DNA of 64,000 nucleotides, taken from Giesbergeria sp. (GTDB taxonomy: Bacteria; Pseudomonadota; Gammaproteobacteria; Burkholderiales; Burkholderiaceae_C). The DNA lies in assembly GCF_028686475.1 (NCBI RefSeq), contig NZ_JAQUCA010000006.1, positions 1-64,000 on the forward strand, written 5' to 3'. Below, in pieces: positions 1 through 64,000 of the stretch; the first letter of the stretch is position 1; every line of letters begins with the position of its first letter. The translations under genes were made by a program, and so were the position numbers. Below the pieces are notes generated by a model. That model saw nothing but the letters and a program-made list of their open reading frames with translations. It had not been told where the DNA came from and did not search any database.

Positions 1-135
1 AATCCGATGAATTTCACAACCTTGTCACTCATCTTTTTATACGAAAGTATAATTTAAATCTTTTATTTAGAAGTTAATAATTTTAAAAACAAAAAAATTG
101 AAAACATTTGAAATTTTACCACCACCAAGCGCTTA
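1..135 (+). promoter_or_regulatory. AT-rich leader upstream of pelF with possible promoter
   Basis: This non-coding stretch is strikingly AT-rich compared with the rest of the window. It contains a perfect TATAAT at 48-53, with a TTGTCA at 22-27 as the best -35 candidate, but the 20 nt spacer is longer than ideal. A small perfect palindrome, TTATAC-GAAA-GTATAA (37-52), overlaps the -10 element and could be an operator or an RNA hairpin. There is no pelE coding sequence here, so pelF probably starts its own transcript. The promoter call is inference from motifs only. Confidence 0.4.
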
Positions 136-1686
136 ATGGACAACAACCCGCGCAAGCACCCCAAGGCCGCCAATGCCGACATTGCCCTGCTGCTAGAAGG
201 CACCTTTCCGTATGTCAGTGGCGGGGTATCGAGCTGGATTAACCAAATCATTCGCGCTTATCCCGAATACCGTTACGCCATCATTTTTTTGGGCAGTCGC
301 CGTGGCGATTACAAAGGCTTTCGGTACGAACTGCCCGCCAATGTGGTGCATTTTGAAGAACACTACCTCTACGACGATTTAACCGCCGCTGGCTTGCCCA
401 CAGGGCGCAAAGGCAGCCCCGCGGCCTTTGCCATGATGAATGCGCTGGTGCAATCATTGCGCCAAGGCGAAGCAGGGCGAGACCTGACCTTGGGTTTGCT
501 GCGCGATTTGGTGCGCGAAATCATGCCCGGTGGCCAGTTGCAATTGGACGATTTTTTATACAGCGAACTCTCTTGGCAACTGCTGCGCGATACCTACCGT
601 GAGTATTGCACCGACCCCTCGTTTGTCGATTATTTTTGGACGGTACGCATCATGTTTCAGCCGCTGTGGCTGTTGGCGCGTATTGCCCACCAGCTGCTGC
701 CGGTGCGGGTGCTGCACAGTGCATCCACCGGCTATGCGGGCTGCTTGGGGGCAATGGTGCATCAAAGCCGGGGGCTGCCGCTGATTTTGTCGGAACATGG
801 CATTTACACCAAAGAGCGCCAAATTGACCTGCTCAAAAGCGAGTGGATTCGCGACAACCGCAACGTGTTTCAGCGCGACCCGACCGAGGTATCGTACTTC
901 CGGCAAATGTGGATTCGGTTTTTTGAGTGGATGGGGCGCTACTGCTACGAAGCCGCCAACCCCATCATTGCGCTCTACGAAACCAACCGCCTGCGCCAAG
1001 TGCATGACGGAGCCAAGGCCGAACGCACCTTCAACATCCCCAACGGCATCAACTTGGGGCGCTTTGCCCCCTTACGCAGCCAACGCCCCGCAACGCCGCC
1101 GCCAGTGTTGTGCCTGATTGGCCGGGTGGTACCGATTAAAGATGTCAAAACCTTCATCCGTGCCATGCGCCGGGTGGTGAACCAATTGCCACAGGCCGAA
1201 GGCTGGATTGCTGGCCCAGCAGAAGAAGACCCCAGTTATGCCCAAGAATGCACCAACTTGGTCCAAAGTTTGGGCCTACAAACCCAGGTTAAATTTTTGG
1301 GCTTTCAGAAGGTAGAGGCCCTGATGCCGCAAATTGGGCTGGTGGTGCTGTCGTCCATCAGCGAAGCGCTGCCGCTGGTGATTTTGGAAGGCTACGCCGC
1401 TGGCGTGCCGACCATCTCCACCGATGTAGGCTCTTGCCGCCAACTGATTGAGGGCCTAGATGCCGAAGACCGCGCTTTAGGCCCGAGTGGCCGCGTGGTC
1501 AACATTGCCGACCCGCAAGCGCTGGCCGATGCCAGCATCGCCCTGCTCTCTGATACCCAAGCCTGGGCGCAGGCCAGCGCTGCCGCCATTGCCCGGGTGG
1601 AGCGCTACTACACCGACACCATGATGTTTGACCGCTACCGCCAAGTCTATGAGCAAGCGCTACACCACCCGAAAGGAGCGCCCTGA
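136..1686 (+). CDS. pelF: PelF, GT4-family glycosyltransferase of Pel polysaccharide synthesis
   Basis: Predicted cytoplasmic glycosyltransferase that polymerises the Pel exopolysaccharide from a UDP-sugar donor, working with the membrane proteins PelD, PelE and PelG. The 516-residue product has the characteristic PelF N-terminus (LLEGTFPYVSGGVSSW, about residues 19-34), the PelF-specific region (DUF3492) and a C-terminal GT4/GT-B half. The donor-site motif E-x7-E is visible at E410/E418 in SSISEALPLVILEG. The length is normal for the family. It overlaps pelG by one base (TGATG), so the two are translationally coupled. The upstream DNA is AT-rich and non-coding, so pelA-E are not directly upstream as in the classical operon. 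Family assignment is strong; the biochemical role is from knowledge of the family. Confidence 0.93.
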   Translation: MDNNPRKHPKAANADIALLLEGTFPYVSGGVSSWINQIIRAYPEYRYAIIFLGSRRGDYKGFRYELPANVVHFEEHYLYDDLTAAGLPTGRKGSPAAFAMMNALVQSLRQGEAGRDLTLGLLRDLVREIMPGGQLQLDDFLYSELSWQLLRDTYREYCTDPSFVDYFWTVRIMFQPLWLLARIAHQLLPVRVLHSASTGYAGCLGAMVHQSRGLPLILSEHGIYTKERQIDLLKSEWIRDNRNVFQRDPTEVSYFRQMWIRFFEWMGRYCYEAANPIIALYETNRLRQVHDGAKAERTFNIPNGINLGRFAPLRSQRPATPPPVLCLIGRVVPIKDVKTFIRAMRRVVNQLPQAEGWIAGPAEEDPSYAQECTNLVQSLGLQTQVKFLGFQKVEALMPQIGLVVLSSISEALPLVILEGYAAGVPTISTDVGSCRQLIEGLDAEDRALGPSGRVVNIADPQALADASIALLSDTQAWAQASAAAIARVERYYTDTMMFDRYRQVYEQALHHPKGAP

Positions 1687-3059
1687 TGGCTGGCATTGGC
1701 TTTGAACTGCGCCGCCTGCTACGCAAAAACACCCTGCTGGGTTTAGCGCAAGCCTATGCCTATGCCGGGGTGATTGGCTCGGGGCCGTGGATTTTTTCCA
1801 TTGTGGGGATTTTGCTGGTGGGAATTTTTAGCGCCAGCGTGGTGGTGCCCGCTTTTTTTGTCACGCAGTTTCAAACCTCGGTCACCTATTTGGTGGCCAG
1901 CAGTTTGGTACTGACCGGGCTGGTGCAACTGGCGTTTACCCGTTTTGTGTCCGACCGCTTGTTTGAAAAAAAGCCCGAAGTGATTTTGCCCAATCTGCAC
2001 GGCCTGCTGCTGCTGGTGGTGGGCGCGGCCAGCATTTTGGGCACGCTGGCCTTGTTTGTACTGCTACCGGGCGAGCGCCTGTTGTATCGGCTGTTGATGT
2101 TGGCCGGTTTTGTGGTGATGTGTGCCGTCTGGGTGCTGACGGTGCTGCTCTCGGGCATGAAGCACTACAAAGCCATTACCTTCTTGTTTGCTGGGGCTTA
2201 CACCCTGATTGTGATTGCGGCCCTGCTGATGCGCCCTTGGGGCTTAGAGGGCCTGCTGGGCGGCTTTGTATTGGGCAATTTGGTGCTGCTGGCCGGAATG
2301 TGGTTGTTTGTGGTGCATGACTTCAACCCTACGGGACAGTTGATGGCCTTTGATTTCGCCCGGCGTGAGCTGTGCTACTTCTCTTTGATGGCGGTGGGCT
2401 TTTTGTACAACTTTGGCATCTGGGTGGATAAGCTGATGTTTTGGTACTTTGAGCCTACCTCGCAGCAGGTGATTGGCCACCTGCGCGCCTCGCTGATTTA
2501 CGACCTGCCGGTGTTTTTATCCTACCTGTCCATCATTCCGGGCATGGCGGTATTTTTGGTACGCATCGAGACCGATTTTGTCGAGTTTTACGACAAGTTT
2601 TATGATGCGGTCCGCAGTGGTGGTTCTTTAGAATACATCGAATCCATGCGCGATGAAATGGTCTATTCGATTCAGCAAGGGCTGGTAGAAATTGCCAAAA
2701 CCCAAACTTTGGCCGTACTCATCACCTTTGTGGCTGGGCCAGCTATCTTAAAAGCCTTGGGCATTTCTTTGCTTTACCTGCCCTTGCTGTATGTGCAGGT
2801 GGTGGGGGCCGGTTTGCAGGTGGGGCTGATGGCGGTGCTGAACGTGTTTTTTTACTTAGACCAGCGCCGCATTGTGTTGCTACTGTGTGGCCAAATGGTG
2901 CTGCTCAATATCGTACTCACCGCCCTGAGCCAATACTATGGGGCCGCCCTGTATGGCTATGGCTTTACGGTAGCCATGCTGATAACCCTGCTCACAGGCT
3001 TGATTTTGCTCACGCGCCAACTGAATCGTTTGGAATACCAAACCTTTATGCTCCAGTAG
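1686..3059 (+). CDS. pelG: PelG, Wzx/MATE-like Pel exporter subunit
   Basis: Polytopic inner-membrane protein of 457 residues starting MAGIGFELRRLLRKNTLLGL, the typical PelG beginning. It is hydrophobic throughout, with roughly twelve membrane segments, and belongs to the polysaccharide-transporter/MATE-like superfamily. In Pel systems PelG is thought to move the growing polymer across the inner membrane in a complex with PelD, PelE and the glycosyltransferase PelF. The start overlaps the pelF stop. The following gene begins about 60 nt downstream, probably on the same transcript. No truncation or frameshift is seen. Confidence 0.92.
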   Translation: MAGIGFELRRLLRKNTLLGLAQAYAYAGVIGSGPWIFSIVGILLVGIFSASVVVPAFFVTQFQTSVTYLVASSLVLTGLVQLAFTRFVSDRLFEKKPEVILPNLHGLLLLVVGAASILGTLALFVLLPGERLLYRLLMLAGFVVMCAVWVLTVLLSGMKHYKAITFLFAGAYTLIVIAALLMRPWGLEGLLGGFVLGNLVLLAGMWLFVVHDFNPTGQLMAFDFARRELCYFSLMAVGFLYNFGIWVDKLMFWYFEPTSQQVIGHLRASLIYDLPVFLSYLSIIPGMAVFLVRIETDFVEFYDKFYDAVRSGGSLEYIESMRDEMVYSIQQGLVEIAKTQTLAVLITFVAGPAILKALGISLLYLPLLYVQVVGAGLQVGLMAVLNVFFYLDQRRIVLLLCGQMVLLNIVLTALSQYYGAALYGYGFTVAMLITLLTGLILLTRQLNRLEYQTFMLQ

Positions 3060-3120
3060 CATAGTGGCTGCGCCTGATGAAATCCCCCCATCTTTACTGC
3101 ACTTGAGTTGCATCTTTACC

Positions 3121-4287
3121 ATGCCTTTGCTACGTCCTCGTGTTTCGCCATTTGCCGCCCCGTGCTGGGCCGCTGCCTTGCTGGCACTGGCCGCTGGCAG
3201 TGCCAATGCCAATGTCAGTGTGCAAATAGTGGCCCCCAGTGGCCAAACCCCAGTGCTAGAACTGCAAACACCGGTGCGATTGACAGCGTTGGTCAATATA
3301 GATGGCCAGCCGGTCGATAACGGTACGCCGGTGCATTGGAGCAGCAGCAGCTTGGCCGGGAGCTTTGCAACCAGCAGCAGCCCCACCGTCAGTGGCCGGG
3401 CCAGCACGCTGCTGCGCGGCATGGTGCCCGGAGCGCACAGCCTGCACGCCGAAGCCGAAGTAGCTGGGCAGCGCTACGCCGTGACCTATGGGTTTTATTT
3501 GCGCCAGCTCCCCAGCCCGCTAGAGCTGCTGGTGCCCGCTTATTTTTATCCGTCGAGTGGGGGTTCGGGCTGGGATATTTTGGCGGCGGCGGCCAGCACT
3601 TACCCCGATTTAAAAATCAGCGCCATCCTCAACCCAAGCAATGGTATTTTTACGAGCGCCCCAGCCCGCTATGTGCAGGCAGCGCAAAACTTTGTGGATG
3701 CTGGCGGCCAATTGTTGGGCTACGTCTATACCAATTATGGGCGTGGCCCGCGCACCTTGGCCGATGTGCAAACCAACGTTGACCGCTATTTAACACTGTA
3801 CGGGCGCGGCCTGATTAGCGGCATTTTTGTCGATGAAATGAGCAACAAAGCCAGCGATTTGGCTTTTTACCAAGCGTTGTACCGCTACATCAAAGACAAA
3901 GACCCCAGCCTGCGCGTGGTGGGCAATCCGGGCACCATACCGGCGACGCGCATGGCCACGGTGGCCGATGCCCTGATTACCTTTGAAGGCCAAGCGCTTA
4001 ATTTTGCCAATTACGACCCCCGGCGCACCGGCCCTTGGCTTTACAACCTGAGCAACAGCCGCCAAGGCGCGTTGGTTCACAATGCCAGCACCTGCACCGC
4101 CATGCAAACCGCGCTCAAGCGCGCCGCCACGGCACAGGCCAATAGCGGCTTGGTGTATATCACGCACCGGCCATACGACTACGCAACCAACACCGGCAAC
4201 CCCTGGGCCAGTCTGCCCACCTACTGGACAGCCCTGCTCCAGAGCCTGCAAGCTATCAACCAAGGCCAGCCGCTGCCAACGTGCTAG
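3121..4287 (+). CDS. secreted spherulin-4-like (GH114/GH135-like) protein next to pelFG
   Basis: From the ATG at 3121 the product is 388 residues and begins with a clear signal peptide (MPLLRPRV..., hydrophobic core, cleavage near SANANV). A GTG at 3064 would put 19 non-signal residues in front, so it is less likely. After an immunoglobulin-like segment (about residues 25-130), the region from LELLVPAYFYPSSG onward resembles the spherulin-4 family, TIM-barrel proteins related to GH114/GH135 galactosaminoglycan hydrolases. The motif GIFVDEM (D238, E239) sits where an acidic active-site pair is expected. Position directly after pelG suggests trimming or release of a galactosamine-rich polymer, as the PelA hydrolase does. 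The function is inference. Confidence 0.75.
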   Translation: MPLLRPRVSPFAAPCWAAALLALAAGSANANVSVQIVAPSGQTPVLELQTPVRLTALVNIDGQPVDNGTPVHWSSSSLAGSFATSSSPTVSGRASTLLRGMVPGAHSLHAEAEVAGQRYAVTYGFYLRQLPSPLELLVPAYFYPSSGGSGWDILAAAASTYPDLKISAILNPSNGIFTSAPARYVQAAQNFVDAGGQLLGYVYTNYGRGPRTLADVQTNVDRYLTLYGRGLISGIFVDEMSNKASDLAFYQALYRYIKDKDPSLRVVGNPGTIPATRMATVADALITFEGQALNFANYDPRRTGPWLYNLSNSRQGALVHNASTCTAMQTALKRAATAQANSGLVYITHRPYDYATNTGNPWASLPTYWTALLQSLQAINQGQPLPTC

Positions 4288-4289
4288 TT

Positions 4290-5036
4290 TTAGGCCGTGG
4301 CCCCCAAGGCATCGGCGCGCGCTTGCGCGGCCTCAAAATCTAAATCGCCCGAGTAAATGGCGCGGCCACAAATCACGCCTTGCACGCCTTCGTCCTCTAC
4401 CGCGCACAAGGCTTCGATGTCGGCCATGCTACCCAAGCCGCCCGAGGCAATCACCGGGATAGTAACGGCCTGCGCCAGCTTGACAGTGGCCTCTACGTTG
4501 ATGCCCGAGAGCATCCCGTCGCGGCCAATGTCGGTGTAGATGATGGACTCTACGCCCCAGTCTTCAAATTTTTTGGCCAAATCGGTCACGTTGTGGCCGG
4601 TGAGTTTGCTCCAACCATCGGTAGCAACTTTGCCATCTTTGGCATCTAGGCCCACAATGATGTGGCCGCCAAAAGCAGTGCAAGCATCTTTGAGGAAGCC
4701 GGGATTTTTAACGGCTGCCGTGCCAATAATCACATAGCGCAAGCCGCCGTCAATGCAGCGCTCGATGGTGTCCAAATCGCGAATGCCGCCACCCAGTTGC
4801 ACCGGAATGTCGTCGCCCACTTCGCGCAGGATGGCCTTGATAGCGGCCAAGTTTTGCGGCTTGCCCGCAAAGGCACCATTTAAGTCCACCAAATGCAGGC
4901 GGCGCGCACCGGCATTTACCCAACGGCGCGCCATCGCGGCGGGGTCTTCACCAAAGGTGGTGGATTGGTCCATATCGCCTTGTTTCAGGCGTACACAGTG
5001 GCCGTCTTTGAGGTCGATGGCGGGGATGAGCAACAT
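4290..5036 (-). CDS. hisA: HisA, ProFAR isomerase
   Basis: 1-(5-phosphoribosyl)-5-[(5-phosphoribosylamino)methylideneamino]imidazole-4-carboxamide isomerase, the fourth step of histidine synthesis. The 248-residue product starts [20 protein letters not shown], giving the catalytic Asp of the first beta strand. It keeps the phosphate-binding loops of the duplicated half-barrel (QLGGGIRD and IASGGLGSM) and the second-half catalytic Asp in YTDIGRDGM. An upstream in-frame ATG at 5093 adds 19 hydrophobic residues not found in the family, so 5036 is chosen. It lies downstream of hisH with a gap of about 75 nt. hisF, usually next, is absent here: the adjacent gene is the convergent spherulin-like CDS. 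Confidence 0.95.
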
Positions 5037-5110
5037 GGTGGGTTTGGCAAAAACGTAACAAACAACAAAAAAATGCGATTGCACCTCAAACAAGAGGCAC
5101 CAACCGGGAC

Positions 5111-5779
5111 TTAGGGCATCCAGTGCAAAAAGTTGCGATAAAGCTGCAAGCCTTGGTCGGCACTTTTTTCGGGGTGAAATTGCGTGGCAAAAATATTATC
5201 GCGCGCAATCGCGGCAGCAAACCAGCCGCCATAGTCGGCCTCGCCAGCGCAATGCGCGGCTTGGGCCGGTCGGGCATAAAAACTATGCACAAAATAGAAA
5301 TAACTATGGTCGGGCACGCCTGCCCACACCGGATGCACTGCACCCGCGTGGCGCACTTGGCGCACTTGGTTCCAGCCCATTTGCGGCACTTTGTAGCGGC
5401 TGCCATCGGTTTGGCTGCGGCCTTGCAGGTCAAACTTGACGACCTCGCCGGGAACCAGGCCCAAGCCGGGGGTATCGCCCTCGGCGCTGTGGTCGAGCAG
5501 CATTTGCATCCCCACACAGACACCAAACAGCGGTTTGTTGACCGCTGCTTCTAGCACCGAGGCGCGCAGGCCCGATTGGGCCAACTCGCGCATACAGTCG
5601 GGCATGGCCCCTTGACCGGGCAAGACGACGCGCTGCGCGGCGCGCACATCTTCGGGCTTGGAGGTAACTTGCACCGTCCAGCCACTGCCTTGGGCCGCTG
5701 CTTGCACCGCTTGCGATACCGAACGCAAATTGCCCATGCCGTAGTCCACCACGGCCACGATTTTGCTGGCACTCATCAC
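5111..5779 (-). CDS. hisH: HisH, glutaminase subunit of imidazole glycerol phosphate synthase
   Basis: Class I glutamine amidotransferase that supplies ammonia to HisF in histidine synthesis. The 222-residue product contains [12 protein letters not shown] near the N-terminus, the nucleophile Cys88 in [10 protein letters not shown], and the His202/Glu204 pair in QFHPEKS, completing the triad. The start overlaps the end of hisB by 4 nt, indicating a hisB-hisH-hisA operon. A second ATG follows immediately (5776), so the true start is ambiguous by one codon. Its partner HisF must be encoded outside the window. Confidence 0.95.
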
Positions 5780-6363
5780 AAAGAACCTTTGGTGGACGGA
5801 ATGGTGCCAGCAGCGCGCGGGTCTAGCTCCAGCGCGGCGCGCAACGCACGGGCAAACGCCTTAAAAATAGTTTCGCATTGGTGGTGCGCGTTAATGCCCT
5901 TGAGGTTGTCAATGTGCAAGGAAACGCCCGCATGGTTGACAAAACCTTGGAAAAACTCAAACACCAATTGCGTGTCCAGCTGGCCGAGCATGGCGCTGGT
6001 AAATTGCACATCCATGTGCAAACCGGGGCGACCAGAAAAGTCCACTACCACGCGGCTTAAAGCCTCGTCTAGCGGCACATAAGCATGGCCATAGCGGCGA
6101 ATGCCTTTTTTATCGCCCACGGCTTGGGCAAACGCTTGGCCTAGCGTGATGCCAATATCCTCGACGGTGTGGTGGCCGTCAATGTGCAAATCGCCTTGGC
6201 ATTGGACATCTAAATCCATCAGGCCGTGGCGGGCAATTTGCTCTAGCATGTGGTCTAAAAAACCAATGCCGCTGTGGAGTTGGGCTTGGCCGGTGCCGTC
6301 CAAATTGAGACGTACCGTAATTTTGGTTTCCAGCGTATGGCGGGTAACGTCGGCTTGACGCAT
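5776..6363 (-). CDS. hisB: HisB, imidazoleglycerol-phosphate dehydratase
   Basis: Monofunctional 195-residue dehydratase (no fused phosphatase domain), the sixth step of histidine synthesis. Both metal-binding signatures are present: [11 protein letters not shown] in the first half and [14 protein letters not shown] in the second. It starts with [17 protein letters not shown], typical of the family. It is the first gene of the minus-strand hisB-hisH-hisA unit. The upstream 118 nt (6364-6481) is shared with the divergent hisC, so the promoters of both probably lie there. No His-rich leader peptide was seen in that gap. Confidence 0.95.
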
Positions 6364-6481
6364 GTCGTGGGGCGCTCGTTCTAGGGTGATGGGAAGCTGG
6401 GCATGATAGCATCCAGCGCCTGAGCGGCAGCCCGTGTTTTGTCTGTTGCAACGCTGCCGCCCCTTCTTGGGAAGCTATCGC

Positions 6482-7555
6482 ATGAGCCGTTTTTGGAGCG
6501 CCGTAGTTCACGGCCTGACCCCTTATGTTCCGGGCGAACAGCCCAAAATTGACAATCTGGTCAAACTCAATACCAACGAGCATCCCTATGGCCCCTCGCC
6601 ACGCGCTTTAGAGGCTATTCGGCAGGCCACCAACGACAGCCTGCGCCTCTACCCCGACCCCAACGCCGATGCCCTCAAAGCCGCCTTGGCGCAACGCCAC
6701 GGTGTGCAGCCAAACCAAATTTTTGTCGGCAATGGTTCGGACGAGGTGCTGGCGCACGCTTTTATGGCGCTGCTAGACCAAGAGCGCCCGCTGTGGTTTC
6801 CGGACATTACTTACAGTTTTTACCCGGTGTATTGTGGTTTGTATGGGGTTCAGCACCAGACCATCCCACTCACGGCAGATTACGCCATTTGCGCCGATGA
6901 TTATTTGCCCCAAGACGAAAGCCAAGCCGGGGCCATCATCTTCCCCAACCCCAATGCCCCCACTGGCTGCTTGCTGCCCTTGGCCGAGATTGAGCGCATC
7001 GTGGCGGGCAACCCCGATGCCGTGGTGTTGGTCGATGAAGCCTATGTCGATTTTGGTGGCGACAGCGCCATTGCCTTGGTCAACCAATACCCCAATCTGC
7101 TGGTGGTGCATACCTTCTCGAAAAGCCGTTCTTTGGCTGGTTTGCGTGTCGGTTTTGCCGTGGGGCATCCCGCGCTGATAGAGGGGCTAGAGCGGGTGAA
7201 AAACAGCTTTAACTCCTATCCGCTAGACCGGCTGGCCTTGGCCGGTGCCGTGGCCTCGGTGGAGGATGAAACCTATTTCCAAGACAGTTGCCGCAAAGTG
7301 ATGGCCACCCGTGCCACGCTGGTGGCGCAAATGCAGGGCTTGGGCTTTGAGGTTTTGCCATCGGCGGCCAACTTTATTTTTGCTCGCCACCCAGCGCACG
7401 ATGCCGCTGGTTTGGCGGCAGCGCTGCGCCAGCGCGCCATCATTGTGCGCCACTTTAAGCAAGCGCGCATTGAGCAGTTTTTGCGTATCACCATTGGCAC
7501 CGATGCCCAATGCGCCACGCTGGTGCAGGCGCTGACCGAGATTTTGGCAGGCTAA
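6482..7555 (+). CDS. hisC: HisC, histidinol-phosphate aminotransferase
   Basis: PLP-dependent class I/II aminotransferase converting imidazole acetol phosphate to histidinol phosphate. The 357-residue protein starts [20 protein letters not shown]. The 16 extra residues of an upstream ATG (6434) are not family-like. Visible features are [12 protein letters not shown] near the N-terminus, the PNPNAPTG cofactor motif, and the Schiff-base lysine K214 in [13 protein letters not shown]. It is transcribed away from hisB. In related bacteria hisC usually sits upstream of hisB on the same strand, so this cluster is rearranged here. serB follows after 16 nt. Confidence 0.95.
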
Positions 7556-7571
7556 AGCTCAGCATCATCCT

Positions 7572-8291
7572 ATGACCACTACCACCGAAATCTCCCCCGG
7601 CCTTGTCCTCCAAGGCATTACCAACCCCTTGCGCCTGCAAGACTTCAAGCTCATCGCGTTTGATATGGACTCGACGCTCATCAACATCGAGTGTATTGAC
7701 GAAATCGCCGATGCAGCGGGCCGCAAGGCCGAAGTGGCCGCCATTACCGAAGCCGCGATGCAAGGCCACATTACCGACTTTAAGGACAGCCTGCGCCGCC
7801 GTTTGGCCTTGCTCCAAGGGGTGCCCGTCACACACCTAGAGGCGGTATTCACCGAGCGCCTGCGTTTTAACCCCGGCGCGCAAGCCTTGATGGCGGCTGC
7901 GCGCGCTGCTGGCCTGAAAACCCTGTTGGTGTCGGGTGGCTTCACTTTCTTTGCCGACCGGGTAAAAACCGGCTTGGGCATGGACTTTGCCCGCGCCAAC
8001 CAGTTAGAAATCGCCGATGGCCACCTGACAGGCCGCTTGGTAGAGCAATGTTGGGGCGATATTTGCGATGGCACTGAAAAACGCCGCACCCTGTTAGAGG
8101 TGGCCAGCCTGCTGGGCATTGAGCCAAGCCAAACCATTGCCGTGGGCGATGGGGCCAACGATTTACCCATGATGGGCGCGGCAGGGTTGTCGGTGGCCTA
8201 CCATGCCAAACCAGCGGTGCGCGCCCAAGCCAAGGTAGCGATTAACAGCGGTGGCTTAGACCGCCTGCTAGAAGTGGTAACCACCGCATGA
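7572..8291 (+). CDS. serB: SerB, phosphoserine phosphatase
   Basis: HAD-superfamily phosphatase producing L-serine from phosphoserine, 239 residues. The catalytic motif DMDST (D31 nucleophile, D33 acid/base) follows LQDFKLIAF. Motif II is in LLVSGGFTFF, and motif III in AVGDGANDLPMM, with the metal-binding Asp residues. It lies 16 nt after hisC and overlaps the next gene by 4 nt (ATGA), so hisC-serB-globin may form one transcript. Linking his and ser genes is not an obvious regulon; co-location may be fortuitous. Confidence 0.93.
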   Translation: MTTTTEISPGLVLQGITNPLRLQDFKLIAFDMDSTLINIECIDEIADAAGRKAEVAAITEAAMQGHITDFKDSLRRRLALLQGVPVTHLEAVFTERLRFNPGAQALMAAARAAGLKTLLVSGGFTFFADRVKTGLGMDFARANQLEIADGHLTGRLVEQCWGDICDGTEKRRTLLEVASLLGIEPSQTIAVGDGANDLPMMGAAGLSVAYHAKPAVRAQAKVAINSGGLDRLLEVVTTA

Positions 8292-8755
8292 GCGCCCCAA
8301 GCCTCCCAGAAAATGCGCCCAACTTAGCGCAAATTACTACCTTGGTGCATGATTTTTATGCCGATGTGCGCGCCGACCCAGTGTTGGGGCCAGTGTTTGA
8401 GCAAGCCCTGCATGAGCGCTGGCAACCGCACCTGCAACGCATGGTCAATTTTTGGAGCACGATTGCGCTGGGCAGCAAAAGCTACAGCGGCAATGTATTT
8501 GCCAAACACATGGCCTTGCAAGGCATCACGCCCGAGCATTTTGCTGCTTGGGTGCGGCTGTGGGGGCAACATACCGAGCGGCTGTTTGCGCCAGAAATCG
8601 CCCATGAATTACAAACCGTGGCCCACGGCATTGCACGCAATCTGTATTTGGGCTACTTTGGCACACGCCCGGTGTTCAGCACCGACCCGCCGCCCGACCC
8701 GCACGCCCTGCCCATTTTTCCGGGAACTTCGGCACAAGCCACAGACTCTATCTAA
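8288..8755 (+). CDS. group III truncated haemoglobin
   Basis: A 155-residue protein of the group III (P-type) truncated globins, small haem proteins that bind oxygen or NO and are found mostly in proteobacteria. The family pattern is visible: LVHDFYADVRADPVLGPVF at the B-helix, RMVNFWSTIALG, then HMALQGITPEHF. H84 is the likely proximal haem ligand, followed by the Trp of FAAWVRLW. The C-terminal tail (about 25 residues, Pro/Asp-rich) is not conserved. It overlaps serB by 4 nt. The physiological ligand cannot be told from sequence; NO defence or microaerobic life are the usual proposals. Confidence 0.85.
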   Translation: MSAPSLPENAPNLAQITTLVHDFYADVRADPVLGPVFEQALHERWQPHLQRMVNFWSTIALGSKSYSGNVFAKHMALQGITPEHFAAWVRLWGQHTERLFAPEIAHELQTVAHGIARNLYLGYFGTRPVFSTDPPPDPHALPIFPGTSAQATDSI

Positions 8756-8833
8756 GCGTTGGGATGCACGCCACACCTTTGGGTGCTTGCTGCCATCCAT
8801 CTTGCCCCTTAAAACCGATTGGAGACTTGTTTC

Positions 8834-9379
8834 ATGCCTATGCCTAGCCCTTCCCTGCGTAGCACGGCCACCGTGATTACCCTCACCACCGCTGCTTTGC
8901 TCATGCCTTCGCTGGCCCATGCCAAGCGCTTTGGTAGCAGCAAGCCGGTGCCCGCTACCCGTATCGGCAGCAGTGCGCCACCCACAGCCCCAACGGTGGC
9001 ATCGCCGTTTGCTACCGCACGGCCCACGGCCCCTACCCCACCCACAACGCCTATGCCCGCCAGTGCCGCACCGATGGCCCCAGCGGCAGGCATGGCCCCA
9101 GCTGCCCCAGCAGCTGCCGCCGGTGGCGGCATGATGGGCACCTTGGGCGCTGCCGCCGTGGGTGCTGTGGCTGGCTCTTTGGCGGGCAATGCTTTGGCCA
9201 GCGCCATGAGTGGCCCAGATGCCAAGGCCAAAGAGGCCGAAGCCGCTGCGGCCAAGGCCAAGGAAGCCGAAGCCGCCGAAAAAGAAGCCCAAGAGCTGCA
9301 AAAGAAGGCCGATGAGGCCAAGAAGAAAGCCGAAGAAGCACGCGCTGCCGCCGCTGCCACAGCGCCAGCGGCCAAATAA
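8834..9379 (+). CDS. secreted Ala/Pro-rich protein with Gly-rich segment and Lys/Glu/Ala coiled coil
   Basis: Not recognised as a named protein. The ATG at 8834 follows a GGAG-like site and gives 181 residues. A signal peptide comes first (cleavage near LAHA-KRFGSS). A Pro/Ala/Thr-rich linker follows (about residues 30-85). Next is a small Gly/Ala helix (GGGMMGTLGAAAVGAVAG), possibly a glycine-zipper membrane segment. A highly charged AK/EA repeat coiled coil (about residues 130-170) ends the protein. The AKRFGSS start plus Gly-rich segment is reminiscent of the N-terminal halves of bacterial Tim44-like proteins, but the Tim44 domain itself is missing. An envelope location is likely. Confidence 0.6.
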   Translation: MPMPSPSLRSTATVITLTTAALLMPSLAHAKRFGSSKPVPATRIGSSAPPTAPTVASPFATARPTAPTPPTTPMPASAAPMAPAAGMAPAAPAAAAGGGMMGTLGAAAVGAVAGSLAGNALASAMSGPDAKAKEAEAAAAKAKEAEAAEKEAQELQKKADEAKKKAEEARAAAAATAPAAK

Positions 9380-9380
9380 A

Positions 9381-9397
9381 CCGCACAGCCAGTGCGG
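9381..9397. terminator. hairpin between convergent genes
   Basis: CCGCAC-AGCCA-GTGCGG forms a 6 bp stem with a 5 nt loop in the short gap between the convergent secreted protein gene and yciH. There is no clear U-run on either strand, so termination is only a possibility. Confidence 0.3.
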
Positions 9398-9416
9398 GTG
9401 GGTGCGGTGGTGCTGC

Positions 9417-9776
9417 TTATCCGCCAGCGCGCTTGACGCGGTGGCCTAGCTTTTGCAGGGCCTCCAGCACACGCTCGACGTGGTCGCCCTGCACTTCAAT
9501 CACGCCCTCTTTGACCGTGCCACCGCTGCCGCAAGCGGCCTTGAGCTGCTTGCCCAGTTGCGCCAGCGCGGGCGCATCCAACAAAACCCCTTTGACCAAG
9601 GTGACGGCTTTGCCGCCGCGCCCCTTGGTCTCGCGCGAGACACGCACAATGCCATCGCCTTGCGGCAACACGGCAAGCTTGCAGACGCACTGCGCCTGCG
9701 CTTGACGACAATCGGGGCACATGCGCCCATGCTCGGTTGAATAGACCAAGCCCCCTAAACTGGCCAGCCCCTTCAT
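9417..9776 (-). CDS. yciH: YciH/SUI1-family translation factor
   Basis: A 119-residue bacterial homologue of eukaryotic initiation factor eIF1 (SUI1 fold). The N-terminus holds a small Cys cluster (CPDCRQAQAQCVC, about residues 20-32) seen in proteobacterial YciH. The SUI1 core follows, including RVSRETKGRGGKAVTLVKG and KAACGSGGTVKEGVIEVQGD. The family can discriminate against aberrant initiation complexes; its normal role in bacteria is not settled. Its ATG overlaps the TGA of the upstream 58-codon gene, so the two are probably cotranscribed. Confidence 0.88.
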   Translation of the reverse strand: MKGLASLGGLVYSTEHGRMCPDCRQAQAQCVCKLAVLPQGDGIVRVSRETKGRGGKAVTLVKGVLLDAPALAQLGKQLKAACGSGGTVKEGVIEVQGDHVERVLEALQKLGHRVKRAGG

Positions 9777-9949
9777 TTGCGGTTACGTCCATCGGGCGCA
9801 AAAAACAGCATGATGCCCACGACAATCAAAATCAAAGGCCACCAAACGCGAAACAACTGAAACAGGCTGATGTCAATCAGCTCTAGGTTGTTGAGCAGAA
9901 AAAAACTGCCCAACAACACCAATACGATGGCGGCAAAGTTGCCCTTCAT
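9773..9949 (-). CDS. 58-residue two-helix membrane protein (LiaI/LiaF-like TM region)
   Basis: A short gene reading MKGNFAAIVLVLLGSFFLLN, then an acidic turn (NLELIDIS), a second hydrophobic stretch (WWPLILIVVGIMLFF) and a basic tail ending GRNRK. Two membrane helices joined by a short loop, with the WWPLILI..G pattern, match the small LiaI/LiaF-type transmembrane module (DUF5668-like). Its TGA overlaps the yciH ATG (ATGA), which supports it being real. Its function is unknown. Confidence 0.65.
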   Translation of the reverse strand: MKGNFAAIVLVLLGSFFLLNNLELIDISLFQLFRVWWPLILIVVGIMLFFAPDGRNRK

Positions 9950-10001
9950 AGAAAACTTTCAGTGTAGTAAGGTGGGTGGATGATGCGCCATCGTAAGCGC
10001 T

Positions 10002-10463
10002 TTAACGCGGGCCAGCGTGCCCCAGCATATGAAAATTAAGCAGCCGGGTGGCCATCACGGTTTCGACAAAAAATAACACCAGCGCCAGCAGAAATGACAC
10101 CACGCCGGTTAAAAAACTGCCCAGCGCCCAACTGTGGCCGCGCAGGTTGGTGGTCTCGCCCAAAAATAACAATACGATGGTCAGGCCAATCAAAAAACCG
10201 CACAAGGTCAGCAGACCAATGCAGCCGTTGGCCATGCGGCCCCGGGTGCGTAAATAACCCAGCTCCAACAAAGCGCGTTGCAAAAACTCGGGGTCGGTGC
10301 TTTGGCGGGCGCGCTCTTCGACCACTCTGGCACGGTCAATGATGCGCGCCAAGCGTCCGGCCACGGCACCAATCATGCCAGCGACCGCCGTAAGCAAAAA
10401 CACCGGCGCGACCGAGAGCTGAATGCTGTGGGTGATGGTGGAAGAATCAACAGACAAGGGCAT
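10002..10463 (-). CDS. DUF2721 family membrane protein
   Basis: From the ATG at 10463 (MPLSVDSSTITHSIQLSVAP) the protein has 153 residues. An upstream ATG at 10484 would add seven residues. It has an N-terminal membrane segment (VAPVFLLTAVAGMIGAVAG), a charged cytoplasmic helix (RLARIIDRARVVEER), and two further hydrophobic segments. This layout is characteristic of the DUF2721 family, proteobacterial inner-membrane proteins of unknown function. It stands alone on the minus strand just downstream of nagZ. Confidence 0.8.
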   Translation of the reverse strand: MPLSVDSSTITHSIQLSVAPVFLLTAVAGMIGAVAGRLARIIDRARVVEERARQSTDPEFLQRALLELGYLRTRGRMANGCIGLLTLCGFLIGLTIVLLFLGETTNLRGHSWALGSFLTGVVSFLLALVLFFVETVMATRLLNFHMLGHAGPR

Positions 10464-10496
10464 GGCGCACTCTCTCACGGGCAAAGTGAAGGGTTT

Positions 10497-11648
10497 TCAG
10501 GGCAGCAGTTCAAGCGCTTGCTGGTAGGCCGGTTGGAACATCAGTTCGTCCCACGGCAGCGGCGGGGTCAGGGGCAACAGGGCCATGCGGCGCGCTTCGC
10601 TGTCGGGGTTGGGTTGCCACTGGCCCAAAGTATGGGCGCGGGCCAAGCCGTCGAGCAGTTCATCAATGGCCGCACCATCGCCCACGCTTTGGTTGCACAG
10701 CAATACCAAGTCACAACCAGCTTGCAAGGCGGCCACGGCGGCATCGGTGTAGCTGACGGTTTGTCCATCTAAACGGCGTGCGCCTTCCATGCTCAAATCG
10801 TCACTGAAGATGGCTCCGTCAAAGCCCATTTGCTGGCGCAAAATGTCTTGCAACCAGCGGCTAGAAAAACCCGCAGGGCGCTTGTCCACCTTGGGGTAAA
10901 TCACATGCGCGGGCATCAAGCTGCTCAGGCTGCTACGCAACCACGGATAAGGCGCGGCATCGTCGGCCAAAATTTTCTTCAGGCTACGTTTATCTACCGG
11001 CACTTCAGTGTGCGAGTCGGCTTTGACATAGCCATGCCCCGGAAAATGCTTGCCACAGTTGGCCATGCCGCCTTGCAGCAGGCCGTGCATCAGGCTTTTG
11101 GCCAGCAGGGTGACGATGCGCGGGTCACGGTCAAAGGCGCGGTCGCCAATCACGCCGCTGCTGCCCCAGTCCAAATCCAGCACCGGGGTAAAGCTGAAAT
11201 CGACACCGCAGGCACGCAGTTCGCTCGCCAGCACATAGCCTGTGGCGGTGGCGGCATTGCTGGCTTGCAAAGCGCTGCCGGTTAAAAAGCTGCTGCGTTT
11301 TTGGCTTTTTTTGCTGGCTTTGTCGCCTTTTTTCTTTTTGCCTTTACTTTTTTTCGTGCTATCGCGTTGCCATAACTTGCCCAGTGCTTGCATGGGCGGC
11401 AGATGGGTAAAGCCATCACTGCGAAAGCGTTGCACGCGGCCCCCTTCGTGGTCCACGCAAATCAGCAAATCACCGCGCACTGCTTTGATGGAGGCGGTCA
11501 GTTCTACCAGTTGTTGGCGGTTTTGCCAGTTGCGGGCAAACAAAATCACACCGCCGGTCAGGGGGTGGGCCAGACGGCGGCGGTCGGTGTCGGTCAGTGT
11601 GGTACCTGCCACGTCCAGAATCAGGGGGGAATGGGTGTTGTCGCTCAT
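10497..11648 (-). CDS. nagZ: NagZ, beta-N-acetylhexosaminidase (GH3)
   Basis: Cytoplasmic peptidoglycan-recycling enzyme that removes N-acetylglucosamine from anhydro-muropeptides. The GH3 core is intact: [13 protein letters not shown], the loop [16 protein letters not shown] with catalytic His213, and the nucleophile Asp in [10 protein letters not shown] (about 283-284). At 383 residues it is longer than the usual 340 or so because of a lysine/serine-rich insertion at about residues 96-128 ([18 protein letters not shown] and following). It overlaps acpS by 4 nt and closes the long minus-strand supercluster. Confidence 0.93.
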
Positions 11649-12070
11649 GAAAAAAATGGGGCTTCAGAAGGAGGGGGGATAATTTTTTCTACCACGCAAA
11701 AGCCGACGGCATAGTCTTGCTCGTCGCTGATGCTCAGGTGGATACTAAGCTGGCGTTGTTGCAGCCAAGTGTGTAAAGCGCCGTGGGCCAAAATGGCCGG
11801 TTGACCACCCTCTAGCGTGCTGATTTCGCAGGCTTGCCAAGACATGGGCAGCACCATCCCGAGACCAATCGCTTTGCTGAAGGCCTCTTTGGCACAGAAA
11901 CGGGTAGCAACAAAGCGTACCGCGCGTTCAGGGCAGCGGTGGTGGCGCTCTTGCCATGTTGCCAGTTCAGTCGGGGTCAAAATTTTGGCGGCAAAGCGCG
12001 CGCCATGCTGCGCCAAACTGGCCTGAATGCGCCGAATGTCGCAAATATCGGTGCCGATACCGTAAATCAT
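11645..12070 (-). CDS. acpS: AcpS, holo-acyl-carrier-protein synthase
   Basis: Phosphopantetheinyl transferase that activates AcpP (24118-24357) with the 4'-phosphopantetheine arm from CoA. The 141-residue product starts [15 protein letters not shown], carrying the Mg-binding Asp, and has the second signature [13 protein letters not shown]. An upstream ATG at 12130 adds unrelated residues and is rejected. acpS overlaps nagZ by 4 nt. In relatives it follows pdxJ directly; here a reverse-strand gene separates them, so acpS needs its own promoter in 12071-12149 or read-through. Confidence 0.94.
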
Positions 12071-12149
12071 TTTTTGAAAAGCACCACGACAGATAGACGA
12101 CCATAATTTAGCATGTGAATTTCCATTCATTTTTTACATGGAGCGCATC

Positions 12150-12734
12150 ATGCCCTTGCCTGTTCGTACCTTTTTCGCGCTTACTGCTTCGTTTCTTCCT
12201 TTGCTGGCGGCAGCCCAAGTGGCCGAAATGCCCGCGCCAGAAGCTTTCAAACCCGGTGACCAATGGGTTTGGCGACAAATTGACAACCGAACCAAGCTGG
12301 AAGAGGGCAAGCCCACCCGTACCGTGGTGCTGAATGATGGCATCTTGAATTTTTCGTATGGCAATTCGCAGACAAAAATTTTAGATGGCTTGATAGGTCG
12401 TCCCGCCACACAGCAATGGCGACAATGGCCGCTGGAAGTGGGCAAAAAATGGACGCACAACGAAGACTGGCGGCGGGCTGATGGGGTGACGGGCAATACA
12501 CAAGCACAAGTAGAAGTCACGGCTTACGAGGAGGTAGATGTTCCAGCAGGTAAATTCATGGCCTTCAAAATTGAGCACAAAGGCTTTTTTAACAACTCAC
12601 GCGGCAATCGTGGCCAGCAGATAGATACCTTTTGGTACGCACCAGAAGCCTTGGCAGATGTGAAGCTGATTCGCAACGATGGCTACAACATGTACACCCG
12701 AGAGCTGATGTCGTACAAGCGCGGCACGCCCTAA
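12150..12734 (+). CDS. secreted protein of unknown function inserted between pdxJ and acpS
   Basis: The ATG at 12150 is preceded by GGAG at a 6 nt spacing, so it is preferred over the ATG at 12138. The product is about 194 residues, with a signal peptide (MPLPVRTFFALTASFLPLLA, cleavage after AAAQ). The mature part has FKPGDQWVWRQIDN, EVTAYEEVDVPAGKFMAFKIEHKG and FWYAPEALADVKLI. This pattern is typical of a beta-rich lipocalin-like or DUF3108/TapB-like extracytoplasmic fold. It is the only plus-strand gene inside the supercluster, and its stop overlaps the pdxJ stop by 4 nt. No specific function can be given. Confidence 0.7.
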   Translation: MPLPVRTFFALTASFLPLLAAAQVAEMPAPEAFKPGDQWVWRQIDNRTKLEEGKPTRTVVLNDGILNFSYGNSQTKILDGLIGRPATQQWRQWPLEVGKKWTHNEDWRRADGVTGNTQAQVEVTAYEEVDVPAGKFMAFKIEHKGFFNNSRGNRGQQIDTFWYAPEALADVKLIRNDGYNMYTRELMSYKRGTP

Positions 12735-13498
12735 TCTGCGGCTTGCTGGATGCAGTCCAGATAAGCGCGCACGGTGGCGGCATAGCCTAGCTCCAAGGCA
12801 TCCGCAATCAGCGCGTGGCCAATGGAGACTTCCTGTAAGCCGGGCACGGTTTGGACAAAGGCGGCCAAGTTGTCGCGGTTCAGGTCGTGGCCGGCATTGA
12901 CACCCAAACCCACCTCTAAGGCCGCTTGGGCGGTGGCACGGTAGCGCTCTAGCTGTTGCGCTTGTTCTGCTGTGCCCCAAGCGGCGGCATAGGGTTCGGT
13001 ATAGAGTTCTACCCGGTCGGCACCTAGGGCTTTGGCGGCGGCCATTTGCTCAGGGATGGCATCCATAAACAGGCTCACGCGCACGCCCAAGGCGCGGCAT
13101 TCGGCTATCAGGGGGCGCAGGCGCTGGGCCTCTTGCGCTAGGTTCCAGCCGTGGTCGCTGGTGAATTGGCCTTCGCCGTCGGGCACAAAAGTGGCTTGGT
13201 GCGGGCGCACGCTGCGGATAAAGTCCATCAGGTTGTGGAACGGGTTGCCCTCGATGTTGTATTCGCGCTCGGGCCATTGTTTTAACAGGGCGGCCAGTTC
13301 CGTCACGTCTTGGGCGCGGATATGGCGCTCGTCGGGGCGTGGATGCACGGTAATCCCTTGCGCCCCAGCTTGCAGGCACAGCAACGCCGCGCGCGTCACG
13401 CTGGGGATGCCCAAATGGCGCGTATTACGCACCAAGGCGACTTTGTTCACGTTCACCGACAAGACGGTGTGCTGGGTAGAAGAAGCAAAAGCAGTCAT
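12731..13498 (-). CDS. pdxJ: PdxJ, pyridoxine 5'-phosphate synthase
   Basis: Condenses 1-deoxyxylulose 5-phosphate with 3-amino-2-oxopropyl phosphate to give pyridoxine phosphate. From the ATG at 13498 the product is 255 residues. [15 protein letters not shown] comes first, and [15 protein letters not shown] supplies active-site residues. [15 protein letters not shown] and GVNAGHDLN follow. An in-frame ATG 174 nt upstream lies inside recO and gives a non-family extension. The start overlaps the recO stop by 4 nt, confirming the recO-pdxJ coupling common in this order. Confidence 0.94.
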
Positions 13499-14289
13499 AA
13501 CGTTTGAAGTTCCATCATCAGTTGGCGCGTGCGTAACATCGGCGGGCCACAGTGGTGTTGCAGCACCACGCGCAACTGGGGTTTGAGTGCTGCGGCTACT
13601 GGGGCGCAGGCTTGCAACAAGGCCGATAGGCGCATACCGCTGCCCTCTAGTGCCTGGTTGAGTTGCAACCATTGTGCGCCGCTAAGGCAGGCGCGTTCTG
13701 TGGCTGGGCTGGGGCACAGGCCACGGTCGGGCAGCAGGGCATAGCGCGCTTCTGGCTGCAAGCGGGCCAAGGTCAGGGTGTCGGTGTTGAGGGCCGGTAG
13801 CAAGCCCAGTTCGCGCAGTAGCAACAATTCAAAGGCACGTAACACGGGCTCTAAGGCATCGCCATGCTGGCTGGCCAGCACGCGCACCACGGCGGCATAG
13901 GCATCAAACAGGGCCGGGTGGGGGTCTTGGTGCGCCAACAGGCGCAGCAATAGCTCATTGAGGTAGGTGCCCGAGAGCAAGGCATCGCCCATCGGCATGG
14001 TGTGTCCGCCCACCCATTCCGCCCCTTTGAGCGGGTGGATGCCACTGCCATCGCTGGGGGAGTTGGCTGGACTGATTGGGCTGGCGCTTTCTGTCCAGTT
14101 CAGGCTTAAAGGCTGCAAGGGCAGCAGCACCGGGCGAAAATTGGAGCTGGGCTTTTTGGCCCCTCTGGCCACCAGCGCCACACGCCCGTGGTGGCGGCTA
14201 AATACTTCCAGAATCAGGCTGGACTCGCTCCAGTCGTAGCGGTGCAGCACAAAGGCTGGTTCGTGGCTAAAGCGGCGCGCAGTGGCCAC
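13495..14289 (-). CDS. recO: RecO, recombination mediator
   Basis: DNA repair protein that, with RecR, loads RecA on SSB-coated single-stranded DNA. The 264-residue product begins with an OB-fold domain ([35 protein letters not shown]). The middle carries a helical region ending with [16 protein letters not shown] proline/serine-rich loop at about residues 70-85 is probably a lineage-specific linker. It lies 8 nt after era and overlaps pdxJ by 4 nt. Confidence 0.92.
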
Positions 14290-14297
14290 GGCAAGGC

Positions 14298-15296
14298 TTA
14301 TTCGTAGCCGAAGGAACGCACACGGGCTTCATCGTCGGCCCAACCGGAGCGCACCTTGACCCACAGCTCGACAAACACCTTGGCATCCATCAGTTTTTCT
14401 AGCTCTTGGCGCGTTTCGGTGCCAATGCGCTTGAGGCGCTCGCCCTTGTCACCAATCACCATCGCTTTGTGGCTGTCGCGCTCCACCACGATGGTGGCGG
14501 CAATGCGAATCATGCGCTTGTGGTTTTTGCTTTTTTCTTCCTCAAACTTGTCGATGACAACGGTGGAGGTGTAGGGCAGCTCGTCGCCGGTGAAGCGAAA
14601 CAATTTTTCGCGCACGGTTTCGGAGGCGAGGAATTTTTCACTGCGGTCGGTTAGCTCGTCGGCGGCGTACCACCACGGCGCTTCGGGCAGGTATTTTTCG
14701 CAGATGCCGTACAGGCGGCCAATGTCACCTTTGTTTTTGGCCGACATGGGCACAAACTCGGCAAACGGGTGGCGCTCTTGCATATCGCGCAGCCACGGGG
14801 CAATCTCGGCGCGGCGATGTACGTTGTCTAGTTTATTGGCAATCAGTAGCGTGGGGATGCCCGGTTTGAACAGGCTTAGCACCTTGGCATCGGCCAAAGT
14901 AAAGCTGCCGGCCTCTACGACAAACAAAATCAAGTCCACATCACCAATCGCGCCCATCACGGTTTTGTTGAGCGATTTATTCAGCGCGGTGGCGTGGCGC
15001 GTTTGAAAACCGGGGGTATCGACAAAAATAAACTGTGTCGCTCCTTGTGTGCGGATACCGGTGATGCGGTGGCGCGTGGTTTGCGCCTTGCGCGAGGTAA
15101 TGCTGATTTTTTGCCCCACCAGCGCATTGAGCAGGGTGGATTTACCCACGTTGGGCTTGCCCACGATGGCAATCACGCCGCAGCGTTGACCCTCTGGGGC
15201 CGGGGTAGCGCCCGGTGCTTGGGCGGCAGCCAGCATGGCCTCTAAATCGGGCTGTGCTGGGGCGGGGGCGGAATCGTTGGCAGAGTCTGGGTTCAT
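14298..15296 (-). CDS. era: Era, ribosome-assembly GTPase
   Basis: Essential GTPase that binds the 3' end of 16S rRNA during 30S maturation. After a low-complexity N-terminal extension of about 40 residues, the G1 motif GKPNVGKST is followed by VDTPGFQ (G3) and NKLD (G4). The C-terminal KH domain is intact ([13 protein letters not shown]). Length 332 is slightly above the usual 300 because of the N-terminal extension. It overlaps rnc by 4 nt, the classical rnc-era pair. Confidence 0.96.
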
Positions 15297-16000
15297 ATTC
15301 TTTTGGATTGGAGGAGGGTCTGCATGGCCGCAGCGGCGGCTTGTTCGGCCATGCGGCGCGTGGCACCGCTGCCGCGTGCAACCAGTTCAAGTTCGGTAAT
15401 TTGGCATTCCACTTCAAAGGTTTGCCGATGCGCGGCCCCTTCGGTGGCCACCACGGTGTATTGGGGTAGTTTCATTTTGCGCCCTTGCAGCCATTCTTGC
15501 AGCGCTGTTTTGGCATCTTTGGCGGCGGCCTGCATTTGTGGGTTGATTTCCACGGCGGCAAACAAGCGATGCACCAGTGCCTCGGCCACGCTATAACCCG
15601 CATCCAGATAGACTGCGCCAAGCAAGGCTTCTAGGGTATCGGCCAAGATGGAAGCCCGCTGCTGACCGCCCGAACGCGCTTCGCCCTCGCCCAAGCGCAA
15701 CACGCTGGGCAGTTGCAATTGCAGCGCCAGTTGGTGCAACGTGCCCTCTTTGACCAAATTGGCCCGAATGCGCGATAAATCGCCCTCAGGTTGGTGGCTC
15801 AGGCGCTGGTAGAGCAGACTAGAGACGGCCAAGTTCAGCACCGAATCACCCAAAAATTCTAGGCGCTCGTAGTGGTCGGCGCTAAAACTACGGTGCGTAA
15901 TGGCGCGTTGCAGCAACGCCGGGTTGGCAAACTGGTGTTGCAGCCGTGCTTGCAAGGCTTGCAACGGAGGCAGGGTTTTAGGGTTTACTTTGGAGGTCAA
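15293..16000 (-). CDS. rnc: Rnc, ribonuclease III
   Basis: Double-strand-specific endoribonuclease for rRNA and mRNA processing, 235 residues. The signature [16 protein letters not shown] carries the catalytic Glu and Asp. A second acidic cluster lies in [17 protein letters not shown]-terminal dsRNA-binding domain ends with the [16 protein letters not shown] helix. It overlaps the DUF4845 gene by 23 nt upstream and era by 4 nt downstream. Confidence 0.96.
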
Positions 16001-16343
16001 ATCGGTACACCAGATAGGCTGGGCCAGCTAAAGCGATTTCACGGGCATATTTGGCCCGCACGACCACTTTGTCGCCATTTTTGGTCACGTCCAAGTCGGC
16101 ACCTTTGACGGAGCTGATGTCGTCAATCTGTGCGGCTTTGTCAAACAAACTGCGTACCTCGGGCACACTGGAGCCGGTTTTGGCTTTTTCCAAGGCTTTT
16201 TGGATGGATTGTGATTCCACAAAAATCGGAATCGACTGCCCACCAATGGCAAAAGCCGCCACGGCCAGCAAGCCAATGATAATCACACCGATAAAAGACA
16301 GGCCGCGCTGGCGTGAGCGGCGGCTACGATGAGGGAGGTGCAT
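15978..16343 (-). CDS. DUF4845 pilin-like membrane protein between lepB and rnc
   Basis: From the ATG at 16343 (MHLPHRSRRSRQRGLSFIGV) the product is 121 residues. A basic start with RQRGLSFIG and one long hydrophobic helix resembles a type IV pilin-like N-terminus. A small periplasmic domain follows (VESQSIQKALEKAK..., [18 protein letters not shown]). DUF4845 proteins occupy this lepB-rnc slot across betaproteobacteria; their function is unknown. An upstream in-frame ATG (16409) lies inside lepB and is rejected. Confidence 0.85.
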   Translation of the reverse strand: MHLPHRSRRSRQRGLSFIGVIIIGLLAVAAFAIGGQSIPIFVESQSIQKALEKAKTGSSVPEVRSLFDKAAQIDDISSVKGADLDVTKNGDKVVVRAKYAREIALAGPAYLVYRFDLQSKP

Positions 16344-16374
16344 AGCTCTACTTCCTTGTATGAAAACGCAGCCG

Positions 16375-17349
16375 TTAATGGAACGGCCCAATGCGCTTGA
16401 GGTCGCCAAAATTCATCCAAACAAAAAAGGCCCGGCCCACGATGTTGGCATCGGGCACAAAGCCCCAGTAACGCGAATCGAGCGAATTATCGCGGTTGTC
16501 GCCCATCATGAAATAGTGGCCCTCGGGCACTTTGCACACCACGCCCTCAATGCTGTAGCGACATTGGTCGCGGTAAGGAAAATCACTGGCCCCTTGGACA
16601 AAGGCGGGCGCTTCGGCGTTGTTGAGCAAGCGGTGCGGCTGCTCACCCAGTTTTTCTTCAAATTGCTTAAAGTAGCGCATAGCGCTGGCATCAAAAAAAT
16701 CAGGCACCGCTGTGGTGGGCACGGCTTGGCCGTTTACCGTCAGGCGCTTGTTCAGGTAGGCCACCTCGTCGCCGGGCAAACCCACCACGCGCTTGATGTA
16801 ATCCATATGGGGCTGGGGTGGGTAGCGAAACACCATCACATCGCCACGCTGGGGTTTATTGCCTTCGGTGATTTTTTTGTTAATGACGGGCAGGCGCACG
16901 CCATAGGTAAATTTGTTCACCAAAATCAAATCGCCCACCAGCAGCGTCGGAATCATGGAGCCGGAGGGAATTTTGAACGGCTCGAACAAAAACGAGCGCA
17001 ACAAAAACACCGCACAAATTACCGGAAACAGCCCGGCGGTCCAGTCTAGCCACCAAGGTTGGGCCAGTGCCTGCTGTTGGGCTTGGTTCACGTCCAAGTC
17101 CACCTTGGCAATGCCCATGCGGTCGAGTTCGGCGCGGCGCGCGCTGGCAGCATCGGCAATGGCCTGGGCGGCGCGTTGGCGTTGCGGCAAAAAGATAAAG
17201 CGTTCGGCCAGCCAGTAAGCACCCGTGACCACGGTAGCCAAAAACAGCAGCAGGGCGAAGTTACCTTCGATAAAACCGGTGTACCACGCGCCGATGTAGC
17301 CGACAAAGGCCGCCAGCAGCAGCGAGGTAAAAATTTGCACCATTTGCAT
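16375..17349 (-). CDS. lepB: LepB, signal peptidase I
   Basis: Inner-membrane serine protease that removes signal peptides from exported proteins. From the ATG at 17349 the product is 324 residues. Two N-terminal membrane segments flank a cytoplasmic loop. The catalytic Ser lies in IPSGSMIPTLLVGD and the Lys in YIKRVVGLPGDEV. The conserved MGDNRDNSLDSRYWG box follows. The start sits one base past the lepA stop codon, so coupling with lepA is likely. The usual longer ORF start (17409) overlaps lepA and is rejected. Confidence 0.95.
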   Translation of the reverse strand: MQMVQIFTSLLLAAFVGYIGAWYTGFIEGNFALLLFLATVVTGAYWLAERFIFLPQRQRAAQAIADAASARRAELDRMGIAKVDLDVNQAQQQALAQPWWLDWTAGLFPVICAVFLLRSFLFEPFKIPSGSMIPTLLVGDLILVNKFTYGVRLPVINKKITEGNKPQRGDVMVFRYPPQPHMDYIKRVVGLPGDEVAYLNKRLTVNGQAVPTTAVPDFFDASAMRYFKQFEEKLGEQPHRLLNNAEAPAFVQGASDFPYRDQCRYSIEGVVCKVPEGHYFMMGDNRDNSLDSRYWGFVPDANIVGRAFFVWMNFGDLKRIGPFH

Positions 17350-17350
17350 G

Positions 17351-19159
17351 TCAATCTTCCACTTGCAAAATGGCCAAGAAGGCTTCTTGTGGCACTTCGA
17401 CCGAGCCAATTTGCTTCATGCGCTTTTTACCGGCTTTTTGTTTTTCCAGCAGCTTGCGCTTGCGGCTGACATCGCCGCCGTAACATTTGGCCAACACGTT
17501 TTTACGCAGTGCCTTGATGCTTTCGCGCGCGATGATGTTGGCCCCAATCGCGGCTTGAATGGCCACATCGAACATCTGGCGGCTGATAATTTCGCGCATT
17601 TTGGCCACCACAGCGCGCCCCCGGTACTGCGACTGGCTACGGTGGACGATGATGGACAGCGCATCGACCTTCTCGCCATTGAGCAAAATATCCACCTTGA
17701 CCACATCCGAGGTGCGGTATTCTTTGAACTCGTAGTCCATCGAGGCATAACCGCGCGAAACCGATTTGAGCTTGTCAAAAAAGTCCAACACAATCTCGCC
17801 CAAGGGCATTTCGTAGGTCAGCATCACTTGGCGGCCGTGGTAAGCCATATTCATCTGCACGCCGCGTTTTTGGTTGGCCAGCGTCATCACCGGGCCGACG
17901 TAATCTTGCGGCATGTACAAATGCACGGTCACGATAGGCTCGCGGATTTCTTGCAGTTTGCCTTGGTCGGGCATTTTGGCCGGGTTTTCTACCATGATGA
18001 CCTCACCGCCGGGCTTGACCACTTGATAGACCACGCTGGGCGCGGTGGTGATAAGGTCTTGGTCAAACTCGCGTTCTAGGCGCTCTTGCACAATTTCCAT
18101 GTGCAGCAGGCCCAAAAAGCCGCAACGGAAGCCAAAACCCAGCGCTTGGCTCACTTCTGGCTCGTAGTGCAACGAGGCATCGTTGAGTTTGAGCTTTTCT
18201 AGCGCATCGCGCAGTTGGTCGTATTCGCTGGCCTCGGTCGGGTACAGACCCGCAAACACCTGGGGTTGAATTTCTTTGAAGCCGGGCAGGGCCTCGGCGG
18301 CGGGGCCAGCATTGTTGGGTAGCTTCTTTTCCAGCGTAATGGTGTCGCCCACCTTGGCCGCTTGCAGCTCTTTAATACCCGCGATGATGTAGCCCACCTC
18401 ACCGGCGCGCAGGGCATTGCGCGGCTCGTTGGCCGGGGTAAATACGCCCAAGTTATCGGCGTTATAAACGGCCTCTGAGGCCATCATTTTGATGCGTTCG
18501 CCCTTGAGCAAGCGGCCATCGACCACGCGCACCAGCATCACCACGCCCACATAGGGGTCAAACCAGCTGTCAATAATCATGGCGCGCAGCGGCGCGTCAG
18601 GCTTGCCCTTGGGCGCGGGCACCTTGGCGACGATGGCTTCTAAAATTTCGTCAATGCCCATGCCGGTTTTGGCCGAGCAGGGAATGGCATCGGTGGCATC
18701 AATGCCAATTACGTCTTCAATTTCGGCTTTGGCGTTATCGGGGTCGGACTGGGGCAAGTCCATTTTGTTGAGTACCGGCACCACTTCTACGCCCAAATCG
18801 AGCGCGGTGTAGCAGTTGGCCACGGTTTGCGCTTCTACGCCTTGGCTGGCATCGACCACCAACAGCGCCCCTTCGCAGGCCGAGAGTGAACGGCTGACTT
18901 CGTAAGAAAAGTCCACATGGCCGGGGGTGTCAATCAGGTTCAGGTTATAGACCTGACCATCTTTGGCCTTGTACTGCAAAGAAGCGGTTTGCGCCTTGAT
19001 GGTGATGCCGCGCTCTTTCTCGATGTCCATCGAGTCAAGCACTTGGGCCTCCATCTGCCGCTCCTCCAGCCCGCCGCAGCGCTGAATCAGCCGGTCTGCC
19101 AGCGTGGATTTGCCGTGGTCAATGTGGGCAATGATGGAAAAGTTTCGGATGTGGTTCAT
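17351..19159 (-). CDS. lepA: LepA (EF4), ribosome-associated GTPase
   Basis: Translational GTPase related to EF-G that acts on ribosomes under ionic or other stress. The 602-residue product starts [19 protein letters not shown], with the P-loop at once. It carries [22 protein letters not shown] and the LepA-specific C-terminal domain ending in [16 protein letters not shown]. The upstream ATG at 19228 lies in the terminator region and is rejected. It is separated from mucD by about 190 nt that contain an intrinsic terminator. Confidence 0.96.
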
Positions 19160-19190
19160 GTGTCGGTTACAGAAAAAGGCGCGCGCAAGA

Positions 19191-19221
19191 AAAAAGGACG
19201 CATCCGCTGATGATGCGCCCT
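19191..19221 (-). terminator. intrinsic terminator between mucD and lepA
   Basis: On the minus strand GGGCGCATC, a 7 nt loop and GATGCGTCC form a 9 bp stem (one G-U pair), followed directly by TTTTTT. It sits about 30 nt before the lepA start, so it would end the rpoE-rseA-mucD transcript or act as an attenuator for lepA-lepB. lepA would then need a promoter between 19222 and 19351 or partial read-through. Confidence 0.75.
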
Positions 19222-19351
19222 GAACCAACGCTCCCCGGCCACTGCGGTGGTTGGTGTGGTGTGGTGGAAGGCAGTACAGCGCAAGTCCCGGCGGCAGGGC
19301 CAGCGTCTGGGACAGGCGGCTATTCTACCCAACGAGGCCCCAGCGCCCGCT

Positions 19352-20821
19352 TTAGCGGTTGGGCCGAATCAGCGCATACTGCGCCCATTCGCCCCGGCGA
19401 AACAGCACATTGATGGGCTTGGCTTTATCGGCCTTGGCCAACACGGCCTCTAGCTCTTTGGCGCTAGAGACTTCGGTGTTGGCAATGGCCAAAATAATAT
19501 CGCCCTCGCGCAGGCCAGCCCGTGCCGCCGCATCGCTGGCGGCATCGACCAACACCCCGGTTTTGTGCTTGAGTTCGCGTTTTTGCGCTTCGCTCAAATC
19601 TGACACCTGCAAGCCCAACTGCTGCGCGCTGGCCAGCTTGGTTTTACTGTCGCTGTCGGTGGCTTTGCGCGTGCTGGCAACTTTGTCGGGTTCTACTTCG
19701 GCAATGGTGATGGTCAAATCACGATTGCCACCCCGGCGAAACACGCTGATGGTGCTTTTGCTGCCCGGCTTGGTGCTACCGACCAAGCGCGGCAAATCCG
19801 ATACTTTTTCAATCGCTTTGCCGTTGAACTTGGTAATCACATCACCGGCTTCGATGCCCGCTTTCTCGGCGGGTGAACCCGCTTCTACCCCCGTCACCAG
19901 CGCGCCCTGCTGTTTGCCCAAACCGATGGATTCGGCCACATCTTTGGCCACCGGGCCAATTTGTACGCCAATGCGTCCGCGTGTGACTTTGCCGCTGGCG
20001 CGCAGTTGTTCACTCACGCGCATGGCTTCGTCGATGGGAATGGCAAAGGCAATGCCCATATAGCCGCCCGAGCGCGAATAAATTTGGCTGTTGATGCCCA
20101 CCACCTCACCGCGCATATTGATGAGCGGGCCGCCGGAGTTGCCGGGGTTAATCGCCACATCGGTTTGAATAAAGGGCAAATAATCGCCGGTGTCACGTTG
20201 TTTGGCACTGACGATGCCGGCTGTAACCGAGCTTTCTAGCCCAAACGGCGAGCCAATCGCCATCACCCACTCCCCCACGCGCAGGCGGCTGCTGTCGCCC
20301 ACTTTGACGGCGGGCAGGCCGGTGGCATCGATTTTTAGCACCGCTACATCGGTGCGCTTGTCGGTGCCAATCACTTTGGCTTTGAACTCGCGTTTGTCGG
20401 TCAGGGTGACCAGCACTTGGTCTGCGCCTTCAATCACGTGGGCGTTGGTCATGACATAGCCGTCGCTGCTGACGATAAAACCCGAACCCACGCCGCGCGA
20501 GGATTGGCCGTCTTCATCGTGCGGACGCTGTGGGCGTTGCTGGCGTGGCATTTGTGGCGTGGGCAGGCCAAAGCGCTTGAAAAACTCTAGCATTTCTTCG
20601 TCCATGCCCCCGGTGGGCACGCGCGCGGCGATTTTTTCGGTGGTGCGGATATTGACTACCGCCGGACCCACTTGTTCGACCAAATCGGTAAAGTCGGGCA
20701 GGCCACGCGCCACAGCGGCTGGTTGGGCGATGGCATTGCCAGGCATGGCGGTGATGCTGGCTGCTGCCATCACGCAGGCGGCCAGCACAGAGCGCGAAAC
20801 TGTCCAGTGTGTGTTTTTCAT
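19352..20821 (-). CDS. mucD: MucD/DegQ-type periplasmic serine protease (Do family)
   Basis: Periplasmic HtrA-family protease and chaperone for envelope quality control, 489 residues. It has a signal peptide (cleavage near AIAQP), the trypsin-like catalytic triad H128 (TNAHVIE), D158 (TDVAVL) and S229 (NPGNSGGPL), and two PDZ domains (roughly 290-380 and 400-485). The Q-linker with Gln/Pro/Arg repeats at about 90-105 is lineage-variable. It follows rseA by about 90 nt, the expected sigma-E regulon neighbour. rseB, normally between rseA and mucD, is not present. Confidence 0.93.
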   Translation of the reverse strand: MKNTHWTVSRSVLAACVMAAASITAMPGNAIAQPAAVARGLPDFTDLVEQVGPAVVNIRTTEKIAARVPTGGMDEEMLEFFKRFGLPTPQMPRQQRPQRPHDEDGQSSRGVGSGFIVSSDGYVMTNAHVIEGADQVLVTLTDKREFKAKVIGTDKRTDVAVLKIDATGLPAVKVGDSSRLRVGEWVMAIGSPFGLESSVTAGIVSAKQRDTGDYLPFIQTDVAINPGNSGGPLINMRGEVVGINSQIYSRSGGYMGIAFAIPIDEAMRVSEQLRASGKVTRGRIGVQIGPVAKDVAESIGLGKQQGALVTGVEAGSPAEKAGIEAGDVITKFNGKAIEKVSDLPRLVGSTKPGSKSTISVFRRGGNRDLTITIAEVEPDKVASTRKATDSDSKTKLASAQQLGLQVSDLSEAQKRELKHKTGVLVDAASDAAARAGLREGDIILAIANTEVSSAKELEAVLAKADKAKPINVLFRRGEWAQYALIRPNR

Positions 20822-20911
20822 CAGAAGCCTTTCTGCAAAGTAAAAACGCCCGGCACGCTGGCGGGGCGGTCTGTGCTTCAGAAGGCGTTGGCGGCGATTG
20901 GTTCCGCAGTC

Positions 20912-21595
20912 TTAGCGCTTGGGCGACTCAAAATTGGCGTTGCGTAAAAAATTAGCAGGCAGTTGCAAGGCCGAGGCTCCATGAAACTGCTGGTGGGCCG
21001 CCAGCAATTCGTCCAAACGCGGGTCACGCAACATGACTTGGGGGGTGGATTGGCCCAAGTTATCAGTTTTGGCCACTGCCACCGGAGCAGCAGCCAATGG
21101 GGGTTGCGCTACCACCGATGCAGCAGGGGCGCTGTTGGCCGCCCATTGCCCTGTGGCTGGCCCTTGGCCACTGCTGCCCCAAGTGCTCCAAGCCAAACTG
21201 GCCACGGTGGCCAAGGAGGCGACACCGGCCAGCATTTTCCAGCGGAACACCGAATCGTTGGCCGCCGCCTTGGGCACGAAAGCGATGGACTGCGCTGGCA
21301 TTTCTTGCGCCTGTACCGGCGCAACGAGGGCCGCAGGCGCGACCGCCACCGGGGGCACACCGTGCAGGGACTCTTGGGCCAAGTTTTGGCGCAGTCGGGC
21401 TAAAAAAGCGCCATCGTCGTGGGTTTGGCGCGCCAATTCGGGCGAGCGCAACACATCGCCCACCAGTTGGTACAACTGCCACGTTTCACGCCCCGCATCG
21501 GTGGCGGCAAAGTGCAGGGCTTGCGCCCATTCTTCATCGGGCAATTCACCATCGGCCAAGGCCGAGAGTTGTTCGCGTTGGGTTTGCTGTTCCAT
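20912..21595 (-). CDS. rseA: RseA/MucA-type anti-sigma factor
   Basis: Membrane anti-sigma factor that holds the RpoE-type sigma factor inactive until envelope stress triggers proteolysis. The 227-residue product starts MEQQTQREQLSALADGELPD, the N-terminal sigma-binding domain, with DVLRSPELA further on. A single transmembrane helix (MLAGVASLATVASLAWSTWG, near residue 125) leads to an Ala/Pro-rich periplasmic part. The ending, DPRLDELLAAHQQFHG, is typical of beta-proteobacterial RseA. The ATG at 21595 is chosen over 21715, which lies inside rpoE. Confidence 0.9.
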   Translation of the reverse strand: MEQQTQREQLSALADGELPDEEWAQALHFAATDAGRETWQLYQLVGDVLRSPELARQTHDDGAFLARLRQNLAQESLHGVPPVAVAPAALVAPVQAQEMPAQSIAFVPKAAANDSVFRWKMLAGVASLATVASLAWSTWGSSGQGPATGQWAANSAPAASVVAQPPLAAAPVAVAKTDNLGQSTPQVMLRDPRLDELLAAHQQFHGASALQLPANFLRNANFESPKR

Positions 21596-21671
21596 GATTT
21601 TTTCACCTGTTTGGGGCCTGTGCGGGCCACCATGAGCTATTGCAACGTCAAGCGCCTTCAGCGACGGCTGC

Positions 21672-22304
21672 TTACCAGCGTTTGCCGCTTTGGTTTTGCA
21701 GCAAAGGCCGCACACGCGCCGAAATGGCTTCGCGCGCCCGAAAAATGCGTGAACGCACTGTGCCGATAGGGCAGTTCATGGCCAAGGCAATTTCGTCATA
21801 GCTCAATCCTTCAATTTCCCGTAGCGTTACGGCTTGGCGCAAGTCTTCGGGCAGGGCTTCCATCGCGGCATTGACGGCAGCAGCAATTTCTTGCGCCGCC
21901 AACACCGTCTCTGGGGTTTCGTCTGTACTTGGTTCATGTCCGGGCCGTGAAGTTTCATCGTTTTCATCGTGAACCGACATAGCGCTTTCGTAAAGCAGCG
22001 GGTCACGCTTGAGGTCGAGCAGCGCTTTCTTGGCCGTATTGACAGCAATGCGGTACAACCAGGTATAAAACTGGGCCTCGCCACGAAACTGGGGCAGGGC
22101 GCGGTAAGCACGGATGAAGGTTTCTTGGGCGATGTCTTCTATCAAATTGCTGTCGCGCACCATGCGACCAATCAGGCGCTCGATGCGGCGCTGGTATTTA
22201 ATCACCAACAGTTCGTAGGCGCGCTGGTCGCCTGCCACGGTGCGCTGCACCAGCGCCCAATCACTGTCACCCGGAGGTACATCGGCAGGAGGAGAGACGG
22301 TCAT
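21672..22304 (-). CDS. rpoE: RpoE/AlgU-type ECF sigma factor
   Basis: Envelope-stress sigma factor of the ECF group, 210 residues. Region 2 reads VIKYQRRIERLIGRMV...EDIAQETFIRAYRALPQFRG, and region 4 EGLSYDEIALAMNCPIGTVRSRIFRARE. The ATG at 22304 overlaps the stop of the upstream small membrane gene by 4 nt. A longer ORF to 22694 runs through that gene in another frame and is rejected. The order rpoE-rseA-mucD implies autoregulated envelope stress control, placed directly behind the fab genes. Confidence 0.95.
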   Translation of the reverse strand: MTVSPPADVPPGDSDWALVQRTVAGDQRAYELLVIKYQRRIERLIGRMVRDSNLIEDIAQETFIRAYRALPQFRGEAQFYTWLYRIAVNTAKKALLDLKRDPLLYESAMSVHDENDETSRPGHEPSTDETPETVLAAQEIAAAVNAAMEALPEDLRQAVTLREIEGLSYDEIALAMNCPIGTVRSRIFRAREAISARVRPLLQNQSGKRW

Positions 22305-22762
22305 GGTGTGGGGGTAGGGGGTGGTGAAGGGGCGGGAGGGGCCAGCAATGCGCGGCGCACATCGAGCCATTGGGGGGGGTCTTGGCGCTGCTCTAGCCAC
22401 AACCAAACTACTTGGCCAGAGCCGGGGGCTTGCCAGCGTACCCACAGGCTGTGCTGCCAGTCCAGATGAATCGAGGCACTGCCGAGACCACTGGCGGTGC
22501 CGCCGGAAGGTGTCCAGCTCCAATGGTAGCCATCCCAAGCCAAGCTGCCTTGGGGCGATTGCCACCAAAACCACAGCACCCACAGGGTACACAGCAGCCA
22601 CAGCAGCAAGGCCGATGCCCATGCGACTTTGCCCGGCGCGGCCCCCGCTATGCTCCAAGCCAGCAAGCCCCCCAACCCCGCTGCCACCAAGCACAGCAAG
22701 CCGCTCAATAGCCTAGGGCTACGGCGCACCGGGTAGGCCACCAAGGGGGCCGACTGGCTCAT
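22301..22762 (-). CDS. small two-helix membrane protein upstream of rpoE
   Basis: A 153-residue protein with two strong membrane segments (about 18-38 and 46-66). A Trp-rich soluble part follows (WDGYHWSWTPSGG, WQHSLWVRWQAPGSG, WLWLEQRQDPPQWLDVRRALL) and then a proline-rich tail. The sequence recalls proteins found next to rpoE in Burkholderiales that are annotated as hypothetical. Its stop overlaps the rpoE start by 4 nt, so translational coupling to rpoE is likely. Its function is unknown; a link to envelope stress is inference from position. Confidence 0.7.
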   Translation of the reverse strand: MSQSAPLVAYPVRRSPRLLSGLLCLVAAGLGGLLAWSIAGAAPGKVAWASALLLWLLCTLWVLWFWWQSPQGSLAWDGYHWSWTPSGGTASGLGSASIHLDWQHSLWVRWQAPGSGQVVWLWLEQRQDPPQWLDVRRALLAPPAPSPPPTPTP

Positions 22763-22831
22763 GCTGCCCCTTGGGCGCTGGCGTGCGATGTGGCGCGGCA
22801 GGCCATACAGCAGTAGGCCGGCAATGGCGGC

Positions 22832-24076
22832 TTAAATGCGCCGGAACACCAGCGAGCCGTTGGTGCCGCCAAAGCCGAAATTGTTTTTGACGGCAATATC
22901 GAGCTTGGCATCGCGGGCGGTGTTGGCGCAATAGTCCAAGTCACATTCTGGGTCGGGCGTGTTCAGGTTGGTGGTGGGCGGAATTTTTTGCTGCTGCAAG
23001 GCCAGCACGGTAAAGATGCTCTCGATACCGCCAGCACCGCCCAACAGATGGCCCGTCATGGACTTGGTAGAACTGACCACCATTTTGTGGGCATGGTCGC
23101 CAAAGGCGGCCTTGATGGCATTGGTCTCGTTGATGTCGCCCAGCGGCGTGGAGGTGCCGTGCGCGTTGAGGTAGTCCACCTGATTGGCGTTGATACCGGC
23201 ATTGCGTAGCGCAGCCAGCATGGCGCGGCGTGGGCCATCCATGCTGGGGGCGGTGATGTGGCCAGCGTCGGCACTCATGCCAAAACCGCACAATTCGGCG
23301 TAAATTTTGGCCCCACGCGCTTTGGCGTGTTCGTACTCTTCTAGCACCATCACGCCAGCGCCTTCGCCCAGCACAAAGCCGTCGCGGTCTTTGTCCCACG
23401 GGCGCGAGGCGTGTTGGGGGTCATCGTTGCGCGTGGAGAGGGCGCGCATGGCAGCAAAACCGCCCACGCCCAGCGGCGAAATGGTGGCCTCGGTGCCGCC
23501 AGCGACGACGATGTCGGCATCGCCGTACTCAATCATGCGGCCACCTTCGCCAATGCAGTGCAGGCCGGTGGTGCAGGCTGTTACAACCGCCAAATTGGGG
23601 CCTTTGAAGCCAAAGCGCATGGAAACATGCCCAGCCACCATGTTGATGATGGAAGCGGGCACAAAGAAAGGAGTCACGCGCCGGGGGCCACGACCGACCA
23701 ACTCGGTGTGGGTGTTTTCGATCAGCGGCAGGCCGCCGATGCCCGAGCCAATCACACAAGCGATGCGCGTGGCCAACTCTTCATCCAAGGCATCGCCGGT
23801 GGGCAAGCCAGCATCTTGCACCGCTTGCGCGGCAGCAGCAATGCCAAAATGGATAAAGCTGTCCATAGTGCGCGCATCTTTGGCGCTGATATAAGACCCT
23901 AGGTCAAACCCTTTGACCTCACCGGCAATTTTGCAGGCGAAGTTCGACGTATCGAACTTGGTGATGAGATCAATACCGGATTTTCCGGCGAGGATATTGG
24001 CCCAGGCATCTTGTACCGTGTTACCCACGGGGCTGATGCAACCTAGGCCGGTCACGACAACGCGACGACGGCTCAT
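22832..24076 (-). CDS. fabF: FabF, 3-oxoacyl-ACP synthase II
   Basis: Elongating ketosynthase of type II fatty acid synthesis, 414 residues. The nucleophile Cys168 is in [11 protein letters not shown]. The two His residues lie in [11 protein letters not shown] and in the segment [27 protein letters not shown] closes the active site. It starts about 40 nt after acpP, completing the fabH-fabD-fabG-acpP-fabF order. Confidence 0.96.
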
Positions 24077-24117
24077 GCGTTAAAACCTTGTGCTGATCGA
24101 AAGGCGCGGTGCGCCGA

Positions 24118-24462
<345 letters not shown>

Positions 24463-25209
24463 CTACATGTACATGCCGCCATTGACGTGCAATTCTTGCC
24501 CGGTGACATAGCCCGCTTCATGGGACGCAAGGTAGGCCACGGCATGGGCGATGTCGGATGGCTTGCCCAAACAACCCAATGGAATTTGCGCTGTCAGGGC
24601 TTTTTGCTGTGCTTCGGGCAGGCTGGCGGTCATGTCGGTGTCGATGAAGCCGGGGGCCACGCAGTTGACGGTGATGTTGCGGCTGCCCAGTTCACGCGCC
24701 AAGGCGCGCGTCATACCGGCCACACCGGCCTTGGCGGCGGCGTAGTTGGCCTGACCGGGGTTGCCCGAAGCGCCCACCACGCTGGTGATGCTGATGATGC
24801 GGCCAAAACGCTGCTTCATCATGGGTTTGATAGCGGCACGGCTCACGCGAAACACGGCTTTCAGATTGGTGTCCAGCACGGCATCCCAGTCGTCATCTTT
24901 CATCCGCATGGCCAGTTGGTCACGGGTGATACCAGCGTTGTTCACCAGCACTTGCAGGCCGCCTTGTTGCTTGACGATGCCATCTATCAGCGCTTCTACC
25001 GCTGGGGCATCGTTGACATCCAAAGCCGCGCCTCGGCAGCTGGGGTAGGCGGCCAAGGCCGCGCTGATGCGCTCGGCCCCTTCAGCCGTGGTGGCCGTAC
25101 CAATGACTTGGTAGCCACGGGCAGCCAGTTCTTGGGCAATGGCTGCACCAATACCGCGCGATGCGCCAGTGACCAGTGCCACGGGGGCTTTTGTGGTGGA
25201 TTCGCTCAT
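24463..25209 (-). CDS. fabG: FabG, 3-oxoacyl-ACP reductase
   Basis: NADPH-dependent short-chain reductase of fatty acid elongation, 248 residues. The cofactor loop is VTGASRGIGAAIA, the structural Asn lies in VNNAGITRD, and the catalytic Tyr/Lys in ANYAAAKAGVAG. The C-terminus ends GGMYM. Its start overlaps the fabD stop by 4 nt. Confidence 0.96.
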   Translation of the reverse strand: MSESTTKAPVALVTGASRGIGAAIAQELAARGYQVIGTATTAEGAERISAALAAYPSCRGAALDVNDAPAVEALIDGIVKQQGGLQVLVNNAGITRDQLAMRMKDDDWDAVLDTNLKAVFRVSRAAIKPMMKQRFGRIISITSVVGASGNPGQANYAAAKAGVAGMTRALARELGSRNITVNCVAPGFIDTDMTASLPEAQQKALTAQIPLGCLGKPSDIAHAVAYLASHEAGYVTGQELHVNGGMYM

Positions 25210-26153
25210 GCCAATAACTCCTTGGTTTGGGTCAGGGTGGTGGGGTCGTACAGGGCGGCACCGACCAGTTCGGCATCAATGCGCTTGACCAGCCCGGCCA
25301 ATACCTTGCCGGGGCCGCATTCGATGATATGGCTGATGCCACGGGCTTTGAGTGCTTGCACGCATTCCACCCAGCGCACCGGGCCAAAGGCTTGGCGGTA
25401 GAGTGCATCGCGGATGGCATCGGCATCTTGCTGTACCGCCACGTCGATGTTGTTGAGGACAGGAATTTGCGGCGCGGCCAGCACGGTCTCTGCCAAAGCC
25501 AGGCGCAGTTTTTCAGCCGCAGGTTTCATCAGGCTGGAGTGAAACGGTGCCGATACCGGCAATGGCAGGGCGCGTTTGGCTCCGGCGGCTTTGAGCATTT
25601 CGCAGGCTTTTTCGACGGCGGCTTTGCTGCCCGCAATCACGGTTTGGGCTGGGTCGTTAAAGTTAACGGCCTCTACCACTTCGGCGCTGTTGCCCAATGC
25701 AGCAGTGGCTTCGGCGCAGCCCGCGATGACTTTGGCGGCTTCTAAGCCCAAAATAGCGGCCATTGCGCCGGTGCCCACCGGCACGGCTTCTTGCATGGCA
25801 GCAGCGCGCAGGCGCACCAGCGGTGCTGCTTGGGCCAGCGTGAGTACGCCCGAGGCCACCAAGGCCGAGTATTCGCCCAGAGAGTGCCCGGCCACGGCAG
25901 CAGGCAAAGCGCCGCCTTCCGCTTGCCAGACCCGCCATGCCGCTACACCGGCCACCAGCATCACCGGTTGGGTGTTGGTGGTCAGGGCCAAAGCTTCTTT
26001 CGGGCCTTCGTGGATGAGCTTGGCAACATCTTCACCCAAGGCATCGGAGGCTTCTTGCAGCGTTTGCGCCACCACGGGGTGGTCGCTCCAGGCATCCAAC
26101 ATACCCACAGATTGGGAGCCTTGTCCCGGAAAGACAAATGCAAAAGTCTTCAT
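25206..26153 (-). CDS. fabD: FabD, malonyl-CoA:ACP transacylase
   Basis: Loads malonyl groups on AcpP. From the ATG at 26153 the product is 315 residues and begins MKTFAFVFPGQGSQSVGM. The serine nucleophile is in AGHSLGEYSAL, and the catalytic His in LPVSAPFHSSLM. The longer ORF to 26210 overlaps fabH and is rejected. It lies 19 nt after fabH and overlaps fabG by 4 nt. Confidence 0.96.
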   Translation of the reverse strand: MKTFAFVFPGQGSQSVGMLDAWSDHPVVAQTLQEASDALGEDVAKLIHEGPKEALALTTNTQPVMLVAGVAAWRVWQAEGGALPAAVAGHSLGEYSALVASGVLTLAQAAPLVRLRAAAMQEAVPVGTGAMAAILGLEAAKVIAGCAEATAALGNSAEVVEAVNFNDPAQTVIAGSKAAVEKACEMLKAAGAKRALPLPVSAPFHSSLMKPAAEKLRLALAETVLAAPQIPVLNNIDVAVQQDADAIRDALYRQAFGPVRWVECVQALKARGISHIIECGPGKVLAGLVKRIDAELVGAALYDPTTLTQTKELLA

Positions 26154-26172
26154 AGTTTTTTTATGGAAAAAA

Positions 26173-27150
26173 TCAGAGTTTGAGCAGCACCGCGCCCCAA
26201 GTAAAGCCACCGCCTACGCCTTCGAGCAGCAGGGTTTGGCCTTTTTGCACCTGACCGGCGCGCACGGCGTGGTCTAGTGCCAGCGGAATCGAGGCCGCCG
26301 AGGTGTTGCCATGCTCTTGCACCGTCACCACGACTTTGTCCATGCCCATTTTGAGCTTGCGCGCCGTGCTTTGCATGATACGGATATTGGCTTGGTGCGG
26401 AATCAGCCAATCAATATCGGCTTCGGTCAGGTTGGCTTTGTGCAGCACCGTGCGGGCGGCACCTTCCAATAAACCCACCGCCAGCTTGAACACCGCTTGG
26501 CCGTCCATCGTCAGCAAGGGCAGGCCAGTCACTTGGCCGCCCGAAACATGGCCGGGCACGCACAAAATGCCCACATGTTTGCCATCGGCGTGGATGTCGG
26601 TGGACAAAATGCCCGGCTCCTCCGAGGCTTCTAGCACCACGGCCCCAGCGCCATCGCCAAACAGCACGCAGGTGGTGCGGTCTTGGAAATCCAACAGGCG
26701 GCTAAAAATTTCGGAACCCACCACCAGCGCCCGCGTGGCCGTGCCCGCGCGAATCATGGCATCGGCGACCGTGAGGGCATAGATAAAGCCGCTGCACACC
26801 GCCTGCACATCAAACGCCGGGCAACCGTGGGCACCGAGTTTGTGTTGCAAGATGGTGGCCGTGGACGGAAACACCATATCGGGCGTGGAGGTGGCCACAA
26901 TAATCAGGTCAATGTCTTGGGCTTGCACCCCGGCAGCATCCAAGGCTTGGCGCGCGGCCTCTAGCGCCAAATCGCTGCTCACCACATCGGCATCAGCAAA
27001 GTGGCGCGCCCGGATGCCGGTGCGCTCGACAATCCATTGGTCTGAGCTTTCCACGCCACGGGCGGCCAAATCGGCCACTAAATCGGCGTTGGTTACGCGG
27101 CGCGGGGGCAGGTAGCTGCCCGTGCCGATAATGCGGGAGTAGGGTTTCAT
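26173..27150 (-). CDS. fabH: FabH, 3-oxoacyl-ACP synthase III
   Basis: Initiates fatty acid synthesis by condensing acetyl-CoA with malonyl-ACP. The 325-residue enzyme has Cys119 (VQAVCSGF), His252 (LIPHQANIR) and Asn282 (EHGNTSA), the complete triad. Its ATG shares one base with the iscB TGA (TGATG). No good Shine-Dalgarno is seen at the usual distance, only a GAGG about 19 nt upstream, so initiation may depend on ribosomes finishing iscB. In relatives plsX directly precedes fabH. Confidence 0.96.
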
Positions 27151-28598
27151 CAGTGTGCGCGTGAAACCTCGGCATTCATGCCGGGGAGGCAGAGCGCGGA
27201 ACGCACAGCGTTCCTGGCTTGGGGCCTTGCCGGTTCACGTTTTGCGCTGTTGGCCCGGTTGAAGAAGTAGCCATAGCCATCACCACGCTGAATCACGCGA
27301 CAATGTTTGTGGCTGATGCCTTGCACCACGACGGATTGTCCGTCTTGGTAGCTTTGGATGTTAAAAGAACCACTGGCTCGAATCGCCACACGACCGATGT
27401 GGATGCCAGCTTTGACCCCCGAGGGCACTTCGGCGCGTACCATGTCGCCAGTGCCAAAACCATGCACCCGTTTACGGCGCATGAGGTAGCCCCTTGGAAA
27501 GCCAAATTTGTTCAGCCTTGTGCGTTGGTAACTGCCTCGGCCTGTGGCTTTGAGTGTTAGCGTGGGGCATTGCCAGTTTTGCAGGACTTGCAGGGTTCCG
27601 ACGCAAGCAGCATCGAGTGCATGGGTTTTCGGGATACCCAGCGTGCAACGGTTGAATTTGGTTTGACCACCCGAAGCCAGTTCGACCGGCAAGCCGGTGG
27701 CTTGCAGCGCATTCGCCAGCGCCCAGCGGGTAGCATTGACTGCTGCTGCATCACGCAGGGGCTTTTTCGCATCTGCGAGTATCTTGGCCAAGCGCTTGGG
27801 GTCTTTGGTCAAAAAATCTTCAATGCTACGCGCGGCTTTTTTCTGGTTGCAGCAGGCGCAAGCCAGCGTTAAGTTAGAAGCCCGATTGCTGCCGCCCTGC
27901 GCTTTGGGGTGGATGTGTTCGATTTGCAACGGAACGTCTTGGGCATCGCAATACGCGCACTGGCGGCCCCATTTTTCCAGCAGGTACTCGCGCAGTTCGT
28001 AGCCGAATAAAGTGCCTTGCTGGTATTCGATGCCCGAGATTTTCGGGTTTTGCAGGGCTTGCATATCAAAGCGCACCAGCTCAGAGCTGATGGCTTTAAG
28101 TGGTACCCAGCGTTGGATGCGTCGCACCCACGCCATGCAGGTATCGACCCGGTGTTGCAACGAGGGGGCCAGCCAACCTTCTTTTTGGTTGCCGCGATTG
28201 AGAAAACGCGGCGCACGGTGGCGCAACTGGTTTCTACGCCGACGGCGCATCTGGCGGCGAGCGGTTAAGGCTTCGGAAATTTGTCTGCCACGATGGATTA
28301 ACTCCATCAAGTTCAGCACCACGGCAGTAACTTGCACTTCGCCGCTTTGCTGGTCAATGATTTCAGCATCGCGCACCAAAGCCAAGCCGGTAGTTTTGCT
28401 GCCGGGGTCGAGTTTCAAACGCAGTGGCTGAAAAGTGCAGGTATCCGCTGCACGGTCTGTAAGTCGAATCACCATCGGTACCAAGCGATGCACCCGCGCC
28501 CGGCCACGCGCCAGCAGCAGCCGGGCGCGCTTTTCGGTGCAGGGCATCAATGCCTTACCTTGGGAATCCAACACAAAAACTGCCACGTATCTCTCCAT
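27150..28598 (-). CDS. iscB: IscB, RNA-guided nuclease (RuvC + HNH), OMEGA system
   Basis: 482-residue IscB, the transposon-encoded ancestor of Cas9, which cuts DNA under guidance of an omega RNA. Visible parts: an N-terminal PLMP-type domain ([15 protein letters not shown] and the [16 protein letters not shown] helix); RuvC-I with D64 ([12 protein letters not shown]); an arginine-rich bridge helix (about 113-131); RuvC-II with E173 (SSELVRFD); an HNH domain with zinc pairs C214xxC217 and C247xxC250, His228 (IEHIHP) and Asn242; RuvC-III with H326/D329 ([11 protein letters not shown]); and a basic C-terminal domain. All expected catalytic residues are intact. No TnpA is nearby. A GTG at 28586, with GGAG six nt upstream, would give the family-like start (M)AVFVLD and may be the true start. 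The gene lies inside the plsX-fabH junction and its stop overlaps the fabH ATG. Confidence 0.93.
27198..27214. repeat. 7 bp inverted repeat near the iscB 3' end
   Basis: GGAACGC-ACA-GCGTTCC is a perfect hairpin within the last 25 codons of iscB. IS200/IS605-type elements carry subterminal hairpins at both ends, so this could be the right-end hairpin paired with the one at 28882-28901. The two stems are unrelated in sequence, so this stays a suggestion. Confidence 0.35.
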
Positions 28599-28901
28599 CT
28601 CTCCAAAAAAACGGCTGTCTTTCCAGCTAGTCAGCCCTTACGGGCTTAGTGAGGGACACCTTGCGATGTCGCTCCCCTCGGGAATGTTGGCAACCGGCTC
28701 CAGCTTTTACAAGCTGCGGTTTCAAGCTTCGGGCTTTTACCTTGGTCCAGCATGATTAAAACCTTGCAGAGCAGCAAACTGAGGAAGCATTTGCTGGTGC
28801 GTCTCAACGACCTGTTGTCAACGTAGCGGGCTGGTTACCGCTTTCCCTGGTCAACTTGGCTTAAATCCTTTCGGCTTCAAGCCCCATCCTTCAGGATGGG
28901 G
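28599..28901 (-). ncRNA. candidate omega RNA of the IscB element
   Basis: The roughly 300 nt upstream of iscB hold no plausible gene but many strong hairpins on the iscB strand, the expected place and size for an omega RNA (5' guide, structured scaffold, 3' end near the iscB start). From 5' to 3': an 8 bp stem with TGAA loop (28901-28882), a 7 bp stem CAGCAAA/TTTGCTG (28796-28772), a 6 bp stem with GTAA tetraloop (28716-28701), a GAGG../..CCTC and GACA/TGTC composite stem (about 28679-28651), and AGCCC-GTAA-GGGCT (28646-28633). A T-rich run follows just before the iscB ribosome site. The guide would be the 15-20 nt 5' of the first hairpin, inside the plsX 3' end. Exact ends are not determinable by eye. 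Confidence 0.7.
28882..28901. repeat. terminal-type palindrome at the left edge of the IscB element
   Basis: CCCCATCC-TTCA-GGATGGGG on the plus strand, a perfect 8 bp hairpin overlapping the plsX stop codon (28891-28893). On the iscB strand it is immediately preceded by TTA, giving ATTACCCC. Its position suggests the left-end structure of the element and the start of the omega RNA scaffold. Confidence 0.6.
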
Positions 28902-29961
28902 TAATTGACGACTGAGACGCTGGCGTGGGTGCGCGCTCCGTAGTAGGGCTGGCTGGCAGCAAAAAAGGCGCTGCGTTGGCGATGCGGTGGCGTACCCGGT
29001 CCAGCAAGTTGTTGCGGGCAGCATCATACGCCCGGTTCAGGGCTTGGCCAAAGGCTACCTCATCAGCCGAGCCGTGGCTTTTGAACACCAAACCGCGCAA
29101 ACCCAACAAAGCCGCGCCGTTGTAGCGGCGATGGTCTAAGCGCTTTTTGAAGGCCGACAACACCGGATAGGACATCAGTGCAGCCAACTTCGTCCAGGGG
29201 TTGCGGGCAAATTCTTGCTTGAGAAAGCTGCTGACCATGCTGGCCAGCCCTTCGCTGGTTTTGAGGGCCACATTGCCGACAAAGCCATCACAGACCACAA
29301 TATCGGTCGTGCCTTTGAAGATGTCATTGCCCTCGACATTGCCAAAGAAACGGATGCTGCCCGCCTCACCCGCATGGCGCAGCAATTCACCGGCTTTTTT
29401 AATCACTTCGCTGCCTTTGATGGCCTCGGAGCCAATGTTGAGCAGCCCAACGGTAGGTTGTTCTTGGCCTTTGAGTACCGTGTCTAATGCCGAGCCCATG
29501 ATGGCAAATTGCAGCAGGTGCAACTCGGTGCAATCGACATTCGCGCCCAAATCCAGCACCGTGGTGGAGCCACCCAAAGCATTGGGGATTTGGCCCGCAA
29601 TCGCCGGACGGTCAATGCCATCCAGTGTTTTGAGGATGTAGCGGGCAATCGCCATCAGTGCGCCCGTATTACCTGCCGAAACGGCCGCTGCCGCCGTGCC
29701 TTCTTTCACCTGTTGAATTGCTACGCGCATGGAGGAATTTTTTTTGCGCCGCAAGGCAATCTCTACCGGGTCATCCATCGTTACCACTTCGCTGGCGTGG
29801 ATGGCCTGCGCGCGCTCGTGGGTAAAGCTTTGTAAAGCCTCGGGCAGCCCCACCAGCAACAAACGCGCGTCAGGGTGCTCGTCCAGAAACCGGCGGCACG
29901 CCGCCAAAGTGACGCGGGGGCCGTGGTCACCCCCCATGCAATCGACAGCCAGAGTAATCAT
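28891..29961 (-). CDS. plsX: PlsX, acyl-ACP:phosphate acyltransferase
   Basis: Makes acyl phosphate from acyl-ACP for phospholipid synthesis. From the ATG at 29961 the product is 356 residues, starting [20 protein letters not shown]. Typical segments include [31 protein letters not shown] and [15 protein letters not shown]. The ORF start at 30021 adds unrelated residues. The last few codons (ITPS, then TGA) run into the palindrome at the edge of the IscB element, so the native C-terminus was probably replaced on insertion; the catalytic core is unaffected. Confidence 0.95.
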
Positions 29962-30019
29962 GGAACAAATGTGGGGCTGTTCATGCAGCCAGTTCAAGAA
30001 AGAAAGCAGCGGGAAAAGC

Positions 30020-30057
30020 AAAGGCCCGTGCTACAAAACAAGTAGCCACGGGCCTTT
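30020..30057. terminator. strong hairpin between rpmF and plsX
   Basis: AAAGGCCCGTG pairs with (C)ACGGGCCTTT, continued by CTAC/GTAG across one bulged base, giving about 15 bp with a 7 nt loop. On the minus strand it ends CCTTTGCTTTTCCC, a modest U-rich tail. It may partly terminate the yceD-rpmF transcript, so plsX and the genes behind it may rely on read-through or their own promoter in 29962-30019. Confidence 0.55.
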
Positions 30058-30081
30058 GGAGGTATGAAGGTCTGGATGCGG

Positions 30082-30264
30082 TCAGGCAGCAGATTTATTC
30101 TTCAGCACTTGGCGGCCACGGTAAAAGCCGTTGGGGCTGATGTGGTGGCGCAGGTGGATTTCGCCGGTGGTGGCTTCGACAGCAATGCCAGGCACGTTCA
30201 GGGCATTGTGCGAACGGTGCATACCGCGCTTGGAAGGGGATTTTTTGTTCTGTTGGACAGCCAT
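30082..30264 (-). CDS. rpmF: 50S ribosomal protein L32
   Basis: 60-residue ribosomal protein beginning [20 protein letters not shown], without the zinc-binding Cys residues found in some L32 forms. It sits between yceD and plsX in the order conserved across proteobacteria. A strong hairpin follows at 30020-30057. Confidence 0.96.
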
Positions 30265-30365
30265 GATGGGCTCCTGGTCTTAAAAAGGGGTTGGTAAAAA
30301 CGCGAGAGGCCCATTCAAAAGACACGAGGTGGGATTCGCGCGAAGCCTAAGATTATAGCAAAGGC

Positions 30366-30920
30366 TTAATTTTGCCCTTTGGCAACGCGCAAACTGGCCA
30401 AAGCGGCAAAGGGATTGGGCTTTTCGGCGTTGGCCGCTTCAAAATCTTCGTCGCTGGAGGCCAGCGGCACCGATTCGGGGCACTCTTCATGGCGCGGCAC
30501 GACCGGCAGGGCCATGAGCAGCTCGTCTTCTATCAGGGTGTGCAGGTCAAAATCTGGCTCTAGGGCCAACAGGTCTTCTTCAAACTCTTCGTCCAGCGCT
30601 TCGGCGGTGGCCTCGTCGGGCACAAAGCGAAACGAACGCTCTACCAGCAATGGCACATCGACCGGCCCCAAGCAGCGTTGGCACAGCATCGGGAAGGTGG
30701 CCTCGACCCGCAAATGCAGCCAAGGCTGGTGGCCGTTGCCGCCGTCCGAGAGCATCTCGGCGTCGGCTTGCCAGTCCACACGCAAATTCGGGTGCAGCAA
30801 GCCGTGGGCCTCTTCGGCCAAACGGGTGTATCTGAGCAGGGTTTCGTGGTTGGCTAAATGCCCACCGGCCTGTGCAAAGGCTTTGATGTCCAGTTTTTCG
30901 GGGTGAAAGGTCTTGCTCAT
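30366..30920 (-). CDS. yceD: YceD/DUF177 protein, 23S rRNA accumulation factor
   Basis: 184 residues from the ATG at 30920 (MSKTFHPEKLDIKAFAQAGG). The family signature is the Cys pair in LCQRCLGPVDVPL, followed by an acidic stretch (EALDEEFEEDLLALEPDFDL) and NPFAALASLRVAKGQN at the end. YceD proteins affect 23S rRNA levels, and the gene lies upstream of rpmF as usual. It diverges from maf across only 27 nt. Confidence 0.9.
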   Translation of the reverse strand: MSKTFHPEKLDIKAFAQAGGHLANHETLLRYTRLAEEAHGLLHPNLRVDWQADAEMLSDGGNGHQPWLHLRVEATFPMLCQRCLGPVDVPLLVERSFRFVPDEATAEALDEEFEEDLLALEPDFDLHTLIEDELLMALPVVPRHEECPESVPLASSDEDFEAANAEKPNPFAALASLRVAKGQN

Positions 30921-30947
30921 GGTGTGCAGTGTAAGAGAATTACCACC

Positions 30948-31547
30948 ATGCAAGCTTTTTTTCCCCTACAACGCCCACTGGTGCTGGGTTCGACTTCGCG
31001 TTACCGGCGCGAGCTGTTGCAACGTCTGCAATTGCCCTTTGATGTGGCCGCCCCCGAGGTGGATGAAACCCCACAACCCGGCGAAGCCCCTGCCGCACTG
31101 GCACAACGTTTGGCCTTGGCCAAAGCCCATGCGGTGGCCAGCTGCTACCCCGAAGCCGTGGTGATTGGCTCGGACCAAGTGGCCGATTTGGCGGGTCATG
31201 CGCTGGGCAAACCGGGCAACCACGAACGTGCCGTAACCCAACTGGGCATGATGAGCGGCCATACGGTGATTTTTCAAACCGCTGTGGCGGTGGTGTGCCA
31301 TGCCACCGGCTTTGAACAGCTAGAGCTGGCCCCGGTGGAGGTGCGCTTTCGTACCTTATCCGAGGACGAAATTGAACGCTACCTGCGCGCCGAACAGCCC
31401 TACGACTGCGCGGGCAGTGCCAAGAGCGAAGGCTTGGGCATCAGCTTGCTCGATGCCATCCTCAGTGATGACCCCACGGCCCTGATTGGCCTGCCTTTGA
31501 TTCGCACCTGCCGCCTGCTGCGTGCTGCCGGAATCATCTTGCCATGA
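30948..31547 (+). CDS. Maf/YceF-type nucleotide pyrophosphatase
   Basis: 199-residue Maf-superfamily hydrolase of non-canonical or modified nucleoside triphosphates (YceF subgroup acts on m7GTP). The start MQAFFPLQRPLVLGSTSRYR carries the SxSxxR substrate motif. VIGSDQVADL, RTLSEDEIERYL and CAGSAKSEGLGI follow. The ORF start at 30858 runs through yceD and is rejected. It overlaps the next gene by 4 nt. Confidence 0.92.
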   Translation: MQAFFPLQRPLVLGSTSRYRRELLQRLQLPFDVAAPEVDETPQPGEAPAALAQRLALAKAHAVASCYPEAVVIGSDQVADLAGHALGKPGNHERAVTQLGMMSGHTVIFQTAVAVVCHATGFEQLELAPVEVRFRTLSEDEIERYLRAEQPYDCAGSAKSEGLGISLLDAILSDDPTALIGLPLIRTCRLLRAAGIILP

Positions 31548-32338
31548 GTGCGCCCATAGCAAACCAGCAGGGGCGCGGCAGCCTGTATTTGGTGCCTGCG
31601 CCCTTGGATTTTGGCTGTGCCAGCCAAGCCGCTTTAACCGACAGCCTGCCCACGGCCACGCTGGCCACCGCAGCGCGGCTGACGCATTGGGTGTGTGAAA
31701 ACGCCAAAAGCACCCGCGCCTACCTGAAGCGGATAGAGGCCCTGCATCCCTTGGCGCAAGCACTGCAAGCACAACACATCATCGAGCTGCCGCGCGAAGC
31801 GCACAAAAAAGGCGACCACGGCGACAAGGGCAGCGCAGTATTTGATGCCCGCCCCCTGTTGGCCCCCGCTTTGGCTGGGCACGATATGGGGCTGGTCAGT
31901 GAGGCGGGGATGCCCGCTGTGGCCGACCCCGGTAGCTCGGTGGTGCGTGCCGCGCACGATTTGGGCCTGAACGTAGTGCCCTTGGTGGGGCCGGTATCGT
32001 TGTTGTTGGCGTTAGCAGCCAGTGGCTTGAATGGGCAAAACTTTGCTTTTGTCGGCTACCTGCCGCAAGATGCCGCCGAACGCACCCAGCGCATTCGCGC
32101 TTTAGAAAGTTTGGCGCTGCAAACCGGGCAAACCCAGTTGTTTATTGAAACCCCCTACCGCAATGCCGCGCTGTTGCAGGCTTTGCTGCACAGTTTGGGG
32201 CCAAATACCCGGCTGGCACTGGCCAGCGGCCTGACGCTGGCGCAGGCGCGCATCCAAAGCATGGCAGTGCGCCAATGGCGACAACACCCCGAAGCCCCCG
32301 ACAAACACACCCCGGTGGTGTTTGCGATTGGCCGTTGA
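31544..32338 (+). CDS. RsmI-like SAM-dependent methyltransferase
   Basis: 264-residue tetrapyrrole-methylase-fold protein of the RsmI-related family. Motifs: LYLVPAPLDFG at the start, CENAKSTRAYLKRI, GLVSEAGMPAVADPGS (SAM site), VPLVGPVSLLLALAASGLNGQ and IETPYRNAALLQAL. It is a second, shorter type than the classical RsmI that methylates C1402 of 16S rRNA, so the substrate is uncertain. It is coupled to maf by a 4 nt overlap and converges on the ZIP gene. Confidence 0.88.
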   Translation: MSAPIANQQGRGSLYLVPAPLDFGCASQAALTDSLPTATLATAARLTHWVCENAKSTRAYLKRIEALHPLAQALQAQHIIELPREAHKKGDHGDKGSAVFDARPLLAPALAGHDMGLVSEAGMPAVADPGSSVVRAAHDLGLNVVPLVGPVSLLLALAASGLNGQNFAFVGYLPQDAAERTQRIRALESLALQTGQTQLFIETPYRNAALLQALLHSLGPNTRLALASGLTLAQARIQSMAVRQWRQHPEAPDKHTPVVFAIGR

Positions 32339-32363
32339 CCACAGCTGCTACTACTGACTACTG

Positions 32364-33254
32364 TTAGTGGCTGTGCGCCATGCTACTGAGCAGCACCACT
32401 ACGGCCATGCCTAGCAGCAGCCACGCAATTTGAGCGGCAGTTTCGCGGGCGGTGAGGCGCTTTTGCAGTTGCGGGATTAAATCGGCCAAGGCGACGTAAA
32501 TAAAACTGCTAGAGGTCAAGGCCAAGAAATACGGCAACCAGTCTTGCAACTGTGCCAATAAAAAGTAGCCCAACAGGCCACCAATCGCCGTGACAGCCCC
32601 GGCCAAAGACACCTTGAGCAAGGCCATGCGGCGGCTGGCACTGCTTTGGCGCAACACGACCAAATCACCGATGTGGTGCGGTACTTCGTGCGCCAGTACC
32701 GCCACGGCAGCAATCAACCCCAAACGCATATCGGCCATAAAGGCCGAGGCAATCAATACACCATCGCCAAAGCAATGCACGCTGTCGCCAGTGAGGAGCG
32801 TCCAGCCGCCAGTGCGCGGCCCATGTGCGTGGGCATGGTGGCTATGCCCATGCTGGTGGTGGTGATGATGATTATCGTGGTGGTGCCGGTCTTCTGCGCC
32901 ATGCTCGTGCCGGGCTGGGCTGTGTGCATGGCCCACTGGGTGGGGGCTGGGTGCGCCGTGGTTATGCTCATGGCCGTGGTGCCAAAGTTCGGCCTTGTCC
33001 AGCAAAAAGAAAAACACCAAGCCCACCAGCAGCACAGCAAACAAATCGTGCGCGCCCGCTTGGCTCTCAAAGGCTTCGGGCAGCAGGTGCATGAAGGAGG
33101 TGGCCAACAGCGCCCCCGCAGCCAAACTGAGCAGGTACTGTGGCCCCAAGCTGTCACTGCGCCCGCCAAAAGAGGTCCGCAATAACAGGGCCGCAATCCA
33201 GACACTGCCAATGCCAGTGACCAAGGTAGCCAGCAAAATAACCAACAACAGCAT
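32364..33254 (-). CDS. ZIP-family metal transporter
   Basis: 296-residue inner-membrane transporter for zinc or another divalent metal. There are about eight membrane segments, with a large His-rich loop between the third and fourth (HHDNHHHHHQHGHSHH within about 120-150). The ZIP core has DSVHCFGDGVLIASAF and LAHEVPHHIGDLVVL, carrying the His/Glu/Asp metal ligands. Its start lies 2 nt from the ihfA stop, so it may ride on the pheT-ihfA transcript. MerR, usually next to ihfA in this lineage, is not here. Confidence 0.9.
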   Translation of the reverse strand: MLLLVILLATLVTGIGSVWIAALLLRTSFGGRSDSLGPQYLLSLAAGALLATSFMHLLPEAFESQAGAHDLFAVLLVGLVFFFLLDKAELWHHGHEHNHGAPSPHPVGHAHSPARHEHGAEDRHHHDNHHHHHQHGHSHHAHAHGPRTGGWTLLTGDSVHCFGDGVLIASAFMADMRLGLIAAVAVLAHEVPHHIGDLVVLRQSSASRRMALLKVSLAGAVTAIGGLLGYFLLAQLQDWLPYFLALTSSSFIYVALADLIPQLQKRLTARETAAQIAWLLLGMAVVVLLSSMAHSH

Positions 33255-33256
33255 GG

Positions 33257-33598
33257 TTACAACACAGTACCAGTACCCTGGGGATTCGGGGCGTGCGCTT
33301 GCACCTGTTCTTTGAGCTTTTCGCTGGCATGGAAGGTCACGACACGCCGCGCCCGAATCGGTGCTGGCGCGCCAGTGCGCGGGTTGCGTCCCGGACGGGG
33401 TGACTTGCTACGCACCTGAAAATTGCCAAACCCTAGCAGCTTGACCTCTTGGCCCTCAATCAGCTGCTTGGCTATCAAGCCAAAAAAGGTATCGACTATT
33501 TCTTGGGCATCGCGCTTGTTAAGCACCACTTCTTGCTGCAACAGCTCGATCAGTTGGGCTTTGGTCAGCGCCGGACTGGCGCAGGGCTGGGAGGACAT
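33257..33598 (-). CDS. ihfA: IHF alpha subunit
   Basis: 113-residue DNA-bending protein of the HU/IHF family starting MSSQPCASPALTKAQLIELL. The arm motif GRNPRTGAPAPI and the segment LLGFGNFQVRSK identify IHF-alpha. It follows pheT by 4 nt, the universal pheST-ihfA order. The longer ORF (33670) runs into pheT and is rejected. Confidence 0.95.
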   Translation of the reverse strand: MSSQPCASPALTKAQLIELLQQEVVLNKRDAQEIVDTFFGLIAKQLIEGQEVKLLGFGNFQVRSKSPRPGRNPRTGAPAPIRARRVVTFHASEKLKEQVQAHAPNPQGTGTVL

Positions 33599-33602
33599 GG
33601 CA

Positions 33603-36050
33603 TTACACCCGCAAGCGGGCTCCGGTTTGTTCAACCAATTTTGCCACCACAGCGGCCACGGCGGCCTCAATCTCGGCCTCGGTCAGGGTGGCTTCGCCAC
33701 TGCCCAAGGTCAGGCGCACGGCCAGACTCTTCTCTCCAACGGCCAAGCCGGTCGCAGGTGCCACTTCAGCCCCTTTGACTGGCTTGGGACGATAGACATC
33801 GAACAACACCGCTTGGCGCAGCATCTCGGGCGCAACAGCCGATTCAATCGCCGCCATGAGCTGGGCATGGCTGACCTGTTCAGCCACCACCACGGCCACA
33901 TCACGCTGCACTGGTTGGTGCTTGGGCACGGTTTTCAACTGGGGCACGTTGCGTTGCAACACCGCATCCAATTCCAACTCAAACACGATGGGCGCTTGGG
34001 GCAATTCCCACGATTGGCGCCACTGTGGGTGCAATTCGCCCACAAAACCAATCGCTTTGCCATCCAACGACACGCGGGCGCAACGGCCAGGGTGCATGGC
34101 GGGGTGGGTAGCAGGTTCAAATTGGGCCTTGAAAGGGGACAACAGGGCCTCGACATCGCCTTTCAGGTCGAAGAAGTCCACCGCTTGCTCTTTGCGGCCC
34201 CATTGCAGGCTATCGGCGGGGCCAAAAGCCAAGCCTGCTACCCGCATGGGCTGGTCAAAGCCTTGCACGGTGGTGTCGCTGTTGGGCACGGTGGCATCGC
34301 GCAAGAACACACGACCCAACTCAAACACGCGCACGCGCTCGGCGCGGCGGTCCACGTTGAATTTGAGCACCTGCAACAGTGAACCCAGCAAGGAGGAGCG
34401 CATCACGCCCATTTGGCTGGCAATTGGGTTGAGCAGCTTAATCGGCTGGGCGTTGCCTGCCAACTCGCGCTCCCAACGCTCATCCACAAAACTGAAGTTG
34501 ATGGTTTCTTGGTAGCCCAGTGCAGCCAATTGGCGGCGCACCGCAAAGGCACTGCGGCGGTTTTCGGCGCGCAGTTTGGCGGTGATGGGGGCCAGTGGTG
34601 GCGTGGTGGGCAAGTGCTTGTAGCCCACCATGCGGGCGACTTCTTCAATCAGGTCTTCTTCGATAGTCAGGTCAAAGCGGTAGGAGGGCGGTGTGACGGT
34701 CAACACACCATCGCCCTCTTGCACTGGCAAACCCAAACCACGCAAGGCAGCGGCGCATTGTTGCTGCGTAACGGCCATGCCCAACACCTTGGCACAGCGG
34801 GCGACGCGCAAGGTAACCGCGCTGCGCTCAGGCAAGGTGGTTTGCTGGTCGTCGATGGGGCCAACCACGGTGTCGGGGGTACCACAAATTTCCAGCACCA
34901 ATTGGGTGATGCGCTCGATATGCTCAACGGTATGTGCTGGGTCAACGCCGCGCTCAAAACGATGGCCCGCATCGGTAGAGAAGTTATAACGGCGCGAACG
35001 GCCCGCAATGGCTTTGGGCCACCAGAAGGCTGCCTCGATGTAGATGTGGCGCGTATCGTCCGACACCGCTGTGGCATCGCCGCCCATGATGCCCGCCAGC
35101 GATTCAACTTGGTGCTCATCGGCAATCACACCCACTTGGGCATCTACCGTCACGGTGTTGCCGTTGAGCAGCTTGAGCTGTTCGCCCGGCTGGCCCCAAC
35201 GCACTTGCAGGCCCCCGTGGATTTTGTCCAAATCAAAAATATGCGAGGGGCGGCCCAACTCGAACATCACATAATTGGAGATGTCCACCAGCGGCGAGAC
35301 GCTGCGCTGACCACAACGGGCCAGTTTATCCACCATCCACTGCGGCGTGGCAGCGCGGGTATTCACGTTACGCACAATGCGCCCGCTGAAGCGGCCACAC
35401 AAATCGGGCGCTTGCACGGCCACGGGCAATTGGTCTGGGATGCCGACGGATACCGCCGGAAACTCCGGTTGCAGCAGCGGTGCGCCGGTCAGGGCCGAGA
35501 GTTCGCGCGCAATGCCATACACGCTCAAGCAGTGGGCCAAATTGGGGGTGAGCTTGAGCGTGAGCAGGGTATCGTCCAGCTTGAGGTACTGACGAATATC
35601 TTGGCCCACGGGGGCATCCAGCGGCAGCTCTAGCAGCCCGGCGCTGTCTTCCGAGATTTGCAACTCGCGCGCCGAACACAACATGCCTTGGCTTTCTACG
35701 CCACGCAGCTTGCCCAGCTTGATGCTGAAGGGCTTGCCATCTGCGCCGGGGGGCAGTTCGGCCCCCACCAAGGCGCAGGGGATTTTGATACCGACGCGGG
35801 CATTGGGCGCACCACAGACGATATTGAGCAGCGCGCCCTGTCCGGCATCCACTTGGCACACGCGCAGGCGGTCGGCATTCGGGTGCTGCACCGCCTCTTT
35901 AATCTCCCCGACCACAATGCGCGTGAACGGCGGTGCTACCGGCTGAAGCTCTTCGACTTCCAAACCAGCCATAGTCAGCGTTTCGGCCAGTTGGGCCGTG
36001 GTGAGCGGGGGGTTGCAAAATTCGCGCAACCAAGATTCAGGGAATTGCAT
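33603..36050 (-). CDS. pheT: phenylalanyl-tRNA synthetase beta subunit
   Basis: 815-residue beta subunit carrying the tRNA-binding (EMAP-like) N-terminal domain (GEIKEAVQHPNADRLRVCQVDAG), the B3/B4 editing domain, the B5 domain, the catalytically dead synthetase-like module, and a C-terminal anticodon-binding domain (VFDVYRPKPVKG is close: LFDVYRPKPVKGAEV). Length is normal for the family. It lies 57 nt after pheS. Confidence 0.96.
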   Translation of the reverse strand: MQFPESWLREFCNPPLTTAQLAETLTMAGLEVEELQPVAPPFTRIVVGEIKEAVQHPNADRLRVCQVDAGQGALLNIVCGAPNARVGIKIPCALVGAELPPGADGKPFSIKLGKLRGVESQGMLCSARELQISEDSAGLLELPLDAPVGQDIRQYLKLDDTLLTLKLTPNLAHCLSVYGIARELSALTGAPLLQPEFPAVSVGIPDQLPVAVQAPDLCGRFSGRIVRNVNTRAATPQWMVDKLARCGQRSVSPLVDISNYVMFELGRPSHIFDLDKIHGGLQVRWGQPGEQLKLLNGNTVTVDAQVGVIADEHQVESLAGIMGGDATAVSDDTRHIYIEAAFWWPKAIAGRSRRYNFSTDAGHRFERGVDPAHTVEHIERITQLVLEICGTPDTVVGPIDDQQTTLPERSAVTLRVARCAKVLGMAVTQQQCAAALRGLGLPVQEGDGVLTVTPPSYRFDLTIEEDLIEEVARMVGYKHLPTTPPLAPITAKLRAENRRSAFAVRRQLAALGYQETINFSFVDERWERELAGNAQPIKLLNPIASQMGVMRSSLLGSLLQVLKFNVDRRAERVRVFELGRVFLRDATVPNSDTTVQGFDQPMRVAGLAFGPADSLQWGRKEQAVDFFDLKGDVEALLSPFKAQFEPATHPAMHPGRCARVSLDGKAIGFVGELHPQWRQSWELPQAPIVFELELDAVLQRNVPQLKTVPKHQPVQRDVAVVVAEQVSHAQLMAAIESAVAPEMLRQAVLFDVYRPKPVKGAEVAPATGLAVGEKSLAVRLTLGSGEATLTEAEIEAAVAAVVAKLVEQTGARLRV

Positions 36051-36107
36051 AGTCAGACTCGGATACTTCAGGGGCCGGGCAGGGGAGCTGGAGGGGCTGG
36101 GTTCGCT

Positions 36108-37160
36108 TTATTGGAACTGCGACAAGAAACGGATATCGCCGTCAAAGAACAGGCGCAAATCATTCACGCCGTAGCGCAGCATGGTTAAACGGTCCATGCC
36201 CATGCCAAAGGCAAAGCCGATGTATTTTTCGGGGTCTAGGCCCATATTGCGTACCACGTTCGGATGCACTTGGCCCGAACCGGCCACTTCCAACCAACGG
36301 CCTGCCAAGGGGCCAGTTGGAAACTGAATGTCGATTTCGGCGCTAGGCTCGGTGAACGGAAAGAAGCTGGGGCGGAAACGCAGCACCAAATCATCACTTT
36401 CAAAAAAGGTGCGGCAAAAATCGGTAAAAACCACTTTCAGGTCTTTGAAGCTGACGTTCTCGCCAATCCACAAGCCTTCGCATTGGTGAAACATGGGCGA
36501 GTGCGTGGCATCGCTGTCCACACGGTAGGTGCGGCCCGGCACAATCACGCGGATTTCCGGCATGGACTGACCGGCATCCATCAGGTGACGGTACTGCTTG
36601 ACGTGCTGCACCGCATGGCGCACCTGCACCGGGCTGGTGTGGGTACGTAGCAAATTAGGCGCTGTGGCCGAACCGCCTTCGACATAAAAAGTGTCGTGCA
36701 TGGAGCGCGCGGGGTGGTCTTCGGGGGTGTTGAGCGCCGTGAAGTTGAACCAGTCGGCCTCAATTTCTGGGCCTTCGGCCACGTCAAAACCCATCGAGCC
36801 AAAAATGCCCTCAATGCGCTCTTGCGTCAGGGAGACGGGGTGCAAGCCCCCCATGCCGCGCTGGCGACCGGGCAGGCTCACATCCAACGCCTCGGCCTTG
36901 AGTTGGAGTTGCAACTCGACATCGGCCAGCGCTTGGCGGCGCGCGGTCAGGGCGGCTTCAATGGCTTGCTTGGCCAAGTTGATGGCCGCGCCGCGCGATT
37001 TTTTTTCTTCTACCGACAGCTGCGCCATGCCCTTCATCAGCTCGGTGATGCGTCCAGCTTTGCCCAAAAACTGCGCCTTGGCGTTTTCTAGCTCGGCGGG
37101 GGTGGCACTTTGCGCGAACAACTGCTGTGCGCTTTCGGCCAGAGAGTCCAACTCGTTCAT
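36108..37160 (-). CDS. pheS: phenylalanyl-tRNA synthetase alpha subunit
   Basis: 350-residue catalytic subunit. It starts with a coiled-coil arm ([20 protein letters not shown]). Class II motif 2 lies in [15 protein letters not shown], and motif 3 in [27 protein letters not shown]-like [19 protein letters not shown] is present. Upstream is a strong 12 bp hairpin that may attenuate pheST expression. No Phe-rich leader peptide was found. Confidence 0.96.
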
Positions 37161-37180
37161 GATTTTTGCTCTTGAAAAGG

Positions 37181-37251
37181 CACAAGGGCTAGTGCTTTTG
37201 CAAGCCTAGCCCTTGTGGTTAGTGCGCTCACAGCTACTGCGGGCAGTAGCT
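37181..37251 (-). promoter_or_regulatory. two hairpins between rplT and pheS
   Basis: In the rplT-pheS gap the minus strand first forms AGCTACTG-CCCG-CAGTAGCT (37251-37232, 8 bp), then CACAAGGGCTAG/CTAGCCCTTGTG (37217-37181, 12 bp perfect, 13 nt loop), followed by CCTTTTC. The U-run is short, so it may be a partial terminator or processing site that lowers pheST relative to rplT. Confidence 0.55.
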
Positions 37252-37264
37252 ACGGCTATGAAAC

Positions 37265-37624
37265 TCAAGCAGCCAGTTTGGCCTTGACTTGTTCCACGAT
37301 GGCGCCAAAGGCGGCCTTGTCATGCACGGCCAAATCGGCCAGCATTTTGCGGTCAATTTCGATGGCGGCTTTTTTCAGGCCGTTGGCAAATTGGCTGTAG
37401 GTCAGGCCCAATTCACGCGCACCGGCGTTGATACGGGCAATCCACAATTGGCGGAAAACGCGCTTGCGGTTACGACGGTCACGGTAGGCGTATTGGCCGG
37501 CCTTCATCACCGCCTGTTTGGCGATGCGATAGACGTTACCACGACGACCACGGAAACCCTTGGCCAGTTTCAGAACTTTTTTGTGACGGGCATGGGCCGT
37601 TACACCACGTTTGACGCGAGGCAT
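37265..37624 (-). CDS. rplT: 50S ribosomal protein L20
   Basis: 119-residue rRNA-binding protein starting [20 protein letters not shown]. It is essential for early 50S assembly and, in studied bacteria, represses its own operon by binding the mRNA near rpmI. It lies 26 nt after rpmI. Confidence 0.97.
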
Positions 37625-37650
37625 GTGTTTACTCCTTGTTCGTCAGTGAA

Positions 37651-37854
37651 TTACAAGCCGCACTTGGGCAGCATCTGCGCCATGTGACCCATATTGGTCT
37701 CATGCACGGCAGCCACACCACGCAACTGGCGCTTGTTCTTGGTGGTCTTCTTGGTCAAAATGTGACGCTTGAAGGCATGGCCGCGCTTAACGGTACCACC
37801 TGGACGAACGCGAAAGCGCTTTTTAGCGCTGCTCTTGGTCTTCATTTTGGGCAT
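37651..37854 (-). CDS. rpmI: 50S ribosomal protein L35
   Basis: 67-residue protein [20 protein letters not shown], ending MLPKCGL. The ATG at 37854 has a good GGAGC-type site upstream. The longer ORF to 37923 is rejected. It sits between infC and rplT. Confidence 0.97.
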
Positions 37855-37931
37855 GTGAATGCTCCTTTGATTGTGCTCGTGAGGCGTTTGCAAACCTTTG
37901 CAAACTTGTTGGCCCCGAGACACTTCTGATT

Positions 37932-38019
37932 GGCAGGCCCCAAGCCTGCCACAAAGGGCGCGCTAGGCGCGCCCTTTGGTTTCCTGCATTGGCCACCCAC
38001 TGAGGGTAGCCAGTGCAGG
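37932..38019 (-). promoter_or_regulatory. three tandem hairpins in the infC-rpmI spacer
   Basis: Directly after the infC stop the minus strand can form three stems. The first is a roughly 16 bp stem with two wobble pairs (38019-37983). The second is AAAGGGCGCGC/GCGCGCCCTTT (37977-37953, 11 bp perfect, 3 nt loop). The third is GGCAGGC/GCCTGCC (37950-37932, 7 bp). In E. coli the L20 repressor acts on structured RNA in this part of the operon, so an L20-binding or attenuation role is plausible, but the structures differ and this is inference. Confidence 0.5.
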
Positions 38020-38628
38020 CTATTGGGTTGAGTGGACAGCGTCTGCGCCGCCGTCGGCGGGCTTAGTGCCACCACCACCGGCTTTTTTGCGCGCCGGAGC
38101 AATCATCATGATCATCTGGCGGCCTTCTAGGCGCGGAAACTGCTCGACCAAGATGGTATCGGCCAAATCATCGCGCAGGCGATTGAGCAAGGCCAAGCCC
38201 AGTTCTTGGTGGGTGATTTCACGGCCACGAAAACGCAGCGTGATTTTGCATTTGTCACCGTCGGCCAAAAAGCGGCGAATGTTACGCAGCTTGATGTTGT
38301 AGTCGCCATCATCGGTACCGGGGCGGAACTTGACTTCCTTGATTTCGATGACCGTCTGCTTGGCTTTGGCCTCGGCAGCACGTTTTTGCTCTTGGTATTT
38401 GAATTTGCCGTAGTCCATCAGGCGGCACACCGGCGGGTTGGCCGTGGCGGCAATTTCTACCAAATCCACATCCAACTCGCCTGCCATACGCAGGGCTTCC
38501 ATCAGGCTAACCACGCCCAGCGGCTCATTTTCAGGGCCGGACAGGCGCACCTCGGGGGCCATGATTTCACGGTTGAGGCGGTGCTTGCGCTCCTCACGGT
38601 GGCGACGATCACGAAATTCAGTAGCTAT
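38020..38628 (-). CDS. infC: translation initiation factor IF-3, probable AUA start
   Basis: IF-3 blocks premature subunit joining and proofreads the start codon. Homologous sequence begins at [20 protein letters not shown]. No ATG, GTG or TTG is well placed there. Instead an ATA codon at 38628-38626 follows AAGGTGA (38640-38634) at an ideal 6 nt spacing. A GTG at 38637 lies inside that Shine-Dalgarno, and the ATG at 38739 overlaps thrS. infC genes typically use rare start codons (AUU in E. coli) that IF-3 itself rejects, giving autoregulation. The C-terminal half ([20 protein letters not shown]) is standard. About 202 residues. Confidence 0.9.
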
Positions 38629-38722
38629 GGCTATCACCTTCAGTCTAAATGCTACGAAAAGCGTAGCTGCTTGCAAACAGACAACAAGAACTGCGCCGTG
38701 ATGAAGTTGCTTAGAACCTCTA

Positions 38723-40642
38723 TCACTGCTTGGTGGCAACGGCTTGGGTGATCAGCTCGATGAACGCATCGACCGACATGACACCTAAATCTTTATTACC
38801 CCGGGCGCGCACTGCGACTGTACCGGCTGCACGTTCTTTATCGCCAGCGACAAGAATAAACGGCAGCTTCTGCATGGAATGCTCGCGTATTTTATACGTA
38901 ATCTTTTCATTACGAAGGTCTGTGATGACGCGCAGTGGCTGTTGGGGCAAGGCTTGTTGCAAACGGGCCACCACTTCGCGGCAATAATCGGCCTGATCGT
39001 CGGTGATGTTGAGTACCGCTACCTGCACTGGGGCCAGCCAAGTGGGCAGCGCACCGGCGTGTTCTTCAATCAAAATACCAATAAAGCGCTCTAGGCTGCC
39101 CACAATCGCGCGGTGCAAAATGACAGGGCGTTTGCGGCTGCCATCTTCGGCCACATACTCGGCATCGAGGCGCTCGCTCAGGTTAAAGTCCACCTGAATC
39201 GTGCCGCATTGCCATTCGCGGCCAATCGCGTCTTTGAGCGTGTATTCAATTTTGGGGCCGTAAAAAGCGCCATCGCCTTCGGAAATGACAAACTCGCAGC
39301 CCGAATGGCGCAGGCTGTCCATCAGCGCCTGCTCGGCCTTGTCCCACAACTCATCCGAGCCAATACGCGCCGCTGGCCGGGTCGAGACTTTGTACAAAAT
39401 ATGGGTAAAACCAAAATCGGCATAGACTTGCTTGAGCACCTGGGTGAAGGTGTCGCACTCGGGCAAAATTTGGTCTTCGGTGCAAAAAACGTGGCCATCG
39501 TCTTGCGTAAAGCCGCGCACGCGCATGATGCCATGCAGCCCGCCCGAAGGCTCGTTGCGGTGGCATTGGCCAAACTCGCCGTAGCGCAGCGGCAAATCGC
39601 GGTAGCTCTTGATGCCTTGCTTAAAAATCAGGATGTGGCCGGGACAGTTCATCGGCTTGAGCGCATAGTCGCGCTTTTCCGACTCGGTAATGAACATGTT
39701 GTCGCGGTACTTGTCCCAGTGGCCGGTTTTTTCCCACAGGGTTTTTTCTAAAATCTGCGGCCCTTTGACTTCTTGGTAGCCGTTTTGGCGATAAACACCG
39801 CGCATGTATTGCTCAACCTGCTGCCACAACGTCCAACCCTTGGGGTGCCAAAACACCAAACCGGGGGCGTGTTCGTCCATGTGGAACAAATCCAACTCGC
39901 GCCCCAGCTTGCGGTGGTCGCGCTTTTCGGCTTCTTCTAGGCGCGTTAGGTACTGTTGCAGCTCGTCTTTGCTCGTCCAAGCGGTGCCGTAGATGCGTTG
40001 CAGCATCTCGTTGCGGTGGTCGCCGCGCCAGTAGGCACCGGCCACCTTCATCAGCTTGAAGTGCTTGAGCTTGCCGGTGCTGGGCACATGCGGGCCACGG
40101 CACAGGTCTTCAAAGGCACCTTCGCGGTACAGGCTCACATCCTCGTTGCTGGGGATGCTGGCGATGAGTTCGGCCTTGTAATTTTCGCCCAAGCCTTTGA
40201 AGTAGGCCACGGCCTCGTCGCGTGGCAGCACGCGGCGCACGATAGGCTCATCCTTGTTGGCCAGTTCGCTCATTTTCTTTTCGATGGCGGCCAAGTCTTC
40301 AGGGGTGAACGGGCGCTTATAGGAAAAATCGTAATAAAAGCCGTTTTCCACCACCGGGCCAATCGTTACTTGGGCCTCGGGGAACAGCGTTTTGACGGCA
40401 TAGGCCAACAAGTGGGCGCTGGAGTGGCGAATCACCTCTAGGCCATCGGCATCTTTGGCCGTAATGATGGCCAAGGGGCTGTCTTGGGTGATTTGGTAGC
40501 TGGTATCGACCACCTTGTCGCCGATTTTGCCCGCCAGCGCCGCCTTGGCCAGACCGGCACCAATCGAGGCGGCGACTTCGGCCACCGTCACTGGGCCGGG
40601 AAATTGACGTTGCGAACCGTCTGGGAGCGTGATGTTCAACAT
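38723..40642 (-). CDS. thrS: threonyl-tRNA synthetase
   Basis: 639-residue class II synthetase with TGS domain ([20 protein letters not shown]), an editing domain with [11 protein letters not shown], and a catalytic core including [26 protein letters not shown] and [20 protein letters not shown]-terminal anticodon-binding domain follows. No clear Shine-Dalgarno precedes the ATG; the upstream 10-20 nt are the U-run of an intrinsic terminator. Expression is therefore likely set by attenuation through the leader peptide at 40728-40772. infC follows 94 nt downstream. Confidence 0.97.
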
Positions 40643-40650
40643 GGGACGAT

Positions 40651-40684
40651 AGAAAAATAAAAACGCGGCTCTGGGGCCGCGCTA
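40651..40684 (-). terminator. intrinsic terminator just before thrS (attenuator)
   Basis: On the minus strand GCGCGGC-CCCAGA-GCCGCGT (7 bp with a terminal wobble, extendable by an A-U pair) is followed by TTTTATTTTT, ending about nine bases before the thrS ATG. A terminator inside a leader this close to a gene start is the hallmark of transcription attenuation. Confidence 0.85.
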
Positions 40685-40727
40685 AAAACAAGAAAGAAAA
40701 CCGGTGCAGGCGCGAACTGCCGCCCCC

Positions 40728-40772
40728 TCAAAGGGCAGAAAAAAACTCCGTGGTGGTAGTTCGCGGTGTCAT
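40728..40772 (-). CDS. thrS leader peptide (Thr-rich, 14 residues)
   Basis: A 14-codon ORF, MTPRTTTTEFFSAL, with five threonine codons (ACA, ACT, ACC, ACC, ACG), four of them consecutive. It is preceded by AAAGG at about 10 nt. It ends 44 nt before the terminator stem. The segment CGCGAACT inside the leader ORF (40766-40759) is perfectly complementary to AGTTCGCG downstream (40718-40711). That segment's CGCGC could instead pair with GCGCG of the terminator stem, giving pause and antiterminator alternatives. Low charged tRNA-Thr would stall ribosomes on the Thr run and permit thrS transcription. The mechanism is inferred from layout. Confidence 0.75.
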   Translation of the reverse strand: MTPRTTTTEFFSAL

Positions 40773-40844
40773 AACCGGGGTGCCTTTCTTGCACTGAAAA
40801 AGGAGAAAGTGAAGCCCCGATTGTCCCATAAAACCCAGCGGCCT

Positions 40845-41813
40845 TTACTTGCCCCGTGCTGGCAACACACCATGCAAGGTAGCGGCCAAGTCTTCGGCAG
40901 AAAATTTGGCCACGTAGCCATCGGCACCCACGCCGCGCACATGGTCTTCGTTGGCCGAACCTGAGAGCGAGGAGTGAATCACCACCGGCAGCCCCTTAAA
41001 GCGGGCATCGCCTTTGATATTGCGCGTCAGGGTAAAGCCGTCCATCTCGGGCATCTCCAAGTCGGTCAGTACCAAACACACCTTGTCCATGATGGTTTTG
41101 CCCTCGGCATGGGCTTGGTCCGCCAGCACTTGCAGCCTGTCCCAAGCCTCTTTGCCGGTTTTGACCATCTCGTAAGGCGCGTGCAGGTGCTGCAATTCTT
41201 GCTCAATCAGGGTACGGGCCACAAACGAATCATCCGCCGCCAAAATGATGGTGCCGTTTTTGATGTTGAGCTGTGAACGCGGCTTTTGCGATTCATTGGC
41301 GCTTTGCTCTTGTGGCGTGACCATTTGCAAAATGGCCTCGACATCCAGCACTTGGGCCAAGCGCGTGCCATCGGTATTGCCGTCTAAACGGGCAATGCTG
41401 GTAACGAGCTTGCCAGCAGCGCCGCTGCTTTCAGCAGACAACACTTGGTTCCAATCCAAACGCACAATATCTTCTACCGATTCGACCGCAAAGGCTTGCG
41501 TCGTGCGGGCAAACTCGGTCACCAGCATGATGTTCAAACCCGTAGTTGGCTTGCAGCCCACGATAGCGGGCAAATCCAGCACCGGAATCACCTGACCACG
41601 CAAATTGACCACCCCCAAAGAATGGGCTGAACCACCGGCAATCGGCGTGATGCTGGGCATGGCCACAATCTCGCGGATTTTGAACACATTGATGCCAAAC
41701 AGCTCCGATTGTCCCAGTGCAGTATCTGTTCCTAGACGAAACAGCAGCAGCTCAAACTTGTTGGAACTGGTGAGGTTGGTCCGCTCATCAATCTCGTGTT
41801 GTACAGATTTCAT
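40845..41813 (-). CDS. cheV: CheV, CheW-response regulator chemotaxis coupling protein
   Basis: 322-residue fusion of an N-terminal CheW domain (about 15-170; SLGVVNLRGQVIPVLDL) with a C-terminal receiver domain (about 186-322). The acidic pocket is D194/D195, the phospho-acceptor is Asp251 (LTDLEMPEMDGF), and the conserved Lys lies in YVAKFSAEDL. CheV couples chemoreceptors to CheA and is adjustable by phosphorylation. It is divergent from a diguanylate cyclase gene across about 210 nt (41814-42022), which holds no other gene I can support. Confidence 0.92.
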   Translation of the reverse strand: MKSVQHEIDERTNLTSSNKFELLLFRLGTDTALGQSELFGINVFKIREIVAMPSITPIAGGSAHSLGVVNLRGQVIPVLDLPAIVGCKPTTGLNIMLVTEFARTTQAFAVESVEDIVRLDWNQVLSAESSGAAGKLVTSIARLDGNTDGTRLAQVLDVEAILQMVTPQEQSANESQKPRSQLNIKNGTIILAADDSFVARTLIEQELQHLHAPYEMVKTGKEAWDRLQVLADQAHAEGKTIMDKVCLVLTDLEMPEMDGFTLTRNIKGDARFKGLPVVIHSSLSGSANEDHVRGVGADGYVAKFSAEDLAATLHGVLPARGK

Positions 41814-42022
41814 TCCATGTCCTTTGCGCGGAGACTCGCGCGGGCAAATTTTAGGCTCTGGCGTGTGCTTCTACATGACTATACAAAAGAAAAATCCAAG
41901 CCAGCGTCGCCCGAGGCTAACACCAGTACCGACTGCGAGGATGGCCTACCATTGCAGCCCCCCAGCCAAACAACAGAATACTTTTTTCTACATCCTCTTT
42001 TGGAGAGGCCGCAGCCCAAGCC

Positions 42023-43723
42023 ATGCTTTTAGGATTGATACCCCGCTCATTTCGCAGTCGCATGGCGACTTTTTTTGGCTTGCTGTCTTTGCTGGTGGGT
42101 CTGCCAACCTACCTCTACGTGAGTGAGGTGTACCGAGAACAGCTGCTGCGCGACCGACGTGAATACCTCAATGCCTTGACGGCTTCGGCGGCCACCGTAA
42201 TCGCAGAGAATTTGGTAGAGCGCCGCCGCGAAATAGAGCTGTTGGCACAAACTACACTTTACCGGCGTGCCCCACTCGACAGCCCTGAGTTTCGCCCCAG
42301 CTTAGAGCGGCTAAAACAGTCTTATCCGCATTATTCTTGGATTGGCTTGGCCGATGCCGAAGGCCAAGTGCGCGCCGCCACCTCCAACCACCTGCTTCGG
42401 GCCAGCGTGGCGCAACGCCCCTGGTTTCAACAGGGGCGCACTGGCATTTTTACCGGCGATTTGCACGAAGCCCTGTTGTTGGCCAAACTACTGCAAAAAC
42501 CCATACAGGGGCAGCCGATTCGGTTTATTGATTTTGCCGCCCCGGTATATGACGATGCCGGTGTATTGCGCGGTGTATTAGCCGCCCATGCCCATTGGCA
42601 GTGGGCCGGAGATGTGCTGCAAGTGGTCAGGCCGCGCAATGCCGAAGAACTGGGTTTGGATTTGTTCATCGTCAACCGCAACAACGAAGTCATCTACCCA
42701 GAAAATATCCCCACCGCGCTGAAAGTGCCCACCCCCGAGCAGCTGCGCCAGCCCGAAACGGGCTACTTCCACAACTGGGGCCAAGAGCAAGGCACGCTGT
42801 ACCTCACGGCCAGTGCGGCCATTCAAAACCCCGTACCTGCCACCCCGTTAGAGTGGCGCGTGGTGGCACGCCAGCCAGCAAAAACTATCTTGACCGATGT
42901 GTGGGCTTTACAGCAGGTGATTTTATGGGCCTCTGGAGCTGCTGGCATCGCCTTTTTGTTGTTGGCATGGCTAGTGGCCAACCACATCAGCCACCCACTA
43001 AAGCGCCTGACCAGCATTGCGCGCCGCATTGAACGCGGCGAAGAAAAAGTATTGTTCGATGGCAATTTTGAGGCGCTAGAACTGCAACGCCTCTCCAATG
43101 CCTTGCAAGGCATGTATTCCACCCTGTTGGCGCAAAAAGAATCCTTAGCCCAAAACAACCAAATTTTGGAGGCCAAAGTGGTCGAGCGCACCGCCGAGCT
43201 ACAGCAGCTCAATGCAGCACTAGACCGGCAAGCCCGCACCGATGCCCTGACCGGCCTGCCCAACCGCCGCCAAACCTACGAGCGGCTAGAAGAAGAATTT
43301 CTCCGCTTTCAACGCAGCCATGAGCCTTACAGCATCCTGATGCTGGATATTGATTTTTTCAAGAAAATCAATGACACCCACGGCCATGCCACAGGCGACA
43401 TCGTGCTGCAACAGGTGGCGCACACTTTGCGCCAATCGGTGCGCGAGGTGGATTTGGTCGGGCGCGTGGGGGGTGAAGAATTTATGGTTATTCTGCCCAT
43501 GACCCACCTGGACCAAGCGCTGTTGGTGGCAGAAAAAATCCGCCAGACAGTGGTTAATACCCCGATAGAGCCAGTAGGGCACATTACCCTGAGCCTCGGG
43601 GCGCAAGAAGTAGGCGTGGTAGATAAAAACCCACACGAGGCGGTAGAACAAGCGGACCAGTGCTTGTACCAAGCCAAGCAACAAGGGCGCAACCGGGTGG
43701 TGGCCTTCGGGTGCTTGGACTAA
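42023..43723 (+). CDS. membrane diguanylate cyclase (Cache-HAMP-coiled coil-GGDEF)
   Basis: 566-residue signalling enzyme predicted to make cyclic di-GMP. A membrane helix (about 15-30) precedes a periplasmic double-Cache sensor (about 35-295; VREVD region not included). A second helix (about 298-318), a HAMP segment (ISHPLKRLTSIARRIERGEE) and a coiled coil lead to the GGDEF domain. The active-site motif is GGEEF (483-487). An inhibitory I-site RxxD lies five residues upstream (R474, D477), so product feedback is likely. Its stop overlaps that of the convergent SulP gene by 4 nt. Pairing with divergent cheV suggests control of motility. Confidence 0.9.
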   Translation: MLLGLIPRSFRSRMATFFGLLSLLVGLPTYLYVSEVYREQLLRDRREYLNALTASAATVIAENLVERRREIELLAQTTLYRRAPLDSPEFRPSLERLKQSYPHYSWIGLADAEGQVRAATSNHLLRASVAQRPWFQQGRTGIFTGDLHEALLLAKLLQKPIQGQPIRFIDFAAPVYDDAGVLRGVLAAHAHWQWAGDVLQVVRPRNAEELGLDLFIVNRNNEVIYPENIPTALKVPTPEQLRQPETGYFHNWGQEQGTLYLTASAAIQNPVPATPLEWRVVARQPAKTILTDVWALQQVILWASGAAGIAFLLLAWLVANHISHPLKRLTSIARRIERGEEKVLFDGNFEALELQRLSNALQGMYSTLLAQKESLAQNNQILEAKVVERTAELQQLNAALDRQARTDALTGLPNRRQTYERLEEEFLRFQRSHEPYSILMLDIDFFKKINDTHGHATGDIVLQQVAHTLRQSVREVDLVGRVGGEEFMVILPMTHLDQALLVAEKIRQTVVNTPIEPVGHITLSLGAQEVGVVDKNPHEAVEQADQCLYQAKQQGRNRVVAFGCLD

Positions 43724-45411
43724 GAGGCCGTCGCCTCATACAGCGCGTTTTGCGTCGTCACCCGTTGCACAAAACCCGAGCGCTCCATCAAAGAGCGCGG
43801 TTGTTCTTGCGCTTGGTACAGGTGCAACACGCCACCGCGCAAGCCTACCGCCTTGAGAATTTGTTCTAACCCATCCAAGCCCGTGGTGTCGAGCGCAAAC
43901 AAGCCTTTCATGTCCAACACCACCTCGGCACCGGCGGGGCCAGATTCAATCGTTTGCACCAGCGGGTCTATCTTGGCCATCGCACCAAAAAACAACGCGC
44001 CATGCAGTTGCCACACCAGCCGAGGCCGTGCAGGCGCGGCGCCTGTATTGGTGCTTGTTTCGGTGGCCGAGGCAGGTACCAGCTCGGCGCGAAACAAGGC
44101 CCCCATGCGCCGCACAAACAGCACACAGGCCAGCGCCAGCCCCACCTCTACCGCTACCGTCAAATCGAACACTACCGTTAGGAAAAAAGTGCCCAACATC
44201 AACAGCCGGTAATGGTTGCTGAAATGTTTGAGGCGCACAAACTCATGCCACTCGCCCATGTTCCAAGCGACAAACAACAAAATACCGGCCAACACCGCCA
44301 GCGGAATATGCAGCGCCAGCGGTGCCGCCAGCAGCACAATCAGCGCCAATACCAAGGCATGGACGATGCCTGCCATCGGCGTCGTGGCCCCAGCGCGCAG
44401 GTTGGTAACGGTGCGGGCAATGGTGCCCGTTACGGGCATACCGCCAAAAAACGGCACTACTAAATTGGCCACACCTTGCGCCATCAGTTCTTGGTTCGGG
44501 TCGTGCTTGCGGATGTGCGGGTCGGTGGCCAATTGGTCGGCCACGCGCGCGCAGAGTAAAGATTCAATCGCGCCCAGCAGGGCGATGGTCAGGGTAGGGG
44601 TGGCCAACAGGCGTGCAGTCTCCCAAGAAAACGACGGCAACGCAAATGCTGGCGGTTGTTGTGGAATGCCACCAAAGCGGCTGCCAATGGTTTCTACTGG
44701 CAACTCCAGCAGGTAGGCCAGTGCCGTGAGTGTGACCAGCGCCACCACTGGTGCTGGCACACGGGCAAACGCGCGCACTGTATGCCCTTCGGCCACGCGC
44801 AACACCGGCGAGCCTTTCAGAAACAAACGCGGCCACAGAAACAAGCCCGCCAAACAGGCCAGCCCCAGCGCCAAGGCATGGAGATTCACGGTATCCATAT
44901 GCAGGGCCAGCACCTGCACCTGCGAGAAAAAATTGCCCGGCATTTTTTCAATGCTCAGCCCGAGCCAATCTTTGAGCTGCGACAGCGCAATCAACACCGC
45001 AATGCCATTGGTAAAGCCAATCACGATACTGACCGGGACAAAACGCACCAAATTGCCCAGCCGAAACAGCCCCAGCGCCAACAGCAGCACCCCAGCGCAA
45101 GCGGTAGAAATGAGCAGATTGGCGACACCGTAGCGCTCGACAATGCCATACACAATCACGATGAACGCCCCCGCTGGCCCGGCAATTTGCACATTGGTAC
45201 CGCCCAACAGCGACACCAATACCCCGCCAATAATCGCCGTCCACAGCCCCGCCTCGGGCTTGAGGCCACTGGCAATGGCAAAAGCCATCGCCAAGGGCAG
45301 GGCCACAATGCCCACCGTGGCACCGGCACCGATGTCGGTCAGGGCGCGGCTGCGGTCATAGCCACGCAAAGCATCCAAAATACGGGGACGAAAAGCAAAA
45401 GACCAAGACAT
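43720..45411 (-). CDS. SulP-family anion transporter with STAS domain
   Basis: From the ATG at 45411 (MSWSFAFRPRILDALRGYDR) the product is 563 residues. It has ten or more membrane segments with the SulP motifs AGATVGIVALPLAMAFAIASG and GFTNGIAVLIAL. A cytoplasmic STAS domain at the C-terminus contains VVLDMKGLFALDTTGLDGLE. Substrates in the family include sulfate, bicarbonate and other anions; sequence alone does not decide. It is downstream of an MscS-type gene. Confidence 0.88.
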   Translation of the reverse strand: MSWSFAFRPRILDALRGYDRSRALTDIGAGATVGIVALPLAMAFAIASGLKPEAGLWTAIIGGVLVSLLGGTNVQIAGPAGAFIVIVYGIVERYGVANLLISTACAGVLLLALGLFRLGNLVRFVPVSIVIGFTNGIAVLIALSQLKDWLGLSIEKMPGNFFSQVQVLALHMDTVNLHALALGLACLAGLFLWPRLFLKGSPVLRVAEGHTVRAFARVPAPVVALVTLTALAYLLELPVETIGSRFGGIPQQPPAFALPSFSWETARLLATPTLTIALLGAIESLLCARVADQLATDPHIRKHDPNQELMAQGVANLVVPFFGGMPVTGTIARTVTNLRAGATTPMAGIVHALVLALIVLLAAPLALHIPLAVLAGILLFVAWNMGEWHEFVRLKHFSNHYRLLMLGTFFLTVVFDLTVAVEVGLALACVLFVRRMGALFRAELVPASATETSTNTGAAPARPRLVWQLHGALFFGAMAKIDPLVQTIESGPAGAEVVLDMKGLFALDTTGLDGLEQILKAVGLRGGVLHLYQAQEQPRSLMERSGFVQRVTTQNALYEATAS

Positions 45412-45519
45412 GCACGCTCCACAAAAAGCCATTGGGCCAAAGACAGCACTGCCGGGAACGGTGCCCATGTTGGCAACCGCGACCCCGGCAGCAGCGCTAA
45501 AGTGTAAACAGCAAAAAAA

Positions 45520-46173
45520 TCAGTCGCTATTGCCGACAACCCGCCCCGGCGGCACAAGCGCTTGTGCGTTTGGAGTGGCCTCGGCGGTTGGCGTACTGCT
45601 GGGGGTAGCCAGCACCTGTCCGCCTTTCCAGCGGCGCAACACGCGCTGAAAAATCAAAGCATTGGGAATTTGCAAAAAGCTGCCGGGCGTGGCGCTATCT
45701 TCTAACGTGGTGTAGAGCATATTGATGTCAATCACCCGACCCTTGGCACCGGGTTTTTCTGCGGTATCAAGTAGCTCGATGGTGTCGCCCAAACTGAACG
45801 GCCCGACGGTAAAAATCAGCAGCGCACAAAACAGATTCGACAGCACACTCCAAGCGGCAAAAAAAGCCACCGCCCCCACCGTGGCAAAGCCGGTGAAGGC
45901 CGTCCACAGCACCGTGGCCGAGACCCCTAGGCGCTCCAGCACCAACAACAGCGCACTGGCCAAAATGGTCCAGCGCAACAAGCCGTTGATGGGCACCGTT
46001 AACTCCAACGGCATGTGGTAATGGGCACCAGCCCTGTCCACTAAGCGCAGTACCAGCCGCTGCAAGGCCCACGCGGCCAGCAAGATGAGCAAAATTTGCC
46101 CACCCGGAATGATGACTTCCAGCCAATCTTGCGCCCATTCGGGCAATTGGTCTTGCCAGTTGCGCTTGGCCAT
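45520..46173 (-). CDS. MscS-family mechanosensitive channel (short)
   Basis: 217-residue protein with two or three N-terminal membrane helices, the pore-lining helix (TAFTGFATVGAVAFFAAWSV) and the beta domain (FSLGDTIELLD, GRVIDINMLYTTLED, IPNALIFQRVLRRW). It lacks the full C-terminal alpha/beta cage of E. coli MscS. It lies 18 nt after lysS on the same strand and probably shares its transcript. Confidence 0.88.
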   Translation of the reverse strand: MAKRNWQDQLPEWAQDWLEVIIPGGQILLILLAAWALQRLVLRLVDRAGAHYHMPLELTVPINGLLRWTILASALLLVLERLGVSATVLWTAFTGFATVGAVAFFAAWSVLSNLFCALLIFTVGPFSLGDTIELLDTAEKPGAKGRVIDINMLYTTLEDSATPGSFLQIPNALIFQRVLRRWKGGQVLATPSSTPTAEATPNAQALVPPGRVVGNSD

Positions 46174-46191
46174 ACTCTGAGCGTATTTTGC

Positions 46192-47736
46192 TTAAAGTTC
46201 GCGGCGCAGCGCCGGGAACAAAATCACATCACGGATGCTGGGGCTATCGGTCAGCAACATCATCAGGCGGTCGATGCCAATACCGCAACCACCGGCGGGT
46301 GGCATACCGTACTCTAAGGCGCGCACAAAGTCGTGGTCGTAGTACATGGCTTCATCATCGCCTGCGTGTTTGTTGTCCACTTGGGCATGGAAGCGCGCTG
46401 CTTGGTCTTCGGCATCGTTAAGCTCGCTAAAGCCGTTGCCAAACTCGCGCCCAGTGATATACAACTCGAAGCGCTCGGTCACTTCGGGGCGCTGGTCGTT
46501 GGCACGCGCCAGCGGGCTGATTTCGGTCGGATGCTCCATGATGAAGGTAGGCTGCCAGAGTTTGTCTTCTACCGTCTCTTCAAAATACAGTACCTGCAAA
46601 CCGGCCAGTGTGCGCTGCGAGAGGCGATGTTTGGCCTCAGTAAGGCCCAGTTTTTGCAGTGCCGCCAGCAACCACGCGGCATCATCGACATGGTCACCGG
46701 CGTCGGTGTGCGCGATGATGGCTTCGCGGATGGTGAGGCGTTGGAAGGGTTGGCTCAAATCGACCCCCCGGTCTTGGTAGGACAGCTCCAAAGTGCCCAC
46801 GGCCTTCATGGCGGCATCGCGCACCAGCGCTTCGGTAAAGTCCATCAAATCGCGGTAGTTCCAATAGGCGGCGTAGAACTCCATCATGGTGAACTCGGGG
46901 TTGTGGCGCACCGAGATACCCTCATTGCGGAAGTTGCGGTTGATTTCAAACACGCGCTCAAAGCCGCCCACCAGCAGGCGCTTGAGGTACAACTCGGGCG
47001 CAATGCGTAGGTACATCTCCTGCTCTAGCGCGTTGTGGTGCGTGACAAACGGCTTGGCATTGGCCCCACCGGGAATCGGGTGCAGCATCGGGGTTTCTAC
47101 TTCTAAGAAGTTGTGCTGCACCATGAAATCACGAATTCCACTGACGGCCTTGCTGCGTGCAATAAAGCGGCGGCGGGCCGCTTCGTCGGTCATTAAATCG
47201 ACATAGCGTTGGCGGTATTTGACTTCTTGGTCGGCCACGCCGTGGAACTTGTCTGGCATGGGGCGCAGGCTCTTGGTGAGCAAGCGCAGTTGCGTCACTT
47301 TGATGGTCAACTCGCCGGTTTTGGTCTTAAAGGCTGTGCCTTCGGCACCGATGATGTCGCCCAAATCCCAATGTTTGAAGGCGGCATACAGCTCTTCGCC
47401 CAGCGCATCGCGCGTAACGTACAGTTGAATGCGGCCACCGGTGCTGCCCAAGGAGCCATCTTGCACCGTGGCAAAGCTGGCCTTGCCCATCACGCGCTTG
47501 AGCATCATGCGCCCGGCCACCGACAAAGTGACGGCTTGTGCTTCTAGCGCCTCGGCGCTGGTGTCGGCATATTGTTGCTGCAAATCAGCCGCGTGGTGCG
47601 CCGGTTTGAAATCATTAGGAAAGGCCACGCCATTGCTACCTTGCAGCGATTGGCGCAAGGCGCGCAGTTTGTCGCGGCGCTCGGCCATGAGTTGGTTTTC
47701 GTCTTGGGAGGGAGAGGCGTGAAGATGGTCAGACAT
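46192..47736 (-). CDS. lysS: lysyl-tRNA synthetase (class II)
   Basis: 514-residue class II enzyme with an N-terminal OB-fold anticodon-binding domain ([21 protein letters not shown]). Catalytic motifs are [38 protein letters not shown] (motif 2) and [16 protein letters not shown] (motif 3). It is divergent from the YggT gene across 120 nt, which includes a small hairpin (47767-47780) of doubtful meaning. Confidence 0.96.
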
Positions 47737-47856
47737 AGGTGCCGTCGGTGCGGGACGTAAAAATGGGGCTGCGAGCAGCCAAACCGCTAATTTTATGGGC
47801 TTGGGGCTATCATCAGCCTAAGCGCACCCCGCGCACCAGAATTTGCGACTCTCATC

Positions 47857-48405
47857 ATGCTTTACCAGATTGTTTCTTTTTTGCTGGACGTGGCCGCTGG
47901 CCTGTTGTCTGGCGCTTGTTTGCTGCGCTTGTATATGCAATGGCAGCGCGTACCGTTTGGCAACCCGGTCGGGCAGGTGGTGTTTGCCCTGAGCGATTGG
48001 CTGATTTTGCCGCTACGCAAAATCATACCTCCCTTGGGTGGTATTGATATGGCCAGCTTGTTGGCGGCTGCGCTGGTGCAGTTGTTGCAATACCTGGTGT
48101 TGTGGTTGTTGTTGGGCGCAGGCTCGGGCTGGCTGTGGTTGCCTTGGCTGGCTTTGTGTGGGCTGGCACAGGTCGCCCTGACGGGCATGACGGGCATCAT
48201 CCTGGTGCAGGTGGTGCTATCGTGGGTGCAAACGCGCTCGCCCATTGCAGACATTATTTACCGGCTCAGTGAGCCACTACTGCGCCCCTTGCGCCGGGTG
48301 GTGCCGCTGGTGGGCGGGGTCGATTTTGCGCCGCTGGTGCTGCTGGTGCTGCTGCAAGTGGCGGTGATGGTGTTGGGCTACGTGCAAACTTCCGTGTTGC
48401 GTTAA
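47857..48405 (+). CDS. YggT-family membrane protein
   Basis: 182-residue inner-membrane protein with two copies of the YggT repeat: IRMxQ-like LLRLYMQWQRVPFGNPVGQ...SDWLILPLRKIIP in the first half, and VLSWVQTRSP...LSEPLLRPLRRVVPLVGGVD in the second. The family has been linked to osmotic tolerance and cell division, but its function is not settled. It converges on dnaB with a 4 nt gap. Confidence 0.9.
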   Translation: MLYQIVSFLLDVAAGLLSGACLLRLYMQWQRVPFGNPVGQVVFALSDWLILPLRKIIPPLGGIDMASLLAAALVQLLQYLVLWLLLGAGSGWLWLPWLALCGLAQVALTGMTGIILVQVVLSWVQTRSPIADIIYRLSEPLLRPLRRVVPLVGGVDFAPLVLLVLLQVAVMVLGYVQTSVLR

Positions 48406-48409
48406 AAGC

Positions 48410-50740
48410 CTAATAATTGTCATAGCCCTCGCTATCGCCAGACCCTAAAGCCAAGCTCTCAAAGCGGGTTTGGTTTTTATGAAAATACAGCTTGACTGTG
48501 CCAGTGGGGCCGTTGCGCTGCTTGCCAATGATGATTTCGGCAATGTTTTGGTCTTTACTGTCTTTGTTGTAGTAATCGTCTCGGTAGATAAACAAGATGA
48601 TGTCTGCATCCTGTTCAATCGCGCCTGATTCGCGCAAATCGGACATCATGGGGCGCTTGTCGGTGCGGGTTTCGACGCTGCGGTTGAGCTGCGATAGGGC
48701 AATCACTGGGCAACCCAACTCTTTGGCCAGCATTTTTAAGCCCCGCGATATTTCGCCCAATTCGGTAGCGCGGTTCTCGCCATGCCCACCGCTGGATCCG
48801 CTCATCAGTTGCAGGTAGTCCACCACCACCAGCCCCATTTTGCCGCCCAATTGCCGCGCCAAGCGCCGCGCATTGGCACGCAATTCGGAGGGGGTCAGGC
48901 CGGGGGTTTCATCAATGTACAAGCCCATTGTGCGTAGCCTTTCGATGGCTTCCGTCAGACGCGGCCATTCTTCGGGCGTGACGCGGCCATTACGCAAGTG
49001 CGATTGATCGACACGTGCCATCGAACCTACAATCCGCACCGCCAACTGGGCGGCGCTCATTTCCATAGAAAAAATGGCGACCGGCAAATTTTCGTGCAGG
49101 GCGGCATTCTCGGCAATGTTGATAGCGAAGGCCGTGTTGTGCGTGACCACGTCGTCATTGGTGATGTACAGGCGTTCTGGATGGCTCACAGCAATGCACT
49201 GGCATGGTGCTTCGCGGCTTGGCGTAATACTGCTGATGGTGAGCCGCTTGGCCCGCTGGCGCTCTAGCGGTAAGCGTGCCTGTTTTTCAGGCAACAGAAA
49301 CAATGCTTGTGGCTGCGGATGGGCAATGTGGCAAATATAGGCAGGCAAGCCCGGCACCCGCAGGCCGTGGCTGTTACGGTAGTGTGGTGTTTTGCTGCTG
49401 ATAGAACACCAACCGCCGAGCGAGCGCACCAGCTCGGCCAAATCCAGCGCCAATTGGTGGCTGGCGGTAGAAAAACGCACGCTGCCCCAGCGCTCTACCC
49501 AACCATCGGTATCGAGCAAACCACGCAGCAAATCTAAGCGGACAGCCCGCTGGGCTTCCAAATACAGGCGCGGAATAAACTTGGCATCACTGGCCAAACC
49601 GGATAGCCGCAAGCGCTCCAGTTCCACGCGCAAAGGATTAGGCTGTGCGCCGCCTTGCGCGCCCAGCCAAGCGCCTAGCACCCACGGGTCAATAGGCAAG
49701 GGATCATGGTGGCCAAAATCACCATTGGCTGTATCTATCCACAAGCGCCCTTGGTAACGTTTTTTTTCTAGCAACGCCATCATTTCGGCGGTGCTGAGCA
49801 CTTTTGCTGCTGGCCAATGCCGACAATGCACACGCCATAAATGTTCGGCACAAGCTTCGGCGCTACGCCCATCCGAGAAGCTGAGGCGATAGACCGGTCG
49901 CACCCCTTGCGGAAAAATTCCTGTGACCACAGAGGCTTGACCATCCACCGAAGCCAGCGCGTCGCCCACCTCTAGCTGGCCCATTGCTTTCCAGCCGGTA
50001 CGGGTGCGTACCTGTGCGTCCAATGGCTGCGCCTTGCCCATCGAGGGCCGCGCCGCCAGCACCACCATATCCCCCGCTTGGAGGCCTGAAGTCATTTTGT
50101 CCAAATCGATAAAACCGGTAGGCACACCCGTGATGTCGTTGGGGTTGTCGGCCATCTCTTGGATACGATCCATCAGCGTCACCGACAGATTTTCCATGGA
50201 CTGGAAGCCCTGCTTCATGCGCGAGCCTTCTTCACCGATGTTGAAGATTTTTTGCTGCGCCTCGTCCAGAATTTTTTCTACCGCGCGGCCTTGGGTATTG
50301 GCGGCGTTGGTGGCAATATCGTTGCTGGCGTGCAGCAGTTTACGCAAAAGAGAGCGCTCGCGCACAATTTCGGCATAGCGGCGGATGTTGCTGGAGCTGG
50401 GCACATACTGGGCCAAGGAGTTGATATACACCAAGCCGCCCACTTCTTCGCCCTTGTTGCTGCTTTGCAAGCGCTCATAGACCGTAATCACATCGGCGGG
50501 CTTGTTGTCGTTGATCAGCTTGCCAATGCAAGCATAAATCAACTGGTGGTCGTGGCGATAAAAGTCGGTTTCTACCAACAAGTCGCCCACCCTGTCCCAG
50601 GCGTTGTTGTCTAATAGCAAACCACCCAGCACGCTAGACTCCGCCTCGATGGAGTGGGGCGGCACGCGCAGTTGCGATAGCTCGCGGTCTTCGTAGGGGG
50701 CAAAGCCACCATCCATAGGCATGAAGGGGTCAGAAGGCAT
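48410..50740 (-). CDS. dnaB: DnaB replicative helicase precursor with in-frame intein
   Basis: 776-residue precursor. After splicing out 299 residues the helicase would be 477 residues, the normal size. The N-terminal domain (VPPHSIEAESSVLGGLLLDN) and linker are complete. The RecA-like domain is interrupted inside Walker A: ARPSMGK (residues 230-236) is followed by intein residues 237-535 and then T536-AFAINIAENAA. Walker B (VVDYLQLMSG) and the motif SDLRESGAIEQDADIILFIYR are intact. Active helicase depends on splicing. It is preceded by a terminator closing the rpsF operon. Confidence 0.96.
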   Translation of the reverse strand: MPSDPFMPMDGGFAPYEDRELSQLRVPPHSIEAESSVLGGLLLDNNAWDRVGDLLVETDFYRHDHQLIYACIGKLINDNKPADVITVYERLQSSNKGEEVGGLVYINSLAQYVPSSSNIRRYAEIVRERSLLRKLLHASNDIATNAANTQGRAVEKILDEAQQKIFNIGEEGSRMKQGFQSMENLSVTLMDRIQEMADNPNDITGVPTGFIDLDKMTSGLQAGDMVVLAARPSMGKAQPLDAQVRTRTGWKAMGQLEVGDALASVDGQASVVTGIFPQGVRPVYRLSFSDGRSAEACAEHLWRVHCRHWPAAKVLSTAEMMALLEKKRYQGRLWIDTANGDFGHHDPLPIDPWVLGAWLGAQGGAQPNPLRVELERLRLSGLASDAKFIPRLYLEAQRAVRLDLLRGLLDTDGWVERWGSVRFSTASHQLALDLAELVRSLGGWCSISSKTPHYRNSHGLRVPGLPAYICHIAHPQPQALFLLPEKQARLPLERQRAKRLTISSITPSREAPCQCIAVSHPERLYITNDDVVTHNTAFAINIAENAALHENLPVAIFSMEMSAAQLAVRIVGSMARVDQSHLRNGRVTPEEWPRLTEAIERLRTMGLYIDETPGLTPSELRANARRLARQLGGKMGLVVVDYLQLMSGSSGGHGENRATELGEISRGLKMLAKELGCPVIALSQLNRSVETRTDKRPMMSDLRESGAIEQDADIILFIYRDDYYNKDSKDQNIAEIIIGKQRNGPTGTVKLYFHKNQTRFESLALGSGDSEGYDNY
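49136..50032 (-). mobile_element. class 3-type intein with degenerate LAGLIDADG endonuclease in DnaB
   Basis: Protein-splicing element of 299 residues (precursor 237-535). It starts with Ala (AQPLDAQVRT), not Cys or Ser, and ends VVTHN followed by Thr. The block B segment AEHLW gives His300 and Trp302 (B:12). Block F APCQCIAV provides Cys515 (F:4), and block G has Thr533 (G:5). This W-C-T set defines class 3 inteins, which start splicing from the block F cysteine. The endonuclease part keeps one good motif (LLRGLLDTDGW, 404-414). The first is degenerate (LGAWLGAQGG, acidic residue lost), and only about 50 residues separate them, so homing activity is probably lost. Confidence 0.88.
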
Positions 50741-50799
50741 CGGATTCCTTGGAGCAAGCCGGGGATGCTAACGGGTAACAAACGGGTAACGAACGGAAA

Positions 50800-50826
50800 A
50801 AACAAAAAAACCGCCCGAAGGCGGTT
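50800..50826 (-). terminator. intrinsic terminator after rplI
   Basis: AACCGCC-TTCG-GGCGGTT on the minus strand, a 7 bp stem with a stable UUCG loop, continues into TTTTTTTG. It ends the rpsF-priB-rpsR-rplI transcript just before dnaB. Confidence 0.9.
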
Positions 50827-50847
50827 CGTGCAGAGCGCAAAGTGCGA

Positions 50848-51300
50848 TCAGGCGGTTTCGCCGTACACCGACACAGTCACTTCTGCCACCACATCGGTGT
50901 GCAGCGACACGTTGACCGTGTTGTCGCCAATGGTCTTGATGGGGCCATTGGGCAGACGAATTTGCGACTTGAGCACCTTAAAGCCTTGCTTGTTCAGCTC
51001 GTCGGCAATGTCGTGGTTGGTGACCGAACCAAACAAACGGCCATCTACGCCAGCCTTTTGCGTCAGCTTGAACACCTTGCCAGCCAGCTTTTCGCCTTCG
51101 GCTTGGGCAGCAGCCAGCTTCTCGGCGGCGGCTTTTTCCAGTTCGGCGCGGCGGGCTTCAAACTCGGCCTTGGCAGCAGCAGTAGCGCGGCGGGCGCGAC
51201 CAGTAGGAATGAGGAAGTTGCGGGCGTAACCGTCTTTGACCTTGACCAGATCACCGAGGTTACCGAGGTTCACAACCTTGTCGAGCAGGATGATTTGCAT
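50848..51300 (-). CDS. rplI: 50S ribosomal protein L9
   Basis: 150-residue protein with the N-terminal rRNA-binding motif [34 protein letters not shown], a long connecting helix rich in Ala/Glu/Lys, and the C-terminal domain. It is the last gene of the rpsF-priB-rpsR-rplI operon, 12 nt after rpsR, and is followed by a terminator. Confidence 0.97.
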
Positions 51301-51312
51301 GGGTTGTGCTCC

Positions 51313-51594
51313 TTAGATCTTGTGCTGGTCGCTGTAAGGCACCAGGGCCAGGAAGCGGGCGCGCTTGATGGCGGTGTTGAGCTGGCGCTGGTAAATGGCG
51401 CGGGTGCCGGTCAGGCGTGCGGGGATGATTTTGCCGTTTTCGGCGATGAAATCACGCAGCGTGTCCACATCCTTGTAGTCGATTTCTTCGACGCCAGTGA
51501 CGGTGAAGCGGCAGAAGCGCTTGCGCTTGAACAGCAGCGATTGGGTATTGCGCTTGGGGCGCTTGTCTTTGTTGAATTTCTTGAACGTGGCCAT
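51313..51594 (-). CDS. rpsR: 30S ribosomal protein S18
   Basis: 93 residues starting [20 protein letters not shown], with the S18 core [20 protein letters not shown] and [24 protein letters not shown]. The ATG at 51594 is chosen because the longer ORF (51693) runs into priB. Confidence 0.97.
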
Positions 51595-51611
51595 TGCGGA
51601 CCTCTTGAAAA

Positions 51612-51902
51612 TTAATTTTGTTGAATATCCTGAACGTGCAGCACGACAGACTTGCCATTGCGCGGTGTGCCTAAAAAACCGCTGAATTGCCACAAGCTAC
51701 CCAAGGGCAACTTGGCCAATTGCTCAGCCAAAGGCCCAAAGGCCACAGCTTTGACGCTGGCCTTGACTTCTCGGGCTTGCCCGGCTTCTTGCTGGCGCGA
51801 GCTATGCTCTAAACGCAGGGCAATGGCGGGCAATCCGGCGGGCGTGAATCGCAAAGGCTCAGCCTCGGTGATACAGGCCGTCAGGGCAACGTGGTTTTGC
51901 AC
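51612..51902 (-). CDS. priB: PriB, primosomal replication protein N
   Basis: Single-stranded-DNA-binding OB-fold protein that helps PriA reload DnaB at stalled forks; here it sits in the same region as dnaB. The core [29 protein letters not shown] and [21 protein letters not shown] match the family. The GTG at 51902 gives 96 residues, the usual size, and lies 19 nt after rpsF. The ATG at 51968 would overlap rpsF by 47 nt and add a low-complexity start, so it is less likely. Confidence 0.88.
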
Positions 51903-51921
51903 TCCGCTGGCAAGTGTGGGC

Positions 51922-52335
51922 TTAGCGTTCTGCGCGCTCGGTGCGCTCAGCGCGTTCGCCACGTTCACCGGCAGCAGCGTATTCGGCTTGGCTGGCTTTG
52001 CGGGCTTCTTCGCGCTCGACGGTCTTCATCATGGAAGAAGGGCCGGTGTCCGCCTTCTTCTTTTGCACGGTCAGGTGGCGCAACACGGCATCGTTGAACT
52101 TGAAGGCATGCTCCAGTTCGGCCATCACGGCTTGGTCGGCTTCGATGTTGACGCACAGGTAGTGGGCCTTGGCCAGCTTGTTGATCAGGTAAGCCAGTTG
52201 ACGGCGACCCCAGTCTTCAACACGATGCACCTGACCGCCGCCAGCGACGATCATGCCCTTGTAACGTTCGAGCATGGCAGGAACCTGCTCGCTTTGATCC
52301 GGGTGGATCAACAAAATGATTTCGTAATGACGCAT
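51922..52335 (-). CDS. rpsF: 30S ribosomal protein S6
   Basis: 137 residues starting [20 protein letters not shown], with [20 protein letters not shown]. Beyond the usual S6 core there is a charged tail of about 35 residues ending in repeated ER/AER units ([12 protein letters not shown]). E. coli S6 also has a variable acidic tail modified by glutamate ligation. It is first in the operon, with a 245 nt divergent gap to grpE. Confidence 0.95.
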
Positions 52336-52492
52336 GCATACTCCTTCTGGATTAGGGAGCCACCCACTGCGTCTGTAGCGGTGTGGCAAGGCAAAGCCCG
52401 AGATTATAGCCACAGACCACGCCAAGCGTGCCAGCTTGTACACTTGGGCCTGCTTTGCTGCACATGCCGACACCATAAGGTGTGCGCTAGTG

Positions 52493-52518
52493 CTTGAAAT
52501 GGTTTGGGCTGCCCCCAA
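52493..52518 (+). promoter_or_regulatory. sigma-32 type heat-shock promoter for grpE-dnaK-dnaJ
   Basis: CTTGAAA (52493-52499), a 13 nt spacer and CCCCAA (52513-52518) closely match the RpoH consensus CTTGAAA-N13-CCCCAT. It lies about 60 nt before the grpE ATG at 52581. No CIRCE element or hrcA gene was seen beside it, so heat-shock control is probably positive, by RpoH. Confidence 0.75.
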
Positions 52519-52580
52519 CTGCTGTGCAGCTCCACTGTTTTACCAGTTTCTTTTCAGTTTCTTCTACCAAAGTTTCCGAC

Positions 52581-53129
52581 ATGCCTGAAAACAACACTTC
52601 TGCCCCTGCCACGCCCCCCGCGCCCGAAGAAATTGAGGCCGCACTGGCCGCCAATGCCTCGGATGAGATGGCACGTTTGCAATCCGAACTGTCTGAACTC
52701 AAGGCCAAGAGTGCCGATTTGGCCGACCAATTTTTGCGCGCCAAGGCCGAGGCCGAAAACGCCCGCCGCCGCGCCGAAGAAGATATTGCCAAAGCGCGCA
52801 AATTTGGCATTGAAAGCTTTGCCGAAAGCCTGTTGCCCGTCTGCGATAGCCTAGATGCTGCGCTGGCCCTGCCCAACGCCACAGCACAACAACTGCGCGA
52901 AGGCTCCGATGCCACCTTGCGCCAACTCACTGCGGCGCTAGAGCGCAACAAAGTCGTGGCCATCAACCCGCCAGCGGGTGAAAAGTTCAACCCCAATTTT
53001 CACCAAGCCATCAGCGTGGTGCCCGCCGACCAAGAGCCTAACACCGTGGTCACGGTGCTGCAAAAGGGCTATGTGATTGCCGAGCGCATCTTGCGTCCGG
53101 CCTTGGTCACAGTCACGGCACCCAAATAA
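52581..53129 (+). CDS. grpE: GrpE, nucleotide exchange factor for DnaK
   Basis: 182 residues starting [20 protein letters not shown]. It has a long coiled coil (about 20-80), then [15 protein letters not shown], and a C-terminal beta domain with [15 protein letters not shown] and [20 protein letters not shown]. The ORF start at 52494 would lie within the promoter and is rejected. It is followed after 93 nt by dnaK. Confidence 0.95.
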
Positions 53130-53222
53130 AAAATAGTGTGCGGGTATGGCTTGAACCTTCGCCAACCGACCACACGTTAGACGCATTCAATCATTTCACC
53201 AACATCACAAAGAGAGAGAATC

Positions 53223-55196
53223 ATGGGAAAAATCATCGGTATTGACTTGGGCACCACCAACAGCTGTGTCGCCATCATGGACGGCAACAGCACCAAGGTG
53301 ATTGAAAACAGCGAAGGCGCACGCACTACCCCCTCCATCATCGCTTACCAAGAAGATGGCGAGATTTTGGTCGGTGCTTCGGCCAAACGCCAAGCCGTCA
53401 CCAACCCCAAAAACACCATCTACGCTGCCAAGCGCCTGATTGGTCGCAAGTTTGACGAAAAAGAAGTCCAAAAAGACATCGACCTGATGCCTTTCAGCAT
53501 CACCAAGGCCGACAACGGTGACGCTTGGATTGAAGTGCGCGGCCAAAAACTGGCCCCGCCGCAAATCAGCGCCGAAGTGCTGCGTAAGATGAAGAAAACC
53601 GCCGAGGATTACCTGGGCGAGACCGTGACCGAGGCCGTGATTACGGTGCCAGCCTACTTCAACGATGCCCAACGCCAAGCCACCAAAGACGCTGGCCGCA
53701 TTGCGGGCTTGGATGTCAAGCGCATCATCAACGAGCCTACCGCTGCCGCCTTGGCCTTCGGTTTGGACAAAGCGGGCAAGGGCGACCGCAAAATTGCCGT
53801 CTATGACTTGGGCGGTGGTACTTTTGACGTCTCCATCATCGAAATTGCCGATGTCGATGGCGAAAAACAATTTGAAGTGCTGTCCACCAACGGCGACACC
53901 TTCTTGGGCGGTGAAGACTTTGACCAGCGCATCATTGATTTCATCATCAGTGAATTCAAGAAGGAATCTGGTGTTGACCTGACCAAAGACGTGCTGGCGC
54001 TGCAACGCCTGAAAGAAGCGGCCGAAAAAGCCAAAATCGAGCTGTCCAACTCGGCGGCCACCGACATCAACCTGCCCTACATCACGGCAGATGCTTCTGG
54101 CCCCAAGCACCTGAACATCAAACTCAACCGCTCCAAACTGGAGCAATTGGTAGAAGAGCTGGTCGAGCGCACCATTGCCCCCTGCCGCACCGCTATCAAA
54201 GATGCGGGCATCAGCGTCTCGGACATCCAAGACGTGATTTTGGTCGGCGGCATGAGCCGTATGCCCAAGGTGCAAGAAAAGGTAAAAGAGTTCTTTGGCC
54301 GCGAGCCACGCAAAGATGTGAACCCCGACGAAGCCGTGGCCGTGGGTGCCGCCATCCAAGGCCAAGTGCTGTCGGGTGACCGCAAGGACGTGCTGCTGCT
54401 GGACGTGACCCCGCTGTCTTTGGGCATTGAAACCCTGGGCGGTGTCATGACCAAAATGATTACCAAGAACACCACCATCCCGACCAAGTTCGCGCAAACC
54501 TTCTCGACCGCCGACGACAACCAGCCCGCCGTGACCATCAAGGTGTTCCAAGGCGAGCGCGAAATGGCCAGCGGCAACAAACTGCTGGGTGAATTTAATT
54601 TGGAAGGCATCCCACCGGCAGCGCGTGGCGTGCCACAAATTGAAGTCTCGTTTGACATTGACGCCAACGGTATTTTGCACGTTGGCGCCAAAGATAAGGC
54701 CACCGGCAAAGAAAACAAAATCACCATCAAGGCCAACTCGGGTATCTCGGAAGAAGAAATCCAGCAAATGGTCAAAGATGCGGAACTCAACGCCGCTGAA
54801 GACCACCGCAAGCTCGAATTGGTGCAAGCGCGCAACCAAGGTGAAGCCGCTGTCCACAGCGTCAACAAGAGCCTGACCGAGTTTGGCGACAAACTCGATG
54901 CCTCGGAAAAGGGCGCGATTGAGTCGGCAGTCAAGGCGCTAGAAGATGCACTCAAAGGCGAAGACAAGGCCGCGATTGACGAAAAAACCACGGCCCTGAT
55001 GGCCGCCAGCCAAAAGCTGGGCGAAAAAATGTACGCTAATGAGCAAGCGGCCCAAGCAGCCGCCGGTGCAGCAGAAGCTGGTGCCAGCAACCATGCCCAC
55101 GGTGGTCAAGGTCAAAATGCCCATGCCTCCAACGCCAAGCCTGCCGATGACGACAACGTGGTAGATGCCGAAGTGAAGGAAGTCAAGAAGGGCTAA
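53223..55196 (+). CDS. dnaK: DnaK, Hsp70 chaperone
   Basis: 657-residue Hsp70. The ATPase domain begins [20 protein letters not shown] and includes [19 protein letters not shown] and [11 protein letters not shown]. The substrate domain contains [14 protein letters not shown]. The lid and tail end in an acidic/Lys segment ([12 protein letters not shown]), with an unusual His/Asn/Gln-rich stretch ([15 protein letters not shown]) just before it. It is preceded by GAGAGA near the start. Confidence 0.97.
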
Positions 55197-55294
55197 GCGG
55201 GTAGCGCTTGCGCTGACCATACCGCCGCGCCAGGCCCCCTGTATTGTGCTGGGGTGTCCGGCGCGGCGTTCCTGTTCTAACTGGGTACCTATCC

Positions 55295-56437
55295 ATGTCG
55301 AAAAGAGACTTTTACGAAATCCTCGGGGTGGGCAAAACCGCCTCCGACGAAGAAATCAAAAAGGCGTATCGCAAGCTGGCGATGAAACACCACCCGGACC
55401 GCAATCAGGGTGAAGCCAGCAAGGGCGCAGAAGAGAAGTTTAAGGAGGTCAAAGAGGCCTACGAGATGCTCTCTGACCCGCAAAAGCGCGCCGCTTATGA
55501 CCAATTCGGCCATGCGGGCGTGGACCCCAATCGCGGCCACGGTGGCCCCGGCACCGAGGGCTTTGGCGGCTTTGCCGAAGCCTTTGGCGATATTTTTGGG
55601 GATATGTTCAACCAAGGCAACCGGGGTGGTCGGGGTGCGGGCGGACGCCAAGTGTATCGGGGCAGCGATTTAAGCTATGCGATGGAGATTTCGCTAGAAG
55701 AAGCCGCCAAGGGCAAAAATGCCGAAATTCGCATCCCCGCGTGGGAAAACTGCGACACCTGCCACGGCAGTGGGGCCAAGCCCGGCACCAGTCCCAAAAA
55801 TTGCCCCACCTGCCACGGCAGCGGAACGGTGCAACTGCGCCAAGGCTTTTTTAGCGTGCAACAAACCTGCCCGCACTGCCGGGGCACGGGCAAAATCATC
55901 CCCGAGCCTTGCACGTCTTGCCACGGTCAGGGTAAGCTGAAAAAGCAAAAAACCTTAGAAGTCAAAATTCCAGCGGGCATTGACGACGGTATGCGAATTC
56001 GCAGCACCGGCAATGGCGAGCCAGGCACGAATGGCGGCCCACCGGGCGATTTGTATATTGAGATTCGCCTCAAAAAGCACGACATTTTTGAGCGTGATGG
56101 CGATGATTTGCATTGCCAAGTGCCGGTCAGCTTTATCACCGCAGCCTTGGGCGGCGAGATTGAAGTACCCACCTTGGCGGGCAAAGCGGCGATTGACATC
56201 CCCGAAGGCACCCAAGCGGGCAAGCAGTTCCGCCTGCGTGGCAAGGGCATCAAAGGGGTACGCTCGAGCTATCCCGGCGATTTGTATTGCCATATCGCTG
56301 TCGAGACCCCGGTCAAACTGACCGAGCAACAACGTAAACTGCTACGTGAGCTGGAAGAATCGCTGCAAAAGGGCGGCTCGCGCCATTCACCCAGCGGCGA
56401 GAGCTGGACGGACAAGCTCAAGCGTTTTTTTAGCTAA
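55295..56437 (+). CDS. dnaJ: DnaJ, Hsp40 co-chaperone
   Basis: 380 residues from [20 protein letters not shown]. It has a J domain with HPD (MKHHPDRNQ), a Gly/Phe-rich linker, a zinc domain with four CxxCxGxG-type repeats ([32 protein letters not shown]), and the C-terminal substrate domain. It follows dnaK by about 98 nt. The upstream ATG (55244) lies in the spacer and is rejected. Confidence 0.96.
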
Positions 56438-56452
56438 GGGGCTGGGGGCGTT

Positions 56453-57658
56453 TTAGTGGTGCAGCACCCCAGCGCCCTGGATGTGCTGCATGGCGCTGTG
56501 CAACTCAGGCGAGTTCAGCACAGCGCGCAATGGGGCCAGCGCCGGAAGGCTAAAGTAAGAGCGCAAATGGAAGCTGTCCGAGCCTAAATCGGCGTCCAAA
56601 TCGTAGGCTTTGAGCGAAGCCAGTTGGCCCAAGGCCAACCTCTCGCCCAAGCCCACGCACAAATAACCCAGCGCCAGCAGGGGCGCGTGCTGGGCATCTG
56701 CCGCACTGGCGGGCGTGACCAGCACGCGGCTAATCGCGGAGACATCTTGCACCAAGGCAGCGGGCAGCTCCCATTGGTGCAAGACCAAGCTGGCCACTTC
56801 GCCAGCGGCCAAGCCAATCACCTCTTGCTCTAATTGGGCGCGGCGCAGGCGGTCTAGCATCAGCCACTCTTCTACGCCATTGCTCGGCAACAAAGAAGCC
56901 GCCGCCAAATGCCCGACAAACACCAGCACCACCTTGGTGGCCAGTGCGCCCGGTTCTGGCAAGTTCAAGCCCTTGCCCAAGTGCAGACACAGCTCGCTGG
57001 CCACAGCGCTGGCACGCCAAATGGCATCGAAAGAGCGCTGGGCCGAGGCCAGCTCGGGCCGAAACGCCTGCGCCAGCATGTATTGCAGGCAGATGTTACG
57101 CACCGTGTCCATGCCCAACAGCGTGACGGCAGGCTCGATGCTCATGACCGGCTGGGGCAGGCCATAAAACGGCGAGTTGACCATCGCCAGCACGCGCGCT
57201 GCAATCAGTGGCTCGCCCATGAGCAACTCGCTCAATTCTGCGGGGTCAGCGCGGTTGAAAAAATCGGGTTCTAGCAGTTTTTGCATCGACAAGGGCGGGC
57301 GCGGAATACCACCCACCACCGTCATGAGGGCCTTATGCCGCGCACCCGATAAATCGCGCTCACGCATCCAGTGCAAAGCCGCCAATTCTGGCGGGGTATT
57401 GGGCGGCAGCAAGACGGCACCGGCGTTGGACGCTGGACTGGTGTGGGGAAAGGCGTTCTCTAAGCCTGGCACATTCACTGCTGGGCGCTTGGCCGGCAAA
57501 ATCGTGGGCGGTTGGGGGGGTGGTGCGGCCGCCTCTGGTGCGTCATGGGGCAAGCGCTCTGCTTCCATAGGACGCTGGCGGGTGGCAGGGCGTAACTTCC
57601 ACCAGACCAAGGCAGCAAGAACGAGCAAAACAGGGATCAAGAACAGCAGGGCGGGCAC
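56453..57658 (-). CDS. membrane-anchored HDOD domain protein
   Basis: A GTG at 57658 preceded by GGAG gives about 401 residues; the TTG at 57688 would add ten. One N-terminal membrane helix (ALLFLIPVLLVLAALVWW) is followed by a Pro-rich linker (about 45-95). An HDOD domain then includes LLMGEPLIAARVLAMVNSPFYG and SIEPAVTLLGMDTVRNICLQ. HDOD proteins act in signalling, often with cyclic di-GMP or motility systems. It is divergent from the PAS-GGDEF gene and convergent with dnaJ. Confidence 0.82.
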   Translation of the reverse strand: MPALLFLIPVLLVLAALVWWKLRPATRQRPMEAERLPHDAPEAAAPPPQPPTILPAKRPAVNVPGLENAFPHTSPASNAGAVLLPPNTPPELAALHWMRERDLSGARHKALMTVVGGIPRPPLSMQKLLEPDFFNRADPAELSELLMGEPLIAARVLAMVNSPFYGLPQPVMSIEPAVTLLGMDTVRNICLQYMLAQAFRPELASAQRSFDAIWRASAVASELCLHLGKGLNLPEPGALATKVVLVFVGHLAAASLLPSNGVEEWLMLDRLRRAQLEQEVIGLAAGEVASLVLHQWELPAALVQDVSAISRVLVTPASAADAQHAPLLALGYLCVGLGERLALGQLASLKAYDLDADLGSDSFHLRSYFSLPALAPLRAVLNSPELHSAMQHIQGAGVLHH

Positions 57659-57823
57659 AGGCTCAACTCCTAATAAGTAGGGCGACAAGTGGGCTATGCT
57701 AACCAGTCTGCACCAGACGAATCAAAAAATCGTTTTGGCACAGTGCCAGCAGCTGGCAGCAGAGATGGCCCAGGCTCAATACAATGCCCGCTCCTTTACG
57801 TCCACTTTTTTTGTGCCTGCATT

Positions 57824-60097
57824 GTGCGTCGCCTGACCCGTCCCCGCTTACTGATTTTGCTGGCTGTGCTGCTCTCATTGGGGATTGGTGCCTTGTTTAT
57901 GCACGCTATCTGGACGATGCGGCAAGACCAGTGGAATTTTGCCACCCGTACCAATATCAATTTGGCCCAAACTTTGGCCCAAGCCATTCACCATACGCTA
58001 GACAGTTTTGATCAATCGCTGCAAGGGGTGGTCAGTGGCCTAGAAGATGCCCAAGTGATGGCACTGGCACCGCCCTTGGCCGAGCGCGCCTTGTTTGACC
58101 GCTCCTTGGCCATGTCTGACATTGAGGGGGTGTTGGTGTTAAACCTAGACGGCAAGGTGTTAATGGCCTCTGGCCCCCGCAAGCCAGCACCGGGCACCAG
58201 TGTCGCCCTAGAGGCTTTGGGGCTGCTGCGCGCCGGACAGGCCAGCGCATTGCATGTGGGCACCCCCATGCACAGCCCCTTTTCTGGCATGTATGTACTG
58301 CCCTTGAGCCGCCCGTACAACGGCAGCAATGGCAATCTGGCGGGTGTGGTGGTGGGTTTTATCCGCTTACAGCATTTCAATGATTTGTTTGCCTCGTCCC
58401 AGTTGGGGAGCCACAGCGGCATCAATTTATTTTTGCTCAACGGTACGGTGGTGGTGCGTTTTCCGTACAACGACCAAGATACGGGCAAATCTTTGGCCGG
58501 CACCGAGAACATGCGCCGTTTGCAATCGGCCACGCAGGGCTCTTTTTCTAACCGCGCAGTACTCGATGGCGTGCTACGCACCTATGCTTTTCACCATGTG
58601 GCCCATTATCCCTTGGTGATTAACGTCGCCCAGTCGATTGATGAGGTGCTGGCCGACTGGCGGCGCAGCGCCATGTGGCTAGGTTTTTTTGCCTTGGTGC
58701 TGATGGCGGCCTGTATTGGGCTGGCCGTATTGTCGGCGCGCGAGTTAGAACGGCGCCAAGCCATGAGCGCTCAACTGCAACAAACCCAGCATGACCTGCA
58801 AACCATCTTAGACAACCTGCCCTCCTTGGTCAGCTATTGGGACACCGATTTGCACAACCGCTTTGCCAACCGCGCCACCGAGCTGTGGTTTGGCATCACG
58901 CCCGAACAATTGCGCGGGATGCCTGCGTCCACCTTGCTGGGGCCGGATGGTTACGCCAAAGTGCAACCCTATCTGGAGCGCGCCTTACAGGGTGAAACCC
59001 AAACCTTTGAGCGCTGCATCACCGATGCCCAAGGGCAGCAACGCCACACTTACATCACTTATACCCCCGACATCGAGCAAGGCACGGTGCGCGGCTTGTT
59101 GGTGCAGTCGATAGACATCAGCGAGCGCAAACGCATGGAAGATGAGTTGTTTGAAGAAAAAGAACGCATCCGCCTGACGCTCAAATCGATTGGCGATGCC
59201 GTCCTTTGCACCAATGCCGAAGGAAAAATCACCTACCTCAATCCGGTAGCGGCACGCATGACGGGCTGGAGCAAAGAAGCCGCCATTGGGCAAGACATTG
59301 ACCAAGTAGTGCCGCTGTATCTCAACAATGGGCTGCTGCTGCAACCGAGTCCACTGCACCAAGCCTTAGAGAGTGGCCTCTCTTGTGGCCCCACGCGCGG
59401 AATCGTGCTACAAGGCACGCAAGGGCAACGCTACGATGTAGAAGAATCGGCCAATCCGATTATTGACCGCCACGGCCAGCGCACGGGCGCGGTGATGGTG
59501 CTGCACGACATGACCGAAACCTTGGCCATGAGCGCGCGCATGGCCCGTTTGGCCCAATACGATGCCCTGACGGATTTGCCCAACCGCCTGCTGCTGCAAG
59601 ACCGCGCCAGCCATGCACTGGCGCAAGCGCGGCGCGATGGCCGCTTGCTGGCCGTGATTTATTTAGACTTGGATGGCTTTAAGCAGGTCAATGATTGCAT
59701 GGGCCACGAAGCAGGCGACCAATTGCTAGTGGAGTTTGCCCAACGCCTCAAAGCCACGGTGCGTGAATCGGATACCGTATGCCGCCAAGGGGGCGATGAG
59801 TTCGTGCTGCTGTTGCCGGGGCTGGACGATGTGGCCCACCTCGACCGACTCGCCCACAAAATACTCTCCACGTGCGATGCGCCGTTTTTGTTGGGCGGCG
59901 GTTGCGCTGGCAAGGGCGGCTGTATTGGGGTCAGTGGGGGCGTGGCGCTGTTTCCGCAACACGGCCACACCTTTGAATTGCTGGCGCGCCATGCCGATGA
60001 GGCCATGTATGCCGCCAAACGCGCCGGGCGCGGACGCTTTTATCTTTACCACGGCGAAGGGCTACCCCCCAGTGTCATTACACCGCGTGCCGCCTGA
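57824..60097 (+). CDS. membrane sensor diguanylate cyclase (Cache-PAS-PAS-GGDEF)
   Basis: The GTG at 57824 (VRRLTRPRLLILLAVLLSLG) gives about 757 residues and starts just before the first membrane helix. The open frame extends to a GTG at 57689. A periplasmic Cache-type sensor (about 35-265), a second helix, and two PAS domains (about 315-430 and 445-560; SDISERKRMEDEL-like SIDISERKRMEDELFEE between them) precede the GGDEF domain. The motif GGDEF is intact (656-660), and the I-site RxxD (R647, D650) is present. The next gene starts within its stop codon (TGATG). Confidence 0.88.
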   Translation: MRRLTRPRLLILLAVLLSLGIGALFMHAIWTMRQDQWNFATRTNINLAQTLAQAIHHTLDSFDQSLQGVVSGLEDAQVMALAPPLAERALFDRSLAMSDIEGVLVLNLDGKVLMASGPRKPAPGTSVALEALGLLRAGQASALHVGTPMHSPFSGMYVLPLSRPYNGSNGNLAGVVVGFIRLQHFNDLFASSQLGSHSGINLFLLNGTVVVRFPYNDQDTGKSLAGTENMRRLQSATQGSFSNRAVLDGVLRTYAFHHVAHYPLVINVAQSIDEVLADWRRSAMWLGFFALVLMAACIGLAVLSARELERRQAMSAQLQQTQHDLQTILDNLPSLVSYWDTDLHNRFANRATELWFGITPEQLRGMPASTLLGPDGYAKVQPYLERALQGETQTFERCITDAQGQQRHTYITYTPDIEQGTVRGLLVQSIDISERKRMEDELFEEKERIRLTLKSIGDAVLCTNAEGKITYLNPVAARMTGWSKEAAIGQDIDQVVPLYLNNGLLLQPSPLHQALESGLSCGPTRGIVLQGTQGQRYDVEESANPIIDRHGQRTGAVMVLHDMTETLAMSARMARLAQYDALTDLPNRLLLQDRASHALAQARRDGRLLAVIYLDLDGFKQVNDCMGHEAGDQLLVEFAQRLKATVRESDTVCRQGGDEFVLLLPGLDDVAHLDRLAHKILSTCDAPFLLGGGCAGKGGCIGVSGGVALFPQHGHTFELLARHADEAMYAAKRAGRGRFYLYHGEGLPPSVITPRAA

Positions 60098-61026
60098 TGT
60101 CGGCGCTGCTCTCGTCCTCGCCCGATTGGCTGTGGGTGCCGGTGGTGCTGGTGGCCGCTTTGGCGCAAACGGTACGCAATACCGCGCAGCGCTCTTTAAC
60201 CTCTGAACTGGGCACGCTGCCTGCCACTTTGGTGCGCTTTTTGTACGGGCTGCCGTTTGCACTGCTGTATTTAGCGGTTTTGTATCTGTGGCTGCCCGCA
60301 GCGCGGGTGTTACCCAATTTCAGTGCCAGCTATGTCGGCTGGATTGCCTTGGGGGCTTTATTCCAAATTTTGGCCACAGCGGCCTTACTGCGCGCGATGG
60401 AAGAGCGCAATTTTGCCGTGGCAGTCACTTTGGCCAAAACCGAAGTGCTGCAAGTGGCCTTGTTTGCAGCTGTGTTTTTGCACGAGTTGCCCACTGCCTT
60501 GGCCCTCGTGGCTATGGCTTTATCTACCTTGGGCGTGGTGGCGCTATCGCTGCCGGGGCGCGGCCAGTGGTTGCAGTGGTCGGCTTGGCTAAGCCCTTCG
60601 GCCTTGTACGGGCTGGCGGGCGGTGCCTGCTTTGCCGTGGCGACGGTGTGTTTTCGGGGTGGAGCGCTGGCGCTGGATGCTGCCTCGCCTTGGGTGTCTG
60701 GGGCTTGGGGGGTGCTGCTGGCGCAAAGCCTGCAATCGGTGGGTTTGGGTGCTTGGGTAGCGCGGCGCAGTCCGCAGGGCTTGGCCCCATTGTGGCGCGC
60801 TTGGCGCGTGTCTTTACTCACAGGGGCAATGGGGGCAATGGCCTCGATTGCCTGGTTTACCGCCTATGCTTTACAGAACGTAGGGCCGGTACGCACACTG
60901 GGCATGATTGAGGTGGTGTTTAGCTACTTTGTCTCGCGCCGCATCCTGAGTGAACATCTGGCATGGCAAGAAAAAGCCGGAATGTTGCTGGTGGTGGCCG
61001 GACTGGTGTTGATTTGTTGGCCTTAA
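60097..61026 (+). CDS. EamA/DMT-family transporter
   Basis: 309-residue inner-membrane protein with about ten helices in two EamA repeats, typical of drug/metabolite exporters. Segments such as LATAALLRAMEERNFAVAVTLAKTEVLQ and LQNVGPVRTLGMIEVVFSYFVSRRIL lie at the expected repeat ends. The ATG shares a base with the preceding diguanylate cyclase stop, so it is cotranscribed. The substrate is unknown. Confidence 0.87.
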   Translation: MSALLSSSPDWLWVPVVLVAALAQTVRNTAQRSLTSELGTLPATLVRFLYGLPFALLYLAVLYLWLPAARVLPNFSASYVGWIALGALFQILATAALLRAMEERNFAVAVTLAKTEVLQVALFAAVFLHELPTALALVAMALSTLGVVALSLPGRGQWLQWSAWLSPSALYGLAGGACFAVATVCFRGGALALDAASPWVSGAWGVLLAQSLQSVGLGAWVARRSPQGLAPLWRAWRVSLLTGAMGAMASIAWFTAYALQNVGPVRTLGMIEVVFSYFVSRRILSEHLAWQEKAGMLLVVAGLVLICWP

Positions 61027-61145
61027 ATCAGGCCCCAGCGTGTGCAAAAAAATACCAGCCACCATGACGGAATGGCGAAATTAATTGTATCTATTTGTAA
61101 AATATACAGCCCCAAAGCAGGGCATTTTGAGGAGGAGACCCCACC

Positions 61146-62708
61146 ATGCGCGTCAATTTGCCCGTGACCGATCAGGAGTATGACTACCCTGCCCACAACA
61201 TGCTGGTCTCTACCACCGACACCACGGGCGTTATCACGCATTGCAACCAAGCTTTTATGGATGCCAGTGGCTACACCTACGAAGAGCTGATAGGCCAGCC
61301 CCACAACCTGATTCGCCACCCCGACATGCCGCCCCAAGCCTATAAAGATTTATGGGCCACGGTGGGCCGGGGGCTGCCGTGGTCGGGCATTGTGAAGAAT
61401 CGGCGCAAAAACGGTGGTTTTTACTGGGTACGCGCCAACGTTACGCCCATCATGGAGGGGGGCAAGCCCTGTGGCTATATGTCGGTGCGTACCAAACCCA
61501 GCCGAGCCGAGATTGCCTTGGCTGAAGGTTTGTATGCCCAATTGCGTGCTGATTTGGCCGCACAACGCCAAACCTTCAGACTCTACCGTGGTGCCGTGGT
61601 CTATCCCGGTTTGCGCGGTGTGTTACAGCGTATGCGACAAATGGGGGCTGTGCCCACCTTAGCGCTGATGCTGTCGGGCACAGCGGCACTGGCAACCCTA
61701 CCGCGCTGGCTCGATTGGCAGGGGCCACTGGCGTGGGCCACAGAATTGGCCCTGCTGCTGGCCGGTGGCGCAGTGGTGCTGACATGGTTTCAGCGGCGCA
61801 TTGTGGGCGGGATGCGCGATGCGGGCAACTTTGCGCGCGACATTGCCGCTTGCAACCTCAGTACCCAACTCGATGTAGCGCAGTTTGCCAACTCTCTGCA
61901 ACCGATGGCACGCAGCCTGCAACAAATTCAGGTCAATTTGCGTGCCGTGGTAGGCGATGTACGCACCGAGATTTTGGGCTTCATGAAGGCGGCAGACCAC
62001 ATCGCGCAAGGCGGGCACGATTTATACAACCGGACAGAGGCGCAAGCGCACAATTTAGAGAAAACCACTGCGGCGATGGAAACCCTGTCCAGCGCTGTCC
62101 ACCAAACCGCGCAAACCGCCGAGCAAGTCTCGGGCGATAGCGTGCAAAGCGCTGGCGTAGCACGCCAAGGCGGCCACGCCGTGCAGCGGGTGGGCCAAGC
62201 CATGCAAGCGATTGAGCAATCATCGCGCCAAGTGGGCGACATCATTGGGGTGATTGAGGGCATCGCCTTCCAAACCAATTTGCTGGCCCTGAATGCGGCG
62301 GTCGAGGCAGCGCGGGCGGGCGAACAAGGGCGCGGCTTTGCCGTGGTAGCGGGCGAAGTGCGCGCACTGGCCCAACGCAGCGCGCAAGCCGCCAAAGAAA
62401 TTCGCACCCTGATTAGCACCTCAGCCCAACAGGTGCGCGAGGGCAACCAAGAAATGGCCCAAGCCGGACAAACCATCGACGAAGTGGTGGCCTCGGTGTC
62501 GCGGGTGAGTGAGCTGGTGCGGCAAATTAGCCACGCCACCACCGAGCAATCGGTGGGTATTGACCAAGCCAATGCCGCAATGGTGCAATTAGAGTTGGTA
62601 ACACAGCAAAATGCGACTTTGGTAGAACATACTGCTGATGCCGCTGATGCGCTTAAAAATAGCTCTACGGCGCTGTCGCGTTCGGTAGAAGTATTTAGAC
62701 TCGATTAA
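61146..62708 (+). CDS. Aer-like methyl-accepting chemotaxis protein, copy 1
   Basis: 520-residue PAS-type chemoreceptor. The PAS domain (about 18-115) has the Aer-type start [18 protein letters not shown] and [17 protein letters not shown], usually FAD- or haem-linked redox/energy sensing. A central hydrophobic hairpin (about 170-215) anchors it without a periplasmic domain. The C-terminal signalling domain carries the conserved tip ([20 protein letters not shown]). A strong GAGGAGGAG ribosome site precedes the ATG. The 119 nt upstream region is AT-rich and may hold the promoter. Confidence 0.93.
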
Positions 62709-62744
62709 GCGCGCCCCACCTCCTCACTCCAAAGACTTGCCCCT

Positions 62745-64000
62745 ATGCGTACCAATTTACCCGTTACGTCCCAAGAGTTTGATTATCCGGGCGAGGAGCT
62801 TTTGATGTCCACCACCGACGAAAAAGGCCGCATTACGCACTGCAATGCGGCTTTTTCGCGCGTCAGTGGCTACACCATTGAGGAGCTGATGGGCCAGCCG
62901 CACAATATGGTGCGCCACCCCGATATGCCGCCCGAAGCCTTTAAGGATATGTGGCACACCATTGGCAAAGGCCGCACTTGGGTGGGTATCGTCAAAAATA
63001 GGCGCCGCGATGGCGACCATTATTGGGTGCGCGCCCACGTCACACCGCTGATGGAAAACGGCAAACCCAAGGGTTATATGTCGGTGCGGGCCAAGCCATC
63101 GCGCGAAGATATACGCGAAGCCGAGGCCCTGTATGCGCGCGTGGTACAAGAGCGCACCAGCGGGCGGCACACGTTTTATTTGCACGCCGGACGGGTGCGC
63201 CCCACCGGCTGGCGCGACCGCTTAGGGCGTTTGCAGCGTGCCACTTTTACCGAGCGCTTGCTGGGCATGATGCTGCCGTTGTGGCTGGCCGCTTTGTTGC
63301 CACAGCAAATGGGCTGGACGGAGAGCGCAGCAGGGCAACTGGTGCAAATGGCACTGGTGTTTGCAGTTTCTGGCATCATCGTTTGGCGCTTTCATCGGCG
63401 CATTACGCTGGCGCTGGCCGATGCCAATCAATTGGCGATTGGCATTGCGGGCTGTAGCATTTCCGGGCACGAAAAGCGCATCCACGAGCGCCACCCCACA
63501 GCCTTGTTGATTGAGCGTTTGCAGCAAATACAAGTCAATTTGCGCGCCATTGTGGGCGATGCGCGCACCGAAATCAACGGCTTTGGCCGCATTGCCGACA
63601 CCATTGCCCACGGTGCCGAAACACTGGCCCAGCGCACCGAGGCCCAAGCTGCCAACCTAGAGCAAACTGCCGCCTCGATGGAGCAATTGTCCAGCGCGGT
63701 GCGCCAATCGGCCGACACCGCTCAACAGGTACTGCGCGAAAGCGAACACAGCGCCAATTTGGCGCGCCAAGGGGGGCAGGCAGTCACCAAGGTCGGCCAA
63801 GCGGTGCAAGCGATAGAGCAGTCCTCGCACAAAATGGGGCAAATTATTGGCACGATAGAAGGGATTGCCTTCCAAACCAATTTATTGGCGCTGAATGCCG
63901 CCGTAGAAGCGGCCCGTGCGGGCGAACAAGGCCGAGGCTTTGCCGTGGTAGCGAGCGAGGTGCGCGCGTTGGCCCAACGCAGTGCCACGGCAGCGCGCGA
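62745..64000 (+). CDS. Aer-like methyl-accepting chemotaxis protein, copy 2 (partial)
   Basis: A tandem paralogue of the preceding gene, starting [20 protein letters not shown] and open to the window edge (418 codons seen). The PAS domain, membrane hairpin and signalling tip have the same order and motifs, but the sequences have diverged, especially between the PAS and membrane parts, so this is an old duplication. The 3' end lies outside the window. Confidence 0.92.

Follow-up and report, generated by a model that had tools for sequence, protein, structure and literature searches.

The origin and native life of the Cas9-like OMEGA nucleases are little known, and the locus described here raises the question of how the gene of one of them can lie between plsX and fabH, inside a fatty-acid operon. 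The locus belongs to a stretch of 64,000 nucleotides from Giesbergeria sp. (assembly GCF_028686475.1, contig NZ_JAQUCA010000006.1), called the window below. Family profiles and coordinates bear out the position of iscB between these two genes and on their strand, which the first-pass annotation of the window had reported. The features concerned are the following:

28891..30021, minus strand: plsX (TIGR00182 plsX, 343.2 bits)
28910..28925, minus strand: 3′ end of plsX adjoining the left end of the element, the expected 16-nt omegaRNA guide (the scaffold match begins at 28909; guide use is predicted)
27151..28909, minus strand: whole IscB/HEARO element, 1759 nt (aligned copies and the empty site in the same-genus relative L084)
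28666..28909, minus strand: HEARO RNA, the omegaRNA scaffold (RF02033, 112.4 bits, gathering threshold 83, full model 1-211)
28882..28901, minus strand: left-end hairpin CCCCATCCT-GA-AGGATGGGG (read from the sequence; region conserved in aligned copies)
27150..28598, minus strand: iscB, 482 aa (ORF list, family profiles, sequence)
27198..27214, minus strand: small hairpin GGAACGC-TGT-GCGTTCC (read from the sequence)
27167..27189, minus strand: right-end hairpin CCTCCCCGGCATGAATGCCGAGG (read from the sequence; conserved in other copies)
27148..27152, minus strand: TGATG, the iscB stop overlapping the fabH start (read from the sequence)
27147..27150, minus strand: target ATGA, comprising the fabH start codon plus A and the empty-site plsX stop TGA; expected TAM of the empty allele (empty sites, same-genus relatives)
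26173..27150, minus strand: fabH, 325 aa (TIGR00747, 414.3 bits)

By its residues, its HNH domain, its family model and the adjoining omegaRNA, the locus is identified as IscB (OMEGA), a predicted nuclease. The iscB product reaches 441.5 bits with the NCBIfam model guided_IscB (NF040563, cut-off 175) and matches Pfam RRXRR and HNH, with both HNH and HNH_5 above cut-off. The RuvC residues D64, E173, H326 and D329 are all found where the first-pass annotation had placed them, together with the HNH residue H228 and the cysteine pairs C214/C217 and C247/C250, and its description of an intact IscB is thus upheld. These RuvC and HNH residues are invariant across eight aligned IscBs that are 53-80% identical to that of the window; their counterparts in OgeuIscB, as described in PMC9640706, are D61, E193, H340, D343 and H247. 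The omegaRNA, the exact ends, the many copies, the start-codon placement common to the sister copies and the stop/start overlap had no place in the earlier annotation.

That annotation had suggested an alignment with relatives lacking the insertion as a way to define the ends. The empty site of L084 joins base for base, with no target bases duplicated or lost, and together with the other copies it sets the exact ends at 28909 and 27151. The element stands directly 5′ of an ATGA in which the plsX stop (TGA) and the fabH start (ATG) overlap, and in L084 and in the rejoined flanks of the window alike the plsX frame closes at the TGA of this ATGA. In the occupied site the plsX stop TGA (28893-28891) is now inside the left end of the element, and a comparison of the joined and occupied frames makes the latter five residues longer. 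At the right end the iscB stop TGA is made of two element bases and the A of the target ATGA; iscB thereby restores a stop/start overlap with fabH, and translational coupling of the two may follow. Subterminal hairpins can be read at both ends, as in IS200/IS605 elements, and no terminator-like site was seen on the operon's strand within the element. Where the window element has the small hairpin, 8 of the 13 iscB-less copies examined carry an SD-like AAGGA together with the start codon of a short reading frame closing at the ATGA.

The window element is one copy of a non-autonomous, mobile IscB/HEARO family. A genome search for further copies and for TnpA, also proposed at the first pass, gave a divided answer. 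Further copies are plentiful: the genome has 20 exact family right ends; its copies comprise five full-length ones (69-100% identity to the query), three internally deleted ones and 13 places without iscB that keep the right end alone or little more, and HEARO RNA accompanies iscB-less copies at five loci. No TnpA lies inside the element, as had been stated, and none goes with its ends elsewhere: three genes match Y1_Tnp, within the fetched loci no family end lies near any of them, and a TnpA of the family's own was therefore rejected as a candidate. Of 26 genomes from the genus, 3 have right ends with the family motif, and no element interrupts the plsX-fabH junctions that were read in relatives, the nearest of them (FabH 97% identical) included, so the insertion at plsX-fabH is recent. 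A search with NF040563 in 398 genomes of the phylum returned only two genomes above cut-off and did not enlarge the sample. The first-pass annotation had left a choice between a non-autonomous insertion and a domesticated nuclease, and the many copies and empty sites settle it in favour of the former. A nuclease stably kept by the fatty-acid operon would agree with the intact catalytic residues and the open frame, but this reading is very improbable: it is ruled out by copy number and distribution, that is, by the many copies at unrelated genes, the 3 of 26 genomes and the empty junctions just described.

Most sister copies within this genome have an ATGA target whose ATG starts an intact gene. 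ATGA follows 19 of the 20 exact right ends directly, the sole exception (C63) being a chimera, and 17 of these 19 ATGs open a gene, 16 of them genes of at least 60 aa and one of 57 aa. For 12 of the 17 genes the match to a family profile sets in close to the start of the profile; examples are RuvA (profile position 1 at residue 1), GST, RraA, ClpA, TrpS, a MazE-like protein and FabH, and in LprI, also among the 12, the profile starts after the signal peptide. FabH and TrpS have one match each in this genome, and trpS starts with ATGA in four of four relatives from the genus that have no element there. The two exceptions are a copy within the apparent 3′ end of an integrase gene (C41) and one whose ATG is followed by a frame of 37 aa (C47:75522). 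The chance rate was taken from the window, where 20 of 330 ATGA lie in frame and no further than 40 codons into a called gene; against this rate 17/19 has P 3e-19, and when the null's own rule is applied to the copies (genes of at least 80 codons) 14/19 count, with P 8e-14. SD-like motifs lie upstream of only 11/38 insertion points, compared with 33/334 ATGA of the window. Apart from ATGA, the 38 left flanks show no evident insertion motif, only a mild preference for C at -1 and G at -3. The right-end tail gives no sign of selection at the protein level, its codon positions differing about equally (456, 595 and 606), and the idea that it is selected as protein was dropped. Such a rule of placement at start codons was not found in the literature searched, which left out the founding descriptions of HEARO, ISC and OMEGA; the element type is already known, and these results suggest that the placement rule is the new point.

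Beyond the source genome, a second set of 24 loci in other genomes includes 23 with a right end and ATGA, and 20 of these 23 open frames of at least 60 aa; 12 of the 20 genes have a family profile starting near its beginning (ObgE, PdxJ, TrpF, ExoIII and GalE among them), and the exceptions (L014, L015, L031) have frames of 9-19 aa only. On plasmids and outside Proteobacteria the rule is mixed. Among the 10 plasmid records where right end and ATGA could be defined, five have an annotated gene starting at the ATG (L153, L155, L156, L161, L216), the unannotated L158 has a gene start there backed by Pfam, and in four (L154, L157, L159, L160) the ATG is no start or no clear one; 5 of 10 cyanobacterial or cyanophage records (L220-L224) have no gene start at the site. 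One case with a GTGA flank, L218, stands at an annotated GTG start and has no HEARO match at the gathering threshold. To reach more distant IscBs without defined element ends, 80 of 130 loci were taken from viral contigs, and 69 remained once 7 near-duplicates and 4 without a stop in the locus had been set aside; from the 69, 21 with an iscB stop overlapping an ATG were picked by eye. Frames of at least 60 aa open in 14 of these 21, and a further two continue past the contig end; with no chance rate to compare, these counts are supportive only. A search with the exact right-end pattern covered viral contigs and 399 genomes of the order, and among the 53 loci inspected the majority proved to be chance 15-mers without the hairpin; nine loci kept by eye (L113, L120-L122, L186, L187, L195, L200, L214) enter no statistic, and L211 has the right-end hairpin with no ATGA close by.

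We consider it probable that these observations reflect a non-autonomous IscB/HEARO family with ATGA as target, tolerated at translation starts, whose insertion site is at the same time useful to its nuclease. The cut at ATGA (TCAT on the other strand) would be made in trans by a TnpA-type transposase, and the left end would supply a stop to the upstream gene, making the element tolerable at start codons. Since the iscB frame, or the short ORF of iscB-less copies, ends within the same ATGA, ribosomes that terminate in the element could re-initiate at the host gene. The guide would be furnished by the host transcript and correspond to roughly the final 16 bases of the upstream gene; the omegaRNA of OgeuIscB is described as having its guide directly 5′ of the scaffold, with about 16 nt needed (PMC9640706). 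With ATGA as the presumed TAM, and GTCA following the guide match in the occupied site, IscB would cut empty copies and spare the occupied one. The TAM given for OgeuIscB is NNRR (PMC9640706), which the donor site misses by one base, and those given for IsrB are NTGA for DtIsrB, NTG for four others and NTGG for a Burkholderiales IsrB (PMC9581776). ATGA fits these published motifs (NNRR, NTGA, NTG), which resemble start codons. Allowing up to two mismatches, no other site in the genome matches the window guide followed by NNRR.

The placement could also arise without any special relation to start codons, if any ATGA were hit, insertions within genes were lost, starts made up a large share of the harmless ATGA that are left, and translation restarted in the ordinary way. 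Outside genes the window has 39 ATGA, 20 of which are possible starts, and 14/19 under the stricter, equal rule differs from 20/39 only at P 0.04; moreover, several copies stand at ATGA that are not starts (L059, L065, L014, L015, L031, L154, L159, L160). The looser count of 17/19, however, gives P 5e-4 against the same 20/39, the second set has open genes in 20 of 23, and FabH and TrpS, both single-copy, are found behind right ends. An insertion between SD and start is harmless only if the element hands translation on, and counting starts as harmless therefore presumes the very point at issue. On balance we regard this account as rather unlikely. It is less probable still that, before selection acts, the transposition step favours translation starts or the transcribed, ribosome-poor DNA found there, such as exposed single strands. 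Active targeting of this kind would account for the like placement of iscB-less copies, which encode no nuclease, but the 38 left flanks offer no evident conserved motif beyond ATGA, and the known Y1 transposases recognize a short motif in single-stranded DNA. Compared with a search for starts at insertion, later selection acting on an ATGA target seems to us the more likely.

The placement at start codons suggests a way into operons without disruption. If the start-codon rule is true, it would explain how elements of this kind can get into operons that contain essential genes without breaking them, why IscB and IsrB TAMs look like start codons and where the guide transcript comes from, and it offers a route to an RNA-guided repressor aimed at start codons. 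More tentatively, IscB and IsrB as a whole might be adapted to translation starts, with a start codon (NTG, NTGA) as TAM and insertion motif, a guide from the upstream mRNA, a left end that closes the upstream frame and a right end that delivers ribosomes to the gene it has captured. Start codons would in that case be the safe harbour of the family, and the guide of every such element would aim at the start codon of the empty allele of its host gene.

Among known systems, IS200/IS605 elements share the fixed short target and the absence of target duplication seen at the L084 empty site, but their Y1 transposase TnpA is neither in the window element nor found with matching ends in the fetched Y1_Tnp loci of the genome. 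TnpB elements of this type in the same genome have a similarly worded right end, CCCCGAGGCTTCCCGCGCA, and one such end adjoins a tnpB gene and a tnpA fragment. Differently from the IscB family, the four TnpB-type ends examined have no ATGA within 6-8 bases; GTGA follows two of them, and no gene longer than 28 aa opens there. IStrons, which combine a group I intron with IS605/IS607, are likewise mobile with a built-in means of harmless insertion, and are described as being spliced out of RNA, with 118/202 insertions within genes (PMC4227781); the window element has no intron, and its family's sites are gene starts. IsrB nickases recognize TAMs of the same tetranucleotide class as the insertion sites here (PMC9581776) but do not have the HNH domain found in the window IscB. 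OgeuIscB and its relatives share the RuvC and HNH residues, the PLMP motif, the Arg-rich bridge helix and an omegaRNA 5′ of the gene, and the OgeuIscB TAM agrees with ATGA (PMC9640706), whereas the window IscB, of about 480 aa, has a tail extending across the right end to the target ATGA. HEARO (RF02033) is alike in that its full covariance model is matched and that iscB-less HEARO copies occur in the same genome. Its 2009 description reportedly names ATGA or GTGA as 3′ flanking sequence, in line with the ATGA at the window element; what is shown here is that the ATGA sites are mostly gene starts and that the iscB stop overlaps them.

The first-pass annotation had described an intact IscB gene lying between plsX and fabH, and profile matches place iscB in exactly that order. 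D64, E173, H326 and D329 all stand at the positions it had claimed, and the HNH domain is complete as proposed, with H228 present along with the CxxC pairs; these RuvC/HNH catalytic and CxxC residues are invariant across eight aligned IscBs, and the best matches of a PDB search with the window's protein are solved IscBs. The locus carries the following features:

28598..27150, minus strand: iscB, an ORF of 482 aa with family profile matches
28909-28666, minus strand: HEARO RNA (112.4 bits, full model covered), directly upstream of iscB

Copy comparison sets the termini of the element at 28909 (GTCAATTACCCC...) and 27151 (...GCGCACACTG), with a hairpin just inside each end, and no terminator-like sites were found inside it on the operon's strand. 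Alignment with an insertion-free relative, as had been suggested, revealed an uninterrupted plsX-fabH junction in a same-genus genome (FabH 97% identical), to which the window's flanks rejoin with no gap and no repeat. Both in the relative and in the rejoined flanks, the TGA of an ATGA is the plsX stop and its ATG the fabH start, a 4-nt overlap. At the occupied site the plsX frame enters the left end and stops five codons later, and the iscB frame closes as TGATGA on the same ATGA.

Searching the genome with the element, a check that had also been proposed, returned 25 matching pieces, which we read as a mobile family of five full-length copies (69-100% identity), three internally deleted ones and 13 places with little beyond the right end. 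HEARO matches reach the gathering threshold in nine of the 16 fetched own-genome loci, five of them without iscB (L035, L036, L037, L038, L042), and there is none in the other seven. The parallel search for TnpA yielded three Y1 transposase genes in the genome, none with ends of this family in its locus. Also present in this genome is another family, whose right ends read CCCCGAGGCTTCCCGCGCA (L051, L073, L076, L078, L079); it does not lie at gene starts, and one of its copies adjoins tnpB and a tnpA fragment. A CRISPR-DR4 repeat match lies near one mini-element (L039:377-404).

A search pattern with no ATGA in it finds 20 exact right-end sites in this genome, and in 19 of them ATGA follows five bases after the right end. 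The twentieth lies near a contig end (L049:81-158, contig C63), where a left end adjoins the right end in place of a target, a chimera or a circle-junction-like joining of two mini-elements. The ATG opens a gene in 17 of the 19 ATGA sites (60 aa or longer in 16 cases, 57 aa in one); of the remaining two, one opens only 37 aa and the other lies in the apparent 3' end of an integrase gene, the latter a mini-element end (L059:124-189, contig C41) that plainly departs from the start-codon rule. For 12 of these 17 genes a Pfam or NCBIfam profile starts near its first positions, either close to the protein's N-terminal end or after a leader: ClpA, RraA, TrpS, ParD-like, MetA-pathway porin, T2SS protein G, HicB-like, FabH, LprI, RuvA, GST and MazE-like, the ParD and HicB matches being under the curated cut-off.

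Two accounts, blind insertion and insertion followed by loss of gene-breaking copies, were weighed against the window's own ATGA. Outside the element there are 330, of which 20 lie in frame within the first 40 codons of a gene, 19 are intergenic and 291 are inside genes, as called by our own simple gene caller (genes of at least 80 codons). Against this 20/330 rate, 17/19 starts give P 3e-19, and the 14/19 left by the caller's own length rule P 8e-14; open-frame length alone also differs (at least 60 codons in 16/19 vs 135/330, P 1.4e-4). Against the share of starts among ATGA that interrupt no gene (20/39), 14/19 gives P 0.04. The link of right ends to gene starts is thus firm when set against blind insertion, but its support is only moderate when the alternative is insertion followed by loss of gene-breaking copies.

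The right-end pattern occurs in three of 26 genomes of the genus and in 10 of 399 genomes of the order, not all being true ends. Among 24 protein-found loci of other genomes, 23 have the right end with ATGA. A frame of 60 aa or more opens there in 20, and a single assembly accounts for the three exceptions (L014, L015, L031). L009-L011, also among the 24, correspond to the three right ends of one genome in the window's genus. A profile starts near its beginning in 12 of the 20 genes, including response regulator, PdxJ, ObgE, GalE, ExoIII, TctC, TrpF and TraE. An assembly named Pantoea sp. 18069 (L013-L016, L028, L031, L032) holds several copies 73-78% identical to the window's Burkholderiales-type IscB, which may reflect mislabelling, contamination or transfer. 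In a Methylovirgula hydrogenase operon (L218:2501-2560) a right-end-like sequence precedes GTGA at an annotated GTG start, and a HEARO search of that locus gave no match.

Right end and ATGA were definable in 10 of 30 annotated plasmid or phage regions: five are annotated gene starts, one is Pfam-supported in an unannotated record, and four are not, or not clearly, starts. In L163-L166, L171 and L172, with right ends judged by eye, a CDS starting with ATGA or ATGG lies 20-147 nt past iscB, several with an SD-like GGAG/GAGG just before the ATG. The iscB of L165 and L166 lies between parA and parB on taxonomically distant plasmids, one from the cyanobacterium Trichormus variabilis and one from Deinococcus; that of a Nodularia phage (L172) adjoins an IS607-type transposase annotation. 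Five cyanobacterial records lack a gene start at the site.

In the frame that would be coupled to the following gene, the element's ORF stops on the TGA within ATGA, most often with another TGA just before it (TGATGA). Eight of 13 iscB-less own-genome copies examined (L054, L059, L060, L063, L064, L065, L071, L075) carry AAGGA and then the start codon, ATG or GTG, of an 18-codon frame closing at ATGA; these are not independent evidence, because most are near-identical. Codon positions in the right-end tail vary about equally, evidence against the peptide itself being under selection. SD-like motifs lie upstream of 11/38 insertion points vs 33/334 window ATGA (P 0.002).

IscB, HEARO and the ATGA/GTGA flank are already known parts, HEARO reportedly being described with ATGA or GTGA as its flank. 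Start-codon placement is nowhere stated in the portions of the literature searched (PMC9755519, PMC13180657, PMC9640706, PMC9581776, PMC4227781), which did not include the likeliest papers. In published IscB structures the guide precedes the omegaRNA scaffold on its 5' side, and the TAM flanks the target on the 3' side (PMC9640706). Here the guide would accordingly come from the end of plsX, and ATGA would serve as TAM in an empty site; GTCA follows the guide match at the occupied site and, in the TAM's place, would keep it safe from IscB. No other guide match with a TAM, at up to two mismatches, was found in the genome. Since the guide lies outside the element, an upstream transcript is needed; start-codon and operon sites would supply it, which could explain why such sites are kept. 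Cleavage, translational coupling and transposition are what we infer here. As a predicted TAM, ATGA fits both the NNRR of OgeuIscB (PMC9640706) and the NTGA/NTG measured for IsrB (PMC9581776).
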